DNA of 64,000 bases, from assembly GCF_003610915.1 (NCBI RefSeq), contig NZ_NSDJ01000001.1, forward strand, positions 2,418,001-2,482,000, read 5' to 3'. The notes below the pieces were generated by a model that was given only the letters and a program-made list of their open reading frames with translations, was not told where the DNA came from and made no database searches. Origin of the DNA: Rahnella variigena (GTDB taxonomy: Bacteria > Pseudomonadota > Gammaproteobacteria > Enterobacterales > Enterobacteriaceae). This document shows positions 1-64,000 of this stretch, piece by piece. Position numbers and translations under genes: made by a program. The first letter of the stretch is position 1; every line of letters starts with the position of its first letter.

Positions 1-1
1 C

Positions 2-199
2 CGTCCTGGCAATGCGCTGTATGTGATTAACGACAGTACGCTGGCGCAATATCCTCTGAATGACGTGGCAAAAGAGCAGGTTAAAAACCATCAGGTTCAG
101 GCGGTGCCCCTGGAGAAAATCTGGCTGGATGACCCGCAGAATCCCGGACAAAAAATGAGTCTGACACCTTTTATCGCCAAAGCTGAATCGCTCTGCTGA
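2..199 (+). CDS. yebY: YebY family protein (DUF2511), C-terminal part
   Basis: This is the last 65 codons of a gene that begins before the window; it stops at TGA 197-199. The visible protein starts [11 protein letters not shown] and ends [10 protein letters not shown]. It resembles what I recall of the C-terminal half of E. coli YebY, a small exported DUF2511 protein linked to the copper genes yebZ and yobA. The context supports this: in E. coli yebY is the immediate neighbour of sdsR, and sdsR follows here. The signal peptide and start lie outside the window. The identity is inferred from remembered sequence and synteny. Confidence 0.7.
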
Positions 200-327
200 A
201 GCGCCGTGCTGCGGGTAAATGGCTGATGTTAATCCCATGTTTTGCGTATGTTGTCACACAATGAAAATAATGCCTCATTGTTATTATCACTATGTTTCAA
301 ACTGAGTGGAAATTAGTCATCTGTCGT

Positions 328-334
328 CTATTCT
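328..334 (+). promoter_or_regulatory. Probable sigma-S -10 element of sdsR
   Basis: CTATTCT at 328-334 resembles the extended sigma-S -10 element CTATACT and sits about 7 nt before the expected 5' end of SdsR. In E. coli sdsR is strictly sigma-S dependent. No convincing -35 is visible, which is usual for such promoters. Confidence 0.5.
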
Positions 335-340
335 TTAAGT

Positions 341-445
341 TGTACGGCTTAACCGCCTGCATTAATGCCAACTTTTAGCGCACGGCTCTCTCCCAAGAGC
401 CATTTCCCTAGACCGAATATAGGAATCGTATTCGGTCTTTTTTTT
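341..445 (+). ncRNA. sdsR: SdsR (RyeB) small regulatory RNA
   Basis: The segment from CCTGCATTAATGCC through the final U-run matches E. coli SdsR/RyeB almost base for base as I recall it. It includes the GGCTCT...AGAGCC hairpin (about 385-402) and the terminator AGACCGAATA / TATTCGGTCT followed by T8. The length is about 105 nt, as in E. coli. SdsR is an Hfq-dependent, stationary-phase RNA that represses targets such as ompD, tolC and mutS. The prophage attachment core overlaps its terminator, but this copy keeps a complete hairpin and T-run. In E. coli an antisense RNA (RyeA/SraC) starts beyond the sdsR 3' end; here that region is replaced by prophage DNA. The 5' end is estimated. Confidence 0.92.
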
Positions 446-459
446 GACTGTTTTTCAAA
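428..459. repeat. attL: left prophage attachment core
   Basis: The 32-bp sequence GTATTCGGTC-T8-G, then A, then CTGTTTTTCAAA, recurs at 37376-37407 with one mismatch. It overlaps the 3' arm and T-run of the sdsR terminator, so integration leaves sdsR whole. Weaker similarity continues beyond it, and TTTTCACTTACCTTCA is identical at 495-510 and 37443-37458 with the same 67-bp offset. The whole attachment region is therefore an imperfect repeat of about 83 bp. The exact crossover point cannot be read from the sequence. Confidence 0.85.
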
Positions 460-513
460 ACAATCACTTATAGTAAAAACAATAACTTAGGCTGTTTTCA
501 CTTACCTTCAATG

Positions 514-1569
514 TTACTCATTTGGATTCTCCATCGCCATTTTATCGCCACTGATTTGAGCCAGCGGATTCAGGTGGATAGCGTCTTCCAGGTGATCCGG
601 GGCAAAGTGCGCGTATCGCATAGTGACCCGGATATCTGAGTGCCCGAGGATGCGCTGCAGCACGATGATGTTGCCACCGGCCATCATAAAGTGACTGGCG
701 AAGGTATGGCGTAGGACGTGCGTCATCTGACCTTCCGGCAGTTCGATGCCGGCCAGCCTGATCACCCGATAAAACTGCTTATAGCAGGGTGAGAAGGGAG
801 TGCCTTTACGGGCGATCAATTCGTCATAGAGAGGGCGGGCGAGGGGAACGGTACGGTTCTTTTTACCTTTGGTATTGATGAAGGTGAGTTTATAGGGAGA
901 AATCTGCGAGCTTTTGATTTTTGCCGCCTCGTTCCAGCGTGCGCCGGTTGAAAGGCAGACTTTAACGATAAGCGTTAATTCGTCATTTCCATGCTGCTCA
1001 CATGCTGCCATGAGCTGCAGAATTTGTTCCTGAGTCAGCCATGCCATTTCACGTTCCGGCTGGTCGAACTCGCGGATGTTTTCCAGCGGGTTAGGTAACG
1101 ACCATTCCCCCAGGCGTTTCAGCTCATTGAACACCGCCCGCAGAAAAGCATGTTCACAATTCACCGTACCGGTGGAAACTTTACGGGTTGCCAGGCTGGT
1201 ACTGTAGCCGTTATCAATTTCACCTCTCAGTCGCTGATCACGATAGTGTGCCCAGTCCTTCGGTGTGATCATGCTGGCTATCGGGTCACCCATTCCCGCG
1301 CTGATAATCCTTAGTTTGCCCAGACGTCCCTTTTTATCATTCAGAGAGCAGCCGTGCAGGCTGTACCAGAGTTCGACCAGTTCGCTCAGCTTCCGCCGGT
1401 CTTCCTTCTCGCCCAGCCAAGGTTTGTTATTCGCCTGATCCATGGTGTAAGTCTCAAAGGCTAAGGCTTCACCCTTGGAATCAAACTGCCTACGGCATCG
1501 CTTACCTTCCCGCCCGTTCGGGTAACACTCACATAACCATTTACCGGTAGACAGCTTTCTCACACTCAT
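514..1569 (-). CDS. int: Phage tyrosine-recombinase integrase
   Basis: This 351-residue tyrosine recombinase would integrate and excise the prophage. The catalytic signature is readable: Arg in STGARWNEA (about residue 210), HVLRHTF (about 285), LGHSDIRVTMRY with the nucleophile Tyr near 319. The N-terminal half carries the arm-binding and core-binding domains. I chose ATG 1569 because AGGAGG lies 5 nt upstream; a GTG at 1572 is in frame but too close. The gene is transcribed towards attL. Unlike P2, where int lies beside the repressor, here int lies beside ogr and the tail genes, with attP between int and the repressor end. A LexA-box-like site lies 30 bp upstream, suggesting SOS control. 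Confidence 0.95.
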   Translation of the reverse strand: MSVRKLSTGKWLCECYPNGREGKRCRRQFDSKGEALAFETYTMDQANNKPWLGEKEDRRKLSELVELWYSLHGCSLNDKKGRLGKLRIISAGMGDPIASMITPKDWAHYRDQRLRGEIDNGYSTSLATRKVSTGTVNCEHAFLRAVFNELKRLGEWSLPNPLENIREFDQPEREMAWLTQEQILQLMAACEQHGNDELTLIVKVCLSTGARWNEAAKIKSSQISPYKLTFINTKGKKNRTVPLARPLYDELIARKGTPFSPCYKQFYRVIRLAGIELPEGQMTHVLRHTFASHFMMAGGNIIVLQRILGHSDIRVTMRYAHFAPDHLEDAIHLNPLAQISGDKMAMENPNE

Positions 1570-1600
1570 CACATCCTCCTTTTTGAGAATATGAATTTTA

Positions 1601-1616
1601 CTGTATATAAAACCAG
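1601..1616. promoter_or_regulatory. LexA (SOS) box upstream of int
   Basis: CTGTATATAAAACCAG fits the LexA consensus CTG-N10-CAG with an AT-rich centre, and the flanking TA/TG bases also fit. It lies between divergent int (start 1569) and the secreted-protein gene (start 1777), close enough to int to overlap its promoter. It could tie integrase expression to DNA damage. Position and orientation favour int, but control of the rightward gene is not excluded. Confidence 0.65.
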
Positions 1617-1776
1617 TGTAAATGTTTGATTTATTCAGTCGTATACATGCATAGTCAGCACATAGACAGTTTGTCTAAGCAAGTAACTTTTGGAATGGGA
1701 TCAGGAGAAACGGTGAAATTTTGATTTCAGATTGTTAAGATTGCTCTTAACAGTTTGCTCTCACTATAAGGACTTA

Positions 1777-2145
1777 ATGATGAAGTTTGTTCTGGGATTT
1801 GCCGCTTTAGTGCTTCCGTTTGCCGCGAGTGCTGCGTTTATTAACCCAATGGAATTCGATGGTTCCGAAGCGCAAAAACAAGAAGTAATAGAATACATCA
1901 AGGCGAGGGTGAAGGCCGATTACTGTGATGGTGCCGTTGATATGTGCCAGCCAACAACGCTTCGTATGATGGAAAAGCAAAATCTGACCGCTTTTAAGAA
2001 TCTGACCAAAGCCAAAAATAAACAAATATTGGATAAGGTGATCGGAGACTATTGCGAAGGTGCTGTTGATATGTGCACTTATGCGACTTTGGATATGATG
2101 TACAAACAAAATCTCAAAGCCAGTGGAGAGCAACTCAGCTGGTAA
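1777..2145 (+). CDS. Small secreted protein with two Cys-containing repeats
   Basis: This 122-residue protein starts at tandem ATGs (1777/1780) after AAGGA. It has a clear signal peptide (FVLGFAALVLPFAASA) and would be exported to the periplasm. The mature part contains two related units of about 35 residues, one around YCDGAVDMC...LRMMEKQNL and one around YCEGAVDMC...LDMMYKQNL. Each has a C-x6-C pair that could form a small disulfide loop. I do not recognise a family. It is a cargo gene between int and ogr, oriented opposite to both, with its own terminator, so it may be expressed in the lysogen. Function unknown. Confidence 0.75.
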   Translation: MMKFVLGFAALVLPFAASAAFINPMEFDGSEAQKQEVIEYIKARVKADYCDGAVDMCQPTTLRMMEKQNLTAFKNLTKAKNKQILDKVIGDYCEGAVDMCTYATLDMMYKQNLKASGEQLSW

Positions 2146-2157
2146 ACATTCTTGTAA

Positions 2158-2183
2158 AAACCCGCTTTCGCGGGTTTATTTTT
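2158..2183 (+). terminator. Rho-independent terminator
   Basis: AAACCCGC-TTTC-GCGGGTTT followed by ATTTTT, 12 bp after the secreted-protein gene. The A-run on the other side could also let it act for leftward transcripts such as ogr. Confidence 0.85.
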
Positions 2184-2403
2184 AATGAATTTGCAGAGAT
2201 TGTTGGCTGTGCTTATCCGGATGCAACTGCACGGCATGTACCGTTCCAGGTTCAACAATGATGTCCGCAATGGACTCATGCGTTTTGAAGGTACAACTGC
2301 AATTAATGTTCTGACACTGGTGATAGCGTTCTTTGGTATTGATGCTCAGATAACGACTTGAACGGGCGTGTGCTGCGTGCTGGCATTTCGGGCAGTGCAT
2401 CAT
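2182..2403 (-). CDS. ogr: Ogr/Delta late-gene transcription activator
   Basis: This 73-residue zinc-finger activator recruits RNA polymerase to phage late promoters. The protein opens MMHCPKCQHAAHARSSRYLS and continues TKERYHQCQNINCSCTF. That gives the C-x2-C ... C-x4-C zinc site and near identity to P2 Ogr in this stretch, as I remember it. I chose the ATG at 2403, preceded by GGTG, because it matches the P2 start; an upstream in-frame extension to 2433 lacks similarity. In P2 ogr directly follows D. Here a reverse-oriented fosA lies between them. Confidence 0.93.
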   Translation of the reverse strand: MMHCPKCQHAAHARSSRYLSINTKERYHQCQNINCSCTFKTHESIADIIVEPGTVHAVQLHPDKHSQQSLQIH

Positions 2404-2543
2404 AATAATCACCATGTAATCATTTTTAATCATATGCGGTCATTGTATGTTATCGCGTTCAGCATACATCCTAAATTACAGTAATTTACACTCTTCAAAA
2501 TCTTGGTAATTCAAGAGAACTCAATCAAATAAAAGGGGGAGTT

Positions 2544-2945
2544 ATGCTATCCGGATTGAATCACCTCACTCTCGCGGTCAGTCATTTACCGCGGAGTTTT
2601 AGTTTCTATGTAGATGTTCTTGGTTTTATGCCTCGGGCTAAATGGGCGGGAGGGGCTTACCTGTCACTTGGTGACCTGTGGTTATGCTTATCCTTAGACA
2701 CTCCCATTGACCCTAAGACGGATTACACTCATTACGCCTTTACTATCGAATCAGCCGACATGCCGTCATTTCGAGAGAAAATACAGCATGCCGGTGCTAT
2801 CGAGTGGAAAAGCAATAAGAGCGAAGGGGAGTCAATTTACTTTCTCGATCCGGATGGCCATCAGTTAGAGGTTCATTGTGGTGATCTTGAAAGCCGACTC
2901 CGTTCCTGCAAAGAAAGCCCATACGATGAAATGGAATTCTTCTGA
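2544..2945 (+). CDS. fosA: FosA-type fosfomycin glutathione transferase
   Basis: This 133-residue VOC-superfamily metalloenzyme would add glutathione to fosfomycin and open its epoxide. The sequence tracks FosA throughout: MLSGLNHLTLAV with His7 and Thr9, YTHYAF with His63, and LEVHCG with Glu109, giving the three metal ligands. The potassium/fosfomycin loop NKSEGESIYF keeps the Ser, Glu and Tyr positions, and Arg118 is present. Length is typical. AGGGGGAG precedes the ATG. The gene sits between ogr and D, opposite to both and 15 bp from the D stop, so it is prophage cargo rather than a core phage gene. Related fosA genes are often chromosomal in Enterobacterales. Actual resistance is not shown by sequence alone. 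Confidence 0.9.
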   Translation: MLSGLNHLTLAVSHLPRSFSFYVDVLGFMPRAKWAGGAYLSLGDLWLCLSLDTPIDPKTDYTHYAFTIESADMPSFREKIQHAGAIEWKSNKSEGESIYFLDPDGHQLEVHCGDLESRLRSCKESPYDEMEFF

Positions 2946-2960
2946 TGTGAGTGGCTCAGG

Positions 2961-4115
2961 TTAGCTGTTTTCCGTCGCCTCATAACTCACATCCGACAGC
3001 AACACCTCCAAATTCAGCGTCGTCACAAAGCCACTGCCGCCCAGGCTGTGCGTCACCTTGCTGATTATCCAGGGCTGGGCGTCGATCACGGATTTAAATC
3101 CGGACACGGCAACCGGCGTTTCAGGGAATAAGTCAGCCCGCCCGCGAGCCAGAGAGATCGAGAACTCCGCGACACCGCGCTGGAGTTTGTCCCACTTTGC
3201 CTGGGCTGCCCGCATGGCGGCCTTTTGCGTGGCGTAGATGGTGGTGAGGGCAAACACGTTTTCATCATTGCCCGCCAGATAATCCCCTTCCTTAGCCTCC
3301 GGCGTTTTCTGCACCTTCGCGCTGGTCTTCTTTGCCTTCGGATGTTGCAGGGCGCGCAGGTACTGCACTTTAGGTTTCCGCTGTACCTTCACTTTTTTCG
3401 GCTTCGGGTCTTTAGTATGCAGCCAGCTTGCCGATACGCCGGTATAGGCTCCACGGTCAGCGATATTAAACGTGTGCCCGTCGCCGTCGCTGCGGATAAT
3501 CGTCATCTGCGGGATGGGCTTCCCGCTCGCCGTCTTTGCTGCCCCAGGCTTTATAAACAGCAGCCTTCCCGCCTTGATGGCGACAACCGCGCCGTTCAGC
3601 TCCGCCAGACGCGTGATAAATTTCGCGTCTGTTTCCTGGGTCTGGTCGATGTGCGATACCGGCACGCCCCTGAAAGGTTCCGCAATCGCGAGCTTGAGGT
3701 TGTTGCGCGCCGCCACGGCAGACACCACCGCTTCCAGCGTCGTGTCGTGATAGGAGTTGTCGCGGCGGGAGTTCAGGCTGCCGCGATAGTCCGCACTTCG
3801 GGCGCGGATGGTCAGCGTGTCCGGCGTGCCGCGATGCTCCACCTCATCCACGGTAAAGTCGCCTTTGTTCGTCAGTGCCTGACCTTTCCAGCCGAGCGCG
3901 ATATTAATCACCGCGCCGCGTGGCGGCATGTCCAGCAGGCCGTCGGTGTCGCTCAGCTCAATGTCGAGCTGGTCAGCCTCAAAGCCACGATTATCGGTGA
4001 GCGTCAGCGAGATCAGCCGGTTGCTGACGTCCCAGGTGATGTCTTTGCCGCCGACGGTCACCGTGAAGTCCGGCGCAAACAGCGCACCGGCGCCAATGGT
4101 CATATCTGTAATCAC
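2961..4115 (-). CDS. D: Phage late control protein D (tail/baseplate)
   Basis: This 384-residue protein is homologous to P2 gpD, the tail protein that forms the hub holding the spike. Its length is close to P2 gpD (about 387). It is the last gene of the F operon, and its start overlaps the end of U by 4 nt. It carries the usual late-control-D fold (TVGGKDITWDVSNRLISLTLTD at the N terminus). A Lys-rich stretch of about 35 residues (PKPKKVKVQRKPKV...) lies in the middle. Confidence 0.93.
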   Translation of the reverse strand: MITDMTIGAGALFAPDFTVTVGGKDITWDVSNRLISLTLTDNRGFEADQLDIELSDTDGLLDMPPRGAVINIALGWKGQALTNKGDFTVDEVEHRGTPDTLTIRARSADYRGSLNSRRDNSYHDTTLEAVVSAVAARNNLKLAIAEPFRGVPVSHIDQTQETDAKFITRLAELNGAVVAIKAGRLLFIKPGAAKTASGKPIPQMTIIRSDGDGHTFNIADRGAYTGVSASWLHTKDPKPKKVKVQRKPKVQYLRALQHPKAKKTSAKVQKTPEAKEGDYLAGNDENVFALTTIYATQKAAMRAAQAKWDKLQRGVAEFSISLARGRADLFPETPVAVSGFKSVIDAQPWIISKVTHSLGGSGFVTTLNLEVLLSDVSYEATENS

Positions 4116-4582
4116 AGCAGCCCTCCCAGCTGACCGGTTAAACCACCGGCCTGATTGAGCAGCCCGTCGGCCTGGGCTTTCATATCGCCGAACATCGCCG
4201 CCAGTGACTCATCCACACGGGTCAGCGTCAGCGTGAATTCAATCCGGCGGGCGGCACCGTTTGAGAAATGTTCCGTGTGGGTTTCGCTGACGCTGTTCAC
4301 CACGAACATCCCGTATATGGTGCCGCTGCCTTCCAGCAGAGGCCACGCCTTGCCCTCGTCGGCCATCAGGTTGAGTGCCATCAGCGACAATTTTCCGCCG
4401 GTGATTTCCGGCATCAGCACGCCGGACAGGGTAATTTTCTCCTCATTCACGCCGAGGAACTGCGGCAGCGGGCGCAGGCCAATGCGGTTATTTGCAGGCC
4501 AGCGGTAATCGACGTCCCGCTGCAAACTTTGGTAAGGGACGGTCTGCAACTGAAACACAAACAGCCCGAGCGTTAACATCAT
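4112..4582 (-). CDS. U: Phage tail protein U
   Basis: This 156-residue protein is homologous to P2 gpU, a tail protein needed for assembly. The start MMLTLGLFVF and the segment DYRWP.N.RIG closely follow P2 gpU. It lies between T and D in the P2 order, translationally coupled to D. The C terminus is rich in Gly and Leu (GGLTGQLGGLL). Confidence 0.93.
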   Translation of the reverse strand: MMLTLGLFVFQLQTVPYQSLQRDVDYRWPANNRIGLRPLPQFLGVNEEKITLSGVLMPEITGGKLSLMALNLMADEGKAWPLLEGSGTIYGMFVVNSVSETHTEHFSNGAARRIEFTLTLTRVDESLAAMFGDMKAQADGLLNQAGGLTGQLGGLL

Positions 4583-4594
4583 GCGGATATCTCC

Positions 4595-7069
4595 TTAATC
4601 ATTATCCATGCGGGAACGTTGCTGTGCGGCGCGGGCGCGGTCACGGGCTTCCAGCTCGGCGCGGATCTGGCGGCTGGTATCCTGGACGCCTAAACCGGCA
4701 CCGGCGGCAATGGTGTAATTGTGGGTGCTGCGGTCGATATAGCTGCGCCCGCCGCCGACGGATACCGGCGTGTAACCGCCGCCCAGCAGACCGCCCGACG
4801 GCGGGGTAATCGGGGCGGGATTATCCAGCGGATGCGCTTGCGGATCCCCGTCGCCGGATTGTTTCGAACGCCGGTCAGCCTTGTCCGCCGTTTTATCAAT
4901 ATCTGCGGATTCATCCTTGATGATGCCGAGCTTTTCCAGCAGCCAGTCCACGCCCGAACGCAGTTTATTAAACGCCTGTAACGGCGCGGTCAGCGCGTTG
5001 GCGATGGCCTGCCCGAACATCACGCCGGTGTCCTTGCAGTTATTCAGCGTTTCCTGCGTGGATTTGACCGGTTCAATCAGGTCTTTGAACCACTGCCAGA
5101 CCATTTTTAGTTTGTCGCCCAGCCAGTCAAAAACAGGTTTAAGCGGCGCAAAGAGTTCTTTCACCGGCGCGAACGCAATGCCCAGTCCTTCAATCACGCC
5201 CGCAAAGAAAGCGCTGATCGGTTCCCAGTATTTGCGGATAAGCAGCGCACCGGCGACAATCGCCGCCGCGACGGCAACTACAGGCCAGGTCAGTCCGCCA
5301 ATCGCGGTGATAATTGCGCTGCCGACTGTGCCGAGGATTGTCCAGAGCATACTGGCAGCGGCAACGATCAGATTGATGCCACCGATAACCGGACCCGCCA
5401 CCAGGCCAAACACGCCGAGCGCGCCGGTAATCAGCAGCGCACCGCCCGCAATTTTGCCGAGCGTCGTCGCCAGGGCTTTATTGTTCACAATCCACTTATC
5501 GAGTTTCAGCACGTAGCCGGTGGCGGTCTGTACCAGTTTGCGCAGGGATGAATCCTGCTGATCGAACAGGTCTGTGCCGACGGCCTCATAGGCAGACTGA
5601 AATTCCTTAAAGTCGCCGCCGAGGTTGTTCTGCATCACCTCCACCAGCGCCTTGGTTTTTCCGTCCGAGGTCTTGAATGCCTGGGTAAGTTTGTCGAGCT
5701 TGCCCGACGTTGCCCCATCCATCAGCACCATCGCCGCCGAACTAGCTTCCTCGCCAAAGACGGCTTTCATGTACTGCGCCCGCTGTGCATCACCAAGCTT
5801 ATTTTTCTCAAAGCTCTTTTGCATTTCTTTCAGAATGGTAAACAACGGGCGCATGTTGCCTTTCTTGTCCGCCGTTTTCACCTTCAGCTCACCCAGTGCG
5901 GCAGCGGCGGTGCCCGTGGGTGCCTGCAGGCGGGTAATGACAGCGCGACTGCCCGTACCCGCCATTGAACCGGTGATTTTGGCATCCGCCAGGGCGGCAG
6001 CCATCGCGGCAGTTTCTTCGACGCTGATACCGGCCTGTTTTGCCACCGGCGCGGCATAGGTCATGGTGTCTGACAGCCCGTCAAAGGTGGCGGCAGACTT
6101 ATTCATTGCTGCAGAAAGCACGTCGCCGATGTGCGCCACAGTGTCATTAGTCATGCCAAACGCAGATTTCACGCCCATCAGCAGGGTGGCGTTTTCCTCC
6201 ATGGTGCGCTTGTTTGCCAGGGACAAATTCAGGATGGTCGGCGTCGCCGCCAGAATGCCGTCCTTGTCCGCGCCGGATTTGGCGACAATGATTTGCGCGG
6301 CGGCGGCATCATCCGCAGAGGCGGCGGTGTTGTCGCCGAGCTGCCGCGCCTGGGTGCGCAGCGCGGTCATATCGGCAGAGTCTTTTTCTAATCCTAACGT
6401 CGCCTGTAACTCTGAGTTTTTCAGGGCAAAGTCATATCCGGGCTTGAGCATCCCGGCACCGGCTACCGTGCCCGCCGTCGCGATCCCGACGCCCGCAGCC
6501 CCCGCACCCGTCACGCTACCGGCGAATTGTTTACCCGCCTGATACCGGCCTTTCACCGCGTTGAGTTTGGCCTGCTGCGCGCTGACGCGTGCCAGGGATT
6601 CACGCTGCCGGTTGAGCTGTGCGGTGGTTTCACTGATGGAGGTTTTCAGGCGGCGCTCAGAGTCAGACAGCGTGCGCGTGCTGATGCCCGCCTGGCTGAG
6701 TTCCGTGCGCTGACGCTGCACCGACTGCCGCAGCCCGTTGAACTGGGTCTGCAACTGCGCGGCGGTGCGCTTCGCGGATTCCATCGCCTGCGCCTGGGCG
6801 CGGGTCGGGTTGGCGGTGTTTTTGAACTGGATAGCCAGCGCCGCCGCTTCCGCTTTGGCGTCTTTCAGTTTCTGGCTGGTCACGCCCAGCTGCGCGCTGG
6901 ATTTGCGAAAACCGTCAATCTTTCCGGCCTGGGCGTTCAGGTCTTTGAGCGTGTTCTGTGAATTGCGGATATCTCCGGCCAGCGCCTTACTGGCGTTTTG
7001 CACCGCTTTAAACGGGCGGGTCGCCTGGTCAACCGCCTTTAACAACACCTCTAACTTTAAGTTACTCAC
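4595..7069 (-). CDS. T: Phage tail tape measure protein T
   Basis: This 824-residue protein sets tail length and is threaded through the tail tube. P2 gpT is about 815 residues. The N-terminal 200 residues are Ala/Gln-rich and predicted coiled coil. Hydrophobic membrane-like segments follow around residues 535-610 (GGALLITGALGVFGLVAG, ITAIGGLTWPVVAVAAAIVAG). The start is GTG at 7069, overlapping the end of the E' frameshift product by 8 nt, as in P2-like phages. Confidence 0.94.
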   Translation of the reverse strand: MSNLKLEVLLKAVDQATRPFKAVQNASKALAGDIRNSQNTLKDLNAQAGKIDGFRKSSAQLGVTSQKLKDAKAEAAALAIQFKNTANPTRAQAQAMESAKRTAAQLQTQFNGLRQSVQRQRTELSQAGISTRTLSDSERRLKTSISETTAQLNRQRESLARVSAQQAKLNAVKGRYQAGKQFAGSVTGAGAAGVGIATAGTVAGAGMLKPGYDFALKNSELQATLGLEKDSADMTALRTQARQLGDNTAASADDAAAAQIIVAKSGADKDGILAATPTILNLSLANKRTMEENATLLMGVKSAFGMTNDTVAHIGDVLSAAMNKSAATFDGLSDTMTYAAPVAKQAGISVEETAAMAAALADAKITGSMAGTGSRAVITRLQAPTGTAAAALGELKVKTADKKGNMRPLFTILKEMQKSFEKNKLGDAQRAQYMKAVFGEEASSAAMVLMDGATSGKLDKLTQAFKTSDGKTKALVEVMQNNLGGDFKEFQSAYEAVGTDLFDQQDSSLRKLVQTATGYVLKLDKWIVNNKALATTLGKIAGGALLITGALGVFGLVAGPVIGGINLIVAAASMLWTILGTVGSAIITAIGGLTWPVVAVAAAIVAGALLIRKYWEPISAFFAGVIEGLGIAFAPVKELFAPLKPVFDWLGDKLKMVWQWFKDLIEPVKSTQETLNNCKDTGVMFGQAIANALTAPLQAFNKLRSGVDWLLEKLGIIKDESADIDKTADKADRRSKQSGDGDPQAHPLDNPAPITPPSGGLLGGGYTPVSVGGGRSYIDRSTHNYTIAAGAGLGVQDTSRQIRAELEARDRARAAQQRSRMDND

Positions 7070-7498
7070 TGTCGGTGGCTCCGCTGCGCTGCATGGCCTT
7101 ATGACGCCACACCAGCAGCTCGGTCAGCGTCATCGGGTTCAGTTCTGACGGCGGCCAGTGAAAAATCACCGCAATATCCGCCATCAGGTCATCAACGGTC
7201 AGTGCCGCAGGAAGTTTTACTGTTCCGATTTCGGCGATAAAAAACCAATCACCTTGCCCGCCATGGCAATCAGGTCGGGCAGGTGCAGGCTTTTGCAGTC
7301 CTGGGTGGTCAGGTTCGGGACGGTAATGCGCGGCAGGATCACGGTCAGCGCGTCAACGTCGGCATTCGCCAGCGCCGCCAGGCCAATCCCGCGCAGGTGT
7401 CCGGCGTTCGGCTTGATGATTTCAATCTGCGTGATCAGGGTGTCGCCACGCTTGATCGGTTCTTCCAGGATAACGATGTTTTCATTCTGTTCTGACAT
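7062..7498 (-). CDS. E': Tail assembly chaperone E+E' (-1 frameshift product)
   Basis: A -1 ribosomal frameshift on T-TTT-TTA (7238-7244) joins the first 87 codons of E to 58 codons in the -1 frame, giving about 145 residues. The extension reads IAEIGTVKLPAALTVDDLMADI and ends HKAMQRSGATDSE, the typical E' tail sequence. It ends at TAA 7062-7064, overlapping the GTG of T. In P2 and many tailed phages the frameshifted and unshifted chaperones assemble around the tape measure protein. The slippery site and the conserved downstream frame are directly visible; the efficiency is not. Confidence 0.88.
7217..7498 (-). CDS. E: Tail assembly chaperone E (unshifted)
   Basis: This 93-residue protein (MSEQNENIVILEEPIKRGDT...) is homologous to P2 gpE, about 91 residues in P2. 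It is the zero-frame product that terminates just after the slippery run. It shares its first 87 residues with the E+E' fusion. It follows FII and precedes T, as in P2. Confidence 0.9.
   Translation of the reverse strand: MSEQNENIVILEEPIKRGDTLITQIEIIKPNAGHLRGIGLAALANADVDALTVILPRITVPNLTTQDCKSLHLPDLIAMAGKVIGFLSPKSEQ
7238..7244 (-). other. Programmed -1 frameshift slippery site
   Basis: On the minus strand the heptamer T TTT TTA fits X-XXY-YYZ and is placed so that the -1 frame stays open for 58 codons up to the T start. It lies six codons before the E stop. Confidence 0.85.
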
Positions 7499-7556
7499 AG
7501 CGGTGTCTCTTATTCAAAGGTGAGGTTTTGCGCCGGAGTCCGGCGCGGGTTAAGGG

Positions 7557-8066
7557 TTACAGGCCGATGTTTTTGCGGTGTTCCGCCACACGGTCAACGC
7601 CGCCGACGATTTCCACCATGTTCACGGTATCGACTTCAATCACGTCTTTGCCGTCAATCGTGAGTTTGAAATAGGTGCATTGGGTGGTGATTTTGGTTTC
7701 TGTGTTCTCACCCTGTTTGTACTCGCCGAAATCCATTTCTTTATGGCGTCCGCGCAGGGTGACCTCCACGGCGGAGGTGTCGCCGGTGTCGTCACGCTGG
7801 AAGGAACCGGCAAAGCGCAGCGGCACGGCATCCACCGCGCCCCACTGTTTCAGCACCAGTTCATCCAGCCCGCCCACCGTCCACTCAAAGGTCAGCGCGT
7901 CGTCGTCCAGGCCGAAATCAATGGAGGCCGAACCGGTCATGCCGCCGCCGCGATAGTTCTCAAGCTTGCGGGTGAGTTTCGGCAGCGTCAGCGCGCTGAC
8001 CATGCCGAGGTAGCTGTTCCCGTCGTTAAACAGGTTCAGGTATTTCAGTTTCTTAGGCAGTGCCAT
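7557..8066 (-). CDS. FII: Major tail tube protein FII
   Basis: This 169-residue protein is homologous to P2 gpFII (about 172 residues), which stacks into the inner tail tube. It begins MALPKKLKYLNLFNDGNSYLG, close to P2. It follows the sheath gene FI by 13 bp in the same operon. Confidence 0.95.
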   Translation of the reverse strand: MALPKKLKYLNLFNDGNSYLGMVSALTLPKLTRKLENYRGGGMTGSASIDFGLDDDALTFEWTVGGLDELVLKQWGAVDAVPLRFAGSFQRDDTGDTSAVEVTLRGRHKEMDFGEYKQGENTETKITTQCTYFKLTIDGKDVIEVDTVNMVEIVGGVDRVAEHRKNIGL

Positions 8067-8079
8067 GTTTTAGCGCCTC

Positions 8080-9249
8080 TTAGCTGTTAACGGAGGTGGC
8101 GAACGTCGCCAGGTACTGATCGGTAATGCGCTGACGCAGGGTTAAATCTTCCAGCGGCGGCACCGGCGTATAGTCGTAATCAATAAACAGCTTGCCTGCT
8201 TTCAGGGTGTCGACGGTGTTGGCTTCGGGGTCGTACCAGCAGGAACCATCAATGATCAGACCGGCAGATTTCATTTCGCGCAGCTTGGCGTTAATGCCCG
8301 CAATCATGTCTTTGATAAGCGTCGGGGTCATTGGCCTGTCCATCGCCCACAGGTGCGCTTCTGCCATGGTGTCCGCCAGCACCTGCGCGGTGCGGGTATA
8401 GTTCTCAAACAGGAACAGCGGATCGTCAGAGCAGGTGCGCTGCCCCCAAAACTTAAAGCCGTCTTTGCGGATAAGCGTGGTCACGCACGCCTGATTCAGC
8501 AGGTCGGCATCGGTGCCGGTGGTCTGCAAATCCCAGTACACGCTGGCAGACAGGCCGGTGACACCGTTGATACCGACGTTAGAAAGCGTTTTATGCCAGC
8601 CGGTTTCTGCGTCGATTTTGGCACGCAGGCCGAGCGCGTAAGCCGTCGCGGGCGCGATATCGCTGGCATTGGTGGTGCTGTTCCAGGACACGAAATCAGG
8701 CCAGACAACCATCAGCTCACGCTGGCTGAAATTGTCGCGGTACTTGATGGCATCGGACACGGTTTTGCAGCCGTATGCACTGACGTAGCCAAATGCGCGC
8801 AGCTGCTGACAGACGGCGGCGAGCGCCGTGGCGACCTCCTGATTATCAAGCCCTGGTACGCCGAGAATGCGCGGCTTTACGCCGAGTTCAGTTTGCGCAG
8901 ACAGCAGGGCTTTCATGCCGGTATACATGCCGGTTTCATCTGACCCGCCGATGATGTTGGAGGTGGTTTCCGCGTCGGTTTCGCCCTCTGCGACGCGGAC
9001 AACGACGACAACCGGTTTAGCCTGGTTGGCGATTGCCATCAGGGAGGCGCGGAGCGTGCCGGTTTTACCGGCCTTGCCTGCGGCGGTCAGTACGTTGGTG
9101 ATAAGCACCGGCGTATCGAGCGGGAACGCGTCGGCGTCCGCATCTTCTGCGGTGCAGACCATCCCGATGATGGCGGTGGAAACGGTGGAAATAACGCGGG
9201 TGCCGTCATTGATTTCAACAACGCGCACACCGTGATGATAATCAGCCAT
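8080..9249 (-). CDS. FI: Tail sheath protein FI
   Basis: This 389-residue protein is homologous to P2 gpFI (about 396), the contractile sheath. The N terminus DYHHGVRVVEINDGTRVIS and the C-terminal ITDQYLATFA are typical of the family. It is the first gene of the F operon (FI-FII-E/E'-T-U-D), with a late promoter site about 80 bp upstream of its start. Confidence 0.95.
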   Translation of the reverse strand: MADYHHGVRVVEINDGTRVISTVSTAIIGMVCTAEDADADAFPLDTPVLITNVLTAAGKAGKTGTLRASLMAIANQAKPVVVVVRVAEGETDAETTSNIIGGSDETGMYTGMKALLSAQTELGVKPRILGVPGLDNQEVATALAAVCQQLRAFGYVSAYGCKTVSDAIKYRDNFSQRELMVVWPDFVSWNSTTNASDIAPATAYALGLRAKIDAETGWHKTLSNVGINGVTGLSASVYWDLQTTGTDADLLNQACVTTLIRKDGFKFWGQRTCSDDPLFLFENYTRTAQVLADTMAEAHLWAMDRPMTPTLIKDMIAGINAKLREMKSAGLIIDGSCWYDPEANTVDTLKAGKLFIDYDYTPVPPLEDLTLRQRITDQYLATFATSVNS

Positions 9250-9321
9250 GGTGTTTTTCCTGTGATTGGGGTGACGTCAATCATCGCGTGTTGTGTACGC
9301 GCAGGCACGGCAGGATCGGAG

Positions 9322-9343
9322 TGTGGGAAATGGCACAACGTGG
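9322..9343 (-). promoter_or_regulatory. Ogr-dependent late promoter PF (activator site)
   Basis: On the minus strand CCACGTTGTGCCA is shared with two other sites, upstream of V and between O and P. The block contains TGT-N10-ACA, the half-site pattern known for Ogr/Delta binding near -55. It lies about 80 bp before FI, which fits a start site near 9275. The promoter elements themselves are weak, as expected for an activator-dependent promoter. Confidence 0.7.
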
Positions 9344-9398
9344 CCGTCTCCCCGCCGATAACAGGGAGACGGCTGAGGTAATAAACCTTCAGAACATG

Positions 9399-9725
9399 TC
9401 AGGCGAAGACATCAATCTTTGTCAGTTTTGGGGTCACGGATATTTTTTTATCCGTTTCCCCCGAGCTATATGTTTTTTTATCACCCCCTTCTTCCATTTG
9501 TTTTTGCAGTAACTGCGCAAGTTGTTGATAAAGTGCCTCTAATTGCTCTTTCAGCAGTGCTTGCTCTTCTTTTGAAAGGCCTCCCTCTGCAATACGCTCG
9601 AGAACAGTTGAAATTTTCTCTTGAATATCATGTATCTGTGCCGAGATGTCCTTTTTAGAATGTGACTTACCAACTTCATTGTCTGTACTTATCGGATTGC
9701 CACGCATGCCTGTATCTATAACCAT
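9399..9725 (-). CDS. FlxA-like coiled-coil cargo protein
   Basis: This 108-residue hydrophilic protein has a central coiled coil (about residues 30-80: IHDIQEKISTVLERIAEGG...EALYQQLAQLLQKQ) and flexible ends. It resembles the FlxA-like family of small coiled-coil proteins. It is AT-richer than the flanking tail genes and sits between FI and the tail-fibre assembly gene, which is where P2 carries its Z/fun phage-exclusion gene. AGGAGGG precedes the start. No catalytic motif is visible, so the function is unknown. Confidence 0.6.
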   Translation of the reverse strand: MVIDTGMRGNPISTDNEVGKSHSKKDISAQIHDIQEKISTVLERIAEGGLSKEEQALLKEQLEALYQQLAQLLQKQMEEGGDKKTYSSGETDKKISVTPKLTKIDVFA

Positions 9726-9774
9726 TTAATCCCTCCTTTTATGAGTTAACTCCTCATAATTAATCGGAGCATGA

Positions 9775-10230
9775 TTAAAAAGGATAAGCAGGCCAGGCAA
9801 TATCCGGCGCTGCTGATAAATCCAGCCGGTTCAGGGCAATGCGGTATTTTTTCCAGGCGGTCAGGCTTGCCCGTTCCGCCTCCGTCGCGTCGTCAATATC
9901 GACGGCATCCTGTAAAGGCGCGATAGCCGCGTTTGCCTTTGCCATCAGGGCTGACAGCGTGGCGGTGGCTTCGGCTTTCAGTTCCGCAACTGACGGGGCG
10001 GGGATATCTGCCCAGGCGGGCAGCCCGTCGGTGCCCGCAACCCGCACTTTCCCTTCCGGCGGGGGAAGGGTTTGGTATTCACGGTAAACGACATCACTTA
10101 CCGCAATGCCATCATCAGGCCAGCTTCCCGCATCGTCGTACACTTCCCGCAGTTCACGCGGATAAAAGCCGTTAGTGAGCGGGCTGTATACATAAAGACT
10201 TGACGTGATTGCGCTGTAATAGTTGCTCAT
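9775..10230 (-). CDS. Tail fibre assembly protein (gpG/Tfa family)
   Basis: This 151-residue protein matches the caudovirales tail-fibre-assembly family: an N terminus describing the fibre tip (YYSAITSSLYVYSPLTNGFYP) and a C-terminal AWKKYRIALNRLD...IAWP block. Such chaperones help fold the receptor-binding end of the fibre. It follows the fibre gene H by 9 bp. Confidence 0.92.
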   Translation of the reverse strand: MSNYYSAITSSLYVYSPLTNGFYPRELREVYDDAGSWPDDGIAVSDVVYREYQTLPPPEGKVRVAGTDGLPAWADIPAPSVAELKAEATATLSALMAKANAAIAPLQDAVDIDDATEAERASLTAWKKYRIALNRLDLSAAPDIAWPAYPF

Positions 10231-10239
10231 TTTATCCCC

Positions 10240-13125
10240 TTACCAGCCAGTGGCTTCCCAGTAACTGCCGCCGCTGTCCTGGCCGCAGGTGAAACCGATG
10301 TTATTAATAATCTGTGCCGTACCAAAGTTGTCGTTGAACGTCCCGCCGCCGCCATTGATCGCCGTTACCTGAACGTTGACGCAGGTATTCGGGAAAGGAA
10401 TGGGAAAATTCACCGTAGACCATCCGCGACTCCCTTTATTGACGACGCCCCACTGCTTAATCATGCCGGTGTCACCGCATCGCCACCAGCCCCCGCCGAG
10501 GTTGGCGGTATTGGTATTGACCGGCTGCCGGTTGTTGGGGCTGTAAACCCGCTGCCCCCTCTCAAAAACGCCACCGGTATCAGTATTGATGTTGCCCTGA
10601 GCATTTAAGTCACCGACACCGGAAAATCTGACGTATCCCGTTTGCTGAGTGTTATTGACGTTGACCGTCCGGAATGTAAATCCACCAGAACCGCCCCCCT
10701 TATTATTGATAAAGACGGATTCGCCCTGGCTGCCACTTTCATTCCACCCGATATGCGTTCCCTGACCCGAACCTGGATTCGGGGGATTCGTCGCACGCAG
10801 GACTGAACCATACACCGCGCCAGGACAGCTAAAACTCCCGTCCATTGGATCGAACAACCAGGATGCAGAAAGCCCACTATCACCAATTGCATGAATAACG
10901 GCGGTCGCAAATTTCTGCCCGCCGCTGGTGAGCGCCCCAAAACTGATGGCAGTGCCATAGCCATAACTCGTGGTTTGAATCACCCCTTTAACAATCGGCG
11001 CATATGAGCTGACATCCCGTGGTGCCTTATATCCGTAGGGAACGATGAACGGGGCATTCGGTTGGGCATACTGATTAGCAAACCCTCCCACACCCTCCCA
11101 CACATCTGGCTTGATGCTGTAGTGAGTCGCGTTGTTCAGATACCCCACGTTGCCACCAGCGGCAGGGACGGCATTTACATCAGCGGCAGCGAGGTTGATA
11201 TCTTTGGTGCCATCAAACGCCACACCGGAAATCTTGCGTGCGGTGGCGAGTTTCGTCGCCGCGACGGCTGTGCCATTGCTAGGCAGTCCGCCCAGGTTTT
11301 TTAATGCGTCTGTGGCAGTTTTCGCACCGGTGCCACCACTGGAAACAGGCAGCGCCGTGTTTAATGTCAGCCCACCCACCACCGTCATGGCACTGGCAAA
11401 AGTGGCATCTTTAACGACCTTCATGGTGTCATTGATGGTCAGTGGCGAATCAATGGAAACCGCCGACGTGTAGATGTTGGCCGTATCCCTGTTATATCCC
11501 AGATACAACGTCCCGCCGGTGCCTGAACCTGCATCCTTCAGACTGGCTGACAAGGTGACATTGCCGTTGTTATGGTCGCGCAGAATGACGGCATCGTTAC
11601 GCCCGCGGATCACTGAATTCGCATTCGTTGAGGAAAGGGTAATACCTGACTCAGGCCGTAAAACGCCGTTTGCGATTTGTACGCTGTCAGTTTGTCCGTC
11701 GCAGACGATACGGGCTTTAATGGTGCCGGTTTCATCCCTGGCATCCATACGCATCACGCCTTCACCAGCGGGATAAATGGCAGCGGACAGGCCACCCAGC
11801 GCACGCCCAGCGTGCGGATCTGTATCGGTCAGCGTATTCGGCAAACGGAAATACATATTCCCCATTGAGGTCAGCGCAGAGGGAAGATTTGCGGCGGATA
11901 TCTTGCCGACGCGGCTGGTGAAGGACATGTAAGCTTCATAGTCATTCGGTCTCATGATACCGACGCGATAATTAGCCTGGATCGAACTGGCGACCTCCAG
12001 GTTAGCCGCCATTTTAACGCTGGACGCAATGTCGGTAAGTTTGCTGAGGCCGGTAATATCCGCGTTCTCACCCGATCGGGCGACGCCCAGCCGCGTCAAA
12101 TCCGTCAGCGTCATGCTGCCGCTGTCCAGAATCTTCCGCCAGCCGAACGGATAACCGCTGTCGCTGAGGAACCATTTCCAGCCGCCCGCTGCGGTGTATG
12201 AACCGATGCGCTCAAAAATCTGTCCGTCGTTATTAATCAGGCGCTGATAGGCCGCCGCACCCGCCGCCCAGTAGCGCCGCCAGTTGTGCAACTGACCGGC
12301 AACGACGTAGGTCGCACCCAGAGGATGATCTTCAAACGTGGCAGAAATACTGACGGGATTAGTGACGTCAATAATGGACGGGTCATCCAAACGCTTAACC
12401 TTGGTCGTGTCCGTTGCCAGCATCAGATTGCTCATTGCCCCGACGTCCGCCGCCGCCAAAGTGATATCAGCACTCAGCGCCTTATTATTGACCTTGCGGG
12501 TGGAAGGGACGCGGGTGTTGGCATTGTCGTTGGCGGTCTTCACCGCCTTTGGCGTCGCCGCCAGCGTTTCGCTGGTACTGCTGACCGAGCTGTTAAGCTG
12601 CACAAAACCTTTTGCTGTCAGCGTACCGTCGGGATGGTTACGGGATTTTTCATGCGCCGCCAGCAGGTCATTCACATACTGCTCCGTTGCCATAATCACC
12701 GAGTCGTCGATCAGCAGGCTGATCGCTTCGGTGTTGCTGACGGCAATCACCATGCGCAACGTCTGCGTGCGGCCTGAACCTTCCGCCAAAGTTGGCTTGT
12801 ACGTGTCCGCCATGTTGCAGACGGCAATCAGCGCGCCGTCGTCAGCAAACAGCCCCATTTCACGCATCCAGAAGCCGCCGACGCTGGCAGAAATCACCGC
12901 CTCAGCAATCACCCAGTTACCATGAGTCGGATCCAGTTTTAAGGAATTGAGCGGCGTGCGGTACACCTCTTTAACCAGTTTGGTCTGCGTGGCGACGGGC
13001 GTGGTCGCCTTGCCGTTACCATCACCGACGGCAAGCTGCGTAATATTGATGTCAGTCCCCGCTGCAATGGCTGCCGCAATGCGCGACTGCCCGAGCGTGG
13101 TGACAACGGATTTAAATGTGCTCAT
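10240..13125 (-). CDS. H: Tail fibre protein H
   Basis: This 961-residue protein is the receptor-binding side fibre. The first 150 residues (MSTFKSVVTTLGQSRIAAAIA...) match the conserved P2 gpH attachment domain. They are followed by shaft sequence with AADVGA and SGGTGAKTATDALKNLGG repeat-like segments. The C-terminal 100 residues (GDTGMIKQWG... PIPFPNTC) look like a gp53-type tip domain. It is longer than P2 gpH (about 669). The distal half is likely mosaic, since fibre tips are exchanged between phages, and it would determine host range with its partner Tfa. Confidence 0.93.
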   Translation of the reverse strand: MSTFKSVVTTLGQSRIAAAIAAGTDINITQLAVGDGNGKATTPVATQTKLVKEVYRTPLNSLKLDPTHGNWVIAEAVISASVGGFWMREMGLFADDGALIAVCNMADTYKPTLAEGSGRTQTLRMVIAVSNTEAISLLIDDSVIMATEQYVNDLLAAHEKSRNHPDGTLTAKGFVQLNSSVSSTSETLAATPKAVKTANDNANTRVPSTRKVNNKALSADITLAAADVGAMSNLMLATDTTKVKRLDDPSIIDVTNPVSISATFEDHPLGATYVVAGQLHNWRRYWAAGAAAYQRLINNDGQIFERIGSYTAAGGWKWFLSDSGYPFGWRKILDSGSMTLTDLTRLGVARSGENADITGLSKLTDIASSVKMAANLEVASSIQANYRVGIMRPNDYEAYMSFTSRVGKISAANLPSALTSMGNMYFRLPNTLTDTDPHAGRALGGLSAAIYPAGEGVMRMDARDETGTIKARIVCDGQTDSVQIANGVLRPESGITLSSTNANSVIRGRNDAVILRDHNNGNVTLSASLKDAGSGTGGTLYLGYNRDTANIYTSAVSIDSPLTINDTMKVVKDATFASAMTVVGGLTLNTALPVSSGGTGAKTATDALKNLGGLPSNGTAVAATKLATARKISGVAFDGTKDINLAAADVNAVPAAGGNVGYLNNATHYSIKPDVWEGVGGFANQYAQPNAPFIVPYGYKAPRDVSSYAPIVKGVIQTTSYGYGTAISFGALTSGGQKFATAVIHAIGDSGLSASWLFDPMDGSFSCPGAVYGSVLRATNPPNPGSGQGTHIGWNESGSQGESVFINNKGGGSGGFTFRTVNVNNTQQTGYVRFSGVGDLNAQGNINTDTGGVFERGQRVYSPNNRQPVNTNTANLGGGWWRCGDTGMIKQWGVVNKGSRGWSTVNFPIPFPNTCVNVQVTAINGGGGTFNDNFGTAQIINNIGFTCGQDSGGSYWEATGW

Positions 13126-13134
13126 AACGTCCTC

Positions 13135-13662
13135 TTATGCGGGGTAAACGGTCAGCAGTTCGCCAAGGTATTGCGCTGCGCCAATGTAAACATCGCCCTT
13201 AATATCCTGGGTGATGGTCAGCCCGATCAGATGGCGGCTGGCAGGCTTGGCGTCAGCAATCAGCCTTTCCATCTCGTTATACATTTCTTCGGTGATGCCG
13301 GTTTCCAGTACGCCGATGTCCAGGCGAAACGTGCCTGGCTCGTCATTCGTTTCCCACCACTCGGTCACGTTAATCAGGTAGCCGAGCGGCTCCACCACGC
13401 GCCGGATGGCACCGATGGTTCCCTTATGGCAGTGAATGAACCAGGCCGACTGAATCACGCGCCGCTTAGTGGCAACCGGCCAGTTTTCATCCCAGCGGTC
13501 AACCGACAGCGCCCAGGCCAGATAGGGCAAGAACTTCACCGGGCAAGTCAGCGGATCCCAGAGCTGCCGCAGCGGCACCGGCACGTTTTCAAGCTCCGCG
13601 CAGGCATCGGCGGCGGCGACTTCCAGCACAGAGGAACCGACGGGCAGCAGGCGATCACTCAT
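13135..13662 (-). CDS. I: Phage tail protein I (baseplate)
   Basis: This 175-residue protein is homologous to P2 gpI (about 176). It starts MSDRLLPVGSSVLEVAAADACAE and has the WDPLTCP...LPYLAWALSVDRWDE core typical of the family. It overlaps J by 8 nt and precedes H. Confidence 0.95.
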   Translation of the reverse strand: MSDRLLPVGSSVLEVAAADACAELENVPVPLRQLWDPLTCPVKFLPYLAWALSVDRWDENWPVATKRRVIQSAWFIHCHKGTIGAIRRVVEPLGYLINVTEWWETNDEPGTFRLDIGVLETGITEEMYNEMERLIADAKPASRHLIGLTITQDIKGDVYIGAAQYLGELLTVYPA

Positions 13663-14563
13663 CGTAACCGCCCACTTTCAGGGTGTACGCGGTGCAGAAT
13701 GACGCCTGCGTTTTGTCCAGCTCGATGTCAGCGGCGGGGCTTTTCAGCTCCACCCGCTGCACGCCTTCAACGTGCAGCGCGGCATAAATGGCGGACAGCC
13801 GGATGTCGCGGCCTAAACGATGCTGCGCGGTGGTGTAGGCGATAAGTTTGGCTTCGGCGGCTTCGCGGATGGGTTCGGCTTCCGGACCAGGGAACAAATA
13901 CAGCACGGCGTCAATGGTGTAACTGACCACGGTGGCAGACTGGACGGTCACGCGGTCAGCCACGGGGCGCACGTTTTCATCATTGAGCGCGGCCTGTACT
14001 TTCGCCAGCAGGTCTGCGGGCGCGGTGCCGTTGCCGGTCTTTGCCAGCACGGAAATCGTCACGCAGGCAGGCGACGGACTGATCACCGAAATATCCGCCA
14101 CCCGCCCGTCAGCCGAGCGCCCGTGATACTCATACGCGCCGACCGGACCCGCCACGCTCAGCCCTTCAAACGCCTGCTGCGCACGGATACGCAAATCCGC
14201 ATCGCTTTCCATCACCGCCGCCACGGCGGGCACGCTGACCGTATCCGCAGGCGTGATCGTCAGGCGTTCCACGCTGAACGTCGCCGCGATGTTGTCCAGG
14301 TCTGCGCCGGTGGCATAGGCCAGCATCACGGCCTGCGCCGCCTCGTTAACCCGCTGACGCAGGATCACTTCGCGGTAGGCGTTCTCCTCCAGCAGTTTCA
14401 CAATCGGCTCGGGCTCCAGCGTCAGCGTGCGGGCGATGGCGGCCTGCTGGTCTTCGGGGTAAAGCGATACCAGCGTGGCTTTGCGCTCCGCCAGCAGAAT
14501 TTCATAGTCCAGCACCTCCACCACGTCGGGGGCGGGTAACTGGCTGAGATCAATCGTTGCCAT
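13655..14563 (-). CDS. J: Baseplate assembly protein J
   Basis: This 302-residue protein is the same length as P2 gpJ, the edge component of the baseplate wedge. It begins MATIDLSQLPAPDVVEVLDYE. It is coupled to I by overlap and lies 3 nt after W. Confidence 0.95.
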   Translation of the reverse strand: MATIDLSQLPAPDVVEVLDYEILLAERKATLVSLYPEDQQAAIARTLTLEPEPIVKLLEENAYREVILRQRVNEAAQAVMLAYATGADLDNIAATFSVERLTITPADTVSVPAVAAVMESDADLRIRAQQAFEGLSVAGPVGAYEYHGRSADGRVADISVISPSPACVTISVLAKTGNGTAPADLLAKVQAALNDENVRPVADRVTVQSATVVSYTIDAVLYLFPGPEAEPIREAAEAKLIAYTTAQHRLGRDIRLSAIYAALHVEGVQRVELKSPAADIELDKTQASFCTAYTLKVGGYDE

Positions 14564-14566
14564 AAG

Positions 14567-14917
14567 TCAGCTCACTGGAAGGGTTAAGGAAATGGCGGCA
14601 GAGGTGTCTTTGCGGGTGCCGGTGAGTTCAACCACGGCTTTGCCGTCGTAGGTTGTTTCAAAGTTGATGCCGGTCAGGCTGACGCGCGGTTCCCATTTAA
14701 GGATCGCGCTGTAACAGGCCGCCATGATTTGCAGGCGCAGCGCCGCATTCTGCGGGCGGTCAGTCAGCTCAGACAGCAGCGAACCATAGTCGCGACGCAT
14801 GACGCGGGAACCGACGGGCGTGCGCAAAATGTCGCTGACCGACTGCTGGATATGCGCAAGGTCTTCGACGCTGCGCCCCGTATCGCGAGCCAGCCCGATG
14901 TATTTTGCGTTAGTCAT
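14567..14917 (-). CDS. W: Baseplate protein W (gp25-like)
   Basis: This 116-residue protein is homologous to P2 gpW and T4 gp25 lysozyme-like baseplate proteins. The family motif appears in QQSVSDILRTPVGSRVMRRDYGS. I set the start at ATG 14917 (MTNAKYIG), which matches P2 gpW. A longer in-frame start at 14950 would fall inside the preceding small gene, with which W overlaps by 8 nt. Confidence 0.93.
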   Translation of the reverse strand: MTNAKYIGLARDTGRSVEDLAHIQQSVSDILRTPVGSRVMRRDYGSLLSELTDRPQNAALRLQIMAACYSAILKWEPRVSLTGINFETTYDGKAVVELTGTRKDTSAAISLTLPVS

Positions 14918-15041
14918 TTTTGAACAATAAATAGAGGCCAATAACACCAACCAACCACCAGCCAGGCGTCCCGTTTGCCAGCATGACGCCTGCTGTCGTT
15001 GCAGCGAAAACAGACAGAAAAACTCTTAGATTCTTACTCAT
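14910..15041 (-). CDS. Small membrane protein between V and W
   Basis: This 43-residue protein (MSKNLRVFLSVFAATTAG...) has two hydrophobic segments and could be a two-pass inner-membrane hairpin. ATG 15041 follows AGAGGA with good spacing, whereas the longer frame up to 15119 runs through the V coding region. Its stop overlaps the start of W by 8 nt, so translation is probably coupled. P2 has no gene here. The function is unknown; a small membrane protein in a late operon could affect lysis or superinfection, but nothing in the sequence proves that. Confidence 0.65.
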   Translation of the reverse strand: MSKNLRVFLSVFAATTAGVMLANGTPGWWLVGVIGLYLLFKND

Positions 15042-15051
15042 ACAATCCTCT

Positions 15052-15696
15052 TTATGTTGTCGGTGCGCCGGTGCTGCTGCCGCCCGTCTGGACGCCGCTG
15101 TGTTTATGGGTATGAACAACGATGCCGTTTGACGTGATGCTCCCGCCTGAATGGGTGAGGTTGCCGGTCATGGTGCCGCCTTTTTTTATCTCGATGGTGG
15201 CGGTGGTGAGTTTGTTAGTGCAGACCACTTCCGGCGTGTCGAGAGTGATGCGCGTTTTCGCCGTGCAGGTAATCAGCGGAGCAGTGACAGCCACCTTGTC
15301 CGAGGCGTTTACCGTGGCGGATTTGATGCCGGTTGCCAGCAGTGCGCCGGTTTTTGGTTCGTACTCGATCACCGCGCCGTCAGGGAAAGTGACGTGCATG
15401 GCATCGGCTGATGCCGACGGCGCAGGAAATTCATCAGAAAAAACGGCGGGCATCACAAAGGCGGTGTCGAGTTCGCCACCCAGGCAGAACAGCAAAACCT
15501 GCTCGCCGATGGACGGTGCCCACCAGGAACGGGAGCGCCCTGCGCGGGAAGTCAGCCAGTGCAGCCAGTCGGTGACGTTGCCGCCGGTGTTCACGCGACA
15601 GGTGCCCGCAACTAAATCCACCTCGGCAACGGTGCCAATGCGGATCAGATTGCGCAGCAGGCGCGGAATGTCGTTGTTTGGGATGGATGTATTCAT
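15052..15696 (-). CDS. V: Baseplate spike protein V
   Basis: This 214-residue protein is homologous to P2 gpV (about 211), the membrane-piercing spike. It has an OB-fold N-terminal half (TVAEVDLVAGTCRVNTGGN) and a beta-helical C-terminal half ending in the HTHKH iron-binding tip motif (IVVHTHKHSGVQ). It is the first gene of the V-W-J-I-H-tfa operon. A terminator-like hairpin lies immediately before the start. Confidence 0.95.
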   Translation of the reverse strand: MNTSIPNNDIPRLLRNLIRIGTVAEVDLVAGTCRVNTGGNVTDWLHWLTSRAGRSRSWWAPSIGEQVLLFCLGGELDTAFVMPAVFSDEFPAPSASADAMHVTFPDGAVIEYEPKTGALLATGIKSATVNASDKVAVTAPLITCTAKTRITLDTPEVVCTNKLTTATIEIKKGGTMTGNLTHSGGSITSNGIVVHTHKHSGVQTGGSSTGAPTT

Positions 15697-15700
15697 GGAT

Positions 15701-15728
15701 AAAAGAATGCCGCCCTGTCAGGCGGCAT
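15701..15728 (-). terminator. Terminator-like hairpin upstream of V
   Basis: On the minus strand ATGCCGCC-TGACAG-GGCGGCAT is followed by TCTTTT. It would stop leftward transcripts from the DUF5677 cargo gene before they enter the late tail operon. It lies between the Ogr site (15739-15767) and the V start, so the PV start site must be at or just downstream of it. Confidence 0.65.
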
Positions 15729-15738
15729 ACAATTTGAA

Positions 15739-15767
15739 GCGGGTTGATGGCTGGTGGCACAACGTGG
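15739..15767 (-). promoter_or_regulatory. Ogr-dependent late promoter PV (activator site)
   Basis: The minus strand reads CCACGTTGTGCCA, six variable bases, then ATCAACCCGC. Over 29 bp it is nearly the same as the site at 22718-22746. It lies about 43-71 bp upstream of V, which fits activation of the V operon by Ogr. Confidence 0.75.
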
Positions 15768-15934
15768 AGAGCACTGACAAGTCGGTATTAGCTAAACTTG
15801 AGCTGATACATTTCGTGTTAGAATAAATATCATCAAATTTTACAGTTTGGTTTTAGCGAGAAGCGGGGAGTAAGCAAGTAACGCTAAAAATTATTTAATA
15901 GCGGGTAATAATAAAGAAAATACAACCCTATGCT

Positions 15935-16960
15935 TTAGTTCGTTTTATCAATTTTAAGGAAAGTATTCCCAATCTCATCTGAGTAATCTTTTATTATCTC
16001 TGAAATTACCACGTGGTCTATAGTTGGTTTTAAAGATAATAGCGCCACAGTAATTTGCATCAAACTAATAGCAGTCGCATGAGCTGGATCAGTCATTCCT
16101 GAATTACTTTGACCAACTAGTAAGATATCTTCTTCAGTTTCACATAGACCAAGCCTATTTCTCATTGCTTTAGATCCAGTGTGTACATTCTGACTCGCCC
16201 ACTTATAATAAGGGCGCATGTGTTCTAACTGAACATCTTTCTCAATAGCTCCAAACCCTACTTTAGTATGGTTTGGAAAAATAAATGATGCCCATCCATA
16301 ATTATCCGCATATTTTTTACCATATTTTATTATTAATTGATCAAATTGAACCTTACACTCAGCTAATTCTTCTTCAGTTGGACCTTTTTCTTGTAACCGG
16401 TGCTCGTACTTTTTGTGTTCAATCATGCCATTGTATGAGTCAACAACTTCATGGTGGTAAAAGCGCTCAGCACACTCTTTTCCATGCTTTGCTATAAACA
16501 TGGCTGTAGCTGCTACTTCATGGAGTGCTCGCCATCTAGCATGCGCAGCATCTGCAAATCCATTTTTTAGGAGACACAATATTTCATTGGCGATATGACA
16601 AGCTCTGGCATGATGTCGAACGACTAAATCAAAAACTAAATCATCTTCAGATACAGCTTGTGGCCTATAAGTGCTATTGAATTCTTCTCCGGACTCAGTA
16701 CATATCACTATGAGTGTTTCGAGCAAATCGAAAGCTTCTGCCCATCTTGAGATATTTCTCGCAACAAAATCTTCTGAAAGAGAACGATGTTCTCTAAGCA
16801 TTGTGTTAGTCGAATCAATAAAAGATTTTTTTACGCTAGCTGCCATTTTTGGAATTAAGTTATTAATTATTTTTTCGACGTCAATATTGTCAGCTAGTTC
16901 AGGCTTCTCATTGGCAAGGCTATCTATGTGCTCAAGTAAAATTTTATTAAAAGTATCCAT
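15935..16960 (-). CDS. DUF5677-like cargo protein
   Basis: This 341-residue soluble protein is mostly helical. The block of residues 100-175 (VVRHHARACHIANEILCLLKNGFADAAHARWRALHEVAATAMFI) resembles the conserved part of DUF5677 proteins, where His/Arg residues recur in helices. No known catalytic motif is evident. It is much AT-richer than S and V on either side, has its own RBS (TAAGAG), and is followed by a terminator that insulates V. This is cargo inserted between S and V of the late region. A role in phage exclusion is plausible from position only; the function is unknown. Confidence 0.6.
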   Translation of the reverse strand: MDTFNKILLEHIDSLANEKPELADNIDVEKIINNLIPKMAASVKKSFIDSTNTMLREHRSLSEDFVARNISRWAEAFDLLETLIVICTESGEEFNSTYRPQAVSEDDLVFDLVVRHHARACHIANEILCLLKNGFADAAHARWRALHEVAATAMFIAKHGKECAERFYHHEVVDSYNGMIEHKKYEHRLQEKGPTEEELAECKVQFDQLIIKYGKKYADNYGWASFIFPNHTKVGFGAIEKDVQLEHMRPYYKWASQNVHTGSKAMRNRLGLCETEEDILLVGQSNSGMTDPAHATAISLMQITVALLSLKPTIDHVVISEIIKDYSDEIGNTFLKIDKTN

Positions 16961-17053
16961 GTTATCTCTTAATTAGTTTTTAAGTTTATGTTGCACTATC
17001 TTTAAAAAGATAAACAGTATGTCAGTCTAAGTCTAGCTATTTTGTGCATGGTG

Positions 17054-17506
17054 TTATCTAAAACTAATACATAATAGCAATTCTTCTTCCACAATTTTCA
17101 TATCTTCCGCATCTAGTCCTAACAACGGGCGCGCCGGATACTGCATTTCTTTAGCACGGACAGACGGACGATCCCGCAGCCCGTACTGATGCACCTTCGC
17201 CATGCGCTGAACCTGGCCGGTGAATTCCACCACGGCGTCGTCAGCGGTGCCTTTGGCTTTCATATATTTAGCAGTGCGCAATCGGGCAAACATCTCCCGC
17301 TTAATACGGCCTTTCTTTGCCCGCAACGGCTGCGGACGTCGCGGTGTGAATGGCTGTCCTTCTGGCGTGATCTGCTGCTTAATGCGCTGCTGCTGATGTT
17401 TACGCAGACGCTTCGCAATGGCCGCCGCCATCGCCTTCCGACTTTGCGGTGAGAGCGCGGCAATCAGCCCCGCCAGCCGGGTATCAAATGCTGACAACTC
17501 ACTCAT
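17054..17506 (-). CDS. S: Phage virion morphogenesis protein S (tail completion)
   Basis: This 150-residue protein is homologous to P2 gpS, used in tail completion. The core REMFARLRTAKYMK...HQYGLRDRPS...YPARPLLGL is typical. The last 10 residues (LLLCISFR) do not look native and come from AT-rich sequence, so the cargo insertion next to it probably replaced the end of the gene. It overlaps R by 8 nt. Confidence 0.92.
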   Translation of the reverse strand: MSELSAFDTRLAGLIAALSPQSRKAMAAAIAKRLRKHQQQRIKQQITPEGQPFTPRRPQPLRAKKGRIKREMFARLRTAKYMKAKGTADDAVVEFTGQVQRMAKVHQYGLRDRPSVRAKEMQYPARPLLGLDAEDMKIVEEELLLCISFR

Positions 17507-17966
17507 GCCACTGGCTCACTAACTCGCCGTGCAGATACAGTTCACGCGGCCTTTCCACCGGCTCCGGCAGGGGTGGTTCCGGATAGTGTTCAACGTGCAG
17601 ACCGGCATCAATCTGTTTGACGATCACGCGCTCGGTAAGCTGCAAATATACGGCAATATCGTAGCTGCCATCATTGAGCATATCGGCTTTGAATTTATAG
17701 CCCGTCTGCTGTTTATCGGGTGTCGCCATGATGTCCGGCTGATGCTCACGCAGCCAGGCCAGAATCGGCACCATGATCAGATCGCTGTCCTGTGCAAAGT
17801 CGGTGACCAGCAACTCCACCTGATACTGATATTCAAACGACAGCGAACTGGCTAACGTGGAAACGATGCGACCATTATCCACAAACATCCGCAATGTGTC
17901 GGGGCTGGTTTGCAGCACCGGCACGGCGTCAGTTAACGCTTTTCGCAACTGTGCGGGTTTTAACAC
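17499..17966 (-). CDS. R: Tail completion protein R
   Basis: This 155-residue protein has the same length as P2 gpR, which completes the tail. It begins MLKPAQLRKALTDAVP, as in P2 relatives. Its start lies within the end of lysC (38-nt overlap), the usual packing of the P2 lysis/tail-completion region. Confidence 0.92.
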   Translation of the reverse strand: MLKPAQLRKALTDAVPVLQTSPDTLRMFVDNGRIVSTLASSLSFEYQYQVELLVTDFAQDSDLIMVPILAWLREHQPDIMATPDKQQTGYKFKADMLNDGSYDIAVYLQLTERVIVKQIDAGLHVEHYPEPPLPEPVERPRELYLHGELVSQWHE

Positions 17967-18219
17967 GGTGTTCCTCCTGGCATTGTTTGACCGCTTCCAC
18001 CTGGAGGCCGCAGGCTGTCAGCGCGGCCTCCAGGTTTCTGACATCACTGCTTAAATCGCCGTTAGTGACGGGTGAGCTTGCCGGTATCGGGCAGCTCGTC
18101 ACCGCCGGACAGCCAACGTAAATAATCTGCGGCGCTGGCAAAGGCGGGACGGGCGTGCATCCGGCCAATGCCGTCAGGCAGGCGAGCGCTATACCAATCA
18201 CGCATTTCCTGATTTTCAT
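17929..18219 (-). CDS. lysC: Outer-membrane spanin LysC (Rz1-like lipoprotein)
   Basis: This 96-residue lipoprotein has a signal peptide ending in the lipobox LTALAGC and a following Pro-rich stretch (TPVPPLPAPQ). It starts at ATG 18219 after AAGG. It is embedded in another frame of lysB, the classic Rz/Rz1 overlap. It would sit in the outer membrane and pair with LysB to fuse the membranes at the last step of lysis. Confidence 0.88.
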   Translation of the reverse strand: MKIRKCVIGIALACLTALAGCTPVPPLPAPQIIYVGCPAVTSCPIPASSPVTNGDLSSDVRNLEAALTACGLQVEAVKQCQEEHRVKTRTVAKSVN

Positions 18220-18487
18220 TGAGTAACCTTTGAATTGTGTATTCCCGATCCCGCGCCCGCTGACCGGCCTGCGTGAGCTGCGCACGCAGGCTTTGTTCCT
18301 GGCGTTCCCGCGTCACGGCGTTTTCATTCAGGCGGTGAATAGCGTTGTCGCGGCTTTCAATACCGGCGGACAGCGTGCCGATAATACGCTGCGCCTGGTC
18401 TGACTTATCAGTCAGGCCGCCGATACGCCAGGTTTGCAGCCCCGCCAGTGCGCAGGCACTCAGCAGTAAAACAATCATCAACCGCAT
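18062..18487 (-). CDS. lysB: Inner-membrane spanin LysB (Rz-like)
   Basis: This 141-residue protein, the same length as P2 LysB, has an N-terminal membrane anchor (MRLMIVLLLSACALAG) and a long periplasmic coiled coil (residues 25-100). It overlaps the K stop and contains most of lysC in another frame. It is the inner-membrane partner of the spanin complex. Confidence 0.88.
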   Translation of the reverse strand: MRLMIVLLLSACALAGLQTWRIGGLTDKSDQAQRIIGTLSAGIESRDNAIHRLNENAVTRERQEQSLRAQLTQAGQRARDREYTIQRLLNENQEMRDWYSARLPDGIGRMHARPAFASAADYLRWLSGGDELPDTGKLTRH

Positions 18488-18996
18488 CAGACACCCCGCA
18501 GGCAGTAGGCCAGCTCATTCGCGCGGCGGCGTTCCAGGCCGGTGACGCGCACGCCGTTCACAAACACCCAGCGCGGCAGCTGTTCGCAGGCTTTTCGCCA
18601 TTCCCCCTTGTTGATGAAAAACGCCAGGGTGGATTTACACGCCGCCGTCACGCCGACGTTAAACGCAAAGGACACCACGGCGTCATACACCGGCTGCGGC
18701 ATGGCAACCGGCATACAGCGCGCAATGCCTTTCTCCACCCGCATCACATCTTCCACCAGATTCACGGCGGCCTGACGTTCGCTGATTTGGGTCTGCGGCT
18801 TCACACCTGCGGTGTGCCCGATGCCGTTTGTCCAGACGCCCGCGCTGCACTGATAGGCGGACAGGCGGCAGCCTTCGGCATCGGCAATCAGTGCCAGACC
18901 GGCGGCGGAGGTTTTCAACGTCGGCGTTTGCGGCAGCAGCGCGGCAATCGCAAGTACTGCGGCGACGGCGCAGCGTCTAACGATTGATGGCTGCAT
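18487..18996 (-). CDS. Endolysin, GH24 lysozyme with signal-anchor
   Basis: This 169-residue muramidase has an N-terminal hydrophobic segment (AVAAVLAIAALLPQTP), suggesting a signal-arrest-release endolysin. The GH24 catalytic triad E-8x-C-5x-T is read in EGCRLSAYQCSAGVWTNGIGHT, with Cys in place of the more usual Asp, as in P22-like and P1-like SAR lysozymes. It occupies the place of P2 gene K but is a different fold, an example of lysis-module exchange. No lysA-type antiholin lies between it and lysB. Confidence 0.9.
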   Translation of the reverse strand: MQPSIVRRCAVAAVLAIAALLPQTPTLKTSAAGLALIADAEGCRLSAYQCSAGVWTNGIGHTAGVKPQTQISERQAAVNLVEDVMRVEKGIARCMPVAMPQPVYDAVVSFAFNVGVTAACKSTLAFFINKGEWRKACEQLPRWVFVNGVRVTGLERRRANELAYCLRGV

Positions 18997-19192
18997 TTAT
19001 GTCTCCTCTGACGCCCATAGCTTTCAGCAGGCGGTAAGTTTTGCGCCGGTAGTACCAGTTCACCAGGAAGGTCGCGACGCCGACGGCGGCACCGACTAAA
19101 AAGGCAATATCCTGCGGCGACATTGCGCCGAGCCACGCAAGAAAGGCCGCGACGCAATAACAAATAAACGAGGTGATGCGCTCCATGGTCAT
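18977..19192 (-). CDS. Class II holin (HP1-holin family)
   Basis: This 71-residue membrane protein has two hydrophobic segments (ITSFICYCVAAFLAWLGA and IAFLVGAAVGVATFLVNWYY) and a basic tail (RRKTYRLLK). It would form the inner-membrane lesion that triggers lysis. The ATG at 19192 overlaps the X stop as TGATG. A second ATG two codons later is also possible. It overlaps the endolysin start by 20 nt. Confidence 0.85.
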   Translation of the reverse strand: MTMERITSFICYCVAAFLAWLGAMSPQDIAFLVGAAVGVATFLVNWYYRRKTYRLLKAMGVRGDINAAINR

Positions 19193-19395
19193 CAGTCCCA
19201 AAGTGAGACGGTTTCGCTGACTGCGGCCTGAGTAATATCCGGCAGCTCCACCGCGTAGCCATGGGGCAAAATTGCCCCGCGAGCGGCTAAGCCAACGTTA
19301 GCCGCGTAAACCTGTTCCATCACCGATTCGGTGCGCCCGTAGTAACGCCAGCAGAGCGAATCCACGGTGTCGCCCTGTTCGGCATAGACTTTCAT
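19192..19395 (-). CDS. X: Phage tail protein X
   Basis: This 67-residue protein has the same length as P2 gpX, with a LysM-like fold (GDTVDSLCWRYYGRTESVMEQVYAANVGL). It is thought to be a tail or baseplate component. It overlaps L by 1 nt and the holin by 3 nt. Confidence 0.93.
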   Translation of the reverse strand: MKVYAEQGDTVDSLCWRYYGRTESVMEQVYAANVGLAARGAILPHGYAVELPDITQAAVSETVSLWD

Positions 19396-19865
19396 CAGAG
19401 CAGCCCGATCACACAGTGCGACACGCCAGCGACATCGCTGATCGCATTGCGGCCATCACGCCACAGTTCATCAACCGTACTTTCGACAATCTCCGCCTTT
19501 TTACTGCCAGCATCGGTGGTATCACTGTTCGGATATCGTTCCGCAAGAATGGCTGCCGTAATGGATGAAACCGCCCGCAGGTAGGCACAGACTTTGATAC
19601 TTTCGTCATCAATCTGGTCAGCCGGGACATCAGCGAGAGTTTTGTATCCCTGTGCCAGCTGTGCGACGCGGTAGTTGTAAAGCTCAGCGTTCACTTCGGT
19701 CAGCGCGTACTTAATCACGGCGCGCAGCCGTTTGGCGGTCACTGTTCCTTCCAGGCGCAGCGTGTCGCGTAACTCCACCGGATTGATATCCGGCCAGAAG
19801 TGCGTGTTTTTAATCGCGGGTTCCGTCGTGGCGTCCGGCTTTGGTGCAGGTACAACAAGGGACAT
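19395..19865 (-). CDS. L: Head completion/stabilisation protein L
   Basis: This 156-residue protein is homologous to P2 gpL, the connector protein that completes filled heads. DGRNAISDVAGVSHCVIGLL at the C terminus is characteristic. It lies between M and X. Confidence 0.93.
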   Translation of the reverse strand: MSLVVPAPKPDATTEPAIKNTHFWPDINPVELRDTLRLEGTVTAKRLRAVIKYALTEVNAELYNYRVAQLAQGYKTLADVPADQIDDESIKVCAYLRAVSSITAAILAERYPNSDTTDAGSKKAEIVESTVDELWRDGRNAISDVAGVSHCVIGLL

Positions 19866-19960
19866 AGTGACCTCTGAATAGGGGACGGTGGACGCCAGCG
19901 TTGAACGAGGTCACAGACCTGTCGCGGCTGGCGTGCCGTCCGGCGCGGGGCGCGTTCTGT

Positions 19961-20617
19961 TTAGCTGCTGGCAGCCTTTTTGATGGCTGATTCCAACCGC
20001 TCAATATCCTTTTTGACGCCGCAGTTGCTGTTTAGCTGGAAGGCGCGTTTCAGGTGTTGCAGGGCGAGCGGCAGTTTCTCCGCATCGCGATACAGGTAGC
20101 CGGTGATTTTGTGCAGCTTGGCGCGTACCTGATCCGGCATGTCCTGGCTTTCCGTCAGTTCCATCGTGGTCATCAGTACATCGAGACTGACCGGCTCACC
20201 GGCAGCATGAGCGCGGGTGCTCATGTCGGCGATTTCCTCCGCCAGCGCATAACCGGCAGGGCGTTTGCCGAACGGCATCGCCAGCTTGTAATGCAGCGCA
20301 TAACGGGCGATTTCCAGCGCACCGGCATAATCACCGGCATCAATACGCCAGATCATGATGGTCATCAGGATGGCGTCCTGAGCGCCTTTACCCTCAGCGA
20401 GAACGCCCGCCACCCACGGCGCATATTCGGGCAGCATCTTGCGTTTGAGTTCTGCCTTTTTCTCAGCGGAATAGGCCTTCTTCAGGGCTTTCTGGTCAGC
20501 ATTAAGCTGTTGCAGCAGCAGTTCATAGCCGGTGGCATGACGCAGCAGGCCGGTATCCTGCTGCGCGGCTTCGATCGCTGACTGCCGCAACAAGTGGCGT
20601 CGGGCAGGGCTGGTCAT
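19961..20617 (-). CDS. M: Terminase small subunit / endonuclease M
   Basis: This 218-residue protein is homologous to P2 gpM, the small terminase subunit for cos cleavage (P2 about 247). It starts MTSPARRHLLRQSAIEAA, a typical family start, and ends with Lys-rich helices. It follows the capsid gene by 3 nt, consistent with P2 order O-N-M-L. Confidence 0.93.
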   Translation of the reverse strand: MTSPARRHLLRQSAIEAAQQDTGLLRHATGYELLLQQLNADQKALKKAYSAEKKAELKRKMLPEYAPWVAGVLAEGKGAQDAILMTIMIWRIDAGDYAGALEIARYALHYKLAMPFGKRPAGYALAEEIADMSTRAHAAGEPVSLDVLMTTMELTESQDMPDQVRAKLHKITGYLYRDAEKLPLALQHLKRAFQLNSNCGVKKDIERLESAIKKAASS

Positions 20618-20620
20618 AAC

Positions 20621-21760
20621 TTACTCCTGAGCTGCCGGTGCGGTGGTACCGGATGCAGTTTTGATAGCATCAACGATCGCCGAGGTGAATTTACTGAGTT
20701 CGGCCTTTTCAGCAGCGTCGTCTTCTCCGGCGGTCACTTCGATGTTCTCGATCAGGCAGCCGCAGCCGTAATCTTCCACCACGTAATCCTCGTTAATGGA
20801 TTCGTAGTTTTCGATACGGTCACGCTTCGGCACTTCCTCAACGTGGCGGCGGTGCGTGCCGTCCTGCCAGTAAATGGACAGGTTATCCAGACGGGTAATC
20901 AGCATGGCGTTAGCAGGGAAGCCGGGCACGCGAACGGCGGGCAGATTGCCGATGCGTTTCTGGCTGACAATCAGGTCGGCGGCCATCGCCTCAGTGTTTG
21001 GCTGTTGTTTGTTGATCAGCGGGAAATACTTATCCGCGAGCAGCTTGCGGCCACAGATAACCACCAGTTCGGTGTCGTCCTGATAGATTGGGTCGATCAG
21101 TTCATTCACCGCATCAAAGACCAGCGCGTCGAGGTTTTTGTACTCACCTTCGCCACCGACTTTCACCGCCTCATTGGTCACGGTGCCGTCTTCGGCGACA
21201 ATCATGCCCATCACTTTGGTTGGGGCATTCAGGCGGTATTTTTGCAACCAGCCCACGCCGACATCCTGCAACAGCGGATTCTGAACCCGGTTAGACGTCG
21301 GTGCGCGTGAAACGCCATTAAAGCCGACCAGGATGCGATCCAGCGCCTGACGCTTGATAATGGCGTCACGCAAACGGGTCTGAAAATCGTTATAGCGCGC
21401 CCACAAATCCAGCTTGCTGTACATCCAGTGGAAGTCGTAGTTGGTTTTGGTGCAGTGATAGCCTTCCTGATCGAGCTTGGTGAAATCAGCGGTTTCACGC
21501 TCGTCACCCGCGTCAGTGTTGGTGGTACTGGCAATCGTGCCGGTGACGCCGACGCCAACTTTCGCGCCCATCATTTCGTCCACCGGAATGATGTTGATAC
21601 GGGTCAGAAACTCTGAGGATTCCTGTAATCGGGTCATCAGCGTCTGCGTGACGGACGGCTCGACGTTAAATTTCTTGTCCAGCGTACCGACGTCAACGTT
21701 GTTGAGTTTGGCGAGCTGAGACAGGAACGCATTAAATTTAAAGCGCGTTTCTTTTTTCAT
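20621..21760 (-). CDS. N: Major capsid protein N
   Basis: This 379-residue protein is homologous to P2 gpN (about 357). The N-terminal MKKETRFKFNAFLSQLAKLN is typical. It is processed by the O protease in P2. The C-terminal 25 residues (AIVDAIKTASGTTAPAAQE) are longer than in P2. Confidence 0.94.
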   Translation of the reverse strand: MKKETRFKFNAFLSQLAKLNNVDVGTLDKKFNVEPSVTQTLMTRLQESSEFLTRINIIPVDEMMGAKVGVGVTGTIASTTNTDAGDERETADFTKLDQEGYHCTKTNYDFHWMYSKLDLWARYNDFQTRLRDAIIKRQALDRILVGFNGVSRAPTSNRVQNPLLQDVGVGWLQKYRLNAPTKVMGMIVAEDGTVTNEAVKVGGEGEYKNLDALVFDAVNELIDPIYQDDTELVVICGRKLLADKYFPLINKQQPNTEAMAADLIVSQKRIGNLPAVRVPGFPANAMLITRLDNLSIYWQDGTHRRHVEEVPKRDRIENYESINEDYVVEDYGCGCLIENIEVTAGEDDAAEKAELSKFTSAIVDAIKTASGTTAPAAQE

Positions 21761-21795
21761 GACTTATTTCCTAAGGGTGAATTAAATGTGTCGGA

Positions 21796-22644
21796 TCAGC
21801 AGTCGGTCACTGTCTCGTCAGCGCCTGTGCCGCCGGTGGCGTGCGGGCGCTGGTTAAAGTTCTGCGCCGGTGTCTGCGCCAACTTGCCTTTCAATTCATT
21901 GAGGGCTTCATGTTCGGCAGCGGTGGATTTTTCCAGGATATCGACGCGGCTCAGCAGGTCGGTCAGGCTGGTTTCATGCTTATCCAGTTCAGTCTGAGCG
22001 TATTGAGCGACCTCGCTGACGGCTTCATGAACATCGGCCAGACAGGCATCGTCGGACGCCTGCTTACGTGAAAGTTTTTGTTTCACCAGGGCGAAAAGAG
22101 AAGGGGCTGTATCCGGTGCATCTTCAAACTCAATCAGTGCTTCGGTGGCGACGGTGAAGAGGCTGTCCGGATCGGTTTTGCGACCGGCGAGCGGGTTCTG
22201 TTTTGCGGTACGGCTGAACTCCAGCATTTCAGTGCCGAGGCTTGCGGGGTCGTCGGTGACGGCCAGACCGACCAGGTAGGATTTATTTGAGTTGGCGAAG
22301 TTGCGTTTGATCTCCATCGAGGTGTAAACCTTCTGCCCGTCGCCGACCATCTGCGTTAAATCCGCGGTCGGGCTGATCATTGCGTACAGCGCCCATTTGT
22401 CATGCAGCAGCGGTTCAGCCGCGTCATCAATCTGTTCGGCTTTAAGCTGGATCACGTCGCCATAGCGGCGGAAATCGCTGGTCGGCAATACGCCTTTGAT
22501 GTGCTCCAGATTGACGCGGGCGCCATAGGCTTTCGCGCTGTATGTCTCCGCCATTTGCTTGATGTCGTTAGCATCAATTTCGCGGCCGTCGCAGGTGTCG
22601 CCTTCGACCCCGATGCGGAACCATTTCGATACTTTCTTTGCCAT
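21796..22644 (-). CDS. O: Capsid scaffolding protein / protease O
   Basis: This 282-residue protein (P2 gpO about 284) is the internal scaffold and maturation serine protease. It has an N-terminal protease half (SKWFRIGVEGDTCDGREID...YGARVNLEHIKG) and a C-terminal coiled-coil scaffold. His49 in NLEHIKG and Ser in YLVGLAVTDDPASLGTEML match catalytic regions known in P2. It is first in the O-N-M-L-X-lysis-R-S operon. Confidence 0.93.
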   Translation of the reverse strand: MAKKVSKWFRIGVEGDTCDGREIDANDIKQMAETYSAKAYGARVNLEHIKGVLPTSDFRRYGDVIQLKAEQIDDAAEPLLHDKWALYAMISPTADLTQMVGDGQKVYTSMEIKRNFANSNKSYLVGLAVTDDPASLGTEMLEFSRTAKQNPLAGRKTDPDSLFTVATEALIEFEDAPDTAPSLFALVKQKLSRKQASDDACLADVHEAVSEVAQYAQTELDKHETSLTDLLSRVDILEKSTAAEHEALNELKGKLAQTPAQNFNQRPHATGGTGADETVTDC

Positions 22645-22717
22645 GTGACTGACTCCGGTAATGAGTGTTGAGAACGGGAGTTAGTTTCCAGACAGTCACC
22701 GCAGGCTGCCAGCCGAT

Positions 22718-22746
22718 GCGGGTTGTTGCCCGATGGCACAACGTGG
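22718..22746. promoter_or_regulatory. Shared Ogr activator site for late promoters PO and PP
   Basis: The sequence contains GGTTGTTGCCCGATGGCACA followed by ACGTGG; the minus strand reads CCACGTTGTGCCA... as at the other two sites. The centre is a near-palindrome (GTTGTTGCC / GGCACAAC). It lies between divergent O and P. Orientation fits leftward PO; the dyad could let it serve rightward PP too, since no separate site was found. Confidence 0.7.
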
Positions 22747-22786
22747 GCAGCGCGAAAAACGGTTGTCTGGCCGGTAACGTGGCGGC

Positions 22787-24550
22787 ATGAATATTTCAAA
22801 CTCCACCATCATCAGCGACCCGCGCCGACAGGCGGCACTGCTTTACTGGCAGGGTTTTTCTGTGCGGCAAATCGGGGAGATGCTGAGCCAAAAAACGCCG
22901 ACCGTGCAGAGCTGGAAAACTCGCGATCAGTGGGAAGCGATCGCGCCCATTTCCCGCGTGGAAACCAGCATGGAAGCGCGGCTTATTCAGCTCGTCATGA
23001 AAGATGTGAAGGAGGGGAAAGATTACAAAGAGATCGACCTGTTAGGCCGACAGATTGAACGCCTGGCAAGGGTAAACCGTTACAACCACACCGGCAGCGA
23101 GGCTGATTTAAATCCGAACGTCGCGAACCGCAACAAGGGCGAACGCAAGGCACCCGAAAAGAATGTTTTCAGCGATGAGGCCATCGAAAAGCTCGGCGAT
23201 ATCTTCATTGAAACGTCGTTCGAGTATCAGCGCGGCTGGCATCAGGCAGGGCTTCAGCACCGTATCCGCAACATCCTCAAGTCCCGCCAGATTGGTGCAA
23301 CCTTCTACTTTGCCCGGGAAGCGTTGATTGATGCGCTGACCACCGGCCGTAATCAGATTTTCCTGTCAGCCAGTAAGGCGCAGGCGCACGTCTTTAAGAA
23401 CTACATCATCGACTTTGCGAGACAGGTGGATGTCGATTTAAAAGGCGACCCGATTGTGTTGCCGAACGGCGCACGGCTGATTTTCCTTGGGACTAACGTC
23501 CGTACTGCGCAGAGCTATACCGGCAATCTTTACCTGGATGAATACTTCTGGATCCCTAAGTTTCAGGAGCTGCGCAAAGTGGCTTCCGGCATGTCACTAC
23601 ATAAGAAATGGCGAAGCACCTATTTTTCCACGCCGTCGAGCCTTGCACACAGCGCCTATCCGTTCTGGTCGGGTGAACTGTTCAACAAAGGCCGTCGCAA
23701 TAAAGCCGACAGGATTGACCTGGATCTGACGCATGCGCACCTGTCAAAGGGCGTTCTGTGCGATGACGGCCAGTGGCGGCAGATTGTGACGGTAGAAGAC
23801 GCACTTTCAGGAGGCTGTAACCTGTTCGACCTGGAACAGCTGCAACTGGAATACAGCCCAGCCGAATATGAAAACCTGCTGATGTGTGAGTTCGTGGATG
23901 ATCAGGCGTCTGTGTTCCCGTTCGCCGAGTTGCAGGGCTGCATGGTGGACAGCCTGGACGAGTGGGAAGACTTCGACCCGTATCTTAAGCGGCCATTTGC
24001 CTATCGTCCCGTCTGGATTGGTTACGACCCGTCGCACACCGGCGACAGCGCAGGCTGCGCGGTAATTGCTCCGCCGGTAGTGTCTGGCGGCAAGTTCCGC
24101 GTGCTCGAGCGTCACCAATGGAAGGGTATGGACTTTGCCGCGCAGGCCAAAAGTATCGAAGAACTCACCAATCGTTATGCAGTGGAGTACATCGGTATCG
24201 ATGCGACTGGCATCGGGCAGGGTGTATTCCAGCTTGTTCAGCAGTTCTTTCCGGCGGCGCGTGAGATCCGTTACAGCCCCGAGGTGAAAACCGCACTGGT
24301 ACTCAAAGCAAAAGACACCATCAGCTCCGGCCGCCTGGAATATGACACCGGCCATACCGACATCACAGCCTCGTTTATGGCGATCCGCAAAACGATGACC
24401 GCCAGCGGCAACCGTTCAACCTACGAAGCCAGCCGCAGTGAAGAGGCCAGCCACGCCGACGTTGCGTGGGCAATCATGCACGCCCTGTTAAACGAACCGC
24501 TGACCGCCGCCAACGGCGGACAAAGCCCGAACATTCTGGAGTTCTACTAA
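22787..24550 (+). CDS. P: Terminase large subunit (ATPase) P
   Basis: This 587-residue packaging motor (P2 gpP about 590) has an N-terminal helix-turn-helix (RRQAALLYWQGFSVRQIGEML), then an ATPase domain (SRQIGATFYFAREALIDAL; Walker B around YTGNLYLDEYFWI). It ends in a nuclease domain with conserved acidic residues (WIGYDPSHTGDSAGC, YIGIDATGIGQG). It is followed directly by Q. Confidence 0.95.
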   Translation: MNISNSTIISDPRRQAALLYWQGFSVRQIGEMLSQKTPTVQSWKTRDQWEAIAPISRVETSMEARLIQLVMKDVKEGKDYKEIDLLGRQIERLARVNRYNHTGSEADLNPNVANRNKGERKAPEKNVFSDEAIEKLGDIFIETSFEYQRGWHQAGLQHRIRNILKSRQIGATFYFAREALIDALTTGRNQIFLSASKAQAHVFKNYIIDFARQVDVDLKGDPIVLPNGARLIFLGTNVRTAQSYTGNLYLDEYFWIPKFQELRKVASGMSLHKKWRSTYFSTPSSLAHSAYPFWSGELFNKGRRNKADRIDLDLTHAHLSKGVLCDDGQWRQIVTVEDALSGGCNLFDLEQLQLEYSPAEYENLLMCEFVDDQASVFPFAELQGCMVDSLDEWEDFDPYLKRPFAYRPVWIGYDPSHTGDSAGCAVIAPPVVSGGKFRVLERHQWKGMDFAAQAKSIEELTNRYAVEYIGIDATGIGQGVFQLVQQFFPAAREIRYSPEVKTALVLKAKDTISSGRLEYDTGHTDITASFMAIRKTMTASGNRSTYEASRSEEASHADVAWAIMHALLNEPLTAANGGQSPNILEFY

Positions 24551-25573
24551 ATGAGCAAGCGCAAATATCGTAAAACCACACAGACCACGACCACTGAAAG
24601 CCAGCAGGGCGCGGAGGTATTCAGCTTCGGTGATCCGACGCCGGTTTTAGACCGCCGCGAGATTCTGGATTACATCGAGTGCACAGGTAATGGCCGCTGG
24701 TATGAGCCGCCTGTCAGTTTCGACGGGCTTGCCCGCAGCCTGCGCGCCGCCGTTCATCACAGCTCCCCGATTTACGTGAAGCGCAATATCCTCGCTTCGA
24801 CATTTATCCCGCATCCGCTCCTGAGCCAGCAGGAGTTCAGCAAATTCGCGCTGGATTATCTGGTGTTCGGGAATGCGTATCTGGAACTGATCCGCAACCA
24901 GCTCGGCGAACCGCTGCGATTTGAGGCTGTGCCAGCTAAGTATGTTCGTCGCGGAGTGGAAGAGGGGACATATTGGTTTGTACAAGGTTGGAAGGAACCG
25001 CACCAGTTCGCAGCAGGCAGCATCTTTCATCTGATTGAACCGGATATTAACCAGGAGATTTACGGCCTGCCGGAATACCTGAGCGCGCTTAACTCTGCCT
25101 GGCTGAACGAGGCCGCAACACTGTTCCGCCGGAAGTATTACCAAAACGGTGCACACGCCGGCTACATCTTGTATATGACCGACGCCGCCCAGAGCAGCAG
25201 TGATATCGATTCAATGCGTAAGGCAATGAGGGACACCAAAGGCCTGGGAAACTTTCGCAACCTGTTCATGTACGCGCCGAACGGCAAGAAAGACGGCATT
25301 CAGATCCTGCCGCTAAGTGAGGTCGCCACCAAGGATGATTTCTTCAATATCAAGAAATCAAGCCGTGATGACCTGCTGAGCGCTCACCGCGTTCCACCGC
25401 AGATGATGGGGATCATACCTGATAATGCCGGAGGGTTTGGGGATGTGGAGAAGGCGGCGCAGGTGTTCGTTAGGAATGAGCTGACGCCGCTGCAGGAGAG
25501 GATGAAGGAGATAAATGCTTTAGATGGAGAAATTGTTATGATGTTTAGTAAATATCAGCTGACTAATAAGTAA
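24551..25573 (+). CDS. Q: Portal protein Q
   Basis: This 340-residue portal protein (P2 gpQ about 344) forms the dodecameric DNA entry ring. It starts MSKRKYRKTTQ and contains the family segment SAHRVPPQMMGIIPDNAGGFGDVEKAAQVF. It begins right after the P stop. The last 20 codons (MKEINALDGEIVMMF...) become AT-rich, marking the border with cargo DNA. Confidence 0.95.
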   Translation: MSKRKYRKTTQTTTTESQQGAEVFSFGDPTPVLDRREILDYIECTGNGRWYEPPVSFDGLARSLRAAVHHSSPIYVKRNILASTFIPHPLLSQQEFSKFALDYLVFGNAYLELIRNQLGEPLRFEAVPAKYVRRGVEEGTYWFVQGWKEPHQFAAGSIFHLIEPDINQEIYGLPEYLSALNSAWLNEAATLFRRKYYQNGAHAGYILYMTDAAQSSSDIDSMRKAMRDTKGLGNFRNLFMYAPNGKKDGIQILPLSEVATKDDFFNIKKSSRDDLLSAHRVPPQMMGIIPDNAGGFGDVEKAAQVFVRNELTPLQERMKEINALDGEIVMMFSKYQLTNK

Positions 25574-25579
25574 ATAGCC

Positions 25580-26233
25580 TTAATTATATAAGGATAATAG
25601 ACTGTAAACCCCAATTATTATCGGTAATGCCGCATAAAATAATATCATCAATGAATCTGTGTTTTTATATTTAGTGTGCATTTTGAACAGGTGTACTATC
25701 GAATCATTACTAAGTTTGTTTTTGATGAGTCGATCATATTCAACACTTAATATATCATAGTTATCCTCTGGTAATTGCTCGCTGGAATCTGAGCGATTAT
25801 CAATGAATTTTTTTCTTTTCTCCAAAATGGTAATGATTTCATCATGAATTAAATTTATTTTTTGGAAGCGAATGGTACTCCCAGTGATTAGGAGGTTGTT
25901 TATTTCAGCGATTTTTTCCATTGCATTTATAGTTGTGTATTTATATTTTTGTCGGTCAAGGAAAAATGAAAATGAAAATAAAGCCAATGAATAAGCGATA
26001 ACTATGCCTAAAATTAAGTGAAGATTTGAACCGGCATTAAGCTTATAACTTATCCCGCTAATATCACCATCTCCGATAGTGATATACCCACTTGAAAATA
26101 ATATCCCAATACAGGAAGTAATGATTAAAAAATTCGCACTTTTTTGTGTTGCTTCTGAACGGTAATCTTTCAGAAGAATATCCATTATATATGATATATT
26201 TTTCCCATCTAAATTATTTTCTGTATCGGTCAT
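25580..26233 (-). CDS. Three-TM membrane protein, cargo in the Q-A spot
   Basis: This 217-residue protein has an N-terminal cytoplasmic stretch and two membrane segments near residues 33-54 (ANFLIITSCIGILFSSGYI) and 70-93 (LHLILGIVIAYSLALFSFSFF). A long charged helical domain (100-185) and a final membrane segment (SLMILFYAALPIIIGVYSLLS) follow. I chose ATG 26233 because GAGG lies 7 nt upstream. It is strongly AT-rich and ends 6 bp from the end of convergent Q. In P2 this interval carries the exclusion genes tin and old. The architecture resembles small membrane effectors of anti-phage systems, but no family is recognised. Confidence 0.65.
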   Translation of the reverse strand: MTDTENNLDGKNISYIMDILLKDYRSEATQKSANFLIITSCIGILFSSGYITIGDGDISGISYKLNAGSNLHLILGIVIAYSLALFSFSFFLDRQKYKYTTINAMEKIAEINNLLITGSTIRFQKINLIHDEIITILEKRKKFIDNRSDSSEQLPEDNYDILSVEYDRLIKNKLSNDSIVHLFKMHTKYKNTDSLMILFYAALPIIIGVYSLLSLYN

Positions 26234-26282
26234 AGTGTGCCTCATGAAAATTAATGTTAAGGGGGGCTTACCCCCTCAGGAG

Positions 26283-26552
26283 TTAGAGTATAACTAAGGA
26301 TCTTGAGTCAGGATTGAAATATTTTCCAACAGTGAGGTTCGTTCCTTCGTATTCAGTGTCGATTCCTGATGTTGCATAGATTAACTGAAAATCATGCGTA
26401 TATTTAGAGGTTTCATTAACAATGATTTTTTGCAAATTATAGTTTCGATCTTTCTCCATGCCATCTAACATCAAGAAATTCCCCAAATTCATGTAAGCAT
26501 GTGTAACCCTATAGTAAATCTTATGATAAATGCTCACAAGAAAAAGAGACAA
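26283..26552 (-). pseudogene. Remnant of an SMC-like ATPase (C-terminal fragment)
   Basis: The 89 codons ending at 26283 read like the end of an ABC/SMC-type ATPase: FLMLDGMEKDR resembles Walker B, and FQLIYATSGID...YEGTNLTVGKYF resembles the switch region and C-terminal strand of DUF2326-like ATPases. There is no ATG with RBS in a suitable place (the frame opens at TTG 26552), no Walker A or signature motif, and the upstream DNA belongs to another small gene. It is AT-rich like the membrane gene next to it. I read it as the leftover of a larger, probably defence-related, ATPase gene. The family assignment is tentative. Confidence 0.45.
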
Positions 26553-26757
26553 TTGGAGTAAAAGCGCGCAATGCTATCCCCGCCACGCCTGCCCGCTTTA
26601 TGGGGCGCTTTTGATGCAGTTGCGTGATCCACTGTGATCCACGCCAGCACTGGTGTCGCGGGGAGAAAAGAGCAGGGCGATCACAATGCAAAATCATGCA
26701 CTCACTGCATGCAGAGCTTACAAAGAGAGATCGCCCGCAATCCTGGCTATTCTTCAT
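26521..26757 (-). CDS. Possible small phage protein overlapping the SOS gene
   Basis: This 78-codon frame starts at ATG 26757, 11 nt inside the end of the upstream 63-residue gene, which would allow coupled translation. It encodes a Cys- and His-containing basic protein (MKNSQDCGRSLFVSSACSEC...IALRAFTPIVSFSCEHLS). Its 3' end overlaps the ATPase remnant in another frame. No strong RBS is present and no family is recognised. It could be a chance frame, but the composition matches small proteins often annotated in enterobacterial prophages. Confidence 0.3.
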   Translation of the reverse strand: MKNSQDCGRSLFVSSACSECMILHCDRPALFSPRHQCWRGSQWITQLHQKRPIKRAGVAGIALRAFTPIVSFSCEHLS

Positions 26758-26938
26758 CGTCGTAAACAGAGAATGGCACTGACGGCGTATCTGCTTCATC
26801 CAGAACGCTGTCGGCCATATCAGAGATCATTTCCATCACCAGCGCGTAGTCGTCATTTTTGCACTGGCCTGACTGTGCTATGTCAGCCATAAGCCGGATT
26901 TTTATCAAAGCCATCTTTAGCTCATGAGAGGATTCCAT
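26747..26938 (-). CDS. SOS-controlled small acidic phage protein
   Basis: This 63-residue acidic protein (MESSHELKMALIKIRLMADIAQSG...YDDEE) is predicted helical. Its start is preceded by GGAGTG and, 17 bp further up, a near-perfect LexA box. It lies just downstream of the replication gene A. In phage 186 the SOS-induced gene tum encodes an antirepressor, and this gene has comparable control, though the sequence does not resemble what I recall of Tum or DinI. A role in induction is inferred from the regulation only. Confidence 0.65.
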   Translation of the reverse strand: MESSHELKMALIKIRLMADIAQSGQCKNDDYALVMEMISDMADSVLDEADTPSVPFSVYDDEE

Positions 26939-26954
26939 TACTCACTCCAATGCA

Positions 26955-26970
26955 CTGTTTATTTATACAG
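26955..26970 (-). promoter_or_regulatory. LexA (SOS) box
   Basis: The minus strand CTGTATAAATAAACAG matches CTG-N10-CAG with AT-rich centre and flanking A/T (ACTGTTTATTTATACAGT on the plus strand). It is 17 bp before the ATG of the 63-residue gene, a position that would block its promoter. Confidence 0.78.
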
Positions 26971-27055
26971 TATAATATTACCATTCCTTAACAAATTCCA
27001 ATAAAAACTGAATGTTACTTTTTAACCAATAGCTTAGATGAATGTTTAAACAGTC

Positions 27056-29311
27056 CTAATCGTCATAAAATTCCTGCCAGTCCATAAGAGGGGGATGATG
27101 GATCACAACATCACCAAAACTCATTTTGGCTCCCCTGGTTAACGCTTCCAGCTCCCATCTTTGAGCTTTGATATCGTATTTAAGCAATTCTTGTTCAATC
27201 TGAGGCAATCGCGCCCGTTCTTCAGGCGTTAATCTTGCTGATGGGGCAACATCGCGACCCTTTGTTGGGTCAAAACTTCGCTGCGCCTTGCTGACTCTCG
27301 GTGTTTCCTCCCTTAAACGCACCACAATCGCCCTCACGGCGGCTGTGTCTGTCCAGTCAATAACTCGCAGGTTGTCAGAATTAGACGTTGTAAGGTCGCT
27401 CCCAGTCTTGCTATCGCGCCTATTTGCAGCCTGTTTCTTTCCACCTAACCCACAGTTATTGACAGGACTCCGAGGCGCGCCGTGGGCGCTTTTTGAGGTC
27501 AAAACCTCAACGTCAACGGCGGAAGAAACGATGCGCCATTGAGTTGTACGGGTTTCATAAACGCGGGAGTCGCCGAGGTGAGGCGCGAAAATACCCACAA
27601 CCTTTTTCACTTCTTCATCGTATGCGTTCAGCTCGTCAGCTACGCGGCGGGCTACGCGCACAGTCTGATCGTCGCGAGGCACATTTGCGCCGCCCTGGGC
27701 TGACATGTACGCCATAAAATCACCGGCATCAGCAGCAGCACGGACAGCTTCCACTTCTTCGTCAAAGGTTTCAGTCAGACTGATGGAACGGATGCGGCGG
27801 CACTCACGGTATGAACCCATGGTAGGCAGGCCGATAGGATGAAATTGAGGGATCCGCCAGGTAGCAGCCCAGGCGGTGACAGCAGCAGCGGAGTCCGTCA
27901 GCAACTCGCCGGTTTCGTGGTCGCGCTCGCCTTCCAGTGCATAACCGTCGATGTTTTTTGCGATGTATTTGGCGATGTAGCCAGCCGCGCCTCCACGGTT
28001 CAGGTGCTTACAGTCAAACCGGTTTTTAGCTGCGCCGCGTTCATCACCGTCTTCTTTCATGGCATATTTGCGCATGATATCGATCACCCGCTGACGCATG
28101 GCGGGCTTGGTGAATAACATCATGTGCCAGTGCGGGGTCGCGTCGTGGTGAGGCTCAACAACGCGCATCCCGTAAACGGACAGGCCGCTATCTTTGAACG
28201 CGGTGCGCATTTTGCTCCAGATCCCGCACAGATAACGCTGCGCATCTTTTGGGGTATAGGCTTCTTTGTCCCAGGCGTGATTTCGCTGAACGCGTTTTTT
28301 ATCACCCTTGCCCACCATGCGGGTCGGGTGATATTTGGAAGGCGTGGTGATGGTCAGAAACATCCCGACGTCGCCATTTGCAGCGGCATATTTTTCGGTG
28401 CCGGCGATCGTACTCATTAACTCCATGCGGCGGATTTCAGGGTTTGAAATACTCGCCATCACTTTGTCGATCAGACTGAAACGCTCGCCGGTTTCGATGT
28501 TTTCCAGGTAGCAGCTTTTCAGATAGTCGAGATTCGACAGACGGCGCGCACGTACTTCACGGATAGCCTGCTTACTGGCATACGGGGAGGCGTCACGGTT
28601 CACCTTGCCGATGGCGATCAGCAAGGATTCACGCCAGCGTGTGCGCTGGCCTTTAAACTGGCGTAACCACCAATCCGGATTAACCAGGCGCGACATGGAG
28701 GCGATAGCGGAAACGGCATCCAGCTTGCCTTTGCAAAATCTTGTCCAGTATATCGGGGTGACATTGAAAGCCTGTGCCATACCTGCGATTTCGCTGTACA
28801 GCTCGCACTGGATATCATCCTCAAAAAGAATCGAATTATCCCCGTTGTATTGAGCAAGCAGCTGATAACAACGATCTTCAAAGATTTCTTTGAGTTGTCC
28901 GGCAATGTCCTGCGCGAACCGCCGCAGCGGTTTATCGCTCATGCTCGGCAGGCCGTGATAAGTGTCTGCCTGAGACATGAATTTCATGGAAGCTTTAACA
29001 TTCATCGCATAAGCGGCATTGACCGCTTCGACGCGGGGAAGGATGCTGCGACCAAGGGTATATACCAGATATTTATTGGCAGCGTGGATACCCTGGGTTT
29101 TCAGCAGATACGCATGACGGCCTGTGAAAATTTCCCGCAGGTCGGTAGAGAGGTTTTTTACTCTGATTAAAACAGCTTGCCCCTGATCATATTCATCACG
29201 GGTAAGCGGTCTTTCCAGCCCAGAAACGGCCTGGCGTGGTTTGTTCCAGGGAAACGCCCAAGCTTCGGGCGTTTTAATCTGTGGAGTGAAGCGACTTAAA
29301 CTCACTCGCAC
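27056..29311 (-). CDS. A: Replication initiation endonuclease A (HUH)
   Basis: This 751-residue rolling-circle initiator (P2 gpA about 761) nicks the origin and stays bound to the 5' end. The HUH motif is PHWHMMLF (about residue 394) and the two catalytic tyrosines are in YIAKYIAK (about 445). The start is GTG 29311, overlapping the end of the PAPS-reductase-like gene. In P2 the origin lies within A; I could not locate the nick site. It is the last gene of the early operon. Confidence 0.95.
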   Translation of the reverse strand: MRVSLSRFTPQIKTPEAWAFPWNKPRQAVSGLERPLTRDEYDQGQAVLIRVKNLSTDLREIFTGRHAYLLKTQGIHAANKYLVYTLGRSILPRVEAVNAAYAMNVKASMKFMSQADTYHGLPSMSDKPLRRFAQDIAGQLKEIFEDRCYQLLAQYNGDNSILFEDDIQCELYSEIAGMAQAFNVTPIYWTRFCKGKLDAVSAIASMSRLVNPDWWLRQFKGQRTRWRESLLIAIGKVNRDASPYASKQAIREVRARRLSNLDYLKSCYLENIETGERFSLIDKVMASISNPEIRRMELMSTIAGTEKYAAANGDVGMFLTITTPSKYHPTRMVGKGDKKRVQRNHAWDKEAYTPKDAQRYLCGIWSKMRTAFKDSGLSVYGMRVVEPHHDATPHWHMMLFTKPAMRQRVIDIMRKYAMKEDGDERGAAKNRFDCKHLNRGGAAGYIAKYIAKNIDGYALEGERDHETGELLTDSAAAVTAWAATWRIPQFHPIGLPTMGSYRECRRIRSISLTETFDEEVEAVRAAADAGDFMAYMSAQGGANVPRDDQTVRVARRVADELNAYDEEVKKVVGIFAPHLGDSRVYETRTTQWRIVSSAVDVEVLTSKSAHGAPRSPVNNCGLGGKKQAANRRDSKTGSDLTTSNSDNLRVIDWTDTAAVRAIVVRLREETPRVSKAQRSFDPTKGRDVAPSARLTPEERARLPQIEQELLKYDIKAQRWELEALTRGAKMSFGDVVIHHPPLMDWQEFYDD

Positions 29312-30309
29312 ACACCGGCATAAACGCTGTTACAGAGAGTTTGGTCAGTTGCACACAGCAGCAAATCAAATTGATTCCCGCCACGAGTTGTCAAAGCCCA
29401 ATCTTTATAGGTATGAATACCATGCGATTTTAGACTGACATCAGTGCCGTTCTTTGTTGCCTTTTTAGGATCGTGTCCAGCATGAAAAAATACTGCATTT
29501 CCTCTGCGTGAACAGGCTGCGACAATCTCCTCCCATTCTGAAAGACGCTTCATTTGTTCAGGCCAGCGTAGGAAAATCTGAGCCAACTCAGCTTTAACAA
29601 CATTCACGCATGGCATGCAACCAACCCGATTGCAGCCCTGTTGATAAAGTGGATTGGGTTTTATTCCGTGTCGCTTTGCCAGGGCAAAGACATCATCATG
29701 CGTCCAGTTAAGGATCGGGCGATAAATATTCAGTCCTTTACCCAGGTCAAAACCAGATTCCCATTCAGCTAATGAAGCACGCTCCGGGGACTCCTGAGCA
29801 CGAACCCCCTGCCATAAAACGACTTCGCCAAATTGAGTGAGTAATGGGTTAACAAACTGGTCTCGCACAGGGTCATGTTTAAGTTCAATTGAACAAAAAC
29901 GCGCTTTTGATGAAGGAAAACGCCCCTTCCACATGCACAGGTCTAAGAACGGATTGCCCGTTGGATGAAGCGTTTTTAGTGCAGTGTCGATTATTTTTTT
30001 GGCCTGTTCAAAAGTAAATCCGCATTCCTCAGTAAGAGATACAGGCCATTTTTCAGAAATAAACTTTCTCTTTTGAGAAATGCGATCGGCAAAATTAGCT
30101 TTGACTCTTTTCACCGTTCCCAGCTTTCCCTCCAGGTAAGATAAATAATCCAGAGTTTGCGGATGCTCATGACCAGTATCTGCAAAGACAGCCGTATACA
30201 ACACACCAGCTTCACGAGCCAACAGCCACTGAGCCAGCGAATCTTTCCCGCCTGAAATAGTAATTGCGTTCATTGCTTCCGCATTAAAACAGCGGTTATC
30301 AATTACCAT
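29302..30309 (-). CDS. PAPS reductase / PP-loop ATPase family protein
   Basis: This 335-residue protein carries the PP-loop motif SGGKDS near residue 20 and a Cys cluster (CNRVGCMPCVN, about residues 218-228) that could bind an Fe-S cluster or zinc. Such proteins activate a substrate with ATP (sulfate, tRNA bases, or DNA sulfur in DndC-like enzymes). ATG 30309 overlaps the preceding mini-gene stop as TGATG and follows GGTGG. It sits in the early operon between the TraR-like gene and A. Relatives occur in enterobacterial prophages; the substrate is unknown. DNA modification, anti-restriction or sulfur metabolism are all possible. Confidence 0.75.
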   Translation of the reverse strand: MVIDNRCFNAEAMNAITISGGKDSLAQWLLAREAGVLYTAVFADTGHEHPQTLDYLSYLEGKLGTVKRVKANFADRISQKRKFISEKWPVSLTEECGFTFEQAKKIIDTALKTLHPTGNPFLDLCMWKGRFPSSKARFCSIELKHDPVRDQFVNPLLTQFGEVVLWQGVRAQESPERASLAEWESGFDLGKGLNIYRPILNWTHDDVFALAKRHGIKPNPLYQQGCNRVGCMPCVNVVKAELAQIFLRWPEQMKRLSEWEEIVAACSRRGNAVFFHAGHDPKKATKNGTDVSLKSHGIHTYKDWALTTRGGNQFDLLLCATDQTLCNSVYAGVCE

Positions 30310-30392
30310 CACATGCCACCTTTAATATCAGAGAAGAAATAGCGGGCTGCGTTCACGCCAAGGAGAAGAAGAACTATTGAGAAATAGATCAT
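30309..30392 (-). CDS. 27-residue membrane mini-protein
   Basis: A 27-codon gene (MIYFSIVLLLLGVNAARYFF...) encodes one membrane-spanning helix. Its ATG 30392 overlaps the TraR-like stop as ATGA, and its TGA overlaps the next ATG as TGATG. A GGAGA RBS lies 5 nt upstream. The perfect coupling on both sides argues that it is translated. Function unknown. Confidence 0.6.
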   Translation of the reverse strand: MIYFSIVLLLLGVNAARYFFSDIKGGM

Positions 30393-30613
30393 TGTTTTCT
30401 CCGGTAATGTCTGGCGTTCAACTCAGCGAGTTCCTTGCAATAGACACAAAGCTCAACCCCTGGCAGAGCTGCTCGGCGTTCCTTCGGTATTGGGCGGTCA
30501 CAGTCGATGCAGAACATTGCGGAAATGCCCGCAACAGTTGCGCGGGCGGCTTGGATTTGGGCGGAAAGAATGAGGTCAGCGCGTTCCTGAGCGGTGTCGA
30601 TCACATCAGCCAT
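30389..30613 (-). CDS. TraR/DksA-type zinc-finger protein
   Basis: This 74-residue protein has a C4 zinc finger (CIDCDRPIP...GVELCVYCKE) and a short N-terminal helix. It is like TraR and the P2 orf82 family, which can bind the secondary channel of RNA polymerase and mimic DksA with ppGpp. It is part of the early operon, 2 bp after the DUF2732 gene. Confidence 0.9.
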   Translation of the reverse strand: MADVIDTAQERADLILSAQIQAARATVAGISAMFCIDCDRPIPKERRAALPGVELCVYCKELAELNARHYRRKQ

Positions 30614-30615
30614 TG

Positions 30616-30894
30616 TTACGCCTCCGCTTCACTTTGAATTCGGTTAGCCTCAATGCGTAGTGCCTCCGCAGCTTCAATCCCTGTCATTTCACGTTTGAGG
30701 ATAAAACTGGCAATCGCTTCCAGGCGGCCAGCAAATACAACCGCTCGATTGGCGCGTTCTTCATTACGAGCAGTATTCAGCATCAACGATAAATCAGGAA
30801 CCGAGGTGTAATCGCGTTCTGGTGAAGCTAAATCAATGCCCATAACCGGCAAACCAACAATATTCTGACGGGTGTTATCAATCATATTTTTCAT
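30616..30894 (-). CDS. DUF2732 family early protein
   Basis: This 92-residue helical protein resembles the DUF2732 family found beside the TraR-like gene in P2/186-like phages (LSLMLNTARNEERANRAVVFAGRLEAIA). ATG 30894 follows CAGGAGT. The function is unknown. Confidence 0.8.
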   Translation of the reverse strand: MKNMIDNTRQNIVGLPVMGIDLASPERDYTSVPDLSLMLNTARNEERANRAVVFAGRLEAIASFILKREMTGIEAAEALRIEANRIQSEAEA

Positions 30895-30959
30895 ATAAGA
30901 ACTCCTGTTTTGGGCAAAAGAATGCCCGGCGGGTTGACGCCAGTTAATTTGGATTTGGG

Positions 30960-31262
30960 TTAGTGTTTAATGTTTATCTTGCAGTCATCTTCACTGATAA
31001 ATTTCGGCAGTGATTCAGTTAAACCAAGCAAAGAATTTAGCGCCGCAACTACTTGATGCCTTTCCGTCGGCGTTAATTCAGCAAACTTCATCTCAAGATG
31101 GCGACGAGATAAGCCAGCATGAAAACAGATTGTTCTACGCATATGCAGCGGCTGAGTATCAAATGTTTCCTGCGCTACGTTCTTTCTAAATTCAAACATC
31201 TCTTTAATTCTGGAAAGATGTTTCTTGCCTATTTGAATATGTTCTTCATTCACTAAAGACAT
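30960..31262 (-). CDS. DUF5347-like early protein
   Basis: This 100-residue protein contains LHMRRTICFHAGLSRRHLEMKFAELTPTERHQVVAALNSL, which resembles DUF5347 proteins of P2-like prophages (ELT..ER..V..A.N). I chose ATG 31262 because GAGG precedes it by 5 nt, overlapping the fil stop. Function unknown. Confidence 0.6.
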   Translation of the reverse strand: MSLVNEEHIQIGKKHLSRIKEMFEFRKNVAQETFDTQPLHMRRTICFHAGLSRRHLEMKFAELTPTERHQVVAALNSLLGLTESLPKFISEDDCKINIKH

Positions 31263-31269
31263 AATCACC

Positions 31270-31440
31270 TCAACTAAACAGACGCTTTAAAAGCGGTTTT
31301 GAATTTCTCACGGCCTGCGGGGCAGTGGCTTGTGACATTGAAGGGTTCCAACGCTTTCCACCTGGCAATTCAATGCAACCATGGTCGAAATGACGAGAAG
31401 GACTTTGCTGTTTTAAAAATGGAGCAATAGAAACAGCCAT
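31270..31440 (-). CDS. fil: Filamentation protein Fil family
   Basis: This 56-residue protein begins MAVSIAPFLKQQSPSRHFDHG and contains GGKRWNPSMSQA. That is the layout of the Fil family of 186-like phages, whose expression blocks cell division and makes the host filament. It begins 2 nt after the CII gene stop (TAAATATG) and its own stop overlaps the RBS of the next gene, so it fills what would otherwise look like a gap. The name rests on remembered family sequence. Confidence 0.75.
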   Translation of the reverse strand: MAVSIAPFLKQQSPSRHFDHGCIELPGGKRWNPSMSQATAPQAVRNSKPLLKRLFS

Positions 31441-31442
31441 AT

Positions 31443-31949
31443 TTACATCAGCCCATTTGTCGTGACGCTTGCAATAGCACCAACTGCAGATGCCAGGGCA
31501 GGGGATGCCTGTACTCGGCCTTGAACAACTAAACCGATCAGCGATAGATGGCGAATACCGGCATTAACACCTTCGAGTAAGGACATACGACGCTGAGAGC
31601 TAACCGCACCACCTTTAACTGCATCAGCTGCAATAGAACCTACGGCGGCGGTTGCCTGTAATGCGTAGGTAGAAAGATTAGAAGTAGCAATCTCATTGAT
31701 CGGAACTGACGGCAGGCAATTTATCTGTGCAAGCATGCCATCGAGAAGGGCTGCATCCTCAGTCAAATCAGTGATTAAAAGAACTTCCTCACAGGTTAGC
31801 TTATGAGGTTGTTCAGGGTTGAACTTATTGCGCAGGATTTGGGGTTTAGTGCCCATCAGCGCGGCAAGTTCGGTAAGGTTATGACGATTCACAAATGCCT
31901 TACATGCATCGTCAAAGTGAGCGTGTTTGGAAACGCGATAATCAAACAT
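31443..31949 (-). CDS. Phage regulatory protein CII family (CP76)
   Basis: This 168-residue protein has an N-terminal helix-turn-helix (LTELAALMGTKPQILRNKFNP) and the Ala-rich C-terminal half of the 186 CII/CP76 family. In phage 186 CII activates transcription for establishing lysogeny. The start follows AGGGA. It lies directly after the Cox-like gene in the early operon. Confidence 0.88.
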   Translation of the reverse strand: MFDYRVSKHAHFDDACKAFVNRHNLTELAALMGTKPQILRNKFNPEQPHKLTCEEVLLITDLTEDAALLDGMLAQINCLPSVPINEIATSNLSTYALQATAAVGSIAADAVKGGAVSSQRRMSLLEGVNAGIRHLSLIGLVVQGRVQASPALASAVGAIASVTTNGLM

Positions 31950-31980
31950 TGTTAGTCCCTGCTAGTTTGAATAATCTGAC

Positions 31981-32397
31981 TCAACGATTTATGTAACGGC
32001 ACTTGATGGCTTGCTGGCGGTTTTTCTCACGCCAGGCCTCAAGATTGATCAGGGCATTGCCATGACGTTCCATAACAACAGTTTGCATTTGACCTGTTTT
32101 ACGGTTTTTGCGCTGCTGGGTGATTGTGGTTGAAGGGGTTGGGGCAAGAAGTACAACACCGTTCGCGATCCACTTTTCGAGGACTGCGGAGCTGATGCCG
32201 TTAATTGCAGCAAAATCTTTTTTAGAGATTGTCGGGGAGTTAGCGAGTGTGGTCAGTTGCAAACTTATTGAGTTCACAATGGTCGCAGACAGGGCTGATT
32301 CTAAAGCCGGTAGCAACTGGGATACTACAGAGTTTAACAATTCCTTAGAAACGGCAGTCTTATCAACGGCTACTTGAATTGCATTCTGTTCAGACAT
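31981..32397 (-). CDS. cox: Cox/Apl-like excisionase and regulator
   Basis: This 138-residue protein has a winged-helix region (SKKDFAAINGISSAVLEKWIANGV) and the C-terminal INLEAWREKNRQQAIKCRY typical of the Cox family. Cox/Apl proteins repress the lysogenic promoter and direct excision. It is the first early gene, divergent from the repressor. The N-terminal 55 residues exceed the usual Cox length and form an extra helical region. Confidence 0.85.
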   Translation of the reverse strand: MSEQNAIQVAVDKTAVSKELLNSVVSQLLPALESALSATIVNSISLQLTTLANSPTISKKDFAAINGISSAVLEKWIANGVVLLAPTPSTTITQQRKNRKTGQMQTVVMERHGNALINLEAWREKNRQQAIKCRYINR

Positions 32398-32448
32398 AAA
32401 GCAAAATCTCCTTTTAAGCAGTTTGAGTTCTACTGTGTAACATATGGC

Positions 32449-32499
32449 GTGTTTTCACTTTAGATCACAAATGTGCTCATGTAAATCACTTTCGTGCTC
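32449..32499. promoter_or_regulatory. Repressor operators in the lysogeny switch
   Basis: Two direct repeats, ATCACAAATGTGCTC (32464-32478) and ATCACTTTCGTGCTC (32485-32499), lie 21 bp apart, two helical turns. Each holds a CAC-N4-GTG dyad. A third related motif in the opposite arrangement (GTG-TTTT-CAC, 32449-32458) lies 17 bp upstream. They fill the divergent promoter region between cox and the repressor gene and are likely its operators. Promoter -35/-10 elements could not be assigned with confidence. Confidence 0.6.
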
Positions 32500-32513
32500 G
32501 CCTTGGTGGATCT

Positions 32514-33380
32514 ATGCCTGAAACTAAAGACAGTGCTGCGCATATCGTTGAACGTCTTTCCTCCTCTTATGGGGTTACTTCTCAACGAGCTTTAGCCAGC
32601 TGTCTGGATGTTCCTTCAAATAATGTTAGTGCCTGGGTTCAACGCAAGAGTGTTCCAGGCAATGCAATTATCAAATGTGCATTGGACACAGGGGCTGACT
32701 TAAAATGGTTAGTTACCGGTGAGTTTGCATTTTCAAAAAATGAATGCCATAAAATCACAAAAAGAGTCACTTCATCTTCTGGTCACGCTCTTCTGCAGAA
32801 AATGCTTTCGTCTGGCGGCCGAGCTGTTTTGAATAGAATTATTGAAGCCTATGGTTTCAAGACGCAAAAAGAACTTGGTGAGCATTTAAACATTTCATCA
32901 GGTACGATCAGTACGTGGGTCAGAAGAGAATATTTTCCTGGCGACGTAGTGATTACCTGCGCATTAGATACCGGTGCCTCGCTTGAATGGTTGGCTACAG
33001 GCGAGATAGGCATAGCCCCTCAAGAGGAAACCGTCGCCGCAGGAATACCGATGATCAGTAAGAAAATACTTCTGGCCGGAAAACTTGATGATGATGGTTT
33101 TTGCTATATTGATGAGTCGTTTATCCCGGATGGCGTGAACCTCAATAATTTGAACTTTGTGCGTAGTGGCAAGTCATCTTGGCTGATTGAAATGGGGGTT
33201 AATGAGTTATCCAATGGATCTTGGTTGCTAGATATTGATGGAACATTGGACGTCTATGCAGTCTCCCGTAGACCAGGCAACAAATTACGTATTGTTGGTC
33301 ATGACGGTGAGTTTGAATGTTCAGTCAATGAAGTGATAGCAAAAGGTTTTGTGGTGGTAATTTTGAAAAATGCATTATAG
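32514..33380 (+). CDS. CI-type repressor with duplicated DNA-binding domain
   Basis: This 288-residue repressor belongs to the 186 CI family but has two N-terminal helix-turn-helix domains. Residues 10-70 and 104-164 align without gaps and are identical at 27 of 61 positions by eye, sharing blocks such as CALDTGA and the final TGE. The C-terminal domain (about 185-288) resembles 186 CI, which forms large oligomers. The 186 protein is about 192 residues with one such domain. The extra domain may let one chain bind two operators. There is no LexA-like Ala-Gly cleavage site that I can identify, so induction probably uses an antirepressor. The start is ATG 32514 after GGTGG. Confidence 0.88.
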   Translation: MPETKDSAAHIVERLSSSYGVTSQRALASCLDVPSNNVSAWVQRKSVPGNAIIKCALDTGADLKWLVTGEFAFSKNECHKITKRVTSSSGHALLQKMLSSGGRAVLNRIIEAYGFKTQKELGEHLNISSGTISTWVRREYFPGDVVITCALDTGASLEWLATGEIGIAPQEETVAAGIPMISKKILLAGKLDDDGFCYIDESFIPDGVNLNNLNFVRSGKSSWLIEMGVNELSNGSWLLDIDGTLDVYAVSRRPGNKLRIVGHDGEFECSVNEVIAKGFVVVILKNAL

Positions 33381-33480
33381 AAGGTTGAAGAAGAATTTTT
33401 TATTTAATTTTAAAAGGCATAACCATTTAAGACGTGTCCGTATTAATATGAAGCAATGCAATCTTAATTTATAGCTATAG

Positions 33481-33502
33481 CGTGGGATTTGATATGCCCA
33501 CG
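33481..33502 (-). terminator. Hairpin after the retron operon
   Basis: CGTGGG at 33481-33486 pairs with CCCACG at 33497-33502, just past the ptuB stop. There is no strong U-run on the minus strand, so termination is uncertain. The rest of 33381-33509 shows only AT-rich spacer. Confidence 0.35.
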
Positions 33503-33509
33503 CGCGGAG

Positions 33510-34247
33510 TTAAACTGCTAAATACCAATCAATCGTAGAGTGGAACTCATTTCTGTTTATTGAGGACAATAATTCTTGTCTAAGTTGAAGTGTTATTCTT
33601 TCTAAAGCGTCTGCATCCTCCACATCATTAACTTCACTTTCAATTTCTTCCCTTAGTTTATCAATTATAGTCTTTCTAAATTCACATAATCTGTCACAGT
33701 CAAGATTTAACTCATTAATAGTTGATTGAGCTTTATTCCTCATATTTTCAGGGCAATTCGTACTAACAGAAATATTCCCATCTTCATTAAAGGAAAAAAA
33801 AGTTTTATCGACAGGTAAATCTAATAGGGGATTTAAAATGACATCGTCTAGTATTTTGTTAGCTTTCGGCGCATCGCAGCTGTGATTATGCTTCCCAAAA
33901 GACTTATTGCTATAACTTCTTGCCGTCTGCTGAGTTCCTCCATGGCAGCAGCCTAGTAAATTATTCCAATCAAGGGAATAATTGTGACGATTGTCATCCC
34001 CACAATTTTCAGGATGAAAGTGTTCTACTCTGAAATCATTAGTAAATGCATCAGTCGGCCATTTTAGTGTTATCTCACAATAAGCACAAATGCCCTTTTG
34101 GTCTGTATATATTTCATCATAAATAGCATTCAATTCTTCTGCTGATACTTCATTCCTGAAGTCATCTTTCCATTTTGCCTCAGGATGAGTACGTAAGTAG
34201 CTAGACAAAATGTCATTGCTATTATTATTTTTTCTGAACCCTCTCAA
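33510..34247 (-). CDS. ptuB: Retron Ec78-type effector HNH endonuclease PtuB
   Basis: This 245-residue HNH nuclease has CAYC, then VEHFHPENCGDDNRHNYSLDWNNLLGCC, giving the zinc-binding cysteines and the HNH histidines. It is the nuclease half of the Septu-type PtuAB effector. Its start overlaps the ptuA stop by 4 nt (ATGA). In the Ec78 (Eco7) system, disturbance of the retron DNA by phage releases PtuAB, which disables the cell, reportedly through tRNA cleavage. The family name is from recall; the motifs are visible. Confidence 0.9.
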   Translation of the reverse strand: MRGFRKNNNSNDILSSYLRTHPEAKWKDDFRNEVSAEELNAIYDEIYTDQKGICAYCEITLKWPTDAFTNDFRVEHFHPENCGDDNRHNYSLDWNNLLGCCHGGTQQTARSYSNKSFGKHNHSCDAPKANKILDDVILNPLLDLPVDKTFFSFNEDGNISVSTNCPENMRNKAQSTINELNLDCDRLCEFRKTIIDKLREEIESEVNDVEDADALERITLQLRQELLSSINRNEFHSTIDWYLAV

Positions 34248-35878
34248 TTCTTGCCCCTCCTTTTCTTTCTGAGCGATACGTCAAGGCGTAACTTAGTTAT
34301 AACTGGGTCTCGTCCTTCTGCCCATTGACAAAGATCAGAAAAAAGCTCTTCAGCCTCCGGTGTATCCCACATATCATTCGCTACCAATTCTTTATAAGTA
34401 TTAAGTTTCTTAACAATATCAACACTTCCAGGTCTAGAAGGAACACCCTGAATTTTTTCCTGCAATACGGATGTTTCCGCACCTAGTGAGAAATAAGGTA
34501 CTTCAACATCATAATTCCCACTAGTACCAGTTTTCGATGCTGAGATTTGTCTAATACACTCATTGCTTACAGTGGTTAAAACATTAGAACTGTGTGTGCT
34601 AATTACAAACTGGATATTAGGGAATGTTTCCTGAAGTCTTAAAAGAATAGTCTGTTGCCAGATAGGATGAAGATGTAAGTCTATTTCATCAATTATAATT
34701 ACGCCATTACCGTTGAATGGATACTCACTATCATTATTTGCTGATATCAGCCTTAAAGATATATCGCAGACAAGAGAAAGCATCGTTTTTTCACCTTGGG
34801 ATAATTGCGATACGCTGATCTTACATTCGTTTTTTATGCAATAAAGTTCAATGGATTTATTATGTTCATCATACTCAAATGAGAGATTTTTTATTTCAGG
34901 CATGAATGTGTAAATTGCAGAAAATACCATGTTCACTTTTTCAGTGAATTCTAATTTTTCATTATAACTCTGTGTGGATTTTGCTCTATTTATAGTTTTG
35001 GTTAACTCATCAATTTTTTGTTTGATCGCTGGGTCTGTAGAGGTTAAATTACTCAGCACTTCTAGAGTATATATATTGTTTTCTAATTCTTTAATATGTG
35101 GATTTACTGCATAACTCATTGTTTTTCTTGTTGTTTCATTAAGTAGCCATGCCAAGAAAGCTTCAAATTTCGGTGCGGTTGAAACATTAACAGCATAGTC
35201 ATTAGAAGCAAAATCTATATTTGTATAATCTAATTGTTTTTTAAAATCGCTTTTTTTTATAACATTCCCTCTCTCAACAGAATAGAAAGCGAATACAGGG
35301 ATGTTATGACCTAAGTTTCCCAGATCCCTATATAGGTCTGCTAAGGATTTAAATTCCTGATAAAAACTATCTTGCCTTTCTTCAGCATCAGCATTTATCT
35401 TGCTGAGATTAATCGAATAAGTCGAATTTTCAAGAGTACCTTGCATTAAACTAACATCAAGTACTATCGATGCAGAATCAACCCCTTCTTTTGCTCGAAT
35501 GTCTTCAGGTTTGATAAATTGCCCATTCGCTCCATTTCCTTTGAAATTTTTTATCAACCATGTAAGGCAATTGTAAATTGACTCAAGAATACCTGTCTTA
35601 CCATATCCGTTATTCGCTGCAATGACAATGTAGTCGCTTGATAAATCTATTGATAAATCAGAAAAGCCTCTGAAATTAATTAGTCTAATGTTTTTTAATT
35701 TGATTTTTGTTGTTTTGAAATTATTAACAAGCATCTCAAAATATTTACTTGCTTCATCGAGATCTTGCTCAACGAATTTACCATTTTTGTAATATAAATA
35801 AAGTTGATACTGCGATTTCATACTGTTCTTTGAGAGCGCGTCATTCTGTAATACTTTGATTGATCTATGCTTTCTCAT
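34244..35878 (-). CDS. ptuA: Retron Ec78-type effector ATPase PtuA
   Basis: This 544-residue ABC/SMC-like ATPase opens with a Sel1-like segment (SQYQLYLYYKNGKFVEQDLDE, about residues 23-50). Walker A is NNGYGKTG (about 88-95), the signature LSQGEKTMLSL (about 361) and Walker B VIIIDEIDLHLHP (about 395), followed by the switch VISTHSSNVL. The start overlaps the reverse transcriptase end by 14 nt. PtuA binds PtuB and, in characterised retrons, the msDNA keeps them inactive. Strongly AT-rich, like the rest of the retron. Confidence 0.92.
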   Translation of the reverse strand: MRKHRSIKVLQNDALSKNSMKSQYQLYLYYKNGKFVEQDLDEASKYFEMLVNNFKTTKIKLKNIRLINFRGFSDLSIDLSSDYIVIAANNGYGKTGILESIYNCLTWLIKNFKGNGANGQFIKPEDIRAKEGVDSASIVLDVSLMQGTLENSTYSINLSKINADAEERQDSFYQEFKSLADLYRDLGNLGHNIPVFAFYSVERGNVIKKSDFKKQLDYTNIDFASNDYAVNVSTAPKFEAFLAWLLNETTRKTMSYAVNPHIKELENNIYTLEVLSNLTSTDPAIKQKIDELTKTINRAKSTQSYNEKLEFTEKVNMVFSAIYTFMPEIKNLSFEYDEHNKSIELYCIKNECKISVSQLSQGEKTMLSLVCDISLRLISANNDSEYPFNGNGVIIIDEIDLHLHPIWQQTILLRLQETFPNIQFVISTHSSNVLTTVSNECIRQISASKTGTSGNYDVEVPYFSLGAETSVLQEKIQGVPSRPGSVDIVKKLNTYKELVANDMWDTPEAEELFSDLCQWAEGRDPVITKLRLDVSLRKKRRGKN

Positions 35879-36809
35879 TTTTTTTACCTAAAATTGATTT
35901 AATTAATGACTCACCGTATTTCTTTATCATCGACTCTTTAAAAAAATTGTCGATATAAAAGGCTTGCCCTAGTTGGCCTGTCAGGGATGATAAACTTTCA
36001 TCATCAATTGCATTCTTGGATGCTTTGAATATTAATGATGACAGCATTCTTTTCCGTGACCTTCCTATAGATATCTTACCTTCATTATTTAACGTTACGC
36101 CCGTTATATGCCTATTATGTGCCTTTGAGCTAAAAATAGTTTTCGATTGCTTTATGCTTATTCTTTTGTAATATTTGTTTCTAAGTGTTTTTCTTACAAT
36201 TTCAGGAATTGAGAATAAGTGATTTTTTTTAGAAGTGGAAAATGTCATATCATCTGCATATCTGCTATACATAATGGCATTTGAATTACAGAATTCTTCT
36301 ATGGCGCAATCGAATCTGTGCATAATATAATTAGAAATTATGGGTGATGATGGCGCACCTACACTAAGAATTAACTTCCCATTTTTTCTCTTACTTGGAT
36401 TCCAAAAAAGGAGTCTGGTCAGAAAATACAATTCAGTATTATTTATAGATATCTCATCTATTTCTAGGCTTTTGTGGAAAACCTCAGGATTAATACTATT
36501 AAAGAAATCCTCGAAATCCATTTTTAAAATATAATCATTTTTAACATGTAATAGGGCATTAGACCTGATGTCCTTACCTTTTTGATACGCCATAGCTTTT
36601 TCATGGACTGGAAGAATTTTTTCCAACATTTCCACTGTAAATCTTTGCAGCTCTTTAATTTCTTTTGATGGTTGCGCGATTACTCTAAATCCGACACTTC
36701 TTTTGGGGATTTTATATACCTTATACATACGCGGGGCTTGGTCGATGAGTCGAATCAGCGCTTGTATGTTTTTTCCGGTTTTATTTGATAAAAATTCAAC
36801 TATCTTCAT
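35865..36809 (-). CDS. Retron reverse transcriptase (Ec78 type)
   Basis: This 314-residue reverse transcriptase has the catalytic YADD (YSRYADDMTFSTS), the retron-specific NAxxH (NALLH), the first catalytic Asp in LKMDFEDFFNSI, and ITG in place of the usual VTG near the thumb. Its length is typical of Ec78-like retrons (about 311). It would copy the upstream msr-msd RNA into branched msDNA. A terminator hairpin lies between the RNA gene and this gene, so some transcripts must read through. The RBS is weak. Confidence 0.93.
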   Translation of the reverse strand: MKIVEFLSNKTGKNIQALIRLIDQAPRMYKVYKIPKRSVGFRVIAQPSKEIKELQRFTVEMLEKILPVHEKAMAYQKGKDIRSNALLHVKNDYILKMDFEDFFNSINPEVFHKSLEIDEISINNTELYFLTRLLFWNPSKRKNGKLILSVGAPSSPIISNYIMHRFDCAIEEFCNSNAIMYSRYADDMTFSTSKKNHLFSIPEIVRKTLRNKYYKRISIKQSKTIFSSKAHNRHITGVTLNNEGKISIGRSRKRMLSSLIFKASKNAIDDESLSSLTGQLGQAFYIDNFFKESMIKKYGESLIKSILGKKNEKA

Positions 36810-36820
36810 GGTTTTACTCG

Positions 36821-36845
36821 TAAAAAAGGGAGAGTTCCCCCTCCC
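36821..36845 (-). terminator. Terminator between retron RNA and RT gene
   Basis: The minus strand reads GGGAG, a short GC-containing loop, CTCCC, then TTTTTT, 12 bp before the RT start. It probably ends most transcripts of the retron RNA and keeps RT levels low. Confidence 0.7.
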
Positions 36846-36850
36846 TTACT

Positions 36851-37021
36851 GCCCTTTACTAGAAGCTGCGATACATCCAACATCGCATCATAAATGAACC
36901 GACCCCAAGGGAGGTGAGTTTATGATGCGATGTTGGATGTATCGCAATCATAAACCTGTTCAATAAGTTAGAGTCTGGCTAATCGCCCGACTAGACGAAA
37001 AAACGTCCAACGCTAAAGAGC
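36851..37021 (-). ncRNA. Retron msr-msd RNA
   Basis: On the minus strand the RNA starts with the a1 repeat GCTCTTTA (37014-37021), directly followed by G, the likely branching guanosine at 37013, as expected for retron AGC. Two msr hairpins follow: GACG-TTTTTT-CGTC, and AGTC...GACT. The msd is a perfect 28-bp stem (36867-36894 paired with 36919-36946) closed by a 24-nt loop. The a2 repeat TAAAGGGC (36851-36858) pairs with a1 over 8 bp with one G-U. The RT gene follows. End points are estimated from the a1/a2 pairing. Confidence 0.85.
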
Positions 37022-37320
37022 CTTTCTATGATAGCGAACCTTTACAATTACGTCTATCACTTCAATGAAACACGAGTAATGATGTTTACAGCAAATTATT
37101 GAATTGTGCTTAAATGGCATCACTCAGCATAATTTCTCTACTAATAATTTCAGTGTTAGTGCCAAGCTTACATGTCCGTTCCTAGAGCCACCGCATCTTG
37201 AGACAATGGATAGAGCTATGTGCATTGCGCAGCTTTAACTGCCATTGTGTCTGCTGATTAAATTTTCATACATCCAAATATGCCTTAACAGAGTATGTGA
37301 ATCCGCAAAGAACGACTAAT
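37022..37320. other. Gene-free prophage right end (retron promoter region)
   Basis: About 300 bp of AT-rich DNA between the retron RNA and the attR area. It must hold the leftward retron promoter, but no clear -35/-10 pair was found. I see no gene, repeat array or further RNA here. Confidence 0.5.
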
Positions 37321-37352
37321 CGCCATTCTATCGCCAGTTTTATTATTAACTA
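37288..37352 (-). pseudogene. Possible integrase C-terminal relic next to attR
   Basis: The minus-strand frame reads LNQLVNNKTGDRMA and then diverges. It resembles HLNPLAQISGDKMA near the end of the resident integrase. At DNA level CGCCATTCTATCGCCA (37321-37336) matches 536-551 with one mismatch. The frame has no integrase sequence upstream because the att core begins 23 bp further right. It may be a scrap of an older int gene left by a previous integration. The match is short, so chance is possible. Confidence 0.35.
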
Positions 37353-37375
37353 ATTGATTTAATTGGAATTAAATA

Positions 37376-37407
37376 GTATTCGGTCTTTTTTTTGCCTGTT
37401 TTTCAAA
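37376..37407. repeat. attR: right prophage attachment core
   Basis: Matches 428-459 with one substitution (C for A at position 20). Only the 3' arm and T-run of the sdsR terminator are present, not the rest of sdsR, so the host gene stayed with attL. The identity TTTTCACTTACCTTCA at 37443-37458 extends the similarity into host-side DNA. Confidence 0.85.
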
Positions 37408-37541
37408 TCAAAAAATTGCAATCCAAACAGTCAATTAGCCGATTTTCACTTACCTTCAGTATCCCTAATTTAGACTTTCTCTCACCATTGTAGCTATGAT
37501 GCTTTCATACTCTATTTGCATGACCTGACAGGGCGAACCCT

Positions 37542-37760
37542 ATGCTGATTTATAATGTTTTTGGTCGCCACCTTGCTGTTAAAAAGACTTCCGGTGGATG
37601 GCAAGTCTTCCGTGCGGATTTGGCAGAGAGAAAGTTTTCCAGACTTTATGACATCATCATTCCTGATGAGATGACTGAGGATGAGATTCCCGGCTGGTTG
37701 GGGGATATTTTTCATGAGGCGGCCAGTGAAAGGCATCCGGATGTCAGGCGGGTGGAATAA
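37542..37760 (+). CDS. Small conserved protein (DUF7661-like)
   Basis: This 72-residue protein contains FGRHLAVKKTSGGWQVFR and IIIPDEMTEDEIPGWLGDIFHE. That matches what I recall of the DUF7661 family, small proteins of unknown function often found singly. AGGG lies 8 nt upstream of the ATG. It is the first host gene right of attR. Confidence 0.7.
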   Translation: MLIYNVFGRHLAVKKTSGGWQVFRADLAERKFSRLYDIIIPDEMTEDEIPGWLGDIFHEAASERHPDVRRVE

Positions 37761-37801
37761 CCGGGCAAGGCATTGCTGAAGAGCGCTCCCAGATTTCAGT
37801 T

Positions 37802-37909
37802 AAAAAAAAGCCCGCTCGGGGCGGGCTGAAAGGGGTAATGCGAGGGTCTTACTCACTATGAAGGACAGTTCACAGTGGACACAGGAGAAGAAACTTAGTC
37901 TTCGGGAGT
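37802..37909 (-). ncRNA. Candidate small RNA with own promoter and terminator
   Basis: On the minus strand TTGACA (37937-37942), exactly 17 bp, and TGTTAT (37914-37919) form a good sigma-70 promoter. About 105 nt later comes a strong terminator, AGCCCGC-CCCGA-GCGGGCT followed by T8 (37827 to 37802). No protein frame with an RBS fits inside. The predicted transcript has C/U-rich single-stranded stretches (CTTCTCCTGTGTCC) that could pair with ribosome binding sites, and an AAGACCCTCGC block also known from RyhB; the rest does not resemble RyhB and no Fur box is seen. I do not recognise it as a known small RNA. Confidence 0.55.
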
Positions 37910-38066
37910 TAAAATAACAAACTCAATGTCGATTTATGTCAAACCTTCGTAAGTTTCTTTCCCTACTTGTAACTCTGTCAGAACATTATTTACTCAGGCG
38001 CTATACTCATAATATTACTCTCGATAAATCAAGGGACTGCTGCGGCACAACCGGGTAAGGAGCATT

Positions 38067-38765
38067 ATGCGATATTGGGTTAGCCTGATTGTGATTTTAG
38101 CTGCAGCGTATTTCTGCAGTCCGTGGTTAAACCGCCATGTGCCTTCTGAATATAATCCTTTCACCCCGCTGGTTATCACTGACCCTCCGAATCTGATTAC
38201 CCGGTACAAATTAAGAAAGCTGGATAATAATCCTCACGAATGTCTGGCCGCACTTGAACGTGCTCAAACTGAAGGCGCTATCCAGTTCAGTAATGCAGGG
38301 AATATGGGAGGAAAGTGTCCGCTGACTGATCCCGTTCGTGTTCGGGGTTTTGGGGATGTTGCACTGAGTTCTAGCTATCTGGCGAGCTGTCGCCTTGCCC
38401 TTAGCAGTGCGATGTTTGTCGGGCAGGTGGCGAAGCCCTTGGCTTCTCAGGAGTTAGGTTCACGGCTGGTGAAAATTGACCATCTGGGCAGTTATGCCTG
38501 CCGGAACGTTTACAATAAACCCGATGCACGGCTCAGTGAACATGCGACGGCTGAAGCTCTTGATATCGCGGGTTTTGAGCTGGCGGATGGCCGACATTTA
38601 ACCGTGTTAAAGCAGTGGCCTCAGACTGGCACTGAAGCGCAGTATATTCATACATTGTTCACAGAGAGCTGTCCGTTTTTTGGAAACTCTATTGGTCCGG
38701 ATTATAACGCAGCGCATGCGAATCACTTCCACTTAGGCATGCGCTGGTTCGGATTTTGCCGCTAA
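38067..38765 (+). CDS. Extensin-like domain protein
   Basis: This 232-residue protein has an N-terminal signal or anchor (YWVSLIVILAAAYFCS). Its C-terminal half matches the extensin-like C family, with conserved blocks ACRNVYN, LSEHATAEALDIAGF and HFHLGMRWFGFCR. The spacing of His and Asp resembles D-Ala-D-Ala peptidase-like metal sites, so a periplasmic role at peptidoglycan is plausible. ATG 38067 follows TAAGGAG. Confidence 0.85.
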   Translation: MRYWVSLIVILAAAYFCSPWLNRHVPSEYNPFTPLVITDPPNLITRYKLRKLDNNPHECLAALERAQTEGAIQFSNAGNMGGKCPLTDPVRVRGFGDVALSSSYLASCRLALSSAMFVGQVAKPLASQELGSRLVKIDHLGSYACRNVYNKPDARLSEHATAEALDIAGFELADGRHLTVLKQWPQTGTEAQYIHTLFTESCPFFGNSIGPDYNAAHANHFHLGMRWFGFCR

Positions 38766-38777
38766 GCTGTGAGGTCG

Positions 38778-39956
38778 TTAATCTGCCAGATAACGCTCAA
38801 CCAGGCGAGTCCAGTAGGCTGCGCCGAAGCTCAGGCTTTCATCATTAAAGTTGTAAGCCGGATTGTGCAAAACGGCGCTGTCCCCGTTACCCAAACGAAG
38901 GAAGCACCCCGGCTTTTGCTGCAGGAAATAGGCAAAATCTTCACTGCCTGAAATGGGTGGCAGATTATCAATCACATTTTCTTCGCCCAGCAGTTCTTTT
39001 GCCACTTCGGTTGCAAACGCGGTTTCCTTATCATGATTCACCAGCACCGGGTAGCCTGGCACATATTCAATTTCTGCTCTTGCGCCGTATCCGGCTGCAT
39101 GATTATCCACCAGCTGACAAATGCGCTGTTCGAGGATTTTACGTACTTGTGGATCAAACGAGCGGACGCTCATTTCCAGACGGGCTGTTTCCGGGATGAC
39201 ATTCGCCGCATGGCCGGAGTGCAATGAACCGATAGTGACCACTGCCGTTTCATTTGGGTCGATGTTGCGTGAAATGACCGACTGCAAGGCAACAACCAGA
39301 CTGCCGGCAACCAGAATGGGGTCAACGGTCATGTGAGGGCGGGCGGCATGACCGCCTTTTCCATGGATAGTGATATTGACGGTGTCGCAGGCAGCCATAA
39401 ACGGCCCTGATCGGAACATCATTTTCCCGACCGGATAGCCCGGGTGATTATGTAAGCCGTAAACGGCATCACACGGGAATCGCTCAAAAAGTTGTTCAGC
39501 CAGCATGCGTTCAGCGCCGCTGTTGAAACCGATTTCTTCTGCAGGCTGGAAAATAAGATGTACGGTTCCCGAGAAGTTTTTGCTGCGCGCCAGCTGTTCG
39601 GCTGCACCAAGCAGCATCGTTGTGTGTCCGTCATGTCCGCACGCATGCATTTTGCCTGGATTCTGACTGGCGTAACTCACACCTGTTTGTTCAGTTATCG
39701 GCAAGGCGTCCATATCGGCACGAATCCCGATACTGCGTGAACCGTTGCCAAGTGTCATTGTGCCGACGACGCCGAAGCCGCCAATGCCCGTCGTCACCTG
39801 AAAGCCGAGAGATGCTAATCTTTCAGCCACGAGCGCAGCCGTTGCTGATTCTTCATTGGAGAGCTCCGGGTGTTGGTGCAAGTGTTGGCGAACTTTACGC
39901 AGCTCAGGAATAAGGTCGGCTACGTCAGCGATGGTGCAAAGTGATTTATTATTCAT
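38778..39956 (-). CDS. M20 family amidohydrolase (hippurate hydrolase-like)
   Basis: This 392-residue M20D peptidase or aminoacylase has the metal-binding motif MHACGHDGHTTMLLGAAE, the acidic FQPAEEIGFNSGAERML, and the C-terminal ISGSEDFAYFL. It has the dimerisation insert of HipO/AbgA-like enzymes. It likely hydrolyses an N-acyl amino acid in the cytoplasm; the substrate cannot be told. It is convergent with the extensin-like gene. Confidence 0.9.
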   Translation of the reverse strand: MNNKSLCTIADVADLIPELRKVRQHLHQHPELSNEESATAALVAERLASLGFQVTTGIGGFGVVGTMTLGNGSRSIGIRADMDALPITEQTGVSYASQNPGKMHACGHDGHTTMLLGAAEQLARSKNFSGTVHLIFQPAEEIGFNSGAERMLAEQLFERFPCDAVYGLHNHPGYPVGKMMFRSGPFMAACDTVNITIHGKGGHAARPHMTVDPILVAGSLVVALQSVISRNIDPNETAVVTIGSLHSGHAANVIPETARLEMSVRSFDPQVRKILEQRICQLVDNHAAGYGARAEIEYVPGYPVLVNHDKETAFATEVAKELLGEENVIDNLPPISGSEDFAYFLQQKPGCFLRLGNGDSAVLHNPAYNFNDESLSFGAAYWTRLVERYLAD

Positions 39957-40314
39957 TTTTAGATATCTGTTTTTGCCTGAAGAAAATCCGGTGAACTGAC
40001 CGGCGCCACGTCGTTACATCAGACAGAATGCAATGGGGAATCACCGCTTGCAATCAATTAATCAGGCCTGGAAAGAGGTTTTCAGATATGTGGAATGTTC
40101 AATTCAATAACGCTATGTAACTGATGTAACGCGCTAAAGTTTATTACGTGACGTTACGCAAGAATCAACTTTGACCGTGGACGGTATTCCCTGATGTCTG
40201 TAACTTCATGAGCTGCAAAACGTTGGATTGCGAGGTCTTAAGATCAGGCAAATGGTTTTCCAATCGCCTGAGCAAAATATTATAAGAGATGGAGGTTTTT
40301 TTATAAGAAGGTGA
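39957..40314. other. Intergenic region without a recognised gene
   Basis: 358 bp between the M20 gene and the next minus-strand gene. It must hold the M20 promoter. No open frame with an RBS, terminator or RNA structure stood out. Confidence 0.5.
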
Positions 40315-40665
40315 TCAGGCTGGCAGGTAGCTGATTGAATGCTCCAGAGAGTCGCATTTGGAATCGATGAGGACATTCCAGACACCTTTGTAGGGGATCC
40401 CTACATAAGCCGTATTCTGATCATTAACTGTCAAAATATCGCCGAAACCAGAGTGACGTCCTTTTCGCTCAACTTCACTTTCACACATCAGGTGTATGTG
40501 ACATTTTTCTGAACAACGTATGACGACAGTGTCGCCACCAAACAAACTCAGTCTGGCTCGAACAATAGGCATGACTTTTCCCCAATTAGATAAAGCACCT
40601 GAAATACGCTGTAACCGAACACTACCAGGTTTTACGTCACCGAGACCGGGAGTGATATTGGTCAC
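40315..40665 (-). CDS. Small uncharacterised protein (DUF1883-like)
   Basis: This 116-residue beta-rich protein has no signal peptide. The segment GGDTVVIRCSEKCHIHLMCESEVERKGRHSGFGDI followed by VGIPYKGVWNVLIDSKCDS resembles the layout of DUF1883 proteins (a short jelly-roll ending in a G-W-V-ID strand). This is a pattern impression, not a firm match. It stands alone between intergenic regions. Confidence 0.55.
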   Translation of the reverse strand: MTNITPGLGDVKPGSVRLQRISGALSNWGKVMPIVRARLSLFGGDTVVIRCSEKCHIHLMCESEVERKGRHSGFGDILTVNDQNTAYVGIPYKGVWNVLIDSKCDSLEHSISYLPA

Positions 40666-40966
40666 ACAACGCTCATTTATCTATAAAACCAGACAAAAGC
40701 TGGGGAAATAATGACTTTAATCAAAAGTTATAAGAATCTTTCAGAGATTAATAATTCGCCATTTTTATGCCTGTAACCAAAAATGATCCTATTTTTAAGA
40801 AAGAAGTAAAAATGTAATTATGAGGTTAGCGGAATGTGCTGAATCAAATCGGATGGTAACATCTGTAGAGTACCTTTCGGTGCAGTGATGAAGTGTATTC
40901 ATTCGTTACAGAGTAATAAATTAGCTGCTTTTTCTTTCACAAGCTGACACCCTATAGGCGTATAAC
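40666..40966. other. Intergenic region without a recognised gene
   Basis: About 300 bp of AT-rich DNA ahead of the WG-protein operon. It should contain divergent promoters. I found no certain promoter, terminator or RNA gene. Confidence 0.45.
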
Positions 40967-41080
40967 ATGTGCGCGCGTTTGAAATTGATTATTATCGGAT
41001 TTATTACCGTCTCACACGCCCATTTTGCGGGTGATGAAGAAAAAGCGCGCGCAACACTTTCCTATTTTATCCAGTTATAA
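40967..41080 (+). CDS. 37-residue exported peptide ahead of the WG genes
   Basis: ATG 40967 opens 37 codons: MCARLKLIIIGFITVSHAHFAG and a short charged tail. The first 19 residues look like a signal peptide with cleavage at SHA or AHF-A. The stop (41078-41080) overlaps the AAGGG that serves the next gene, 9 nt before its ATG, which suggests coupling. AGGCG lies upstream of its own start. It could be a small periplasmic partner of the WG proteins or a leader peptide. No homologue is recalled. Confidence 0.45.
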   Translation: MCARLKLIIIGFITVSHAHFAGDEEKARATLSYFIQL

Positions 41081-41089
41081 GGGCATCGG

Positions 41090-43849
41090 ATGAATTGCTC
41101 CGAAAAATTTAAATACATCAGAAATTTCAGTGCGTTAACCCTGGTTCTGAATGCTTTTTTTACTATGCCGGCACATGCGGACGACGCGCAGTTACGGGCA
41201 TGTGGCAATGCAAAAACCGCCAAAGACTGTCAGCTACCTTTCCAGCAAGGGCTTTCGCCTGTTCAGGTCGGCCTTTCGCGTGAACCACAGTGGGGCTACG
41301 TGGATACCACCGGGCACATGGTCATCAAACCTGATTTCAGCGAAGCGCGGGGTTTTGTTAACGACCTGGCTGCGGTGAAAAAAGGCGACCAGTTCGGATA
41401 TATCGATAAAAAAGGCCACTGGGTTATCGAGCCGCGCTTTACGCATGCTACAGATTTTAATGCCCAAGGGACTGCCTTAGTGGTGACAGATAATCGTCTG
41501 GCGCTCATAGACAAAAAAGGCGCAGTGATTAAAACGCTGCCATTCGCCGTTGCACTCGACAGCCGTGGTTTTGCCGGCGGTCAGGCCCTGGCAAGTGTCC
41601 AAACGCAGGTGTCACCTGCGTTGTGGAATGCTTCCACCGATCGCTCTCTTTCTTTACCTGATGATGTTATGGCGCTCGATTTGCCACAGTCAGGGTTAAT
41701 CCCCGCCAAAAAACGTGATTCTTCAGAAGAAGGTTATTGGGGCTATCTCGATGAGAACGGTGACTGGGCGATAAACCCGATGGTGCTTAAAACGCGGGAT
41801 GAACCACAACTTAATGGTGACGTAGTTGCGGTAAAAACCAAGAATCTTTGGTCATTTGTGGATCGTCAGGGTGTTGCGTTAAATAAAGAGCAATACAAAT
41901 CTGTTCGACCGCTTGCTTCCGGCAGCTGGCTGGTGACGGGGAATGATAACAATAAACAGTTACTCAGCAGCAAGCTGGAGAAAGTGCAGGATATTCCTGC
42001 TGATCAGTCTGAAAACATTCTGGTCTGGGGAAAAGCAACGCTGGGTACGGGTAGCAAAGGCATTGTTATCATCGGTGCAGATAATCAGATTGTTTCGCTG
42101 AAAGTGAATAAGCCGCAAGTGCTGCAGCAGGGAAATCATCTCTGGGTTATGCAAACTGAAGGCAAGGCACCACAAGTCGCGCAGATTTATGACAACAATG
42201 GTGTAGCGCTTCTCAATGATGCCACCCTTACTGCTCTCAAAGACTACCAGCTGCGGCCATTGGGTACAGTGGCGATCACAGATGATGTCACTGCACTGCC
42301 AGAAACAAACGGCGATGTGGCACACAGTCTCCCATGGGCGGTTCTGACCCCCGCGGATGCCAGCAAACCGCCTGCGATTCTTACCTCGCAAGGTAATGTT
42401 TTGTCTGATCCTCAATGGGCTTCAGTAGAAATCTCCGGTTCTCAGGCGCCGCTTATCATCCACACTCAAACTAAAAAAACGGGTGCTGTCGATGCTTCAG
42501 GTAAGTGGGTTATTCAGCCGGTGTATACCCAGATCACTCCGTTCGAGGGTGATTACACCTGGGCTGTAGAGAATGCCAATAATACAGATGTTAAACATCT
42601 GATTGACCGAAACGGTAATGCAATCGAGGTACCGGCAGACATTCAGAAAAATGCTCAGCGTTTATCCTCAGGATTGATTTATTACACCGAGGGTGAAAAA
42701 GAAGCGCAGCGCTGGGGCTTGTGGGATATCGCGAGCAAAAGTATTAAGGTGGCACCACAGTTCACTGAAATCGATGCCTTCAGCGAAGGTTATGCTCTGG
42801 CTAAAACGGATGAAGGATGGGGCGTTCTCAGCGCTAATGGCTCCTGGGCGATAGCCCCGGATGCGGAGCGAAGCGGTAAATTCCAATATATTGGTCAGGA
42901 TGCGTTTACTCTTTCTGATAACGATCAGCCTGGAGAACGTGGTGCACTCGCCAGCCATTACAGTCTTTATAGTGCCCAAAGCGGGCAGGCGTTAGCGACG
43001 GATTTACTCGCCAGACCGCAAGCTGTCGGGCAGAACCATTGGCTGGTTCAACCTTCCGAAGGGGGCGTGGCCTTACTGGACAACGCCGGGCGTTCCCCGG
43101 TCAGTAAAGCCATTAACGCTTCATCGATTTCTGTAGAAGGTGACTGGATAAAATTGAGTTTCGCGCCACATTACGGCGCGATTGACAGCCAGGGCTACTG
43201 GCAAATTCAGCCGCTTTACACGGCTGAATTTAATTTCATCGCACCTCTGAATCTAAGCCGTGCTGTCAGCGACGGGCGAACTATGCTGATAAATGACCAT
43301 GGCGCTTCGGCAGAGGGCTTCGAACAGGCACAACCGCTTAATTCGATGATGCGCCTTGTCATGAATGATGACGAGAAAGGTGAAACCGTTCTGTATGACA
43401 ACGATGGCAATGAAATCCAGCGCTTCGCCGGGCTTGACAGCCTGCAGGCCGACAAAGCCAGTTCGGGTGTTATTCCTATGCGTGATCAAAAAGGCCTTTA
43501 TGGTTTTGTCGATCAGCAAGGCAAGAAGTTGATCGGTGCTTACTTCGATCAGGTGGGTGCGATGAGCAATAATTTTGCGACCGCCGTGAAAAAATCAACG
43601 TACGGCAACCTGCTGGGATATATCAATACCACGGGCCGTTTCGCTGTTTTGCCTAAATTTGACTGGGCAACCGATTTTAGTGAGAAGCGTGCGTGGGCTG
43701 GTGGCAAGGGTGTGGTGAATTTGCTGAATGCCGACGGGAATGTACAGGCAAAAATTCAGGTGCGTTGTAATCAGCGCGTCATCGTGGATGCGAAAGGTGC
43801 TTATCTTTGGCCTGCGAAAGCACCCACTTGCGGTTCCGGGGGTAATTAA
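41090..43849 (+). CDS. WG-repeat protein, exported (first of a pair)
   Basis: This 919-residue protein has a signal peptide ending MPAHA-DD and many WG (KWG) repeats. Examples are WGYVDTTGHMVIKPDFSEARGF, FGYIDKKGHWVIEPRFTHA, WGYLDENGDWAINP and YGFVDQQGKKLIGAYF. Each repeat of about 35 residues is thought to form a beta-structured unit. A Cys pair lies near the N terminus (CGNAKTAKDC) and another near the C terminus. It is likely periplasmic. It overlaps the next gene by one base (TAATG), so the two are cotranslated. Function unknown. Confidence 0.88.
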   Translation: MNCSEKFKYIRNFSALTLVLNAFFTMPAHADDAQLRACGNAKTAKDCQLPFQQGLSPVQVGLSREPQWGYVDTTGHMVIKPDFSEARGFVNDLAAVKKGDQFGYIDKKGHWVIEPRFTHATDFNAQGTALVVTDNRLALIDKKGAVIKTLPFAVALDSRGFAGGQALASVQTQVSPALWNASTDRSLSLPDDVMALDLPQSGLIPAKKRDSSEEGYWGYLDENGDWAINPMVLKTRDEPQLNGDVVAVKTKNLWSFVDRQGVALNKEQYKSVRPLASGSWLVTGNDNNKQLLSSKLEKVQDIPADQSENILVWGKATLGTGSKGIVIIGADNQIVSLKVNKPQVLQQGNHLWVMQTEGKAPQVAQIYDNNGVALLNDATLTALKDYQLRPLGTVAITDDVTALPETNGDVAHSLPWAVLTPADASKPPAILTSQGNVLSDPQWASVEISGSQAPLIIHTQTKKTGAVDASGKWVIQPVYTQITPFEGDYTWAVENANNTDVKHLIDRNGNAIEVPADIQKNAQRLSSGLIYYTEGEKEAQRWGLWDIASKSIKVAPQFTEIDAFSEGYALAKTDEGWGVLSANGSWAIAPDAERSGKFQYIGQDAFTLSDNDQPGERGALASHYSLYSAQSGQALATDLLARPQAVGQNHWLVQPSEGGVALLDNAGRSPVSKAINASSISVEGDWIKLSFAPHYGAIDSQGYWQIQPLYTAEFNFIAPLNLSRAVSDGRTMLINDHGASAEGFEQAQPLNSMMRLVMNDDEKGETVLYDNDGNEIQRFAGLDSLQADKASSGVIPMRDQKGLYGFVDQQGKKLIGAYFDQVGAMSNNFATAVKKSTYGNLLGYINTTGRFAVLPKFDWATDFSEKRAWAGGKGVVNLLNADGNVQAKIQVRCNQRVIVDAKGAYLWPAKAPTCGSGGN

Positions 43850-46713
43850 TGATTGTCAGCAAACCTTTAAGGCTACGTCACGCACTCCGCTGCGCATTGA
43901 ACACCGGTAGCACATTGGCCTTTTTGACGCTGACTGCCTCGGCTGTTGCGGCTGAACCTGTAATGGCTGAATCAGCACCGGGATGTTCGGCGCCATTGCC
44001 CGCTTCCAGGGCCGATATCCAGCTACGCGCGGCGCTGCCTTTAGTGCAAAATTTGTGTATCCGCGATGTGCGTGAAGGGCGTGCTGCCGTACTTTTATCC
44101 GCAGCTGACGCAACGGATGAGCGCTGGGGGTTTCTGGATAATCAGGGGCAGCTCGTCATCAAACCTGTTTTTGAGCAGGTCGGGGATTACCACTTCGGTG
44201 CCGCTGCCGCCATGCAGCAGGGAAAATGGGGCTATATCGATCTGACCGGCAACTGGATGATTCAGCCTTCCTTTGACAGCGTACAACCCTTTACAGAAGC
44301 CGGTCTGGCCGTTGTGAAGGTGGACGGAAAATCCCAGATTATTGATCGTAAAGGTATTCAGGTTGGTAAAGCACTTGATGATTTGGTTGATGATGCTGTC
44401 CTGAGTAATGGCGTCCCAGCCCGCCTCAGCCTGACGTTTAACAGCGTACTTCTTTCACCAGACGGTGTACGCCATGTGGCGACGGACAAAATGGAAGTGG
44501 TTGAGCCGTTTGGTTCCGATGATCTGTTCATTGCGGTCGATGCCACAAAAGGCTATGGCATTGTGGATGGGAATCTGACCTGGCGTGTTCAGCCACAGTA
44601 CACGTCCATCACCTTGGATCCCCGTAATCCTTCTGTCGCACTGGCGAAAAAAGCGGATGGAATTACTTTAATCCGCACTGACGGAAGTCAGGACGAGCAG
44701 AAATATCTTACTGTCAGCGAGGAAACGGGCGCCTTCTGGCTGGCGAAAACGGTCGATGGCATCAAATTGCTGAATAATTCTGCCGCTGTGATTGCCACTT
44801 TCAATGAAGCCGGAGCGGCAGCACTTCGGGTTTCAGGGGATTATGTTTTAAATCCTGCCAGCAAAGACTCTCTGACTTTATATGTGCCGGGGCGAAAACA
44901 ACCCATTACGCTGCCTGCAGGCAGTGAGCCCTGGGAGCAGATTACCGGTGAGTTCCTGATAACGACCAAAGGTGAGCAGAAAAAAGTGAATGCCATTGTT
45001 GCTCCTTCTGGCGGAGTCATAGGCGGGACTCAGAATGTTGGCTGGCTGGCGCAAATTTCCAGTGCTGAAGTTATCGATCACCGTTTGTGGCTGCGCAATG
45101 ATCAAGGTGATGTGGTGAATGTGGTTGATGCCACAGGCAAGGCATTGCTGAATCAGAAGAGTATCAGCACTCTGGAAGGCAGCCGTATCGAACCTCTGAC
45201 TGCCAGTATTGATGCCCCTTCAGCTTCAGCGCCACAGGCACTTGCGCTGGTGCGCCCTGGTAATACTGGCAGCAAAAATGGCGCGGGTTTCCTGCGCCCG
45301 GATGGCTCCCTTCAGCTTGATACTAAATGGCAGGATATTGAACCTGCTGACAGCAGCAATAACATCGGTCAGTTCATCGTGAGAACAGCCGATGGCACTG
45401 GCGTGGTGGATGTGCAGGGCAAGGTTATTATCCCGCTGACTGAAGATAATATTTCTCCTTTTGTGCAGGGTTACGCTCTGGACTATCTGAATGGAAAACT
45501 GACCGCACTTGATCACGCCGGTAAGCATTATGATTTGCCGAACGTGTTTGAGATTGAATCCCTCGGCAATGGCTGGTTCCGCTATCGTGAAACGGCAGCC
45601 GAGGGGGCGTTGTGGGGCATCTACGACGTCATCAGTCAGAAGACAGTCCTGCAACCGGCGTATCAGGATGTAGGCGATTACTCAGAGGGTCTGGCCGCAT
45701 TCAAATCACCGGAGGGGCTGTGGGGGATACTCGACAGTCAGGGTAAAGTGGTTGTGCCGCCGAAATATGCTGAGGCCCGCCGCATTAACTCCGCCCTCTG
45801 GTTACTGACGCAACCTGCAACCGACGGACAATCTGAATCGGCTGTTCTGGCAGAAATCACAGGCAATGACGCGCAACCAAGAATTGCACCTGTCGCCGGA
45901 CTCACCGTAAATCAGTTTAGTGACGGACGTATTCTGGCTACTTCTGCTGCCGGTCAGTCCTGGCTTCTGGATGCTAAAGGTAATATTCAGCTTCATGAGC
46001 AGCAAACACGTATCAGTGCGCTCGGCGACTGGGTCAAATTATCGCGCCAGCCTCAGCAAGGATATCTGTCTGCGCAAGGCGAATGGCAAATTCAACCTGT
46101 GGGTGAAAGCCGGAGTTCTGCTTTTGTGCGAGGGCGGGCCTTGCGCTCAACGCCAGCAGGCTATGAGCTGATTGATGACAAAGGTGTGCGCGTGGCAGCC
46201 ATGCCGGAAGGGCAGTGGAGCATGCCGCCAGCGAGCGGCTGGTCCGTGTCCTATGATCCGCAGGACAACGAGCCTGCTACACGTTATGTCGATAATACCG
46301 GTAAACTGGTTCTTACGGTTCAGGGCCACGCCAGTCAGATGGTCGATGATCATGCCGTACTGACGCGTGCTGATGGGACAAAAACCTGGATTAACGGGCA
46401 GGGTAAACAGACTGATGGCGTCTCTTATGCTGATTTAGGTTTGCCTGTCGACGGGCTGGCTTTCGCCAAAACTGACGGTAAGTATGGTTATGTCGATGCG
46501 CAGGGCAACTTCGCGGTGGTACCGGTGTTTAGCGCTGCGTCGCCGTTTGACAGCGGAGTGGCGGTCGTTTCCACACAGGCCATGTCGATGATGATCGACA
46601 AAACGGGTAAACCTCTGGCGCGTGTTGATAAGGAATGTGGTATTAGCGTCTTATACGGCGCCGGTAGCGCGCGTCAGTGGCCGGCGACAATGCCGGAAAA
46701 CTGCAAACCTTAA
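43849..46713 (+). CDS. WG-repeat protein, exported (second of a pair)
   Basis: This 954-residue protein is a paralogue of the preceding gene: signal peptide (STLAFLTLTASAVAA-EP), N-terminal Cys pair, then WG repeats such as WGFLDNQGQLVIKPVFEQVGDY, WGYIDLTGNWMIQPSFDSV, and WGILDSQGKVVVPPKY. It ends with a Cys-containing tail (CGISVLYGAGSARQWPATMPENC), like its partner. The pair may act as two subunits of one envelope complex. A strong terminator follows. Confidence 0.88.
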   Translation: MIVSKPLRLRHALRCALNTGSTLAFLTLTASAVAAEPVMAESAPGCSAPLPASRADIQLRAALPLVQNLCIRDVREGRAAVLLSAADATDERWGFLDNQGQLVIKPVFEQVGDYHFGAAAAMQQGKWGYIDLTGNWMIQPSFDSVQPFTEAGLAVVKVDGKSQIIDRKGIQVGKALDDLVDDAVLSNGVPARLSLTFNSVLLSPDGVRHVATDKMEVVEPFGSDDLFIAVDATKGYGIVDGNLTWRVQPQYTSITLDPRNPSVALAKKADGITLIRTDGSQDEQKYLTVSEETGAFWLAKTVDGIKLLNNSAAVIATFNEAGAAALRVSGDYVLNPASKDSLTLYVPGRKQPITLPAGSEPWEQITGEFLITTKGEQKKVNAIVAPSGGVIGGTQNVGWLAQISSAEVIDHRLWLRNDQGDVVNVVDATGKALLNQKSISTLEGSRIEPLTASIDAPSASAPQALALVRPGNTGSKNGAGFLRPDGSLQLDTKWQDIEPADSSNNIGQFIVRTADGTGVVDVQGKVIIPLTEDNISPFVQGYALDYLNGKLTALDHAGKHYDLPNVFEIESLGNGWFRYRETAAEGALWGIYDVISQKTVLQPAYQDVGDYSEGLAAFKSPEGLWGILDSQGKVVVPPKYAEARRINSALWLLTQPATDGQSESAVLAEITGNDAQPRIAPVAGLTVNQFSDGRILATSAAGQSWLLDAKGNIQLHEQQTRISALGDWVKLSRQPQQGYLSAQGEWQIQPVGESRSSAFVRGRALRSTPAGYELIDDKGVRVAAMPEGQWSMPPASGWSVSYDPQDNEPATRYVDNTGKLVLTVQGHASQMVDDHAVLTRADGTKTWINGQGKQTDGVSYADLGLPVDGLAFAKTDGKYGYVDAQGNFAVVPVFSAASPFDSGVAVVSTQAMSMMIDKTGKPLARVDKECGISVLYGAGSARQWPATMPENCKP

Positions 46714-46731
46714 GACACTTTTCCGGCTTGC

Positions 46732-46757
46732 AAAACCCGCTGCGGCGGGTTTTTTTG
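46732..46757 (+). terminator. Terminator of the WG operon
   Basis: AAACCCGC-TGC-GGCGGGTT followed by T7, 20 bp after the second WG gene. Confidence 0.9.
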
Positions 46758-46810
46758 TGCTAATGTTTAACTGTAATGGCAGTGAACTATCTCAATTGAA
46801 AGGATAAATT

Positions 46811-47203
46811 ATGATTCCGCAGATCCCACTCAAATACAGGGACGCAGAGCGCTGGTCGTTTGGTGATACTGAATCGTCAGCTGACGAACTGGCTAAGCGC
46901 GTTATTGCTGGCACAAAAACCGCCACCTGTTCAAATCTTGATGATGATCCTGAACCTGAGCCGGGCGAAATCTTTGTGGTAGTTGATGGCCGCAATAATC
47001 CGGTGTGTGCCGTGCAACTGACCGAAGTGAAACAAGTGCCTTTTGATCAGGTAACAGAACAACATGCCTGGGAAGAAGGAGAAGGTGACCGGACGCTGGC
47101 ATATTGGCGCAAAGAGCACCAGCGTTTCTTTGAGGAATATGAAATGTTTGAACCGACTATGCCTCTGTTACTCATGAAGTTCCGGATGGTTGAAAAGTTC
47201 TAA
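46811..47203 (+). CDS. ASCH domain protein
   Basis: This 130-residue protein has the ASCH/PUA-like fold signature: WSFGDTESSADELAKRVIAGTKTATCS at the start, GEIFVVVDGRNNPVCAVQLTEV in the middle, and the conserved WRKEHQRFF near the end. ASCH proteins bind RNA or hydrolyse modified nucleosides (the YqfB type acts on N4-acetylcytidine). This one is longer and of the YhfF-like branch. It is a single gene with its own terminator. Confidence 0.85.
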   Translation: MIPQIPLKYRDAERWSFGDTESSADELAKRVIAGTKTATCSNLDDDPEPEPGEIFVVVDGRNNPVCAVQLTEVKQVPFDQVTEQHAWEEGEGDRTLAYWRKEHQRFFEEYEMFEPTMPLLLMKFRMVEKF

Positions 47204-47213
47204 ACCTTTCCAG

Positions 47214-47240
47214 AGGCCTGATGCAGAAATCAGGCCTTTT
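47214..47240 (+). terminator. Terminator after the ASCH gene
   Basis: AGGCCTGAT-GCAGAA-ATCAGGCCT followed by TTT. Confidence 0.85.
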
Positions 47241-47296
47241 CATTCGTCAGTGAAATGATCAACCTGATGTTTTCAGTGTTCGACCAGGAATACGTC

Positions 47297-47947
47297 ATGT
47301 CCGTTAATCAGCGTTCGTTTTCTGCTTCTTCCGCAGTCCCTTATTTTAACCAGTGGGAAGATCCTGACTGTGCGGCCGGGATTATTGCCGGAGATATCAA
47401 ACTCAGTGATATCAGTTTGTGGCCTCAGTCCGGCGCATCTGATCAGCAGGAATTTATTGAGTGGGCAAACCATGTTTGCGGGATGTGTTGCCTGAAAATG
47501 GTGTTGGCCGCTGTTTCAGGCAAAGTAGTGCCTGTTTTGAAACTGACCTACCGCAGCTTGTCCTACGGGGCATATATTCGCGAGGGTGACAACATAAAGG
47601 GACTGATCTACGCGCCTTTTGTTGAATATGTCCGGCAGGAGTTGGGGCTTGAAGCTCAGGTGAAGGTAGATATCTCGGCACAAGAAATAGCCGGTCAACT
47701 GCAGGAACACCGGTTTTTTATTGCTTCGGTGCATCCTTCGGTTCGTATCCCGGACTCCACACCCCCGCAAAAAGGCGGTCATCTGGTGCTGGTAACGCGA
47801 GCGGATTCTCAGACTGTGACCTTTCATAATCCTTCAGGTCACAATGTTTCTACCCAACAGGATGTCACGTTACCTGTGGAAACTTTCGCGCGCTTTTTTG
47901 CCGGGCGGGGTATCTCTCTGGTCAAAAAAACTCAACCTCAACAGTGA
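47297..47947 (+). CDS. C39-like cysteine peptidase family protein
   Basis: This 216-residue protein has the papain-like C39 layout: catalytic Cys region NHVCGMCCLKMVLAA, His in KGGHLVLVTRAD, and Asn/Asp in VTFHNPSGHN. I chose ATG 47297 (MSVNQRSF), preceded by AGGA, over the frame's first ATG 42 bp upstream, which lacks an RBS. No signal peptide or transporter is attached, so the substrate is unknown. Confidence 0.8.
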   Translation: MSVNQRSFSASSAVPYFNQWEDPDCAAGIIAGDIKLSDISLWPQSGASDQQEFIEWANHVCGMCCLKMVLAAVSGKVVPVLKLTYRSLSYGAYIREGDNIKGLIYAPFVEYVRQELGLEAQVKVDISAQEIAGQLQEHRFFIASVHPSVRIPDSTPPQKGGHLVLVTRADSQTVTFHNPSGHNVSTQQDVTLPVETFARFFAGRGISLVKKTQPQQ

Positions 47948-47970
47948 CTCACGCCGTCCGACCGCAAGCG

Positions 47971-48000
47971 GCGTGGCGAACTCACTTCCGTTCGCCACGC
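47971..48000. terminator. Hairpin between convergent genes
   Basis: GCGTGGCGAAC pairs perfectly with GTTCGCCACGC around a 9-nt loop. There is no U-run, but it lies between the convergent peptidase gene and yebV and may act in transcript ending or stability. Confidence 0.5.
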
Positions 48001-48004
48001 TGTG

Positions 48005-48247
48005 TTACTCCAGTCGCATGATCCACTCATCTTTCTGTTCGTCGTACTTTTCTTTATACAACACAGAATGACGGCCATCGAGGACTGCCGGAACGCTGGT
48101 GTGGTCATCCCAGGCATCAAGCTGCATGCACAAATCAGGGTCTGATTTGCACGGAATATGCACCTTATCGCCGCCTTTTGCTTCAGGCGTTGAAAGATGT
48201 GCATCGTCAATTTCGTAACTGCCAATCCGGATAATCGATTTTCCCAT
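48005..48247 (-). CDS. yebV: YebV family protein
   Basis: This 80-residue protein contains IRIGSYEIDD, IPCKSDPDLCMQLDAWD and DEWIMRLE, nearly the same as E. coli YebV (78 residues) as I recall it. The function is unknown; yebV has been described as stress- or heat-induced. Its position upstream of rsmF agrees with E. coli gene order, apart from the inserted cyclase gene. Confidence 0.92.
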   Translation of the reverse strand: MGKSIIRIGSYEIDDAHLSTPEAKGGDKVHIPCKSDPDLCMQLDAWDDHTSVPAVLDGRHSVLYKEKYDEQKDEWIMRLE

Positions 48248-48469
48248 CTGATACTCCTCGCCAGAGTGAAGTAAGCCATTTCAATGACATCAGGTATGAC
48301 CAGTTGGTCTGCCTTATTTGAGAATAGTCGACAGCACAAAAAGCGCCACCCGAATTTTTGCGGATATTCTTTTTTATGGATGACGAGAAGAGGCAGGATT
48401 TTGAACCGGGTGGGCGGTGTTAAAATGCCGGGAGCCGCCTTATGCTAAATGCAGCGGCTCGGAAAAGGA

Positions 48470-50191
48470 TTAAAGCTGATTAAATCTTACTGACACAGGC
48501 ATCGCGTTAATCTGGTTGCGGCCATTATTTTTGGACAGATACAAGGCCTCATCTGCGGCACTGACGATATCTGACTGATCTTCAATGCCGGGATCCTGGT
48601 CCGGCATATAAGTCGCAATCCCCTGACTGATGGTGACGCGGTTAAATTCACTGAAGCTATGCTTGATGCCCAGCGATTCAATCGATTCCATAATGTGTTG
48701 TGCGACAATCCATGCGCCTTTCAGGTCAGTATCCGGCAGAATGGCAGCGAACTCTTCACCGCCAAAACGTGTCACGACGTCAGTGCTGCGTTTGAGTGAT
48801 TTGCGCAAGGTGCGCGCTACTAAACGCAGGCAGGCATCACCGGAAAGATGGCCGTAATGGTCGTTAAAGTGTTTGAAGTAGTCTATGTCGATCATCACTA
48901 CGGTCAGCGGCGTGCGGTTCCGTTTGGCGCGCATATATTCATGGCTTAGCACTTTTTTGAACTCACGTCGATTAGGCAGTTTGGTCAGTGAATCTGTGCG
49001 TGCCTGGATCTCCAGCCGACGGTTGGCTTTGACCAGTTTCAGTTCCAGCAATTTGCGCTCATGAACGTCTTCAGCGGTACCGTACCAGCGTTGAATCGAG
49101 CCATCGGTGGCGTAGCTTGCCGCGGCGCGGATACGCATCCAGTTCCAGCCGCGATCTACGTGACAAAAGCGGACTTCAATATCCAGCGGCGCGCCTGTTT
49201 TCAGGCACTGTTCCCAGGTCTGAACGGCGGCGCGGCGGTCTTCCACATGCATACTCTGGATCCACTTGTCGGCCAGGATATCCTGCCGGGTCATGCCGGT
49301 TATCCGTTGAAAGCGTGAACTGACATCATTGAGCATCCCGCGCGGATCGGCTGTCCACGGGATTTGCGGGTTAAGCTCAACCATGTTGCGATAATGCTCC
49401 TGGCTTTCGCGCAGGGCTCTTTCCATTCGTTTGAGGCTGGTAATGTCGGTCATCGCGACGGAGAGGCCATTCAGATGATTCTGTCCGTCATAGGCCGCTT
49501 TAATACGCACGAAGAAAACCTGATTTTTTCCGGGAACGGAAAACTCACGATCGGGGGTTGTTTCGTTACGCTGGGCCAGTTCCAGCGCGTTATTTAGCAG
49601 AGGGGAAAGCCCTGGCAGGAAAACGCCGACTTTGCGGCCGATCGCTTCATAGGGTTGCAGGCCGATAATAGTGGCCATTGCGTCATTGACCGTGACGTAG
49701 CGCATCTGCAAATCAATGAAACACAGGCCAACCGGCGCATTGGAATAGATCGTTTCAAGCTGGAAGAGACGCTGACCCGGCGCCTGATCGAGGCTGGTCA
49801 GATTGCGATCAATCCCGCGATAGCCACGGAAATTCCCGTCATCATCAAAGAGCGGAACACCGCTGGTTTCGAGAATGACTTCAGTGCCGTCCGGGCGGAT
49901 ATTACGGTTCAGTAATCCACCGAAAGGGGCACGACGCTCAACGATGGCAGCAAATTGCTCGCCAACGCGGCGGGCTTCATCCGGAGGCATGAAATCGAAA
50001 GGGGTTTTACCTAATACTTTTTCAGGCGGAACGCCCAGGAACTCGATACATTTGTTGGAGGAGAAAACATAACGCCCCTGCGCATCGACTTCCCAGATCC
50101 AGTCAGAATTGTTATCGATAATGTCTCGCAGACTGGCCATTTGCTGCAAAAGCAGCCCATCTGCTGATTCGAGTTTCATTTCATCCGACAT
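48470..50191 (-). CDS. Diguanylate cyclase with three PAS domains
   Basis: This 573-residue cytoplasmic protein makes cyclic di-GMP. Three PAS domains cover roughly residues 12-130, 140-255 and 262-385, the third with a PAC-type end (WYGTAEDVHERK). The GGDEF domain is about 400-560 with active-site GGEEF in TRFGGEEFAAI. An RxxD inhibitory site (RSTD) lies five residues before it, so product feedback is likely. No EAL domain and no membrane segment are present. It lies between yebV and rsmF, where E. coli has no such gene. Confidence 0.93.
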   Translation of the reverse strand: MSDEMKLESADGLLLQQMASLRDIIDNNSDWIWEVDAQGRYVFSSNKCIEFLGVPPEKVLGKTPFDFMPPDEARRVGEQFAAIVERRAPFGGLLNRNIRPDGTEVILETSGVPLFDDDGNFRGYRGIDRNLTSLDQAPGQRLFQLETIYSNAPVGLCFIDLQMRYVTVNDAMATIIGLQPYEAIGRKVGVFLPGLSPLLNNALELAQRNETTPDREFSVPGKNQVFFVRIKAAYDGQNHLNGLSVAMTDITSLKRMERALRESQEHYRNMVELNPQIPWTADPRGMLNDVSSRFQRITGMTRQDILADKWIQSMHVEDRRAAVQTWEQCLKTGAPLDIEVRFCHVDRGWNWMRIRAAASYATDGSIQRWYGTAEDVHERKLLELKLVKANRRLEIQARTDSLTKLPNRREFKKVLSHEYMRAKRNRTPLTVVMIDIDYFKHFNDHYGHLSGDACLRLVARTLRKSLKRSTDVVTRFGGEEFAAILPDTDLKGAWIVAQHIMESIESLGIKHSFSEFNRVTISQGIATYMPDQDPGIEDQSDIVSAADEALYLSKNNGRNQINAMPVSVRFNQL

Positions 50192-50561
50192 GATACTTCT
50201 CCGACTGGCAGGTCTTTACTCAACATCAGGCATTAAGATTTATATCTGAAAATGATATATCACTGACAATGTTATCTTGATGGCAATAATACATGCCACG
50301 ATAGGATTATTCCTACTTATAATTCAATAAACCTTTCTTGATAATATAAGTCGCTATCCGATATATGAAGCATAAAATGCTCTTCTGCTAATTGTTATAT
50401 ACACTTTGGCACCGTGATTTCACCTAAAAGTTCAGTTGCACAGTATTCACGGAAATGCCGTTATCAGGTGTTTTTATCGGTATTAATGACGGTTAAGCAG
50501 CATATTCTGCGCCGTCGGAATGCTCCTCTGGCACAGAAGATTGCGGGAAAGTTAAGTCTGA
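50192..50561. other. Intergenic region between cyclase and rsmF
   Basis: 370 bp with the cyclase promoter presumably near 50200-50350, an AT-rich stretch. No gene or RNA structure could be supported. Confidence 0.45.
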
Positions 50562-52031
50562 TTAATCGTTCGGCAATGTCTGCGGACGTATCGCACCGTC
50601 TCTCACCAGTTCGCGCGGCAGGCTGTTTTTAATACGACTACCGATGCGTTTTGCCAATCCCAATGGCTGGCCAAGCCAGGTCACCAGACATTCATCAGCG
50701 GGTGGCGTGTCGTCCGGATAGATATCGACGCCACGGAACCAGCTTTGCGCCAGTTCATCATTTATCTCAAAGCGGTTTTTGGCATCTGTGGCGCTGAAAG
50801 CCACCACGGCTTCATGCTGCCAGCGAAATCCTTTCGGAAAACGCTCCGCCAGCCGCACACCGATACGGGAAAAACGGACTTTGCCAAAAACAGGTTCCAG
50901 CACGGCAGGGAACAGCCAGATTTCTTTATCACGTTGCCATAATGTGTATTGTTTCTCAGGCCAGGAAAGCCCTGAAAGACCCGCAGCCTTGATAATTTCG
51001 GCGCTGTCCTGACGGGAAAGTGGCGAGAACGGGAAACGCCCCACTTTATATCCCGGGACTGGCAGACGCGGAACAGAATCTGTTTTACGAAAGCGCGCGA
51101 CAAAGAAACCTTCGCTGTCATAAACCTGCGGAAATACGTGCAAATAGCCTTCCGGTGTGACGGCTTTACCGGCGTCTGTGAATAACTCTGCCAGCGACTC
51201 CACTTCAACCGCATCCCTGTAGGTATCGAGTAACCACTGGCAGACTTGCTGGTTTTCCTGTGCGTTAAGGGTGCAGGTGGAGTAGACCAAAACACCGCCA
51301 GGTTTAAGCGCATGAAATGCGCTGTCGATCAGTTCACGCTGAGTTGAGGCAATTTCAGTCACGCTGTTTTCAGACCAGTTGCTCATGGCGTCAGGGTCTT
51401 TACGGATAACGCCTTCGCCGGAGCAGGGCGCGTCCAGCAGGATAGCGTCAAACGTTTCAGGCAGAGCAGCACCAAATACGCGTCCGTCAAAGTGAGTCAG
51501 CGCTGTATTACTGACGCCACAGCGGCTGATATTTGCGTGCAGGACTTTGACGCGGCTGGCGGAATATTCATTGGCAATAATGCCACCCTGATTTTCCATC
51601 AGCGCCGCGATTTGCGTGGTTTTAGAGCCGGGTGCAGCAGCCACATCCATCACCAGAACCGGTTGGGTATCGTTGGCAAATAACGCCGTGACCGGCAACA
51701 TGGAACTGGCTTCCTGAATATAGAAAAGGCCGGCCAGATGCGATAAGGCATTGCCCAGACGTGTATCGTCCAGGACGTTGCGGTTTATCCAGAAACCTTC
51801 CGCACACCACGGCACAGGCTCCAAATCCCACTGATAATTGCCGGCAAGCTCAAGGAAATCCGTCACGCTTATTTTCAGGGTATTCACCCGCAGACTGGGG
51901 CGGAGAGGGCGCTGGCAGGCTGCAATAAAATCGTCCATGCTCAGTTCAGCGGGCATGATTGCGCGTGTGGCTTCCAGAAAAGCGGCGGGTAATTTATCAG
52001 TAAAAGTGGTGGCGGTAGTGAGCTTTGACAA
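50562..52031 (-). CDS. rsmF: 16S rRNA m5C1407 methyltransferase RsmF
   Basis: This 489-residue methyltransferase modifies C1407 of 16S rRNA using S-adenosylmethionine. The NOL1/NOP2/sun motifs are clear: [18 protein letters not shown] for the cofactor site, [16 protein letters not shown] with one catalytic Cys, and [13 protein letters not shown] with the other. A PUA-like C-terminal domain follows. Length is near E. coli RsmF (479). The first 15 residues may be an alternative start region. Confidence 0.95.
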
Positions 52032-52117
52032 AGGTGTGGTTCCAGAGCTGAAGAAGATTTTCTGCCGCGGAGTTTATCATATTTACATTTGATAAGAGGG
52101 CTGCGCGCGTTGCCTGA

Positions 52118-52145
52118 TAAAGAAAAGGCCACCCGAAGGTGGCCC
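52118..52145 (-). terminator. Terminator after letB
   Basis: The minus strand reads GGCCACC-TTCG-GGTGGCC followed by TTTTCTTT, about 20 bp beyond the letB stop. The TTCG tetraloop adds stability. Confidence 0.9.
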
Positions 52146-52163
52146 TGATCAACATAATATCGG

Positions 52164-54794
52164 TTAATTTCTCGGGATTGCCGTTCCCCATTTCTGCCAG
52201 TCTTTTGGTGCTTCAGGATTGAGCAGGAAATGATTACCGTTGGCGGCTTTCGGCGCCAGTGGCGTGGTTGGCGGCGTCGCAAAGGCGATACCTCCGCGAA
52301 TAAATTGCTGGAATGTGCCGCTTTTGAACACGCCACCGGTCAGACCGAATTGCAGGTCGTAGCCAGAGGCCAGCCAGAACACGGAGTTTTCCCGCACCAG
52401 ATATTGATATTTTTTACTGATCCGAAGCGTCACATTCACGCGGTCCGCCATGGCGCCCAGATAGAAGCCAGATACGGTACCGACTTCAATTCCGCGGAAC
52501 AGCACCGGCGTGCCGATTTGTAATGAACCGACTTCGGCGGCATCGACCACGATACCCAGACCATCCGTGTAGCGCGAGTCGGTGATGGTGGAGTCCTGCA
52601 AATCAAAGTTGCGCGCTGGCGCGCCTTTGCCTGCTTCTACGTTAATGTAGGGCTGGAGAAGCGTATCGAGATTGCTGACGCCACCGGCCGAAATTTCCGG
52701 TGAAACGATTGAGAACCGGGTTCCGCGGCGGGCAAAGTTTTCAACATATTCCGGATACAACACGGCTTTGGCGGAAACCTGATTCAGTTGCGGATCCAGT
52801 TTCAGCGACTCCACCTGACCGATGGTGATGCCCAGATAACGAATAGGCATGCCGGCGGAAAGCTTACTGGCATCATAAGTATTCAGCGTTATCTGGCTGC
52901 CAACTGCGCGTGCCGAAGTTTCTGAATCATACAGAACACGCTTCGCCCCTTTGCTGGCGGTGACGCCATCAAGATTATCGAAGCTGATAGCGCCTTTAAG
53001 CGCGCGATCCAGCGGTGAGGCCTGAACGGTCAGCCCGTTGCCGTTGAGCTGCACTTTTGCGCCACCTTCTGCCCAGAAAATCGTCTTCTCTGTCAGCAGG
53101 TTGCGATATTGCGGCTGAATATATACATCAACTTCAAATTCATTGGCTTTAGGACGGACATTGACTATCTGGCCTACCTGGAACTTCCGGTAAAGCACGA
53201 CTGAACCTGTCTGAACATCAGGCAGGCTTTTAGCTGTCAGTGTTAGCGTGGCGCCCGGTTGCTCGCCCTGAATGCCTTCGGCAGCTTTTTCGGCATTACT
53301 GTAAAGCGGATATTTTTGTGCAGGTGCGCCTTTGGTGCCTGGAATAATACGCACACCACCATCGACCCATTCCTGAGCGCTGGCACCAAGGACTTCCATA
53401 CCATCGACACCCAGTTTCACATCAACCCGGCTGTTGACCACAAACTTGCTGTCTTTATGCAGCAAGTTTTTATATTCCGGCTTGATAGCAACATTAAACA
53501 CAATGCCTTCATCTGTTAGCGTCCGGTCAATAATTGTACCGACGTTGAGGCCGTAAAGTTTAATGGGCTGTCCCGCATCAATACCGTAACTCTGCGGTGC
53601 AATCAGCTGAACTTTGAGTATGTCAGGGTTCTGCAACAATCGCTGATTACTGTCGAGCACCACAAAATGCTTTTGCGGCTCACCGTCGCCGGGGATCAGT
53701 TCCAGCGTATTACCGGTTAGCAACTGGCTGAGATTGGCATTATTGAGGCTGATTTTCGGACTGTTCATTTCAATGCGCGTGCCGGTACGCATCATGTCGA
53801 GCACTGAAGGATCGACCGTCAGTTTACCGGTGACTTTATTATCCGGCTGTAACGTGATTTTGGTCAGCGTACCGACTTGTAAGCCCTGATACATCAGTGG
53901 TGTCTGGTCTTCGGATAGCCCGTTACCATCGGGTAAATCCAGATTGATTTCCACACCACGCTGGCTTTGCGCCAGATCCGGATAGAGCACGTATGACTGA
54001 TCGGCTTTTGCCTGTTTCCCGTCATTCGGGGAATCCATAGCGATCGCGCCATTCACCAGTGCTGCCAGACTTTCCATCTGAACTTTCGCTCCGCTCAGAC
54101 TCAAATCTGCCTTAAAGCCTGAAACGTTCCAGAAACGCGTATTTTCTTTGACCAGATTAGCAAAGCGTTTGTCGACCAGTACGTCGATGGTTACGCCTTC
54201 ATTGCCACTTTCAATATCGTAATCGTAAACCTTACCGACCGGAATTTTACGGTAATAAACCAGCGAACCGGTGTTCAGCGAACCCAGATCTTTGGCATGC
54301 AGATGGACCATCAGTTCGCCGGTATTGAGGCGGAATTTAGGCTGTGTATCGAGCGCCACAAAATGGTCTTTCTCTTTTCCCGGCCCTGGCATCATGCCGA
54401 TGTAGTTACCGCCCACCAGCGCATCAAGTCCCGAAACGCCGGCAAGTGACGCTTTCGGAGTGACCAGCCAGAACTGTGTGCCTTCACGCAGGGCGTCAGA
54501 CAAGTCACTTTTAATACTGACTTTCACCTGAATAGTGCGCAGGTCTTTCGTCAGGCTGATGGATTCCACCGTGCCAACTTCCACGCCCTGATAACGCACC
54601 GGCGTACGGCCAGCGACAATACCTGCCGCTGACTGGAAATCGATAGTCACAGTGTTCCCACGTTCCTGATAGTTGCTGTAAATCAACCATCCGGCGATCA
54701 GTAAAGCGATAAACGGCAGAAGCCAGAACGGCGAAATCCGGCGTCTGTGTTTAATACGTGCTTCAGTCGGTGTATTCGGCGTTTCCTGTTGCAT
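52164..54794 (-). CDS. letB: LetB (YebT), MCE lipid-transport tunnel protein
   Basis: This 876-residue periplasm-spanning protein is made of seven MCE domains that stack into a tunnel carrying lipids between the two membranes. A single N-terminal membrane helix ([18 protein letters not shown]) is followed by repeated MCE units such as [26 protein letters not shown], then later [20 protein letters not shown] and [22 protein letters not shown] chose ATG 54794 (MQQETP), which fits the E. coli start; an ATG two codons earlier is possible. The start overlaps letA by about 30 nt, as in E. coli. Confidence 0.95.
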
Positions 54795-56010
54795 GTGCAT
54801 CCCAAATCAAGCGGCTATCAAGCCATTCAACGGCAAGAACGGTCAGAATTACGGCTGCGCCGAAGTAAAAGGCGGCCGGTCCCATCGTAAAAGACAAAAG
54901 CTGGTCACGGTTAACCAGCGACATCATTAATGAAATAACAAACAAATCCAGCATCGACCAGCGTCCTATCCAGTGCACCAGACGGAAAAGGCGGATACGT
55001 GTTTTCAGTCCCTGAATCGCTTTGAAATGAATGCTGAGAAGCAGCGTCAGCATCACGATCACTTTGGTAAATGGCACCAGCACGCTAGCGATAAATACAA
55101 TGGCGGCGATCGGTACGTTCCCCGATGTGGCGAGCGACACAACACCGGAAAATATAGTGTCCTTCAGCTGTTGCCCGTTGGCATAGATGATGGAAATGGG
55201 CAGTAAATTGGCCGGGATTAAAAAGACAATGGCGGCAATCAGAGCGGCCCAGGTTTTCTGCAAACTGTGCTTATAGCGTAGACGCATCGGAACATGGCAG
55301 CGCGGGCAGCGTCCGCGCTCATCCGGTATACCGGTGAATTTACAGGCCAGGCACAGCCGCAATGAAGAGGGCAATCCTTTTGGCTGACGTTGCGGGTAGA
55401 ATTCTTCCCATAACTGCTCGATGTTGAGATTAATCATGGTCAGCGTGACCATCAGCGTCATCATCAGATAGGCGGCCAGCGCAATACCGACGTTGATGTC
55501 TGCATACTCTTTAACCTTGATACTGGCGACGGCCATTCCGACCAGATAAATATCCAGCATCACCCAGTCTTTGAGGCGATCGAGCATCAGCAGCACTGGT
55601 TTCAGATTCATCCCAAGTTTGCTGCCAAAATGCAAATAAAGAATGGATACTGCGAGTGTCAGCGGCGCACCGATGGTACAAAAGGCCACCATGCTGGCGG
55701 TCACGGGATCCCCCTGTTGCGACATCTGCCAGATACCTTCAAGCAAACTGGCGTCAATGCGAGTCCCCAGCAGACGAATGCTGATCAGCGGTTCGGTATA
55801 CGCGAACGGCATCAGCAATAATATGCTGATAGCCATCGTGATCAGTCGCGGCAGGGAACAAACCCTGCCTTTTTCAACTTTCGCGTTACAACGCGGACAA
55901 TGAGCTGTCTGCGTGCGTTGCAGCGACGGAAGTGTGAAAAGCGTGTCACACTCGCTGCATCGCTGATAGCGAATCTGTGGTATCTGGGCTGAAATTGTGT
56001 GTATTTTCAT
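54763..56010 (-). CDS. letA: LetA (YebS), PqiA-like membrane partner of LetB
   Basis: This 415-residue inner-membrane protein has two zinc-ribbon modules (CSECDTLF...CPRC and CLACKFTG...CPRC) and two sets of four membrane helices. It works with LetB in lipid traffic across the envelope. It is first in the letA-letB operon, divergent from msrC. Confidence 0.95.
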
Positions 56011-56267
56011 AGTGCCTGAAATAGTAAAGAATACCTGTTGTTACAATTACGCATCCCGCGAAGGGGTCAGGCGAGGCCATCAGGCCAAGATCAGCCAGGT
56101 TTTTTTGACAAAATAACGTATTATGCGGTCGGCAAACAGTTATTGTAGGTGAGTCTTTTTGATGTCACACAGGATTAACCTTGTTCATATGGGCATTTAA
56201 TGCTTATTTTATAGGGGTTAAGCACAACAGAACGGCTCAGTGCCCTTAGGTTATTATTGGTTACTAC

Positions 56268-56765
56268 ATGAATAAAGAAGCATTCTACACGGAATTAAAA
56301 CGTGATTTGAGCGCGTTGATCGCCGGAGAAAACAATTTTATTGCGACTCTGTCGAATGCGAGTGCCTTACTTTTTGAACGTCTTGAAGGCGTTAACTGGG
56401 TAGGTTTTTATCTGATGGATGGCACAACGCTGGTGCTGGGGCCATTCCAGGGTAAAATTGCCTGCGTGCGTATTCCGGTAGGAAAAGGTGTTTGCGGTAC
56501 GGCAGTGGCGGAAAATACTGTGCAACGTGTGGGTGATGTTCATGCCTTCCCGGGCCATATCGCCTGTGACGCAGCAAGTAATGCCGAAATCGTTCTGCCA
56601 GTAACAGTAAATGGCAAAGTGATCGGCGTATTAGACATTGATAGCACCGTTTATCAACGCTTCGACGAAGCCGATGAACAGGGGCTGACAGAGTTAGTCA
56701 GCGGGCTTTGCCAGCATCTCGAAAACTGCGATGCTGAAAAATATGTCAATCTGATCGTAAGTTGA
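56268..56765 (+). CDS. msrC: Free methionine-(R)-sulfoxide reductase MsrC
   Basis: This 165-residue GAF-domain enzyme reduces free methionine-R-sulfoxide. The catalytic cysteines are in KIACVRIPVGKGVCGTAV and HIACDAAS, and LDIDSTVYQRFDE completes the family signature. Length equals E. coli MsrC. The usual neighbour, proQ, follows. Confidence 0.95.
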   Translation: MNKEAFYTELKRDLSALIAGENNFIATLSNASALLFERLEGVNWVGFYLMDGTTLVLGPFQGKIACVRIPVGKGVCGTAVAENTVQRVGDVHAFPGHIACDAASNAEIVLPVTVNGKVIGVLDIDSTVYQRFDEADEQGLTELVSGLCQHLENCDAEKYVNLIVS

Positions 56766-56792
56766 TCGTCGGATAACGTGGCATTTAATAAC

Positions 56793-56812
56793 GGCGTCAT
56801 TATAATGACGCC
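56793..56812. repeat. 20-bp perfect palindrome between msrC and proQ
   Basis: GGCGTCATTATAATGACGCC reads the same on both strands. It lies 28 bp after the msrC stop and 48 bp before proQ. It has no U-run. It could be a hairpin at the msrC mRNA end or a dimeric regulator site for proQ. Confidence 0.6.
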
Positions 56813-56860
56813 TGTTCATGCCTGCGCCGGTTGGCAAACCCGTTGTAATCAGGAAATTTC

Positions 56861-57550
56861 ATGGAAAATCAACCTAAGTTGAACAGTAGTAAAGAAGTCA
56901 TCGCCTTTTTGGCTGAGCGGTTCCCGCTCTGTTTTACCGCCGAAGGCGAAGCACGCCCATTAAAGATCGGTATCTTTGCGGATTTGGTCGAGCGCGTGCA
57001 AGGTGAAGAGAATCTGAGCAAAACTCAGTTACGCTCTGCTCTGCGTCTGTATACCTCAAGCTGGCGCTATCTGTACGGCGTCAAAGTTGGCGCGGAACGC
57101 GTTGACCTTGATGGTAATTCATGTGGCGTTCTCGAAGAGCAGCACGTTGAACATGCCCGTAAACAGTTGGAAGAAGCAAAAGCCCGCGTTCAGGCACAAC
57201 GTGCAGAACAACAGGCTAAACGTCGTGAAGCCGGTGAAACCACTGAGCCACGTCGTCCACGTCCGGCAGGTAAAAAACCCGCGCCGCGTCGTGAAAATGC
57301 GCCCGCTGCTGTAGCTGGTCAGGAAAATCGCAAACCACGTACACCTCGCCCACCGCGTGAGGAAAAACGTGAACCGCGTCAGGTGCCAGTAACAGACATT
57401 TCAAAACTGCAAATTGGCCAGGAAATCAAAGTCAGAGCAGGACAGAGTGCAATGGATGCAACCGTTTTGGAAATTGCCAAAGACGGTGTACGCGTTCAAC
57501 TCTCTTCGGGTCTGGCGATGATCGTGCGCGCAGAACACTTGCAGTTCTGA
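56861..57550 (+). CDS. proQ: RNA chaperone ProQ
   Basis: This 229-residue protein has the N-terminal FinO/ProQ RNA-binding domain (residues 1-120; [24 protein letters not shown]). A basic, Pro/Arg-rich linker (120-175) and a C-terminal Tudor-like domain ([23 protein letters not shown]) follow. It binds many small RNAs and mRNA 3' ends and affects osmotic control of ProP. It precedes prc by 19 bp. Confidence 0.96.
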
Positions 57551-57569
57551 TACGGAGGCCAACTCAGGC

Positions 57570-59642
57570 ATGAACAAATTTGTCAGATTAAGCGTTATTG
57601 CGGGTCTGTTAATGGCAGGAGCAGGGCTGGTGAACACCAGCTTTGCAGCGAACGAGAGTGCACCGGTGACTCTCGCTCAACTTCCTAATTTAACTCAGGA
57701 TCCTCAGGATGCAACGGTGAGCGAGCGTGTTACTGCTCGCCTTACCCGTTCACATTATCGTCAGTTCGACCTTAATGCAGATTTCTCAGCGAAAATCTTC
57801 GACCGTTACCTCAACATGCTCGATTATGGCCATAACGTATTAATGGCTTCCGATGTCGCACAGTTTACTGATAAACGTGCAACCTTGGGTGAGGAACTGA
57901 AAACCGGTCAGTTAACCACGCCATATGCTCTTTTCAATCTGGCTCAAAAACGCCGCTTTGAACGCTATGACTATGCGTTGAAAGTGCTTGAGCGCCCGAT
58001 GGATTTCACGGGCAACGACACGATTGAACTTGATCGCACTAAAGCACCGTGGCCGAAAGACCGCGCTGAGCTGGACAAATTGTGGGATGCGAAAGTCAAA
58101 TATGACGAGCTGAACCTCAAACTGACTGGCAAAAACGATCAGGAAATCCGTGACGTGCTCTCCAAGCGTTATCATTTTGCGATGAAACGCCTGACACAAA
58201 GTAACAGCGAAGATGTTTTCCAGCTGGTGATGAATGCCTTCGCGCATGAAATCGATCCGCACACCAACTATCTCTCCCCCCGCAGCACCGAGCAGTTTAA
58301 TACCGAAATGAGCCTGTCTCTGGAAGGTATTGGCGCGGTATTGCAGGGTGACGACGATTACACAGTCATCAATTCGATGGTAGCTGGCGGCCCGGCGGCC
58401 AAAAGCAAAGCTATCGCAGTCGGTGACCGTATTGTCGGTGTGGGCCAGGTTCAGGCAGGAAAACAAACGCCAATTGTCGATGTGATTGGCTGGCGTCTTG
58501 ACGACGTCGTCGCGCTCATCAAAGGGCCGAAAGGCAGCAAAGTCCGTCTGCAAATCTTGCCGGCTGGCAAGAATGCTAAAAACCACGTGATCACGCTGAC
58601 TCGCGAGAAAATCCGTCTGGAAGACCGCGCAGTTAAAATGACCATTAAGAATGTTGGCGCTCAAAAAGTCGCTGTGATGGACATTCCTGGTTTCTACGTT
58701 GGCCTGACGGATGACGTTAAAGTTCAGTTGCAGAAAATGGCGAAGCAGAACGTCAACAGTCTGGTTATCGATCTCCGTACTAACGGTGGTGGTGCTCTGA
58801 CTGAAGCGGTTTCGCTGTCTGGTCTGTTTATTCCAAGTGGCCCGGTGGTTCAGGTTCGCGATAACAACGGCCGCATCCGTCAGGACAGCGATACCGATGG
58901 CGTCGTTTACTATAAAGGCCCGCTGGTGGTACTGGTTGATCGCTTCAGTGCTTCCGCTTCCGAAATCTTTGCAGCTGCAATGCAGGATTATGGTCGTGCG
59001 CTGATTGTCGGTGAGCCAACCTTCGGTAAAGGTACCGTTCAGCAATACCGTTCGCTGAACCGTATTTATGACCAGATGCTGCGCCCGGAATGGCCTGCAC
59101 TCGGTTCCGTGCAATACACTATCCAGAAGTTTTATCGTATCAATGGTGGCAGTACTCAGCGTAAAGGGGTGACCCCGGACATTCTGATGCCAACCGGTAT
59201 TGAATCGATTGAAACCGGCGAGAAGTTCGAAGATAACGCACTTCCGTGGGATAGCATTAATGCGGCAACTTACACCAAATTAGGCGACATGAAACCGTTC
59301 CTGCCTGAATTGCTGAAAGACCATGAAGCCCGTATTGCGAAAGATCCAGAGTTCCAGTACATCCAGCAAGACATTGCTCATTACAAGGCGCTGAAAGACA
59401 AACGTAACATCGCCTCTCTGAATTACGCGCAGCGTGATAAAGAAGATAAAGAGGATGATGCCCTGCGTCTTAGCCGTCTGAATGAACGCTTCAAACGTGA
59501 AGGTAAGAAGCCGCTTAAATCTCTCGACGATTTGCCGAAAGACTACGTTGCTCCGGATCCTTATCTCGATGAAGCTGACCATATTGCTGTTGATCTCGGC
59601 AAACTGGAAAAGGCTCAGGCCGACCAGACTGCTGCGAAATAA
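57570..59642 (+). CDS. prc: Tail-specific periplasmic protease Prc (Tsp)
   Basis: This 690-residue protease has a signal peptide (GLLMAGAGLVNTSFAA). It continues with an N-terminal helical domain, a PDZ domain (about 230-330; GIGAVLQGDDDYTVINSMVAGGPA) and an S41 catalytic core. The nucleophile Ser is in FSASASEIFAAAMQDYGRALIVGE with Lys in TFGKGTVQQY. It trims FtsI and degrades SsrA-tagged and other proteins by their C termini. RBS GGAGG precedes. Confidence 0.96.
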   Translation: MNKFVRLSVIAGLLMAGAGLVNTSFAANESAPVTLAQLPNLTQDPQDATVSERVTARLTRSHYRQFDLNADFSAKIFDRYLNMLDYGHNVLMASDVAQFTDKRATLGEELKTGQLTTPYALFNLAQKRRFERYDYALKVLERPMDFTGNDTIELDRTKAPWPKDRAELDKLWDAKVKYDELNLKLTGKNDQEIRDVLSKRYHFAMKRLTQSNSEDVFQLVMNAFAHEIDPHTNYLSPRSTEQFNTEMSLSLEGIGAVLQGDDDYTVINSMVAGGPAAKSKAIAVGDRIVGVGQVQAGKQTPIVDVIGWRLDDVVALIKGPKGSKVRLQILPAGKNAKNHVITLTREKIRLEDRAVKMTIKNVGAQKVAVMDIPGFYVGLTDDVKVQLQKMAKQNVNSLVIDLRTNGGGALTEAVSLSGLFIPSGPVVQVRDNNGRIRQDSDTDGVVYYKGPLVVLVDRFSASASEIFAAAMQDYGRALIVGEPTFGKGTVQQYRSLNRIYDQMLRPEWPALGSVQYTIQKFYRINGGSTQRKGVTPDILMPTGIESIETGEKFEDNALPWDSINAATYTKLGDMKPFLPELLKDHEARIAKDPEFQYIQQDIAHYKALKDKRNIASLNYAQRDKEDKEDDALRLSRLNERFKREGKKPLKSLDDLPKDYVAPDPYLDEADHIAVDLGKLEKAQADQTAAK

Positions 59643-59666
59643 GCACGCAGTTGGACAAATAAGAAG

Positions 59667-59690
59667 CGCACTCCGGTGCGCTTTTTTTAT
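59667..59690 (+). terminator. Terminator after prc
   Basis: GCGCAC-TCCG-GTGCGC followed by T7, 25 bp after the stop. Confidence 0.92.
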
Positions 59691-59900
59691 GCGTGAATTA
59701 TGAAAAATCTTCTAAATTTCAGGCTTGTCTGTGAAATAAAACGCTTCAAAATGTAAAGTATTGTGATTTTAGACCTTCAGAACGCACGGGCTCTTGAATC
59801 TTAGTAAGAAGCCCATAGGATCAGTACAGCCGGGTGTGCTATGTGCCGGTGGTTAAACTCTGCCAATAACAATGAAGTAACAATGAGGAAGTAAAATTTT

Positions 59901-60782
59901 ATGATGCGTATAGCGTTGTTCCTGCTGACTAACCTGGCCGTTATGCTGGTATTCGGGCTGGTGCTTAGCCTGACTGGCATTCAGCACAGCAGCGTGCCGG
60001 GATTGATGATCATGGCCGGGCTGTTTGGCTTCGGTGGTGCAATTGTCTCGTTGCTGATGTCTAAATGGATGGCGTTGCGCTCGGTGGGTGGTGAAGTTAT
60101 CGAGCAACCTCGTAATGAAACTGAACGTTGGTTGATGGAAACTGTTCGTCGTCAGTCTCAGCAGGCGGGCATTGGTATGCCACAGGTCGCGATTTATCAC
60201 GCGCCAGATATTAATGCGTTCGCGACAGGCGCGCGCCGCGATGCCTCTCTGGTAGCTGTCAGCACCGGATTGCTGCAAAGCATGAGTCAGGACGAAGCCG
60301 AAGCGGTTATCGCGCACGAAATCAGCCACATTGCGAATGGCGATATGGTGACCATGACCCTTATCCAGGGTGTGGTGAACACCTTCGTTATCTTCATTTC
60401 ACGTATTATCGCGCAGGTGGCTTCTGGTTTCCTTTCCGGTAACCGTGATGGCGAAGAGAGCAGTAACGGTAACCCGTTGATTTATTTCGCCGTGGCAACC
60501 GTGCTGGAACTGGTGTTCGGTATTCTGGCCAGCATCATCACCATGTGGTTCTCGCGTCACCGTGAATTCCATGCCGATGCGGGTTCTGCAAAACTGGTAG
60601 GTCGTGAGAAAATGATTGCTGCATTGCAGCGTCTGAAAACCAGTCATGAGCCGCAGGAAGCGGGAAGCATGATGGCGTTCTGCATCAACGGTAAATCGAA
60701 ATCATTCAGCGAGTTGTTTATGTCTCACCCGCCGCTGGATAAGCGTATTGAAGCATTGCGCAGCGGTGCATACATTAAATAA
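59901..60782 (+). CDS. htpX: Heat-shock protease HtpX
   Basis: This 293-residue inner-membrane metalloprotease takes part in membrane protein quality control together with FtsH. It has two N-terminal membrane helices, the zinc motif AHEISH (HEISH, about residue 139), a second pair of helices, and the third ligand Glu in [12 protein letters not shown]. In E. coli it is under CpxR and RpoH control; I could not confirm boxes in the 210-bp leader. Confidence 0.96.
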
Positions 60783-60830
60783 GAAGCAAATAAGAAGCCA
60801 ATAATCAGCCTCTGGCGATGATTGGTTAAT

Positions 60831-60860
60831 AAAAGCCCGGCCATTATAGCCGGGCTTTTT
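60831..60860. terminator. Bidirectional terminator between htpX and yebQ
   Basis: AAAAGCCCGGC pairs with GCCGGGCTTTT, with an A-run on one side and T-run on the other, between two convergent genes. Confidence 0.93.
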
Positions 60861-60872
60861 CATGCCTGAATT

Positions 60873-62270
60873 TTACAGCTTAGCGTTTTCTGCTTCACGC
60901 TGACTGCTGGTTTTTTGCGTCATTCGCAGCAGACTGACCAGAGCGCCGGTGCCTGCGAGAGTTCCGGCGAGGATCAAAGAAGCGTGCGTACCGTGCTGAG
61001 GGAACAGGTTAAACATCAGTGCGACCATTGCCGCGCCGGTAGTTTGTCCCAGAAGGCGCGCTGTACCCAACAGGCCACTGGCTCCGCCACTGCGATTGTG
61101 CGGTGCTGAGCTGATAATTGTGTGGTTATTGGGTGACTGAAATAACCCGAAACCGGCTCCGCAGAGTAACATGCGCCAGATAATGTTCAGATGCGAAGGC
61201 TCGGGTGGCAGTAATGAAAGTGAAAATAGCCCGAATGAAAAGACCACCAGACCAATTCCGCCCAGCATTCCCGGATGGAAACGCTCCACCAGACGGCCTG
61301 CAATCGGCGCCATCACCATCGTCGCCAGCGGCCACGGCGTCAGCAGAAGGCCGGTTTCAACTGAATTCAGACCCAGTGTGTTTTGCAGGAAGAAGGGCAG
61401 GGAAACAAATGCCAGCATCTGTGCGCTGAAAGAGCACAGGGATGTCCCGAGCGACATACTGAAAATCGGAATACGCAGCAAATCAACCGGCAGCAGCGGG
61501 AAGGGTCTCGTCAGCTGACGCCGAACAAAGAACCAGCCAATGACCAGAAGGGCAATGACTTCGCCGAGGATCAGCATATGATTCATTCCTTGCGCAAACC
61601 CGCTGATGGCGCTGATCAGTAAACCAAAGGTCAGAGCGTTCATCACGCTGCTGGTAATATCAAAACGCTGCCCCTGACTGCGTGTGGAGTTCGCCGGCAG
61701 AAACTTCAGACCCAGAATCAGAGCAACAATACCGATCGGCACGTTGATGGCAAACAGCCATTGCCAGGACGCGACAGAAAGGATGCCCGCAGCGATGGTC
61801 GGTCCGGCAGCAGCAGACACGGCCACAATCAGCGCATTGATGCCTACGCCGCGCCCTAAGAATCGCTGAGGATAAATAATCCGGATAAGCGCGGTGTTCA
61901 CACTCATGATCGCGGCGGCGCCAAAACCTTGTAAAACGCGGGCGACCGTCAGTGTCAGCAGGGAATCTGAGAGGGCGCAAAAAAGTGAGGTGATACTAAA
62001 CACCAACAGCCCGGTCTGATAAATGCGGCGGTAGCCGAAAATATCGCCAAGCGATGCCAGAGAAAGCAGCGAAATGGTAATCGCCAGCTGGTAGGCATTC
62101 ACCACCCAGATTGACGTCGCCGGACTGGCATGGAAATCATTGGCAATCGTCGGGAGTGCGACATTTGCGATCGCCCCGTCAAGCACAGAAACGGTGATCC
62201 CCAGCGCAATCGCCAGGATCGCGCCGTATCGTTGTGGAAGAGGTAAGCCATCAGTGGGTGTTGGAGTCAT
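60873..62270 (-). CDS. yebQ: MFS drug-efflux-type transporter YebQ
   Basis: This 465-residue transporter of the DHA2 type has about 14 membrane segments. Motif A-like GDIFGYRRIYQTG follows the second helix, and the antiporter motif RIIYPQRFLGRGVG and LDGAIANVALP in helix 1 are clear. It closely follows E. coli YebQ (457). The substrate is unknown. It is divergent from kdgR, as in E. coli. Confidence 0.93.
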   Translation of the reverse strand: MTPTPTDGLPLPQRYGAILAIALGITVSVLDGAIANVALPTIANDFHASPATSIWVVNAYQLAITISLLSLASLGDIFGYRRIYQTGLLVFSITSLFCALSDSLLTLTVARVLQGFGAAAIMSVNTALIRIIYPQRFLGRGVGINALIVAVSAAAGPTIAAGILSVASWQWLFAINVPIGIVALILGLKFLPANSTRSQGQRFDITSSVMNALTFGLLISAISGFAQGMNHMLILGEVIALLVIGWFFVRRQLTRPFPLLPVDLLRIPIFSMSLGTSLCSFSAQMLAFVSLPFFLQNTLGLNSVETGLLLTPWPLATMVMAPIAGRLVERFHPGMLGGIGLVVFSFGLFSLSLLPPEPSHLNIIWRMLLCGAGFGLFQSPNNHTIISSAPHNRSGGASGLLGTARLLGQTTGAAMVALMFNLFPQHGTHASLILAGTLAGTGALVSLLRMTQKTSSQREAENAKL

Positions 62271-62509
62271 GAGTTCTGTCAGTGCGTAGTCATCAGTAAG
62301 GGGAATATTACTACGCTAATCAACTTAAAGTGACAATTGTCACATGATGAAATGAATTATTTATCCCTCTGCCGGGAATGAAACTGGCTTAACAGTTCTT
62401 ACATTCTCAATCAATGGGTTGATTGCTTCTGTACAAGGCTTACCACTATAATAAAAACCACGTTCTATTTTTTTTGAAACAAAACCAACGCGAGCAGGTA
62501 ACTCACCCT

Positions 62510-63301
62510 ATGGCTATCGCAGATCTTGATAAGCAACCCGATTCCGTCTCTTCTGTCCTGAAAGTTTTTGGTATTTTACAGGCGCTGGGCGAAGAACGTG
62601 AGATTGGTATTACTGAACTTTCTCAACGCGTTATGATGTCTAAAAGCACGGTATACCGTTTCCTTCAGACTATGAAGTCACTCGGCTATGTTGCACAGGA
62701 AGGTGAGTCAGAGAAATATTCACTGACTCTGAAATTGTTTGAGCTGGGTGCTAAGGCACTGCAAAACGTCGATCTTATCCGCAGCGCTGATATTCAGATG
62801 CGCGAATTGTCCCGCCTGACCCGTGAAACTATTCACCTTGGCGCGCTGGATGAAGACGGCATCGTCTACATCCATAAAATTGATTCCATGTACAACCTGC
62901 GTATGCATTCACGCATTGGTCGCCGCAATCCCCTGCATACCACGGCGATTGGTAAAGTGCTGCTGGCGTGGGGCGACAAAGCGGAAGTCAGTACGCTGTT
63001 GCAGGAAATTGAATTCACCCGCAGTACCGAAAACACCATCATGAATGCAGCTGATTTGCAGAGTGCATTGGTGCAGGTGCGTGAGCAAGGTTATGGCGAA
63101 GATAATGAAGAACAGGAACAAGGTCTGCGTTGTATCGCTGTTCCTGTCTTTGACCGCTTTGGGGTTGTGATTGCCGGGTTGAGCATTTCCTTCCCGACTA
63201 TCCGTTTCTCTGAAGAAAGCAAAAGCCATTACGTCGAAATGCTGCATACCGCCGCGCGCAATATCTCTGAGCAGATCGGATTCCACGATTATCCTTTCTG
63301 A
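62510..63301 (+). CDS. kdgR: Transcription regulator KdgR (IclR family)
   Basis: This 263-residue repressor controls pectin and hexuronate genes; 2-keto-3-deoxygluconate relieves it. It has an N-terminal winged helix-turn-helix (ITELSQRVMMSKSTVYRFLQTM) and an IclR ligand domain. I chose ATG 62510 (MAIADLDKQPDSVSS) by homology and length. An in-frame start 87 bp upstream would add residues without similarity. Confidence 0.96.
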   Translation: MAIADLDKQPDSVSSVLKVFGILQALGEEREIGITELSQRVMMSKSTVYRFLQTMKSLGYVAQEGESEKYSLTLKLFELGAKALQNVDLIRSADIQMRELSRLTRETIHLGALDEDGIVYIHKIDSMYNLRMHSRIGRRNPLHTTAIGKVLLAWGDKAEVSTLLQEIEFTRSTENTIMNAADLQSALVQVREQGYGEDNEEQEQGLRCIAVPVFDRFGVVIAGLSISFPTIRFSEESKSHYVEMLHTAARNISEQIGFHDYPF

Positions 63302-63323
63302 GTAAATGCGGAAATGTAGGCAT

Positions 63324-63360
63324 AAAAAAACCGAAGCCAATGGCTTCGGTTTTTTGTTTT
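63324..63360. terminator. Bidirectional terminator between kdgR and tcyP
   Basis: A7, then CCGAAGCC-AAT-GGCTTCGG, then T6, between convergent genes. Confidence 0.93.
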
Positions 63361-63373
63361 CAGCAATCTGAAC

Positions 63374-64000
63374 TTAGCGGTGTGCCAGTTCTGCTGTTTC
63401 TTCTGAATTCATCACTTCTTTGTCGGTCTGTTTCAGTAACTGGCTGGTAATCGTACCGGCAGTCATTGAACCGCTGACGTTAAGCGCAGTACGACCCATA
63501 TCAATCAATGGCTCGACGGAGATAAGCAGTGCCACCAGCGTGACCGGCAGACCCATAGCAGGTAATACGATCAGCGCAGCAAAGGTCGCACCGCCACCGA
63601 CACCCGCCACACCGGCAGAGCTCAGTGTCACGATACCAACCAGCGTCGCAATCCATACTGGATCAAACGGGTTAATACCGACGGTTGGTGCAACCATCAC
63701 GGCCAGCATTGTCGGGTACAGACCTGCACAACCGTTCTGGCCGATAGTGGCACCAAAGGAAGCGGCAAAGCTTGCGATAGATTCCGGAATACCCAGACGA
63801 CGTGTTTGCGCTTCAACACTCAGCGGAATGGTTGCCGCACTGGAACGACTGGTGAACGCGAAGGTCAGCACCGGCCAGACTTTACGGAAGAATTTCGCAG
63901 GATTCACGCCAGTGAAAGAAAGCAGTACGGCATGAACCACAAACATAATCCCCAGACCCAGATAAGACGCGACAACGAAGCTGCCGAGTTTAATGATGTC
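63374..64000 (-). CDS. tcyP: L-cystine symporter TcyP (C-terminal part)
   Basis: The last 208 residues of a sodium:dicarboxylate symporter family protein; the gene continues past the window. The frame stays open to the edge ([20 protein letters not shown]). The conserved [19 protein letters not shown] and [19 protein letters not shown] blocks match E. coli TcyP (YdjN), which imports cystine. It ends in [11 protein letters not shown], close to E. coli. Confidence 0.93.

Follow-up and report, generated by a model that had tools for sequence, protein, structure and literature searches.

A P2-like retron prophage in the sdsR terminator of Rahnella variigena and a possible prophage ancestry of ryeA promoters

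The sdsR locus and its resident prophage

The window analysed here, a stretch of 64,000 nucleotides of Rahnella variigena (assembly GCF_003610915.1, contig NZ_NSDJ01000001.1, positions 2,418,001 to 2,482,000 of the forward strand), contains a complete gene for the small RNA SdsR, followed by a P2-like prophage whose integrase gene (int) points back at it. The features are listed below by window coordinates and strand.

303-448 (-), match to Rfam RF00101 (RyeA)
328-335 (+), -10 element of sdsR, which we take to be of the sigma-S type; it lies left of the insertion and is untouched (from the sequence)
345-444 (+), SdsR (RyeB) small RNA, complete (Rfam RF00111, 110 bits)
410-445 (+), SdsR intrinsic terminator, restored at the left end (stem 410-438, then the T-run)
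428-446 (+), attL core, 19-bp exact repeat
about 447-37394, P2-like prophage with tail, sheath, fibre, baseplate, capsid, terminase, portal, replication protein A and CI repressor genes (Pfam, PHROG)
447-513 (-), phage arm between SdsR and int, with two near-copies of AAAACAATCACTTA at 457-470 and 476-489
514-1572 (-), tyrosine integrase pointing at SdsR (PF00589, Int_N; PHROG integrase), of a family that we call IntA
1595-1622 (-), sigma-70-like site before int, TTTACA-16-TAAAAT, a consensus match only
27056-29311 (-), phage replication protein A (Phage_GPA)
32514-33380 (+), CI-type repressor
33510-37021 (-), type I-A retron, beside attR
33510-34247 (-), retron PtuB/HNH protein
34244-35878 (-), retron PtuA-like ATPase
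35865-36809 (-), retron reverse transcriptase
36955-37021 (-), retron msr RNA
37372-37492 (+), chromosomal right arm at attR, 121 bp, about 76% like the phage arm plus the 3' end of int (about 424-544)
37376-37394 (+), attR core, second copy of the 19-bp repeat, with only the 3' terminator arm and T-run

The first-pass annotation had placed the att core of the prophage in the 3' arm and T-run of the SdsR terminator, and the 19-bp repeat at 428-446 and 37376-37394, of which a search of the whole window found neither a third nor a reverse copy, agrees with that placement. The attL core spans the final 17 nt of SdsR, and beyond one mismatch 12 further bases match between the two ends. The full terminator stem is present at the left copy, and the right copy lacks the 5' arm. 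The annotation had also called for attB to be read from an uninfected relative, and such a site was found in another Rahnella genome (L064, in genome G001), where the chromosome downstream of sdsR is unoccupied and the right flank starts directly at sdsR. When joined at the core, the two flanks of the window gave a single 1846-bp alignment to this empty site, with 85% identity and 11 gaps, none of them at the junction, which fits the proposed one. The 100 nt of SdsR are identical in the window and in L064 and the terminator stem and T-run are intact, as expected from the earlier claim that the left copy rebuilds both. Taken together, the repeat, the empty-site alignment, the identity of SdsR and the presence of a tyrosine integrase exclude a chance match and point to a genuine attachment site. 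At the sequence level, it is thus confirmed that the prophage sits in the sdsR terminator, with its att core in the last bases of sdsR and SdsR restored.

The P2-type structural, replication and repressor genes are present in the prophage, and so are the msr RNA, reverse transcriptase, ATPase and HNH protein that mark a type I-A retron, presumably of the Ec78/Ec83 kind. Named integrase sequences 94-99% identical to that of the window are all from Rahnella. The near-copies of AAAACAATCACTTA in the phage arm are possibly integrase arm sites. Sigma-70-like sites such as that preceding int were no commoner in the window scan than in shuffled sequences. In the replication region, a PAPS-reductase-like protein (29302-30312) weakly resembles SspD/DndC of phosphorothioation defence systems.

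Since the phage arm and the displaced right arm are related to each other, integration would in part swap like for like, and the right arm is probably the scar of an earlier IntA element, which made part of the present attB. Partial IntA int ends adjoin sdsR in four surveyed sites (L075, L211, L223 and L113); at the empty site L064, BLAST detected no likeness to the int arm past about 15 bp. The other 13 Rahnella genomes, the window's included, have sdsR and the right flank separated by about 36-38 kb (five genomes), about 89 kb (G013) or roughly 1-9 kb (four), or on different contigs (three). The interval of about 89 kb in G013 (G013:C22 40477-131309) contains extra att-like copies at 54056 and 89702 and probably consists of several tandem elements. 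Another arrangement was seen in L068 and L073 (genomes G005 and G010), where, about 70-3080 bp past sdsR, two copies of the last int codons (about 316-378 of the open frame) flank an insert of ~1.65 kb, and one nearly full int remains further in.

Integrases and ryeA-type promoters at sdsR sites

The occupancy of the site was surveyed in 154 sdsR copies, namely the window, 13 other Rahnella sites and 140 from other members of the family, these last being the best-scoring from 251 genomes with a match, so that the survey favours well-conserved sdsR; the Escherichia coli site (L031) brings the total to 155 in the later counts. Integrase frames of 180 aa or more, with the near end no further than 600 bp from sdsR, were found at 23 of the 154 sites, 9 of them IntA and 14 belonging to a second family, IntB, called an integrase by its sequence likeness to an E. 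coli relative and that relative's annotation. All but one of these frames are at least 349 aa long, the exception being an IntB of 243 aa (L148), and in all 23 sites int points toward sdsR. L068 and L073 each hold an extra IntA beyond the duplicated int end, which raises the IntA total to 11 in the promoter grouping given below. In a tblastn search with a single IntB query, fragments of the 3' end of IntB were found adjoining sdsR at 18 additional sites, none of them starting before codon 227 of 361. As judged from these sequences, the sdsR terminator is shown to be a hot spot for at least two integrase families, with int facing sdsR in both. In several IntB elements (L065, L111, L179, L234 and others), a second att-core-like copy was observed just before int, 40-90 bp past sdsR. 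Within E. coli, 235 of 5375 genomes lack a continuous stretch from sdsR to pphA; not all of these are prophages, and one that was examined is an IS insertion, in which the IS30-family element ISApl1 lies between sdsR and pphA and adjoins the ryeA promoter region (L063, strain 17MR471).

In E. coli, the strand opposite sdsR encodes the antisense RNA RyeA, which counteracts SdsR. The minus-strand match to RF00101 means that an RNA complementary to SdsR could be encoded in the window, but this match follows from SdsR itself and is therefore no demonstration of a ryeA promoter. When the 130 bp past sdsR were scored for generic sigma-70 promoters, both window arms gave values within those of shuffles, and so did the known E. 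coli promoter; the scoring, being blind to the latter, was replaced by two conserved classes of extended -10 element, type I (TGNTATGGT) and type II (TGNTATAA[GCA]), scored 40-110 bp past sdsR. The type I element was present in 42 of the 155 sites, against 2 of 1550 shuffles and none of 2727 segments further away, and the type II element in 43 (7 of 1550 shuffles; 9 of 2727 further segments). By group, a promoter of either type was found at 9 of 14 IntB, 0 of 11 IntA, 0 of 14 Rahnella and 76 of 124 other sites, some Rahnella sites being counted also as IntA or IntB. The type I promoter is located in the last codons of int, so that in the prophages concerned it coincides with the int end (codons for ...YLDARGAEYVMV-stop and variants), and the type II promoter in the arm between int and sdsR. 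The type I -10 hexamer, TATGGT, lies 45 bp past sdsR in E. coli (L031), where it is the hexamer replaced in a ryeA -10 mutant, as judged by comparing L031 with the primers given in the portion of PMC6610125 that was available. The activity of the promoters at the phage ends is predicted from their sequence, transcript support coming from the literature and concerning the E. coli promoter only.

The association with sdsR also held in a search of 392 genomes for the longer pattern CTGGAC-N17-TGNTATGGT. Once roughly 100 matches in one conserved coding sequence unrelated to sdsR had been set aside, 47 remained (counted by eye), of which 37 lie at sdsR, 6 beside a far att core (5 at 26-65 kb and one, in genome G060, at 853 kb) and 4 elsewhere. 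A control with the wrong spacing (19-base gap) gave 3 matches in all; the reversed-pattern control of this 19-base-gap search matched several dozen places, so single conserved genes may inflate pattern counts.

Seven genomes, six from other members of the family and one from E. coli, have sdsR split from a resident ryeA-type promoter, the displaced copy of which is found beside the far att core, and in 6 of these 7 the element carries a ryeA-type -10 of its own, in the last int codons or in the arm. In the six non-E. coli genomes the displaced promoter follows the second att core at about 16-71 bp; this core is 26-65 kb distant in five of them and 853 kb distant in the sixth. Their left ends have a type I (L115, L174) or type II element (L179, L111), a type I -10 with one -35 letter changed (L146) or an altered -10 (L100). 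In the sixth genome (G060; L174 and L240), the 853 kb between the att ends of the sdsR prophage suggest a rearrangement through or around it. As for E. coli, 5 of 5426 genomes match a query of sdsR plus type I int across 80% or more of its length; the two that were examined both have TGTTATGGT 81 bp past sdsR. One of them (L233) has this sequence inside the int end and the resident promoter 13 kb off at the attR core, its element being short (13 kb) and apparently degraded (partial recE, IS1).

The Rahnella sites gave a different picture. No ryeA-type extended -10 was found 40-110 bp past sdsR in any of the 14, the empty one included, and neither the left (attL) arm of the window nor its right chromosomal (attR) arm holds a type I or type II element. 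Scanning the window revealed no terminator on the minus strand in the stretch from int to sdsR. On the upstream side of sdsR, a search for a terminator of RyeA gave none in the window and none in E. coli either.

What would control SdsR in such a lysogen can be read in more than one way. One doubtful possibility is that transcription of int enters sdsR and substitutes for RyeA, with SdsR read-through in turn antisense to int, so that lysogeny would make SdsR control depend on int expression. In E. coli, transcripts are reported to read through the sdsR terminator, according to the part of PMC6610125 consulted. The lack of a terminator between int and sdsR in the scan and the promoter-like site preceding int agree with this possibility, as does int facing sdsR in 23 of 23 sites; however, orientation is fixed within each integrase family, which leaves only two independent cases, and promoter-like matches are no more frequent than in shuffles. 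Besides, int is usually little expressed in lysogens.

Somewhat less credit is due to the reading closest to the first-pass annotation, which had the resident ryeA promoter moved to attR, unless the phage arm supplied another, and the SdsR/RyeA balance altered by lysogeny. In its strict form, the Rahnella RyeA promoter would lie in the right arm, now 37 kb off, and lysogeny would remove antisense control and raise SdsR. Both parts have counterparts elsewhere, promoters being displaced to attR in seven other genomes, with elements that supply another, and the same outcome having been published for prophage PhiW104 in Salmonella (PMC7380047, in the sections to hand). Against them, neither the right arm of the window nor any of the 14 Rahnella sites contains a type I or II promoter, the sigma-70 scores of both arms are within shuffles (by a scoring also blind to the E. 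coli promoter), and the left and right arms are related to each other. We consider this reading unlikely, and a shift of RyeA by lysogeny in Rahnella is an unproven proposal that nothing found here supports.

Integrase ends and a possible ancestry of ryeA promoters

A possible descent of chromosomal ryeA promoters from integrases was examined with a profile of the type I int end, built from the final 150 nt of five intact genes. It scored at least 6 bits at 76 of the 155 sites, 14 of them IntB. The 1550 shuffles reached at most 4.6 bits, and only 3 of 2727 far segments exceeded 6, all of them holding int matches. After all promoter columns had been masked, at least 6 bits were still reached by 32 sites other than the 14 IntB, against 4.3 in shuffles. 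The sites that lack int form a graded series of decayed int ends, and in at least three relics (L132, L173 and L229) the int frame is interrupted by a stop codon yet the promoter letters are kept. The extended -10 is better preserved than the matched part of int in the 17 relics closest to type I ints, which retain 138 of 153 letters of the former and 855 of 1047 of the latter (Fisher p = 0.004), a value that can serve only as a guide because the relics are mutually related, and a count that includes one relic (L182) whose row is one base out of register. Nine relics without an anchor were omitted from one of the relic alignments. Decayed int ends that retain the promoter at prophage-free sites make ryeA promoters look like prophage fossils, an origin that the sequence comparisons render well supported for about 16 sites.

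For the E. coli ryeA promoter itself, these comparisons are suggestive of the same origin. Under the unmasked relic profile, L031 scored 16.5 bits, against 7.6 in shuffles, and exceeded every far segment but one (L217_f8), which contains an integrase match; the masked relic profile did not match it. Pairwise alignment of E. coli with int gave a score reached by 590 of 5000 shuffles when the promoter hexamers were masked, and by 4 of 5000 shuffles and none of 1545 distant segments when the -35 letters were included. A masked profile of five Escherichia-like sites matched one relic (L120) with 12.4 bits (at most 8.8 in shuffles and 6.4 in far segments); its best intact int (L144) scored 6.7 bits, not above shuffles.

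An independent origin of the extended -10 in host and phage, or the capture of a host ryeA promoter into int, is the least probable of the alternatives, for although the non-promoter letters of E. coli fall below significance, relics in other genera keep int codons far outside the promoter (masked profile and tblastn), and the non-consensus CTGGAC and TATGGT are common to host and phage at the same spacing.

We lean, with some reserve, towards regarding the RyeA promoter, that of E. coli K-12 included, as a domesticated piece of prophage, that is, the fossil 3' end of an int or its adjoining arm, renewed or replaced by new prophages entering the sdsR terminator. It would then be an exchangeable, phage-borne control element, lost in those Rahnella lineages hit by another integrase family. 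No statement of an integrase or prophage origin of ryeA promoters was found in the literature searched, the coverage of which was partial, so an earlier mention is possible.

A joint explanation of the locus and the survey, which we hold to be likely, is that the window has a P2-like retron prophage in the sdsR terminator, that elements elsewhere carry ryeA promoters and leave them as fossils, and that the Rahnella integrase family comes without one. The prophage would have entered the Rahnella chromosome when its integrase recombined the 3' half of the SdsR terminator with the same half borne by the phage, which rebuilds SdsR and the terminator on the left side, as is seen in the window. Many other Enterobacteriaceae have a ryeA-type antisense promoter 40-110 bp past sdsR, and many of the integrated elements bear one themselves. 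Integration of such an element would shift the resident promoter to the far side and leave sdsR facing the promoter that the element brought, an exchange visible in the sequences and presumed for activity. Decay of the element would leave its promoter-bearing int end as a chromosomal ryeA promoter, as strongly suggested for ~16 sites and more tentatively for E. coli. As the Rahnella integrase family has no such promoter, SdsR would be kept and antisense control would probably be absent or come from int transcription. In the usual view, prophages in RNA genes restore the gene with few other consequences; at this site, a new arrival frequently brings an exchange of the antisense promoter as well, and many enterobacteria seem to have kept that promoter from elements since decayed. 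If true, this would account for where RyeA, a well-studied antisense partner, came from, and a direct test of how lysogeny affects SdsR would be possible, by setting integrase families with a type I promoter, with a type II promoter and with none side by side at one site.

Comparison with known systems

The prophage has in common with P2/186-like phages (Peduoviridae) the tail, capsid, portal, terminase, GPA and CI repressor genes. Phage 186 matches it over a short stretch (69% identity over 4% of the query), and the integrase of PSP3 is 62% like that of the window. In P2, int adjoins the repressor gene, whereas here int (514-1572) adjoins the tail and structural genes, and cI (32514-33380) and the retron lie at the other end, across attP. 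The retron shares with other type I-A systems the msr RNA, reverse transcriptase, PtuA-like ATPase and PtuB/HNH protein, with no notable difference observed.

The E. coli SdsR/RyeA pair, described as a small RNA toxin-antitoxin system in the available text of PMC6610125, has the same SdsR sequence, terminator and complementary strand as Rahnella, where the ryeA promoter is however unrecognisable.

The closest precedent is PhiW104 of Salmonella DT104, whose att corresponds to the last 23 bp of ryeB, inside ryeA (PMC7380047, citing Balbontin et al. 2008; partial text). The same partial text states that lysogeny by PhiW104 alters the 5' part of ryeA, with ryeA transcription going down and ryeB up. 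This effect shows that a replacement borne by a phage is not necessarily equivalent. Another prophage has been named for a RyeB site (PMC10111431, from an excerpt). Like PhiW104, the window prophage has its att in the final bases of ryeB/sdsR and exchanges the ryeA side. They differ in host and phage, and in that neither window arm has a ryeA-type promoter and the published effect on expression concerns PhiW104 only. The insertion hot spot is already in print, and the window prophage is a further occupant, the value of which lies in being the promoter-less case.
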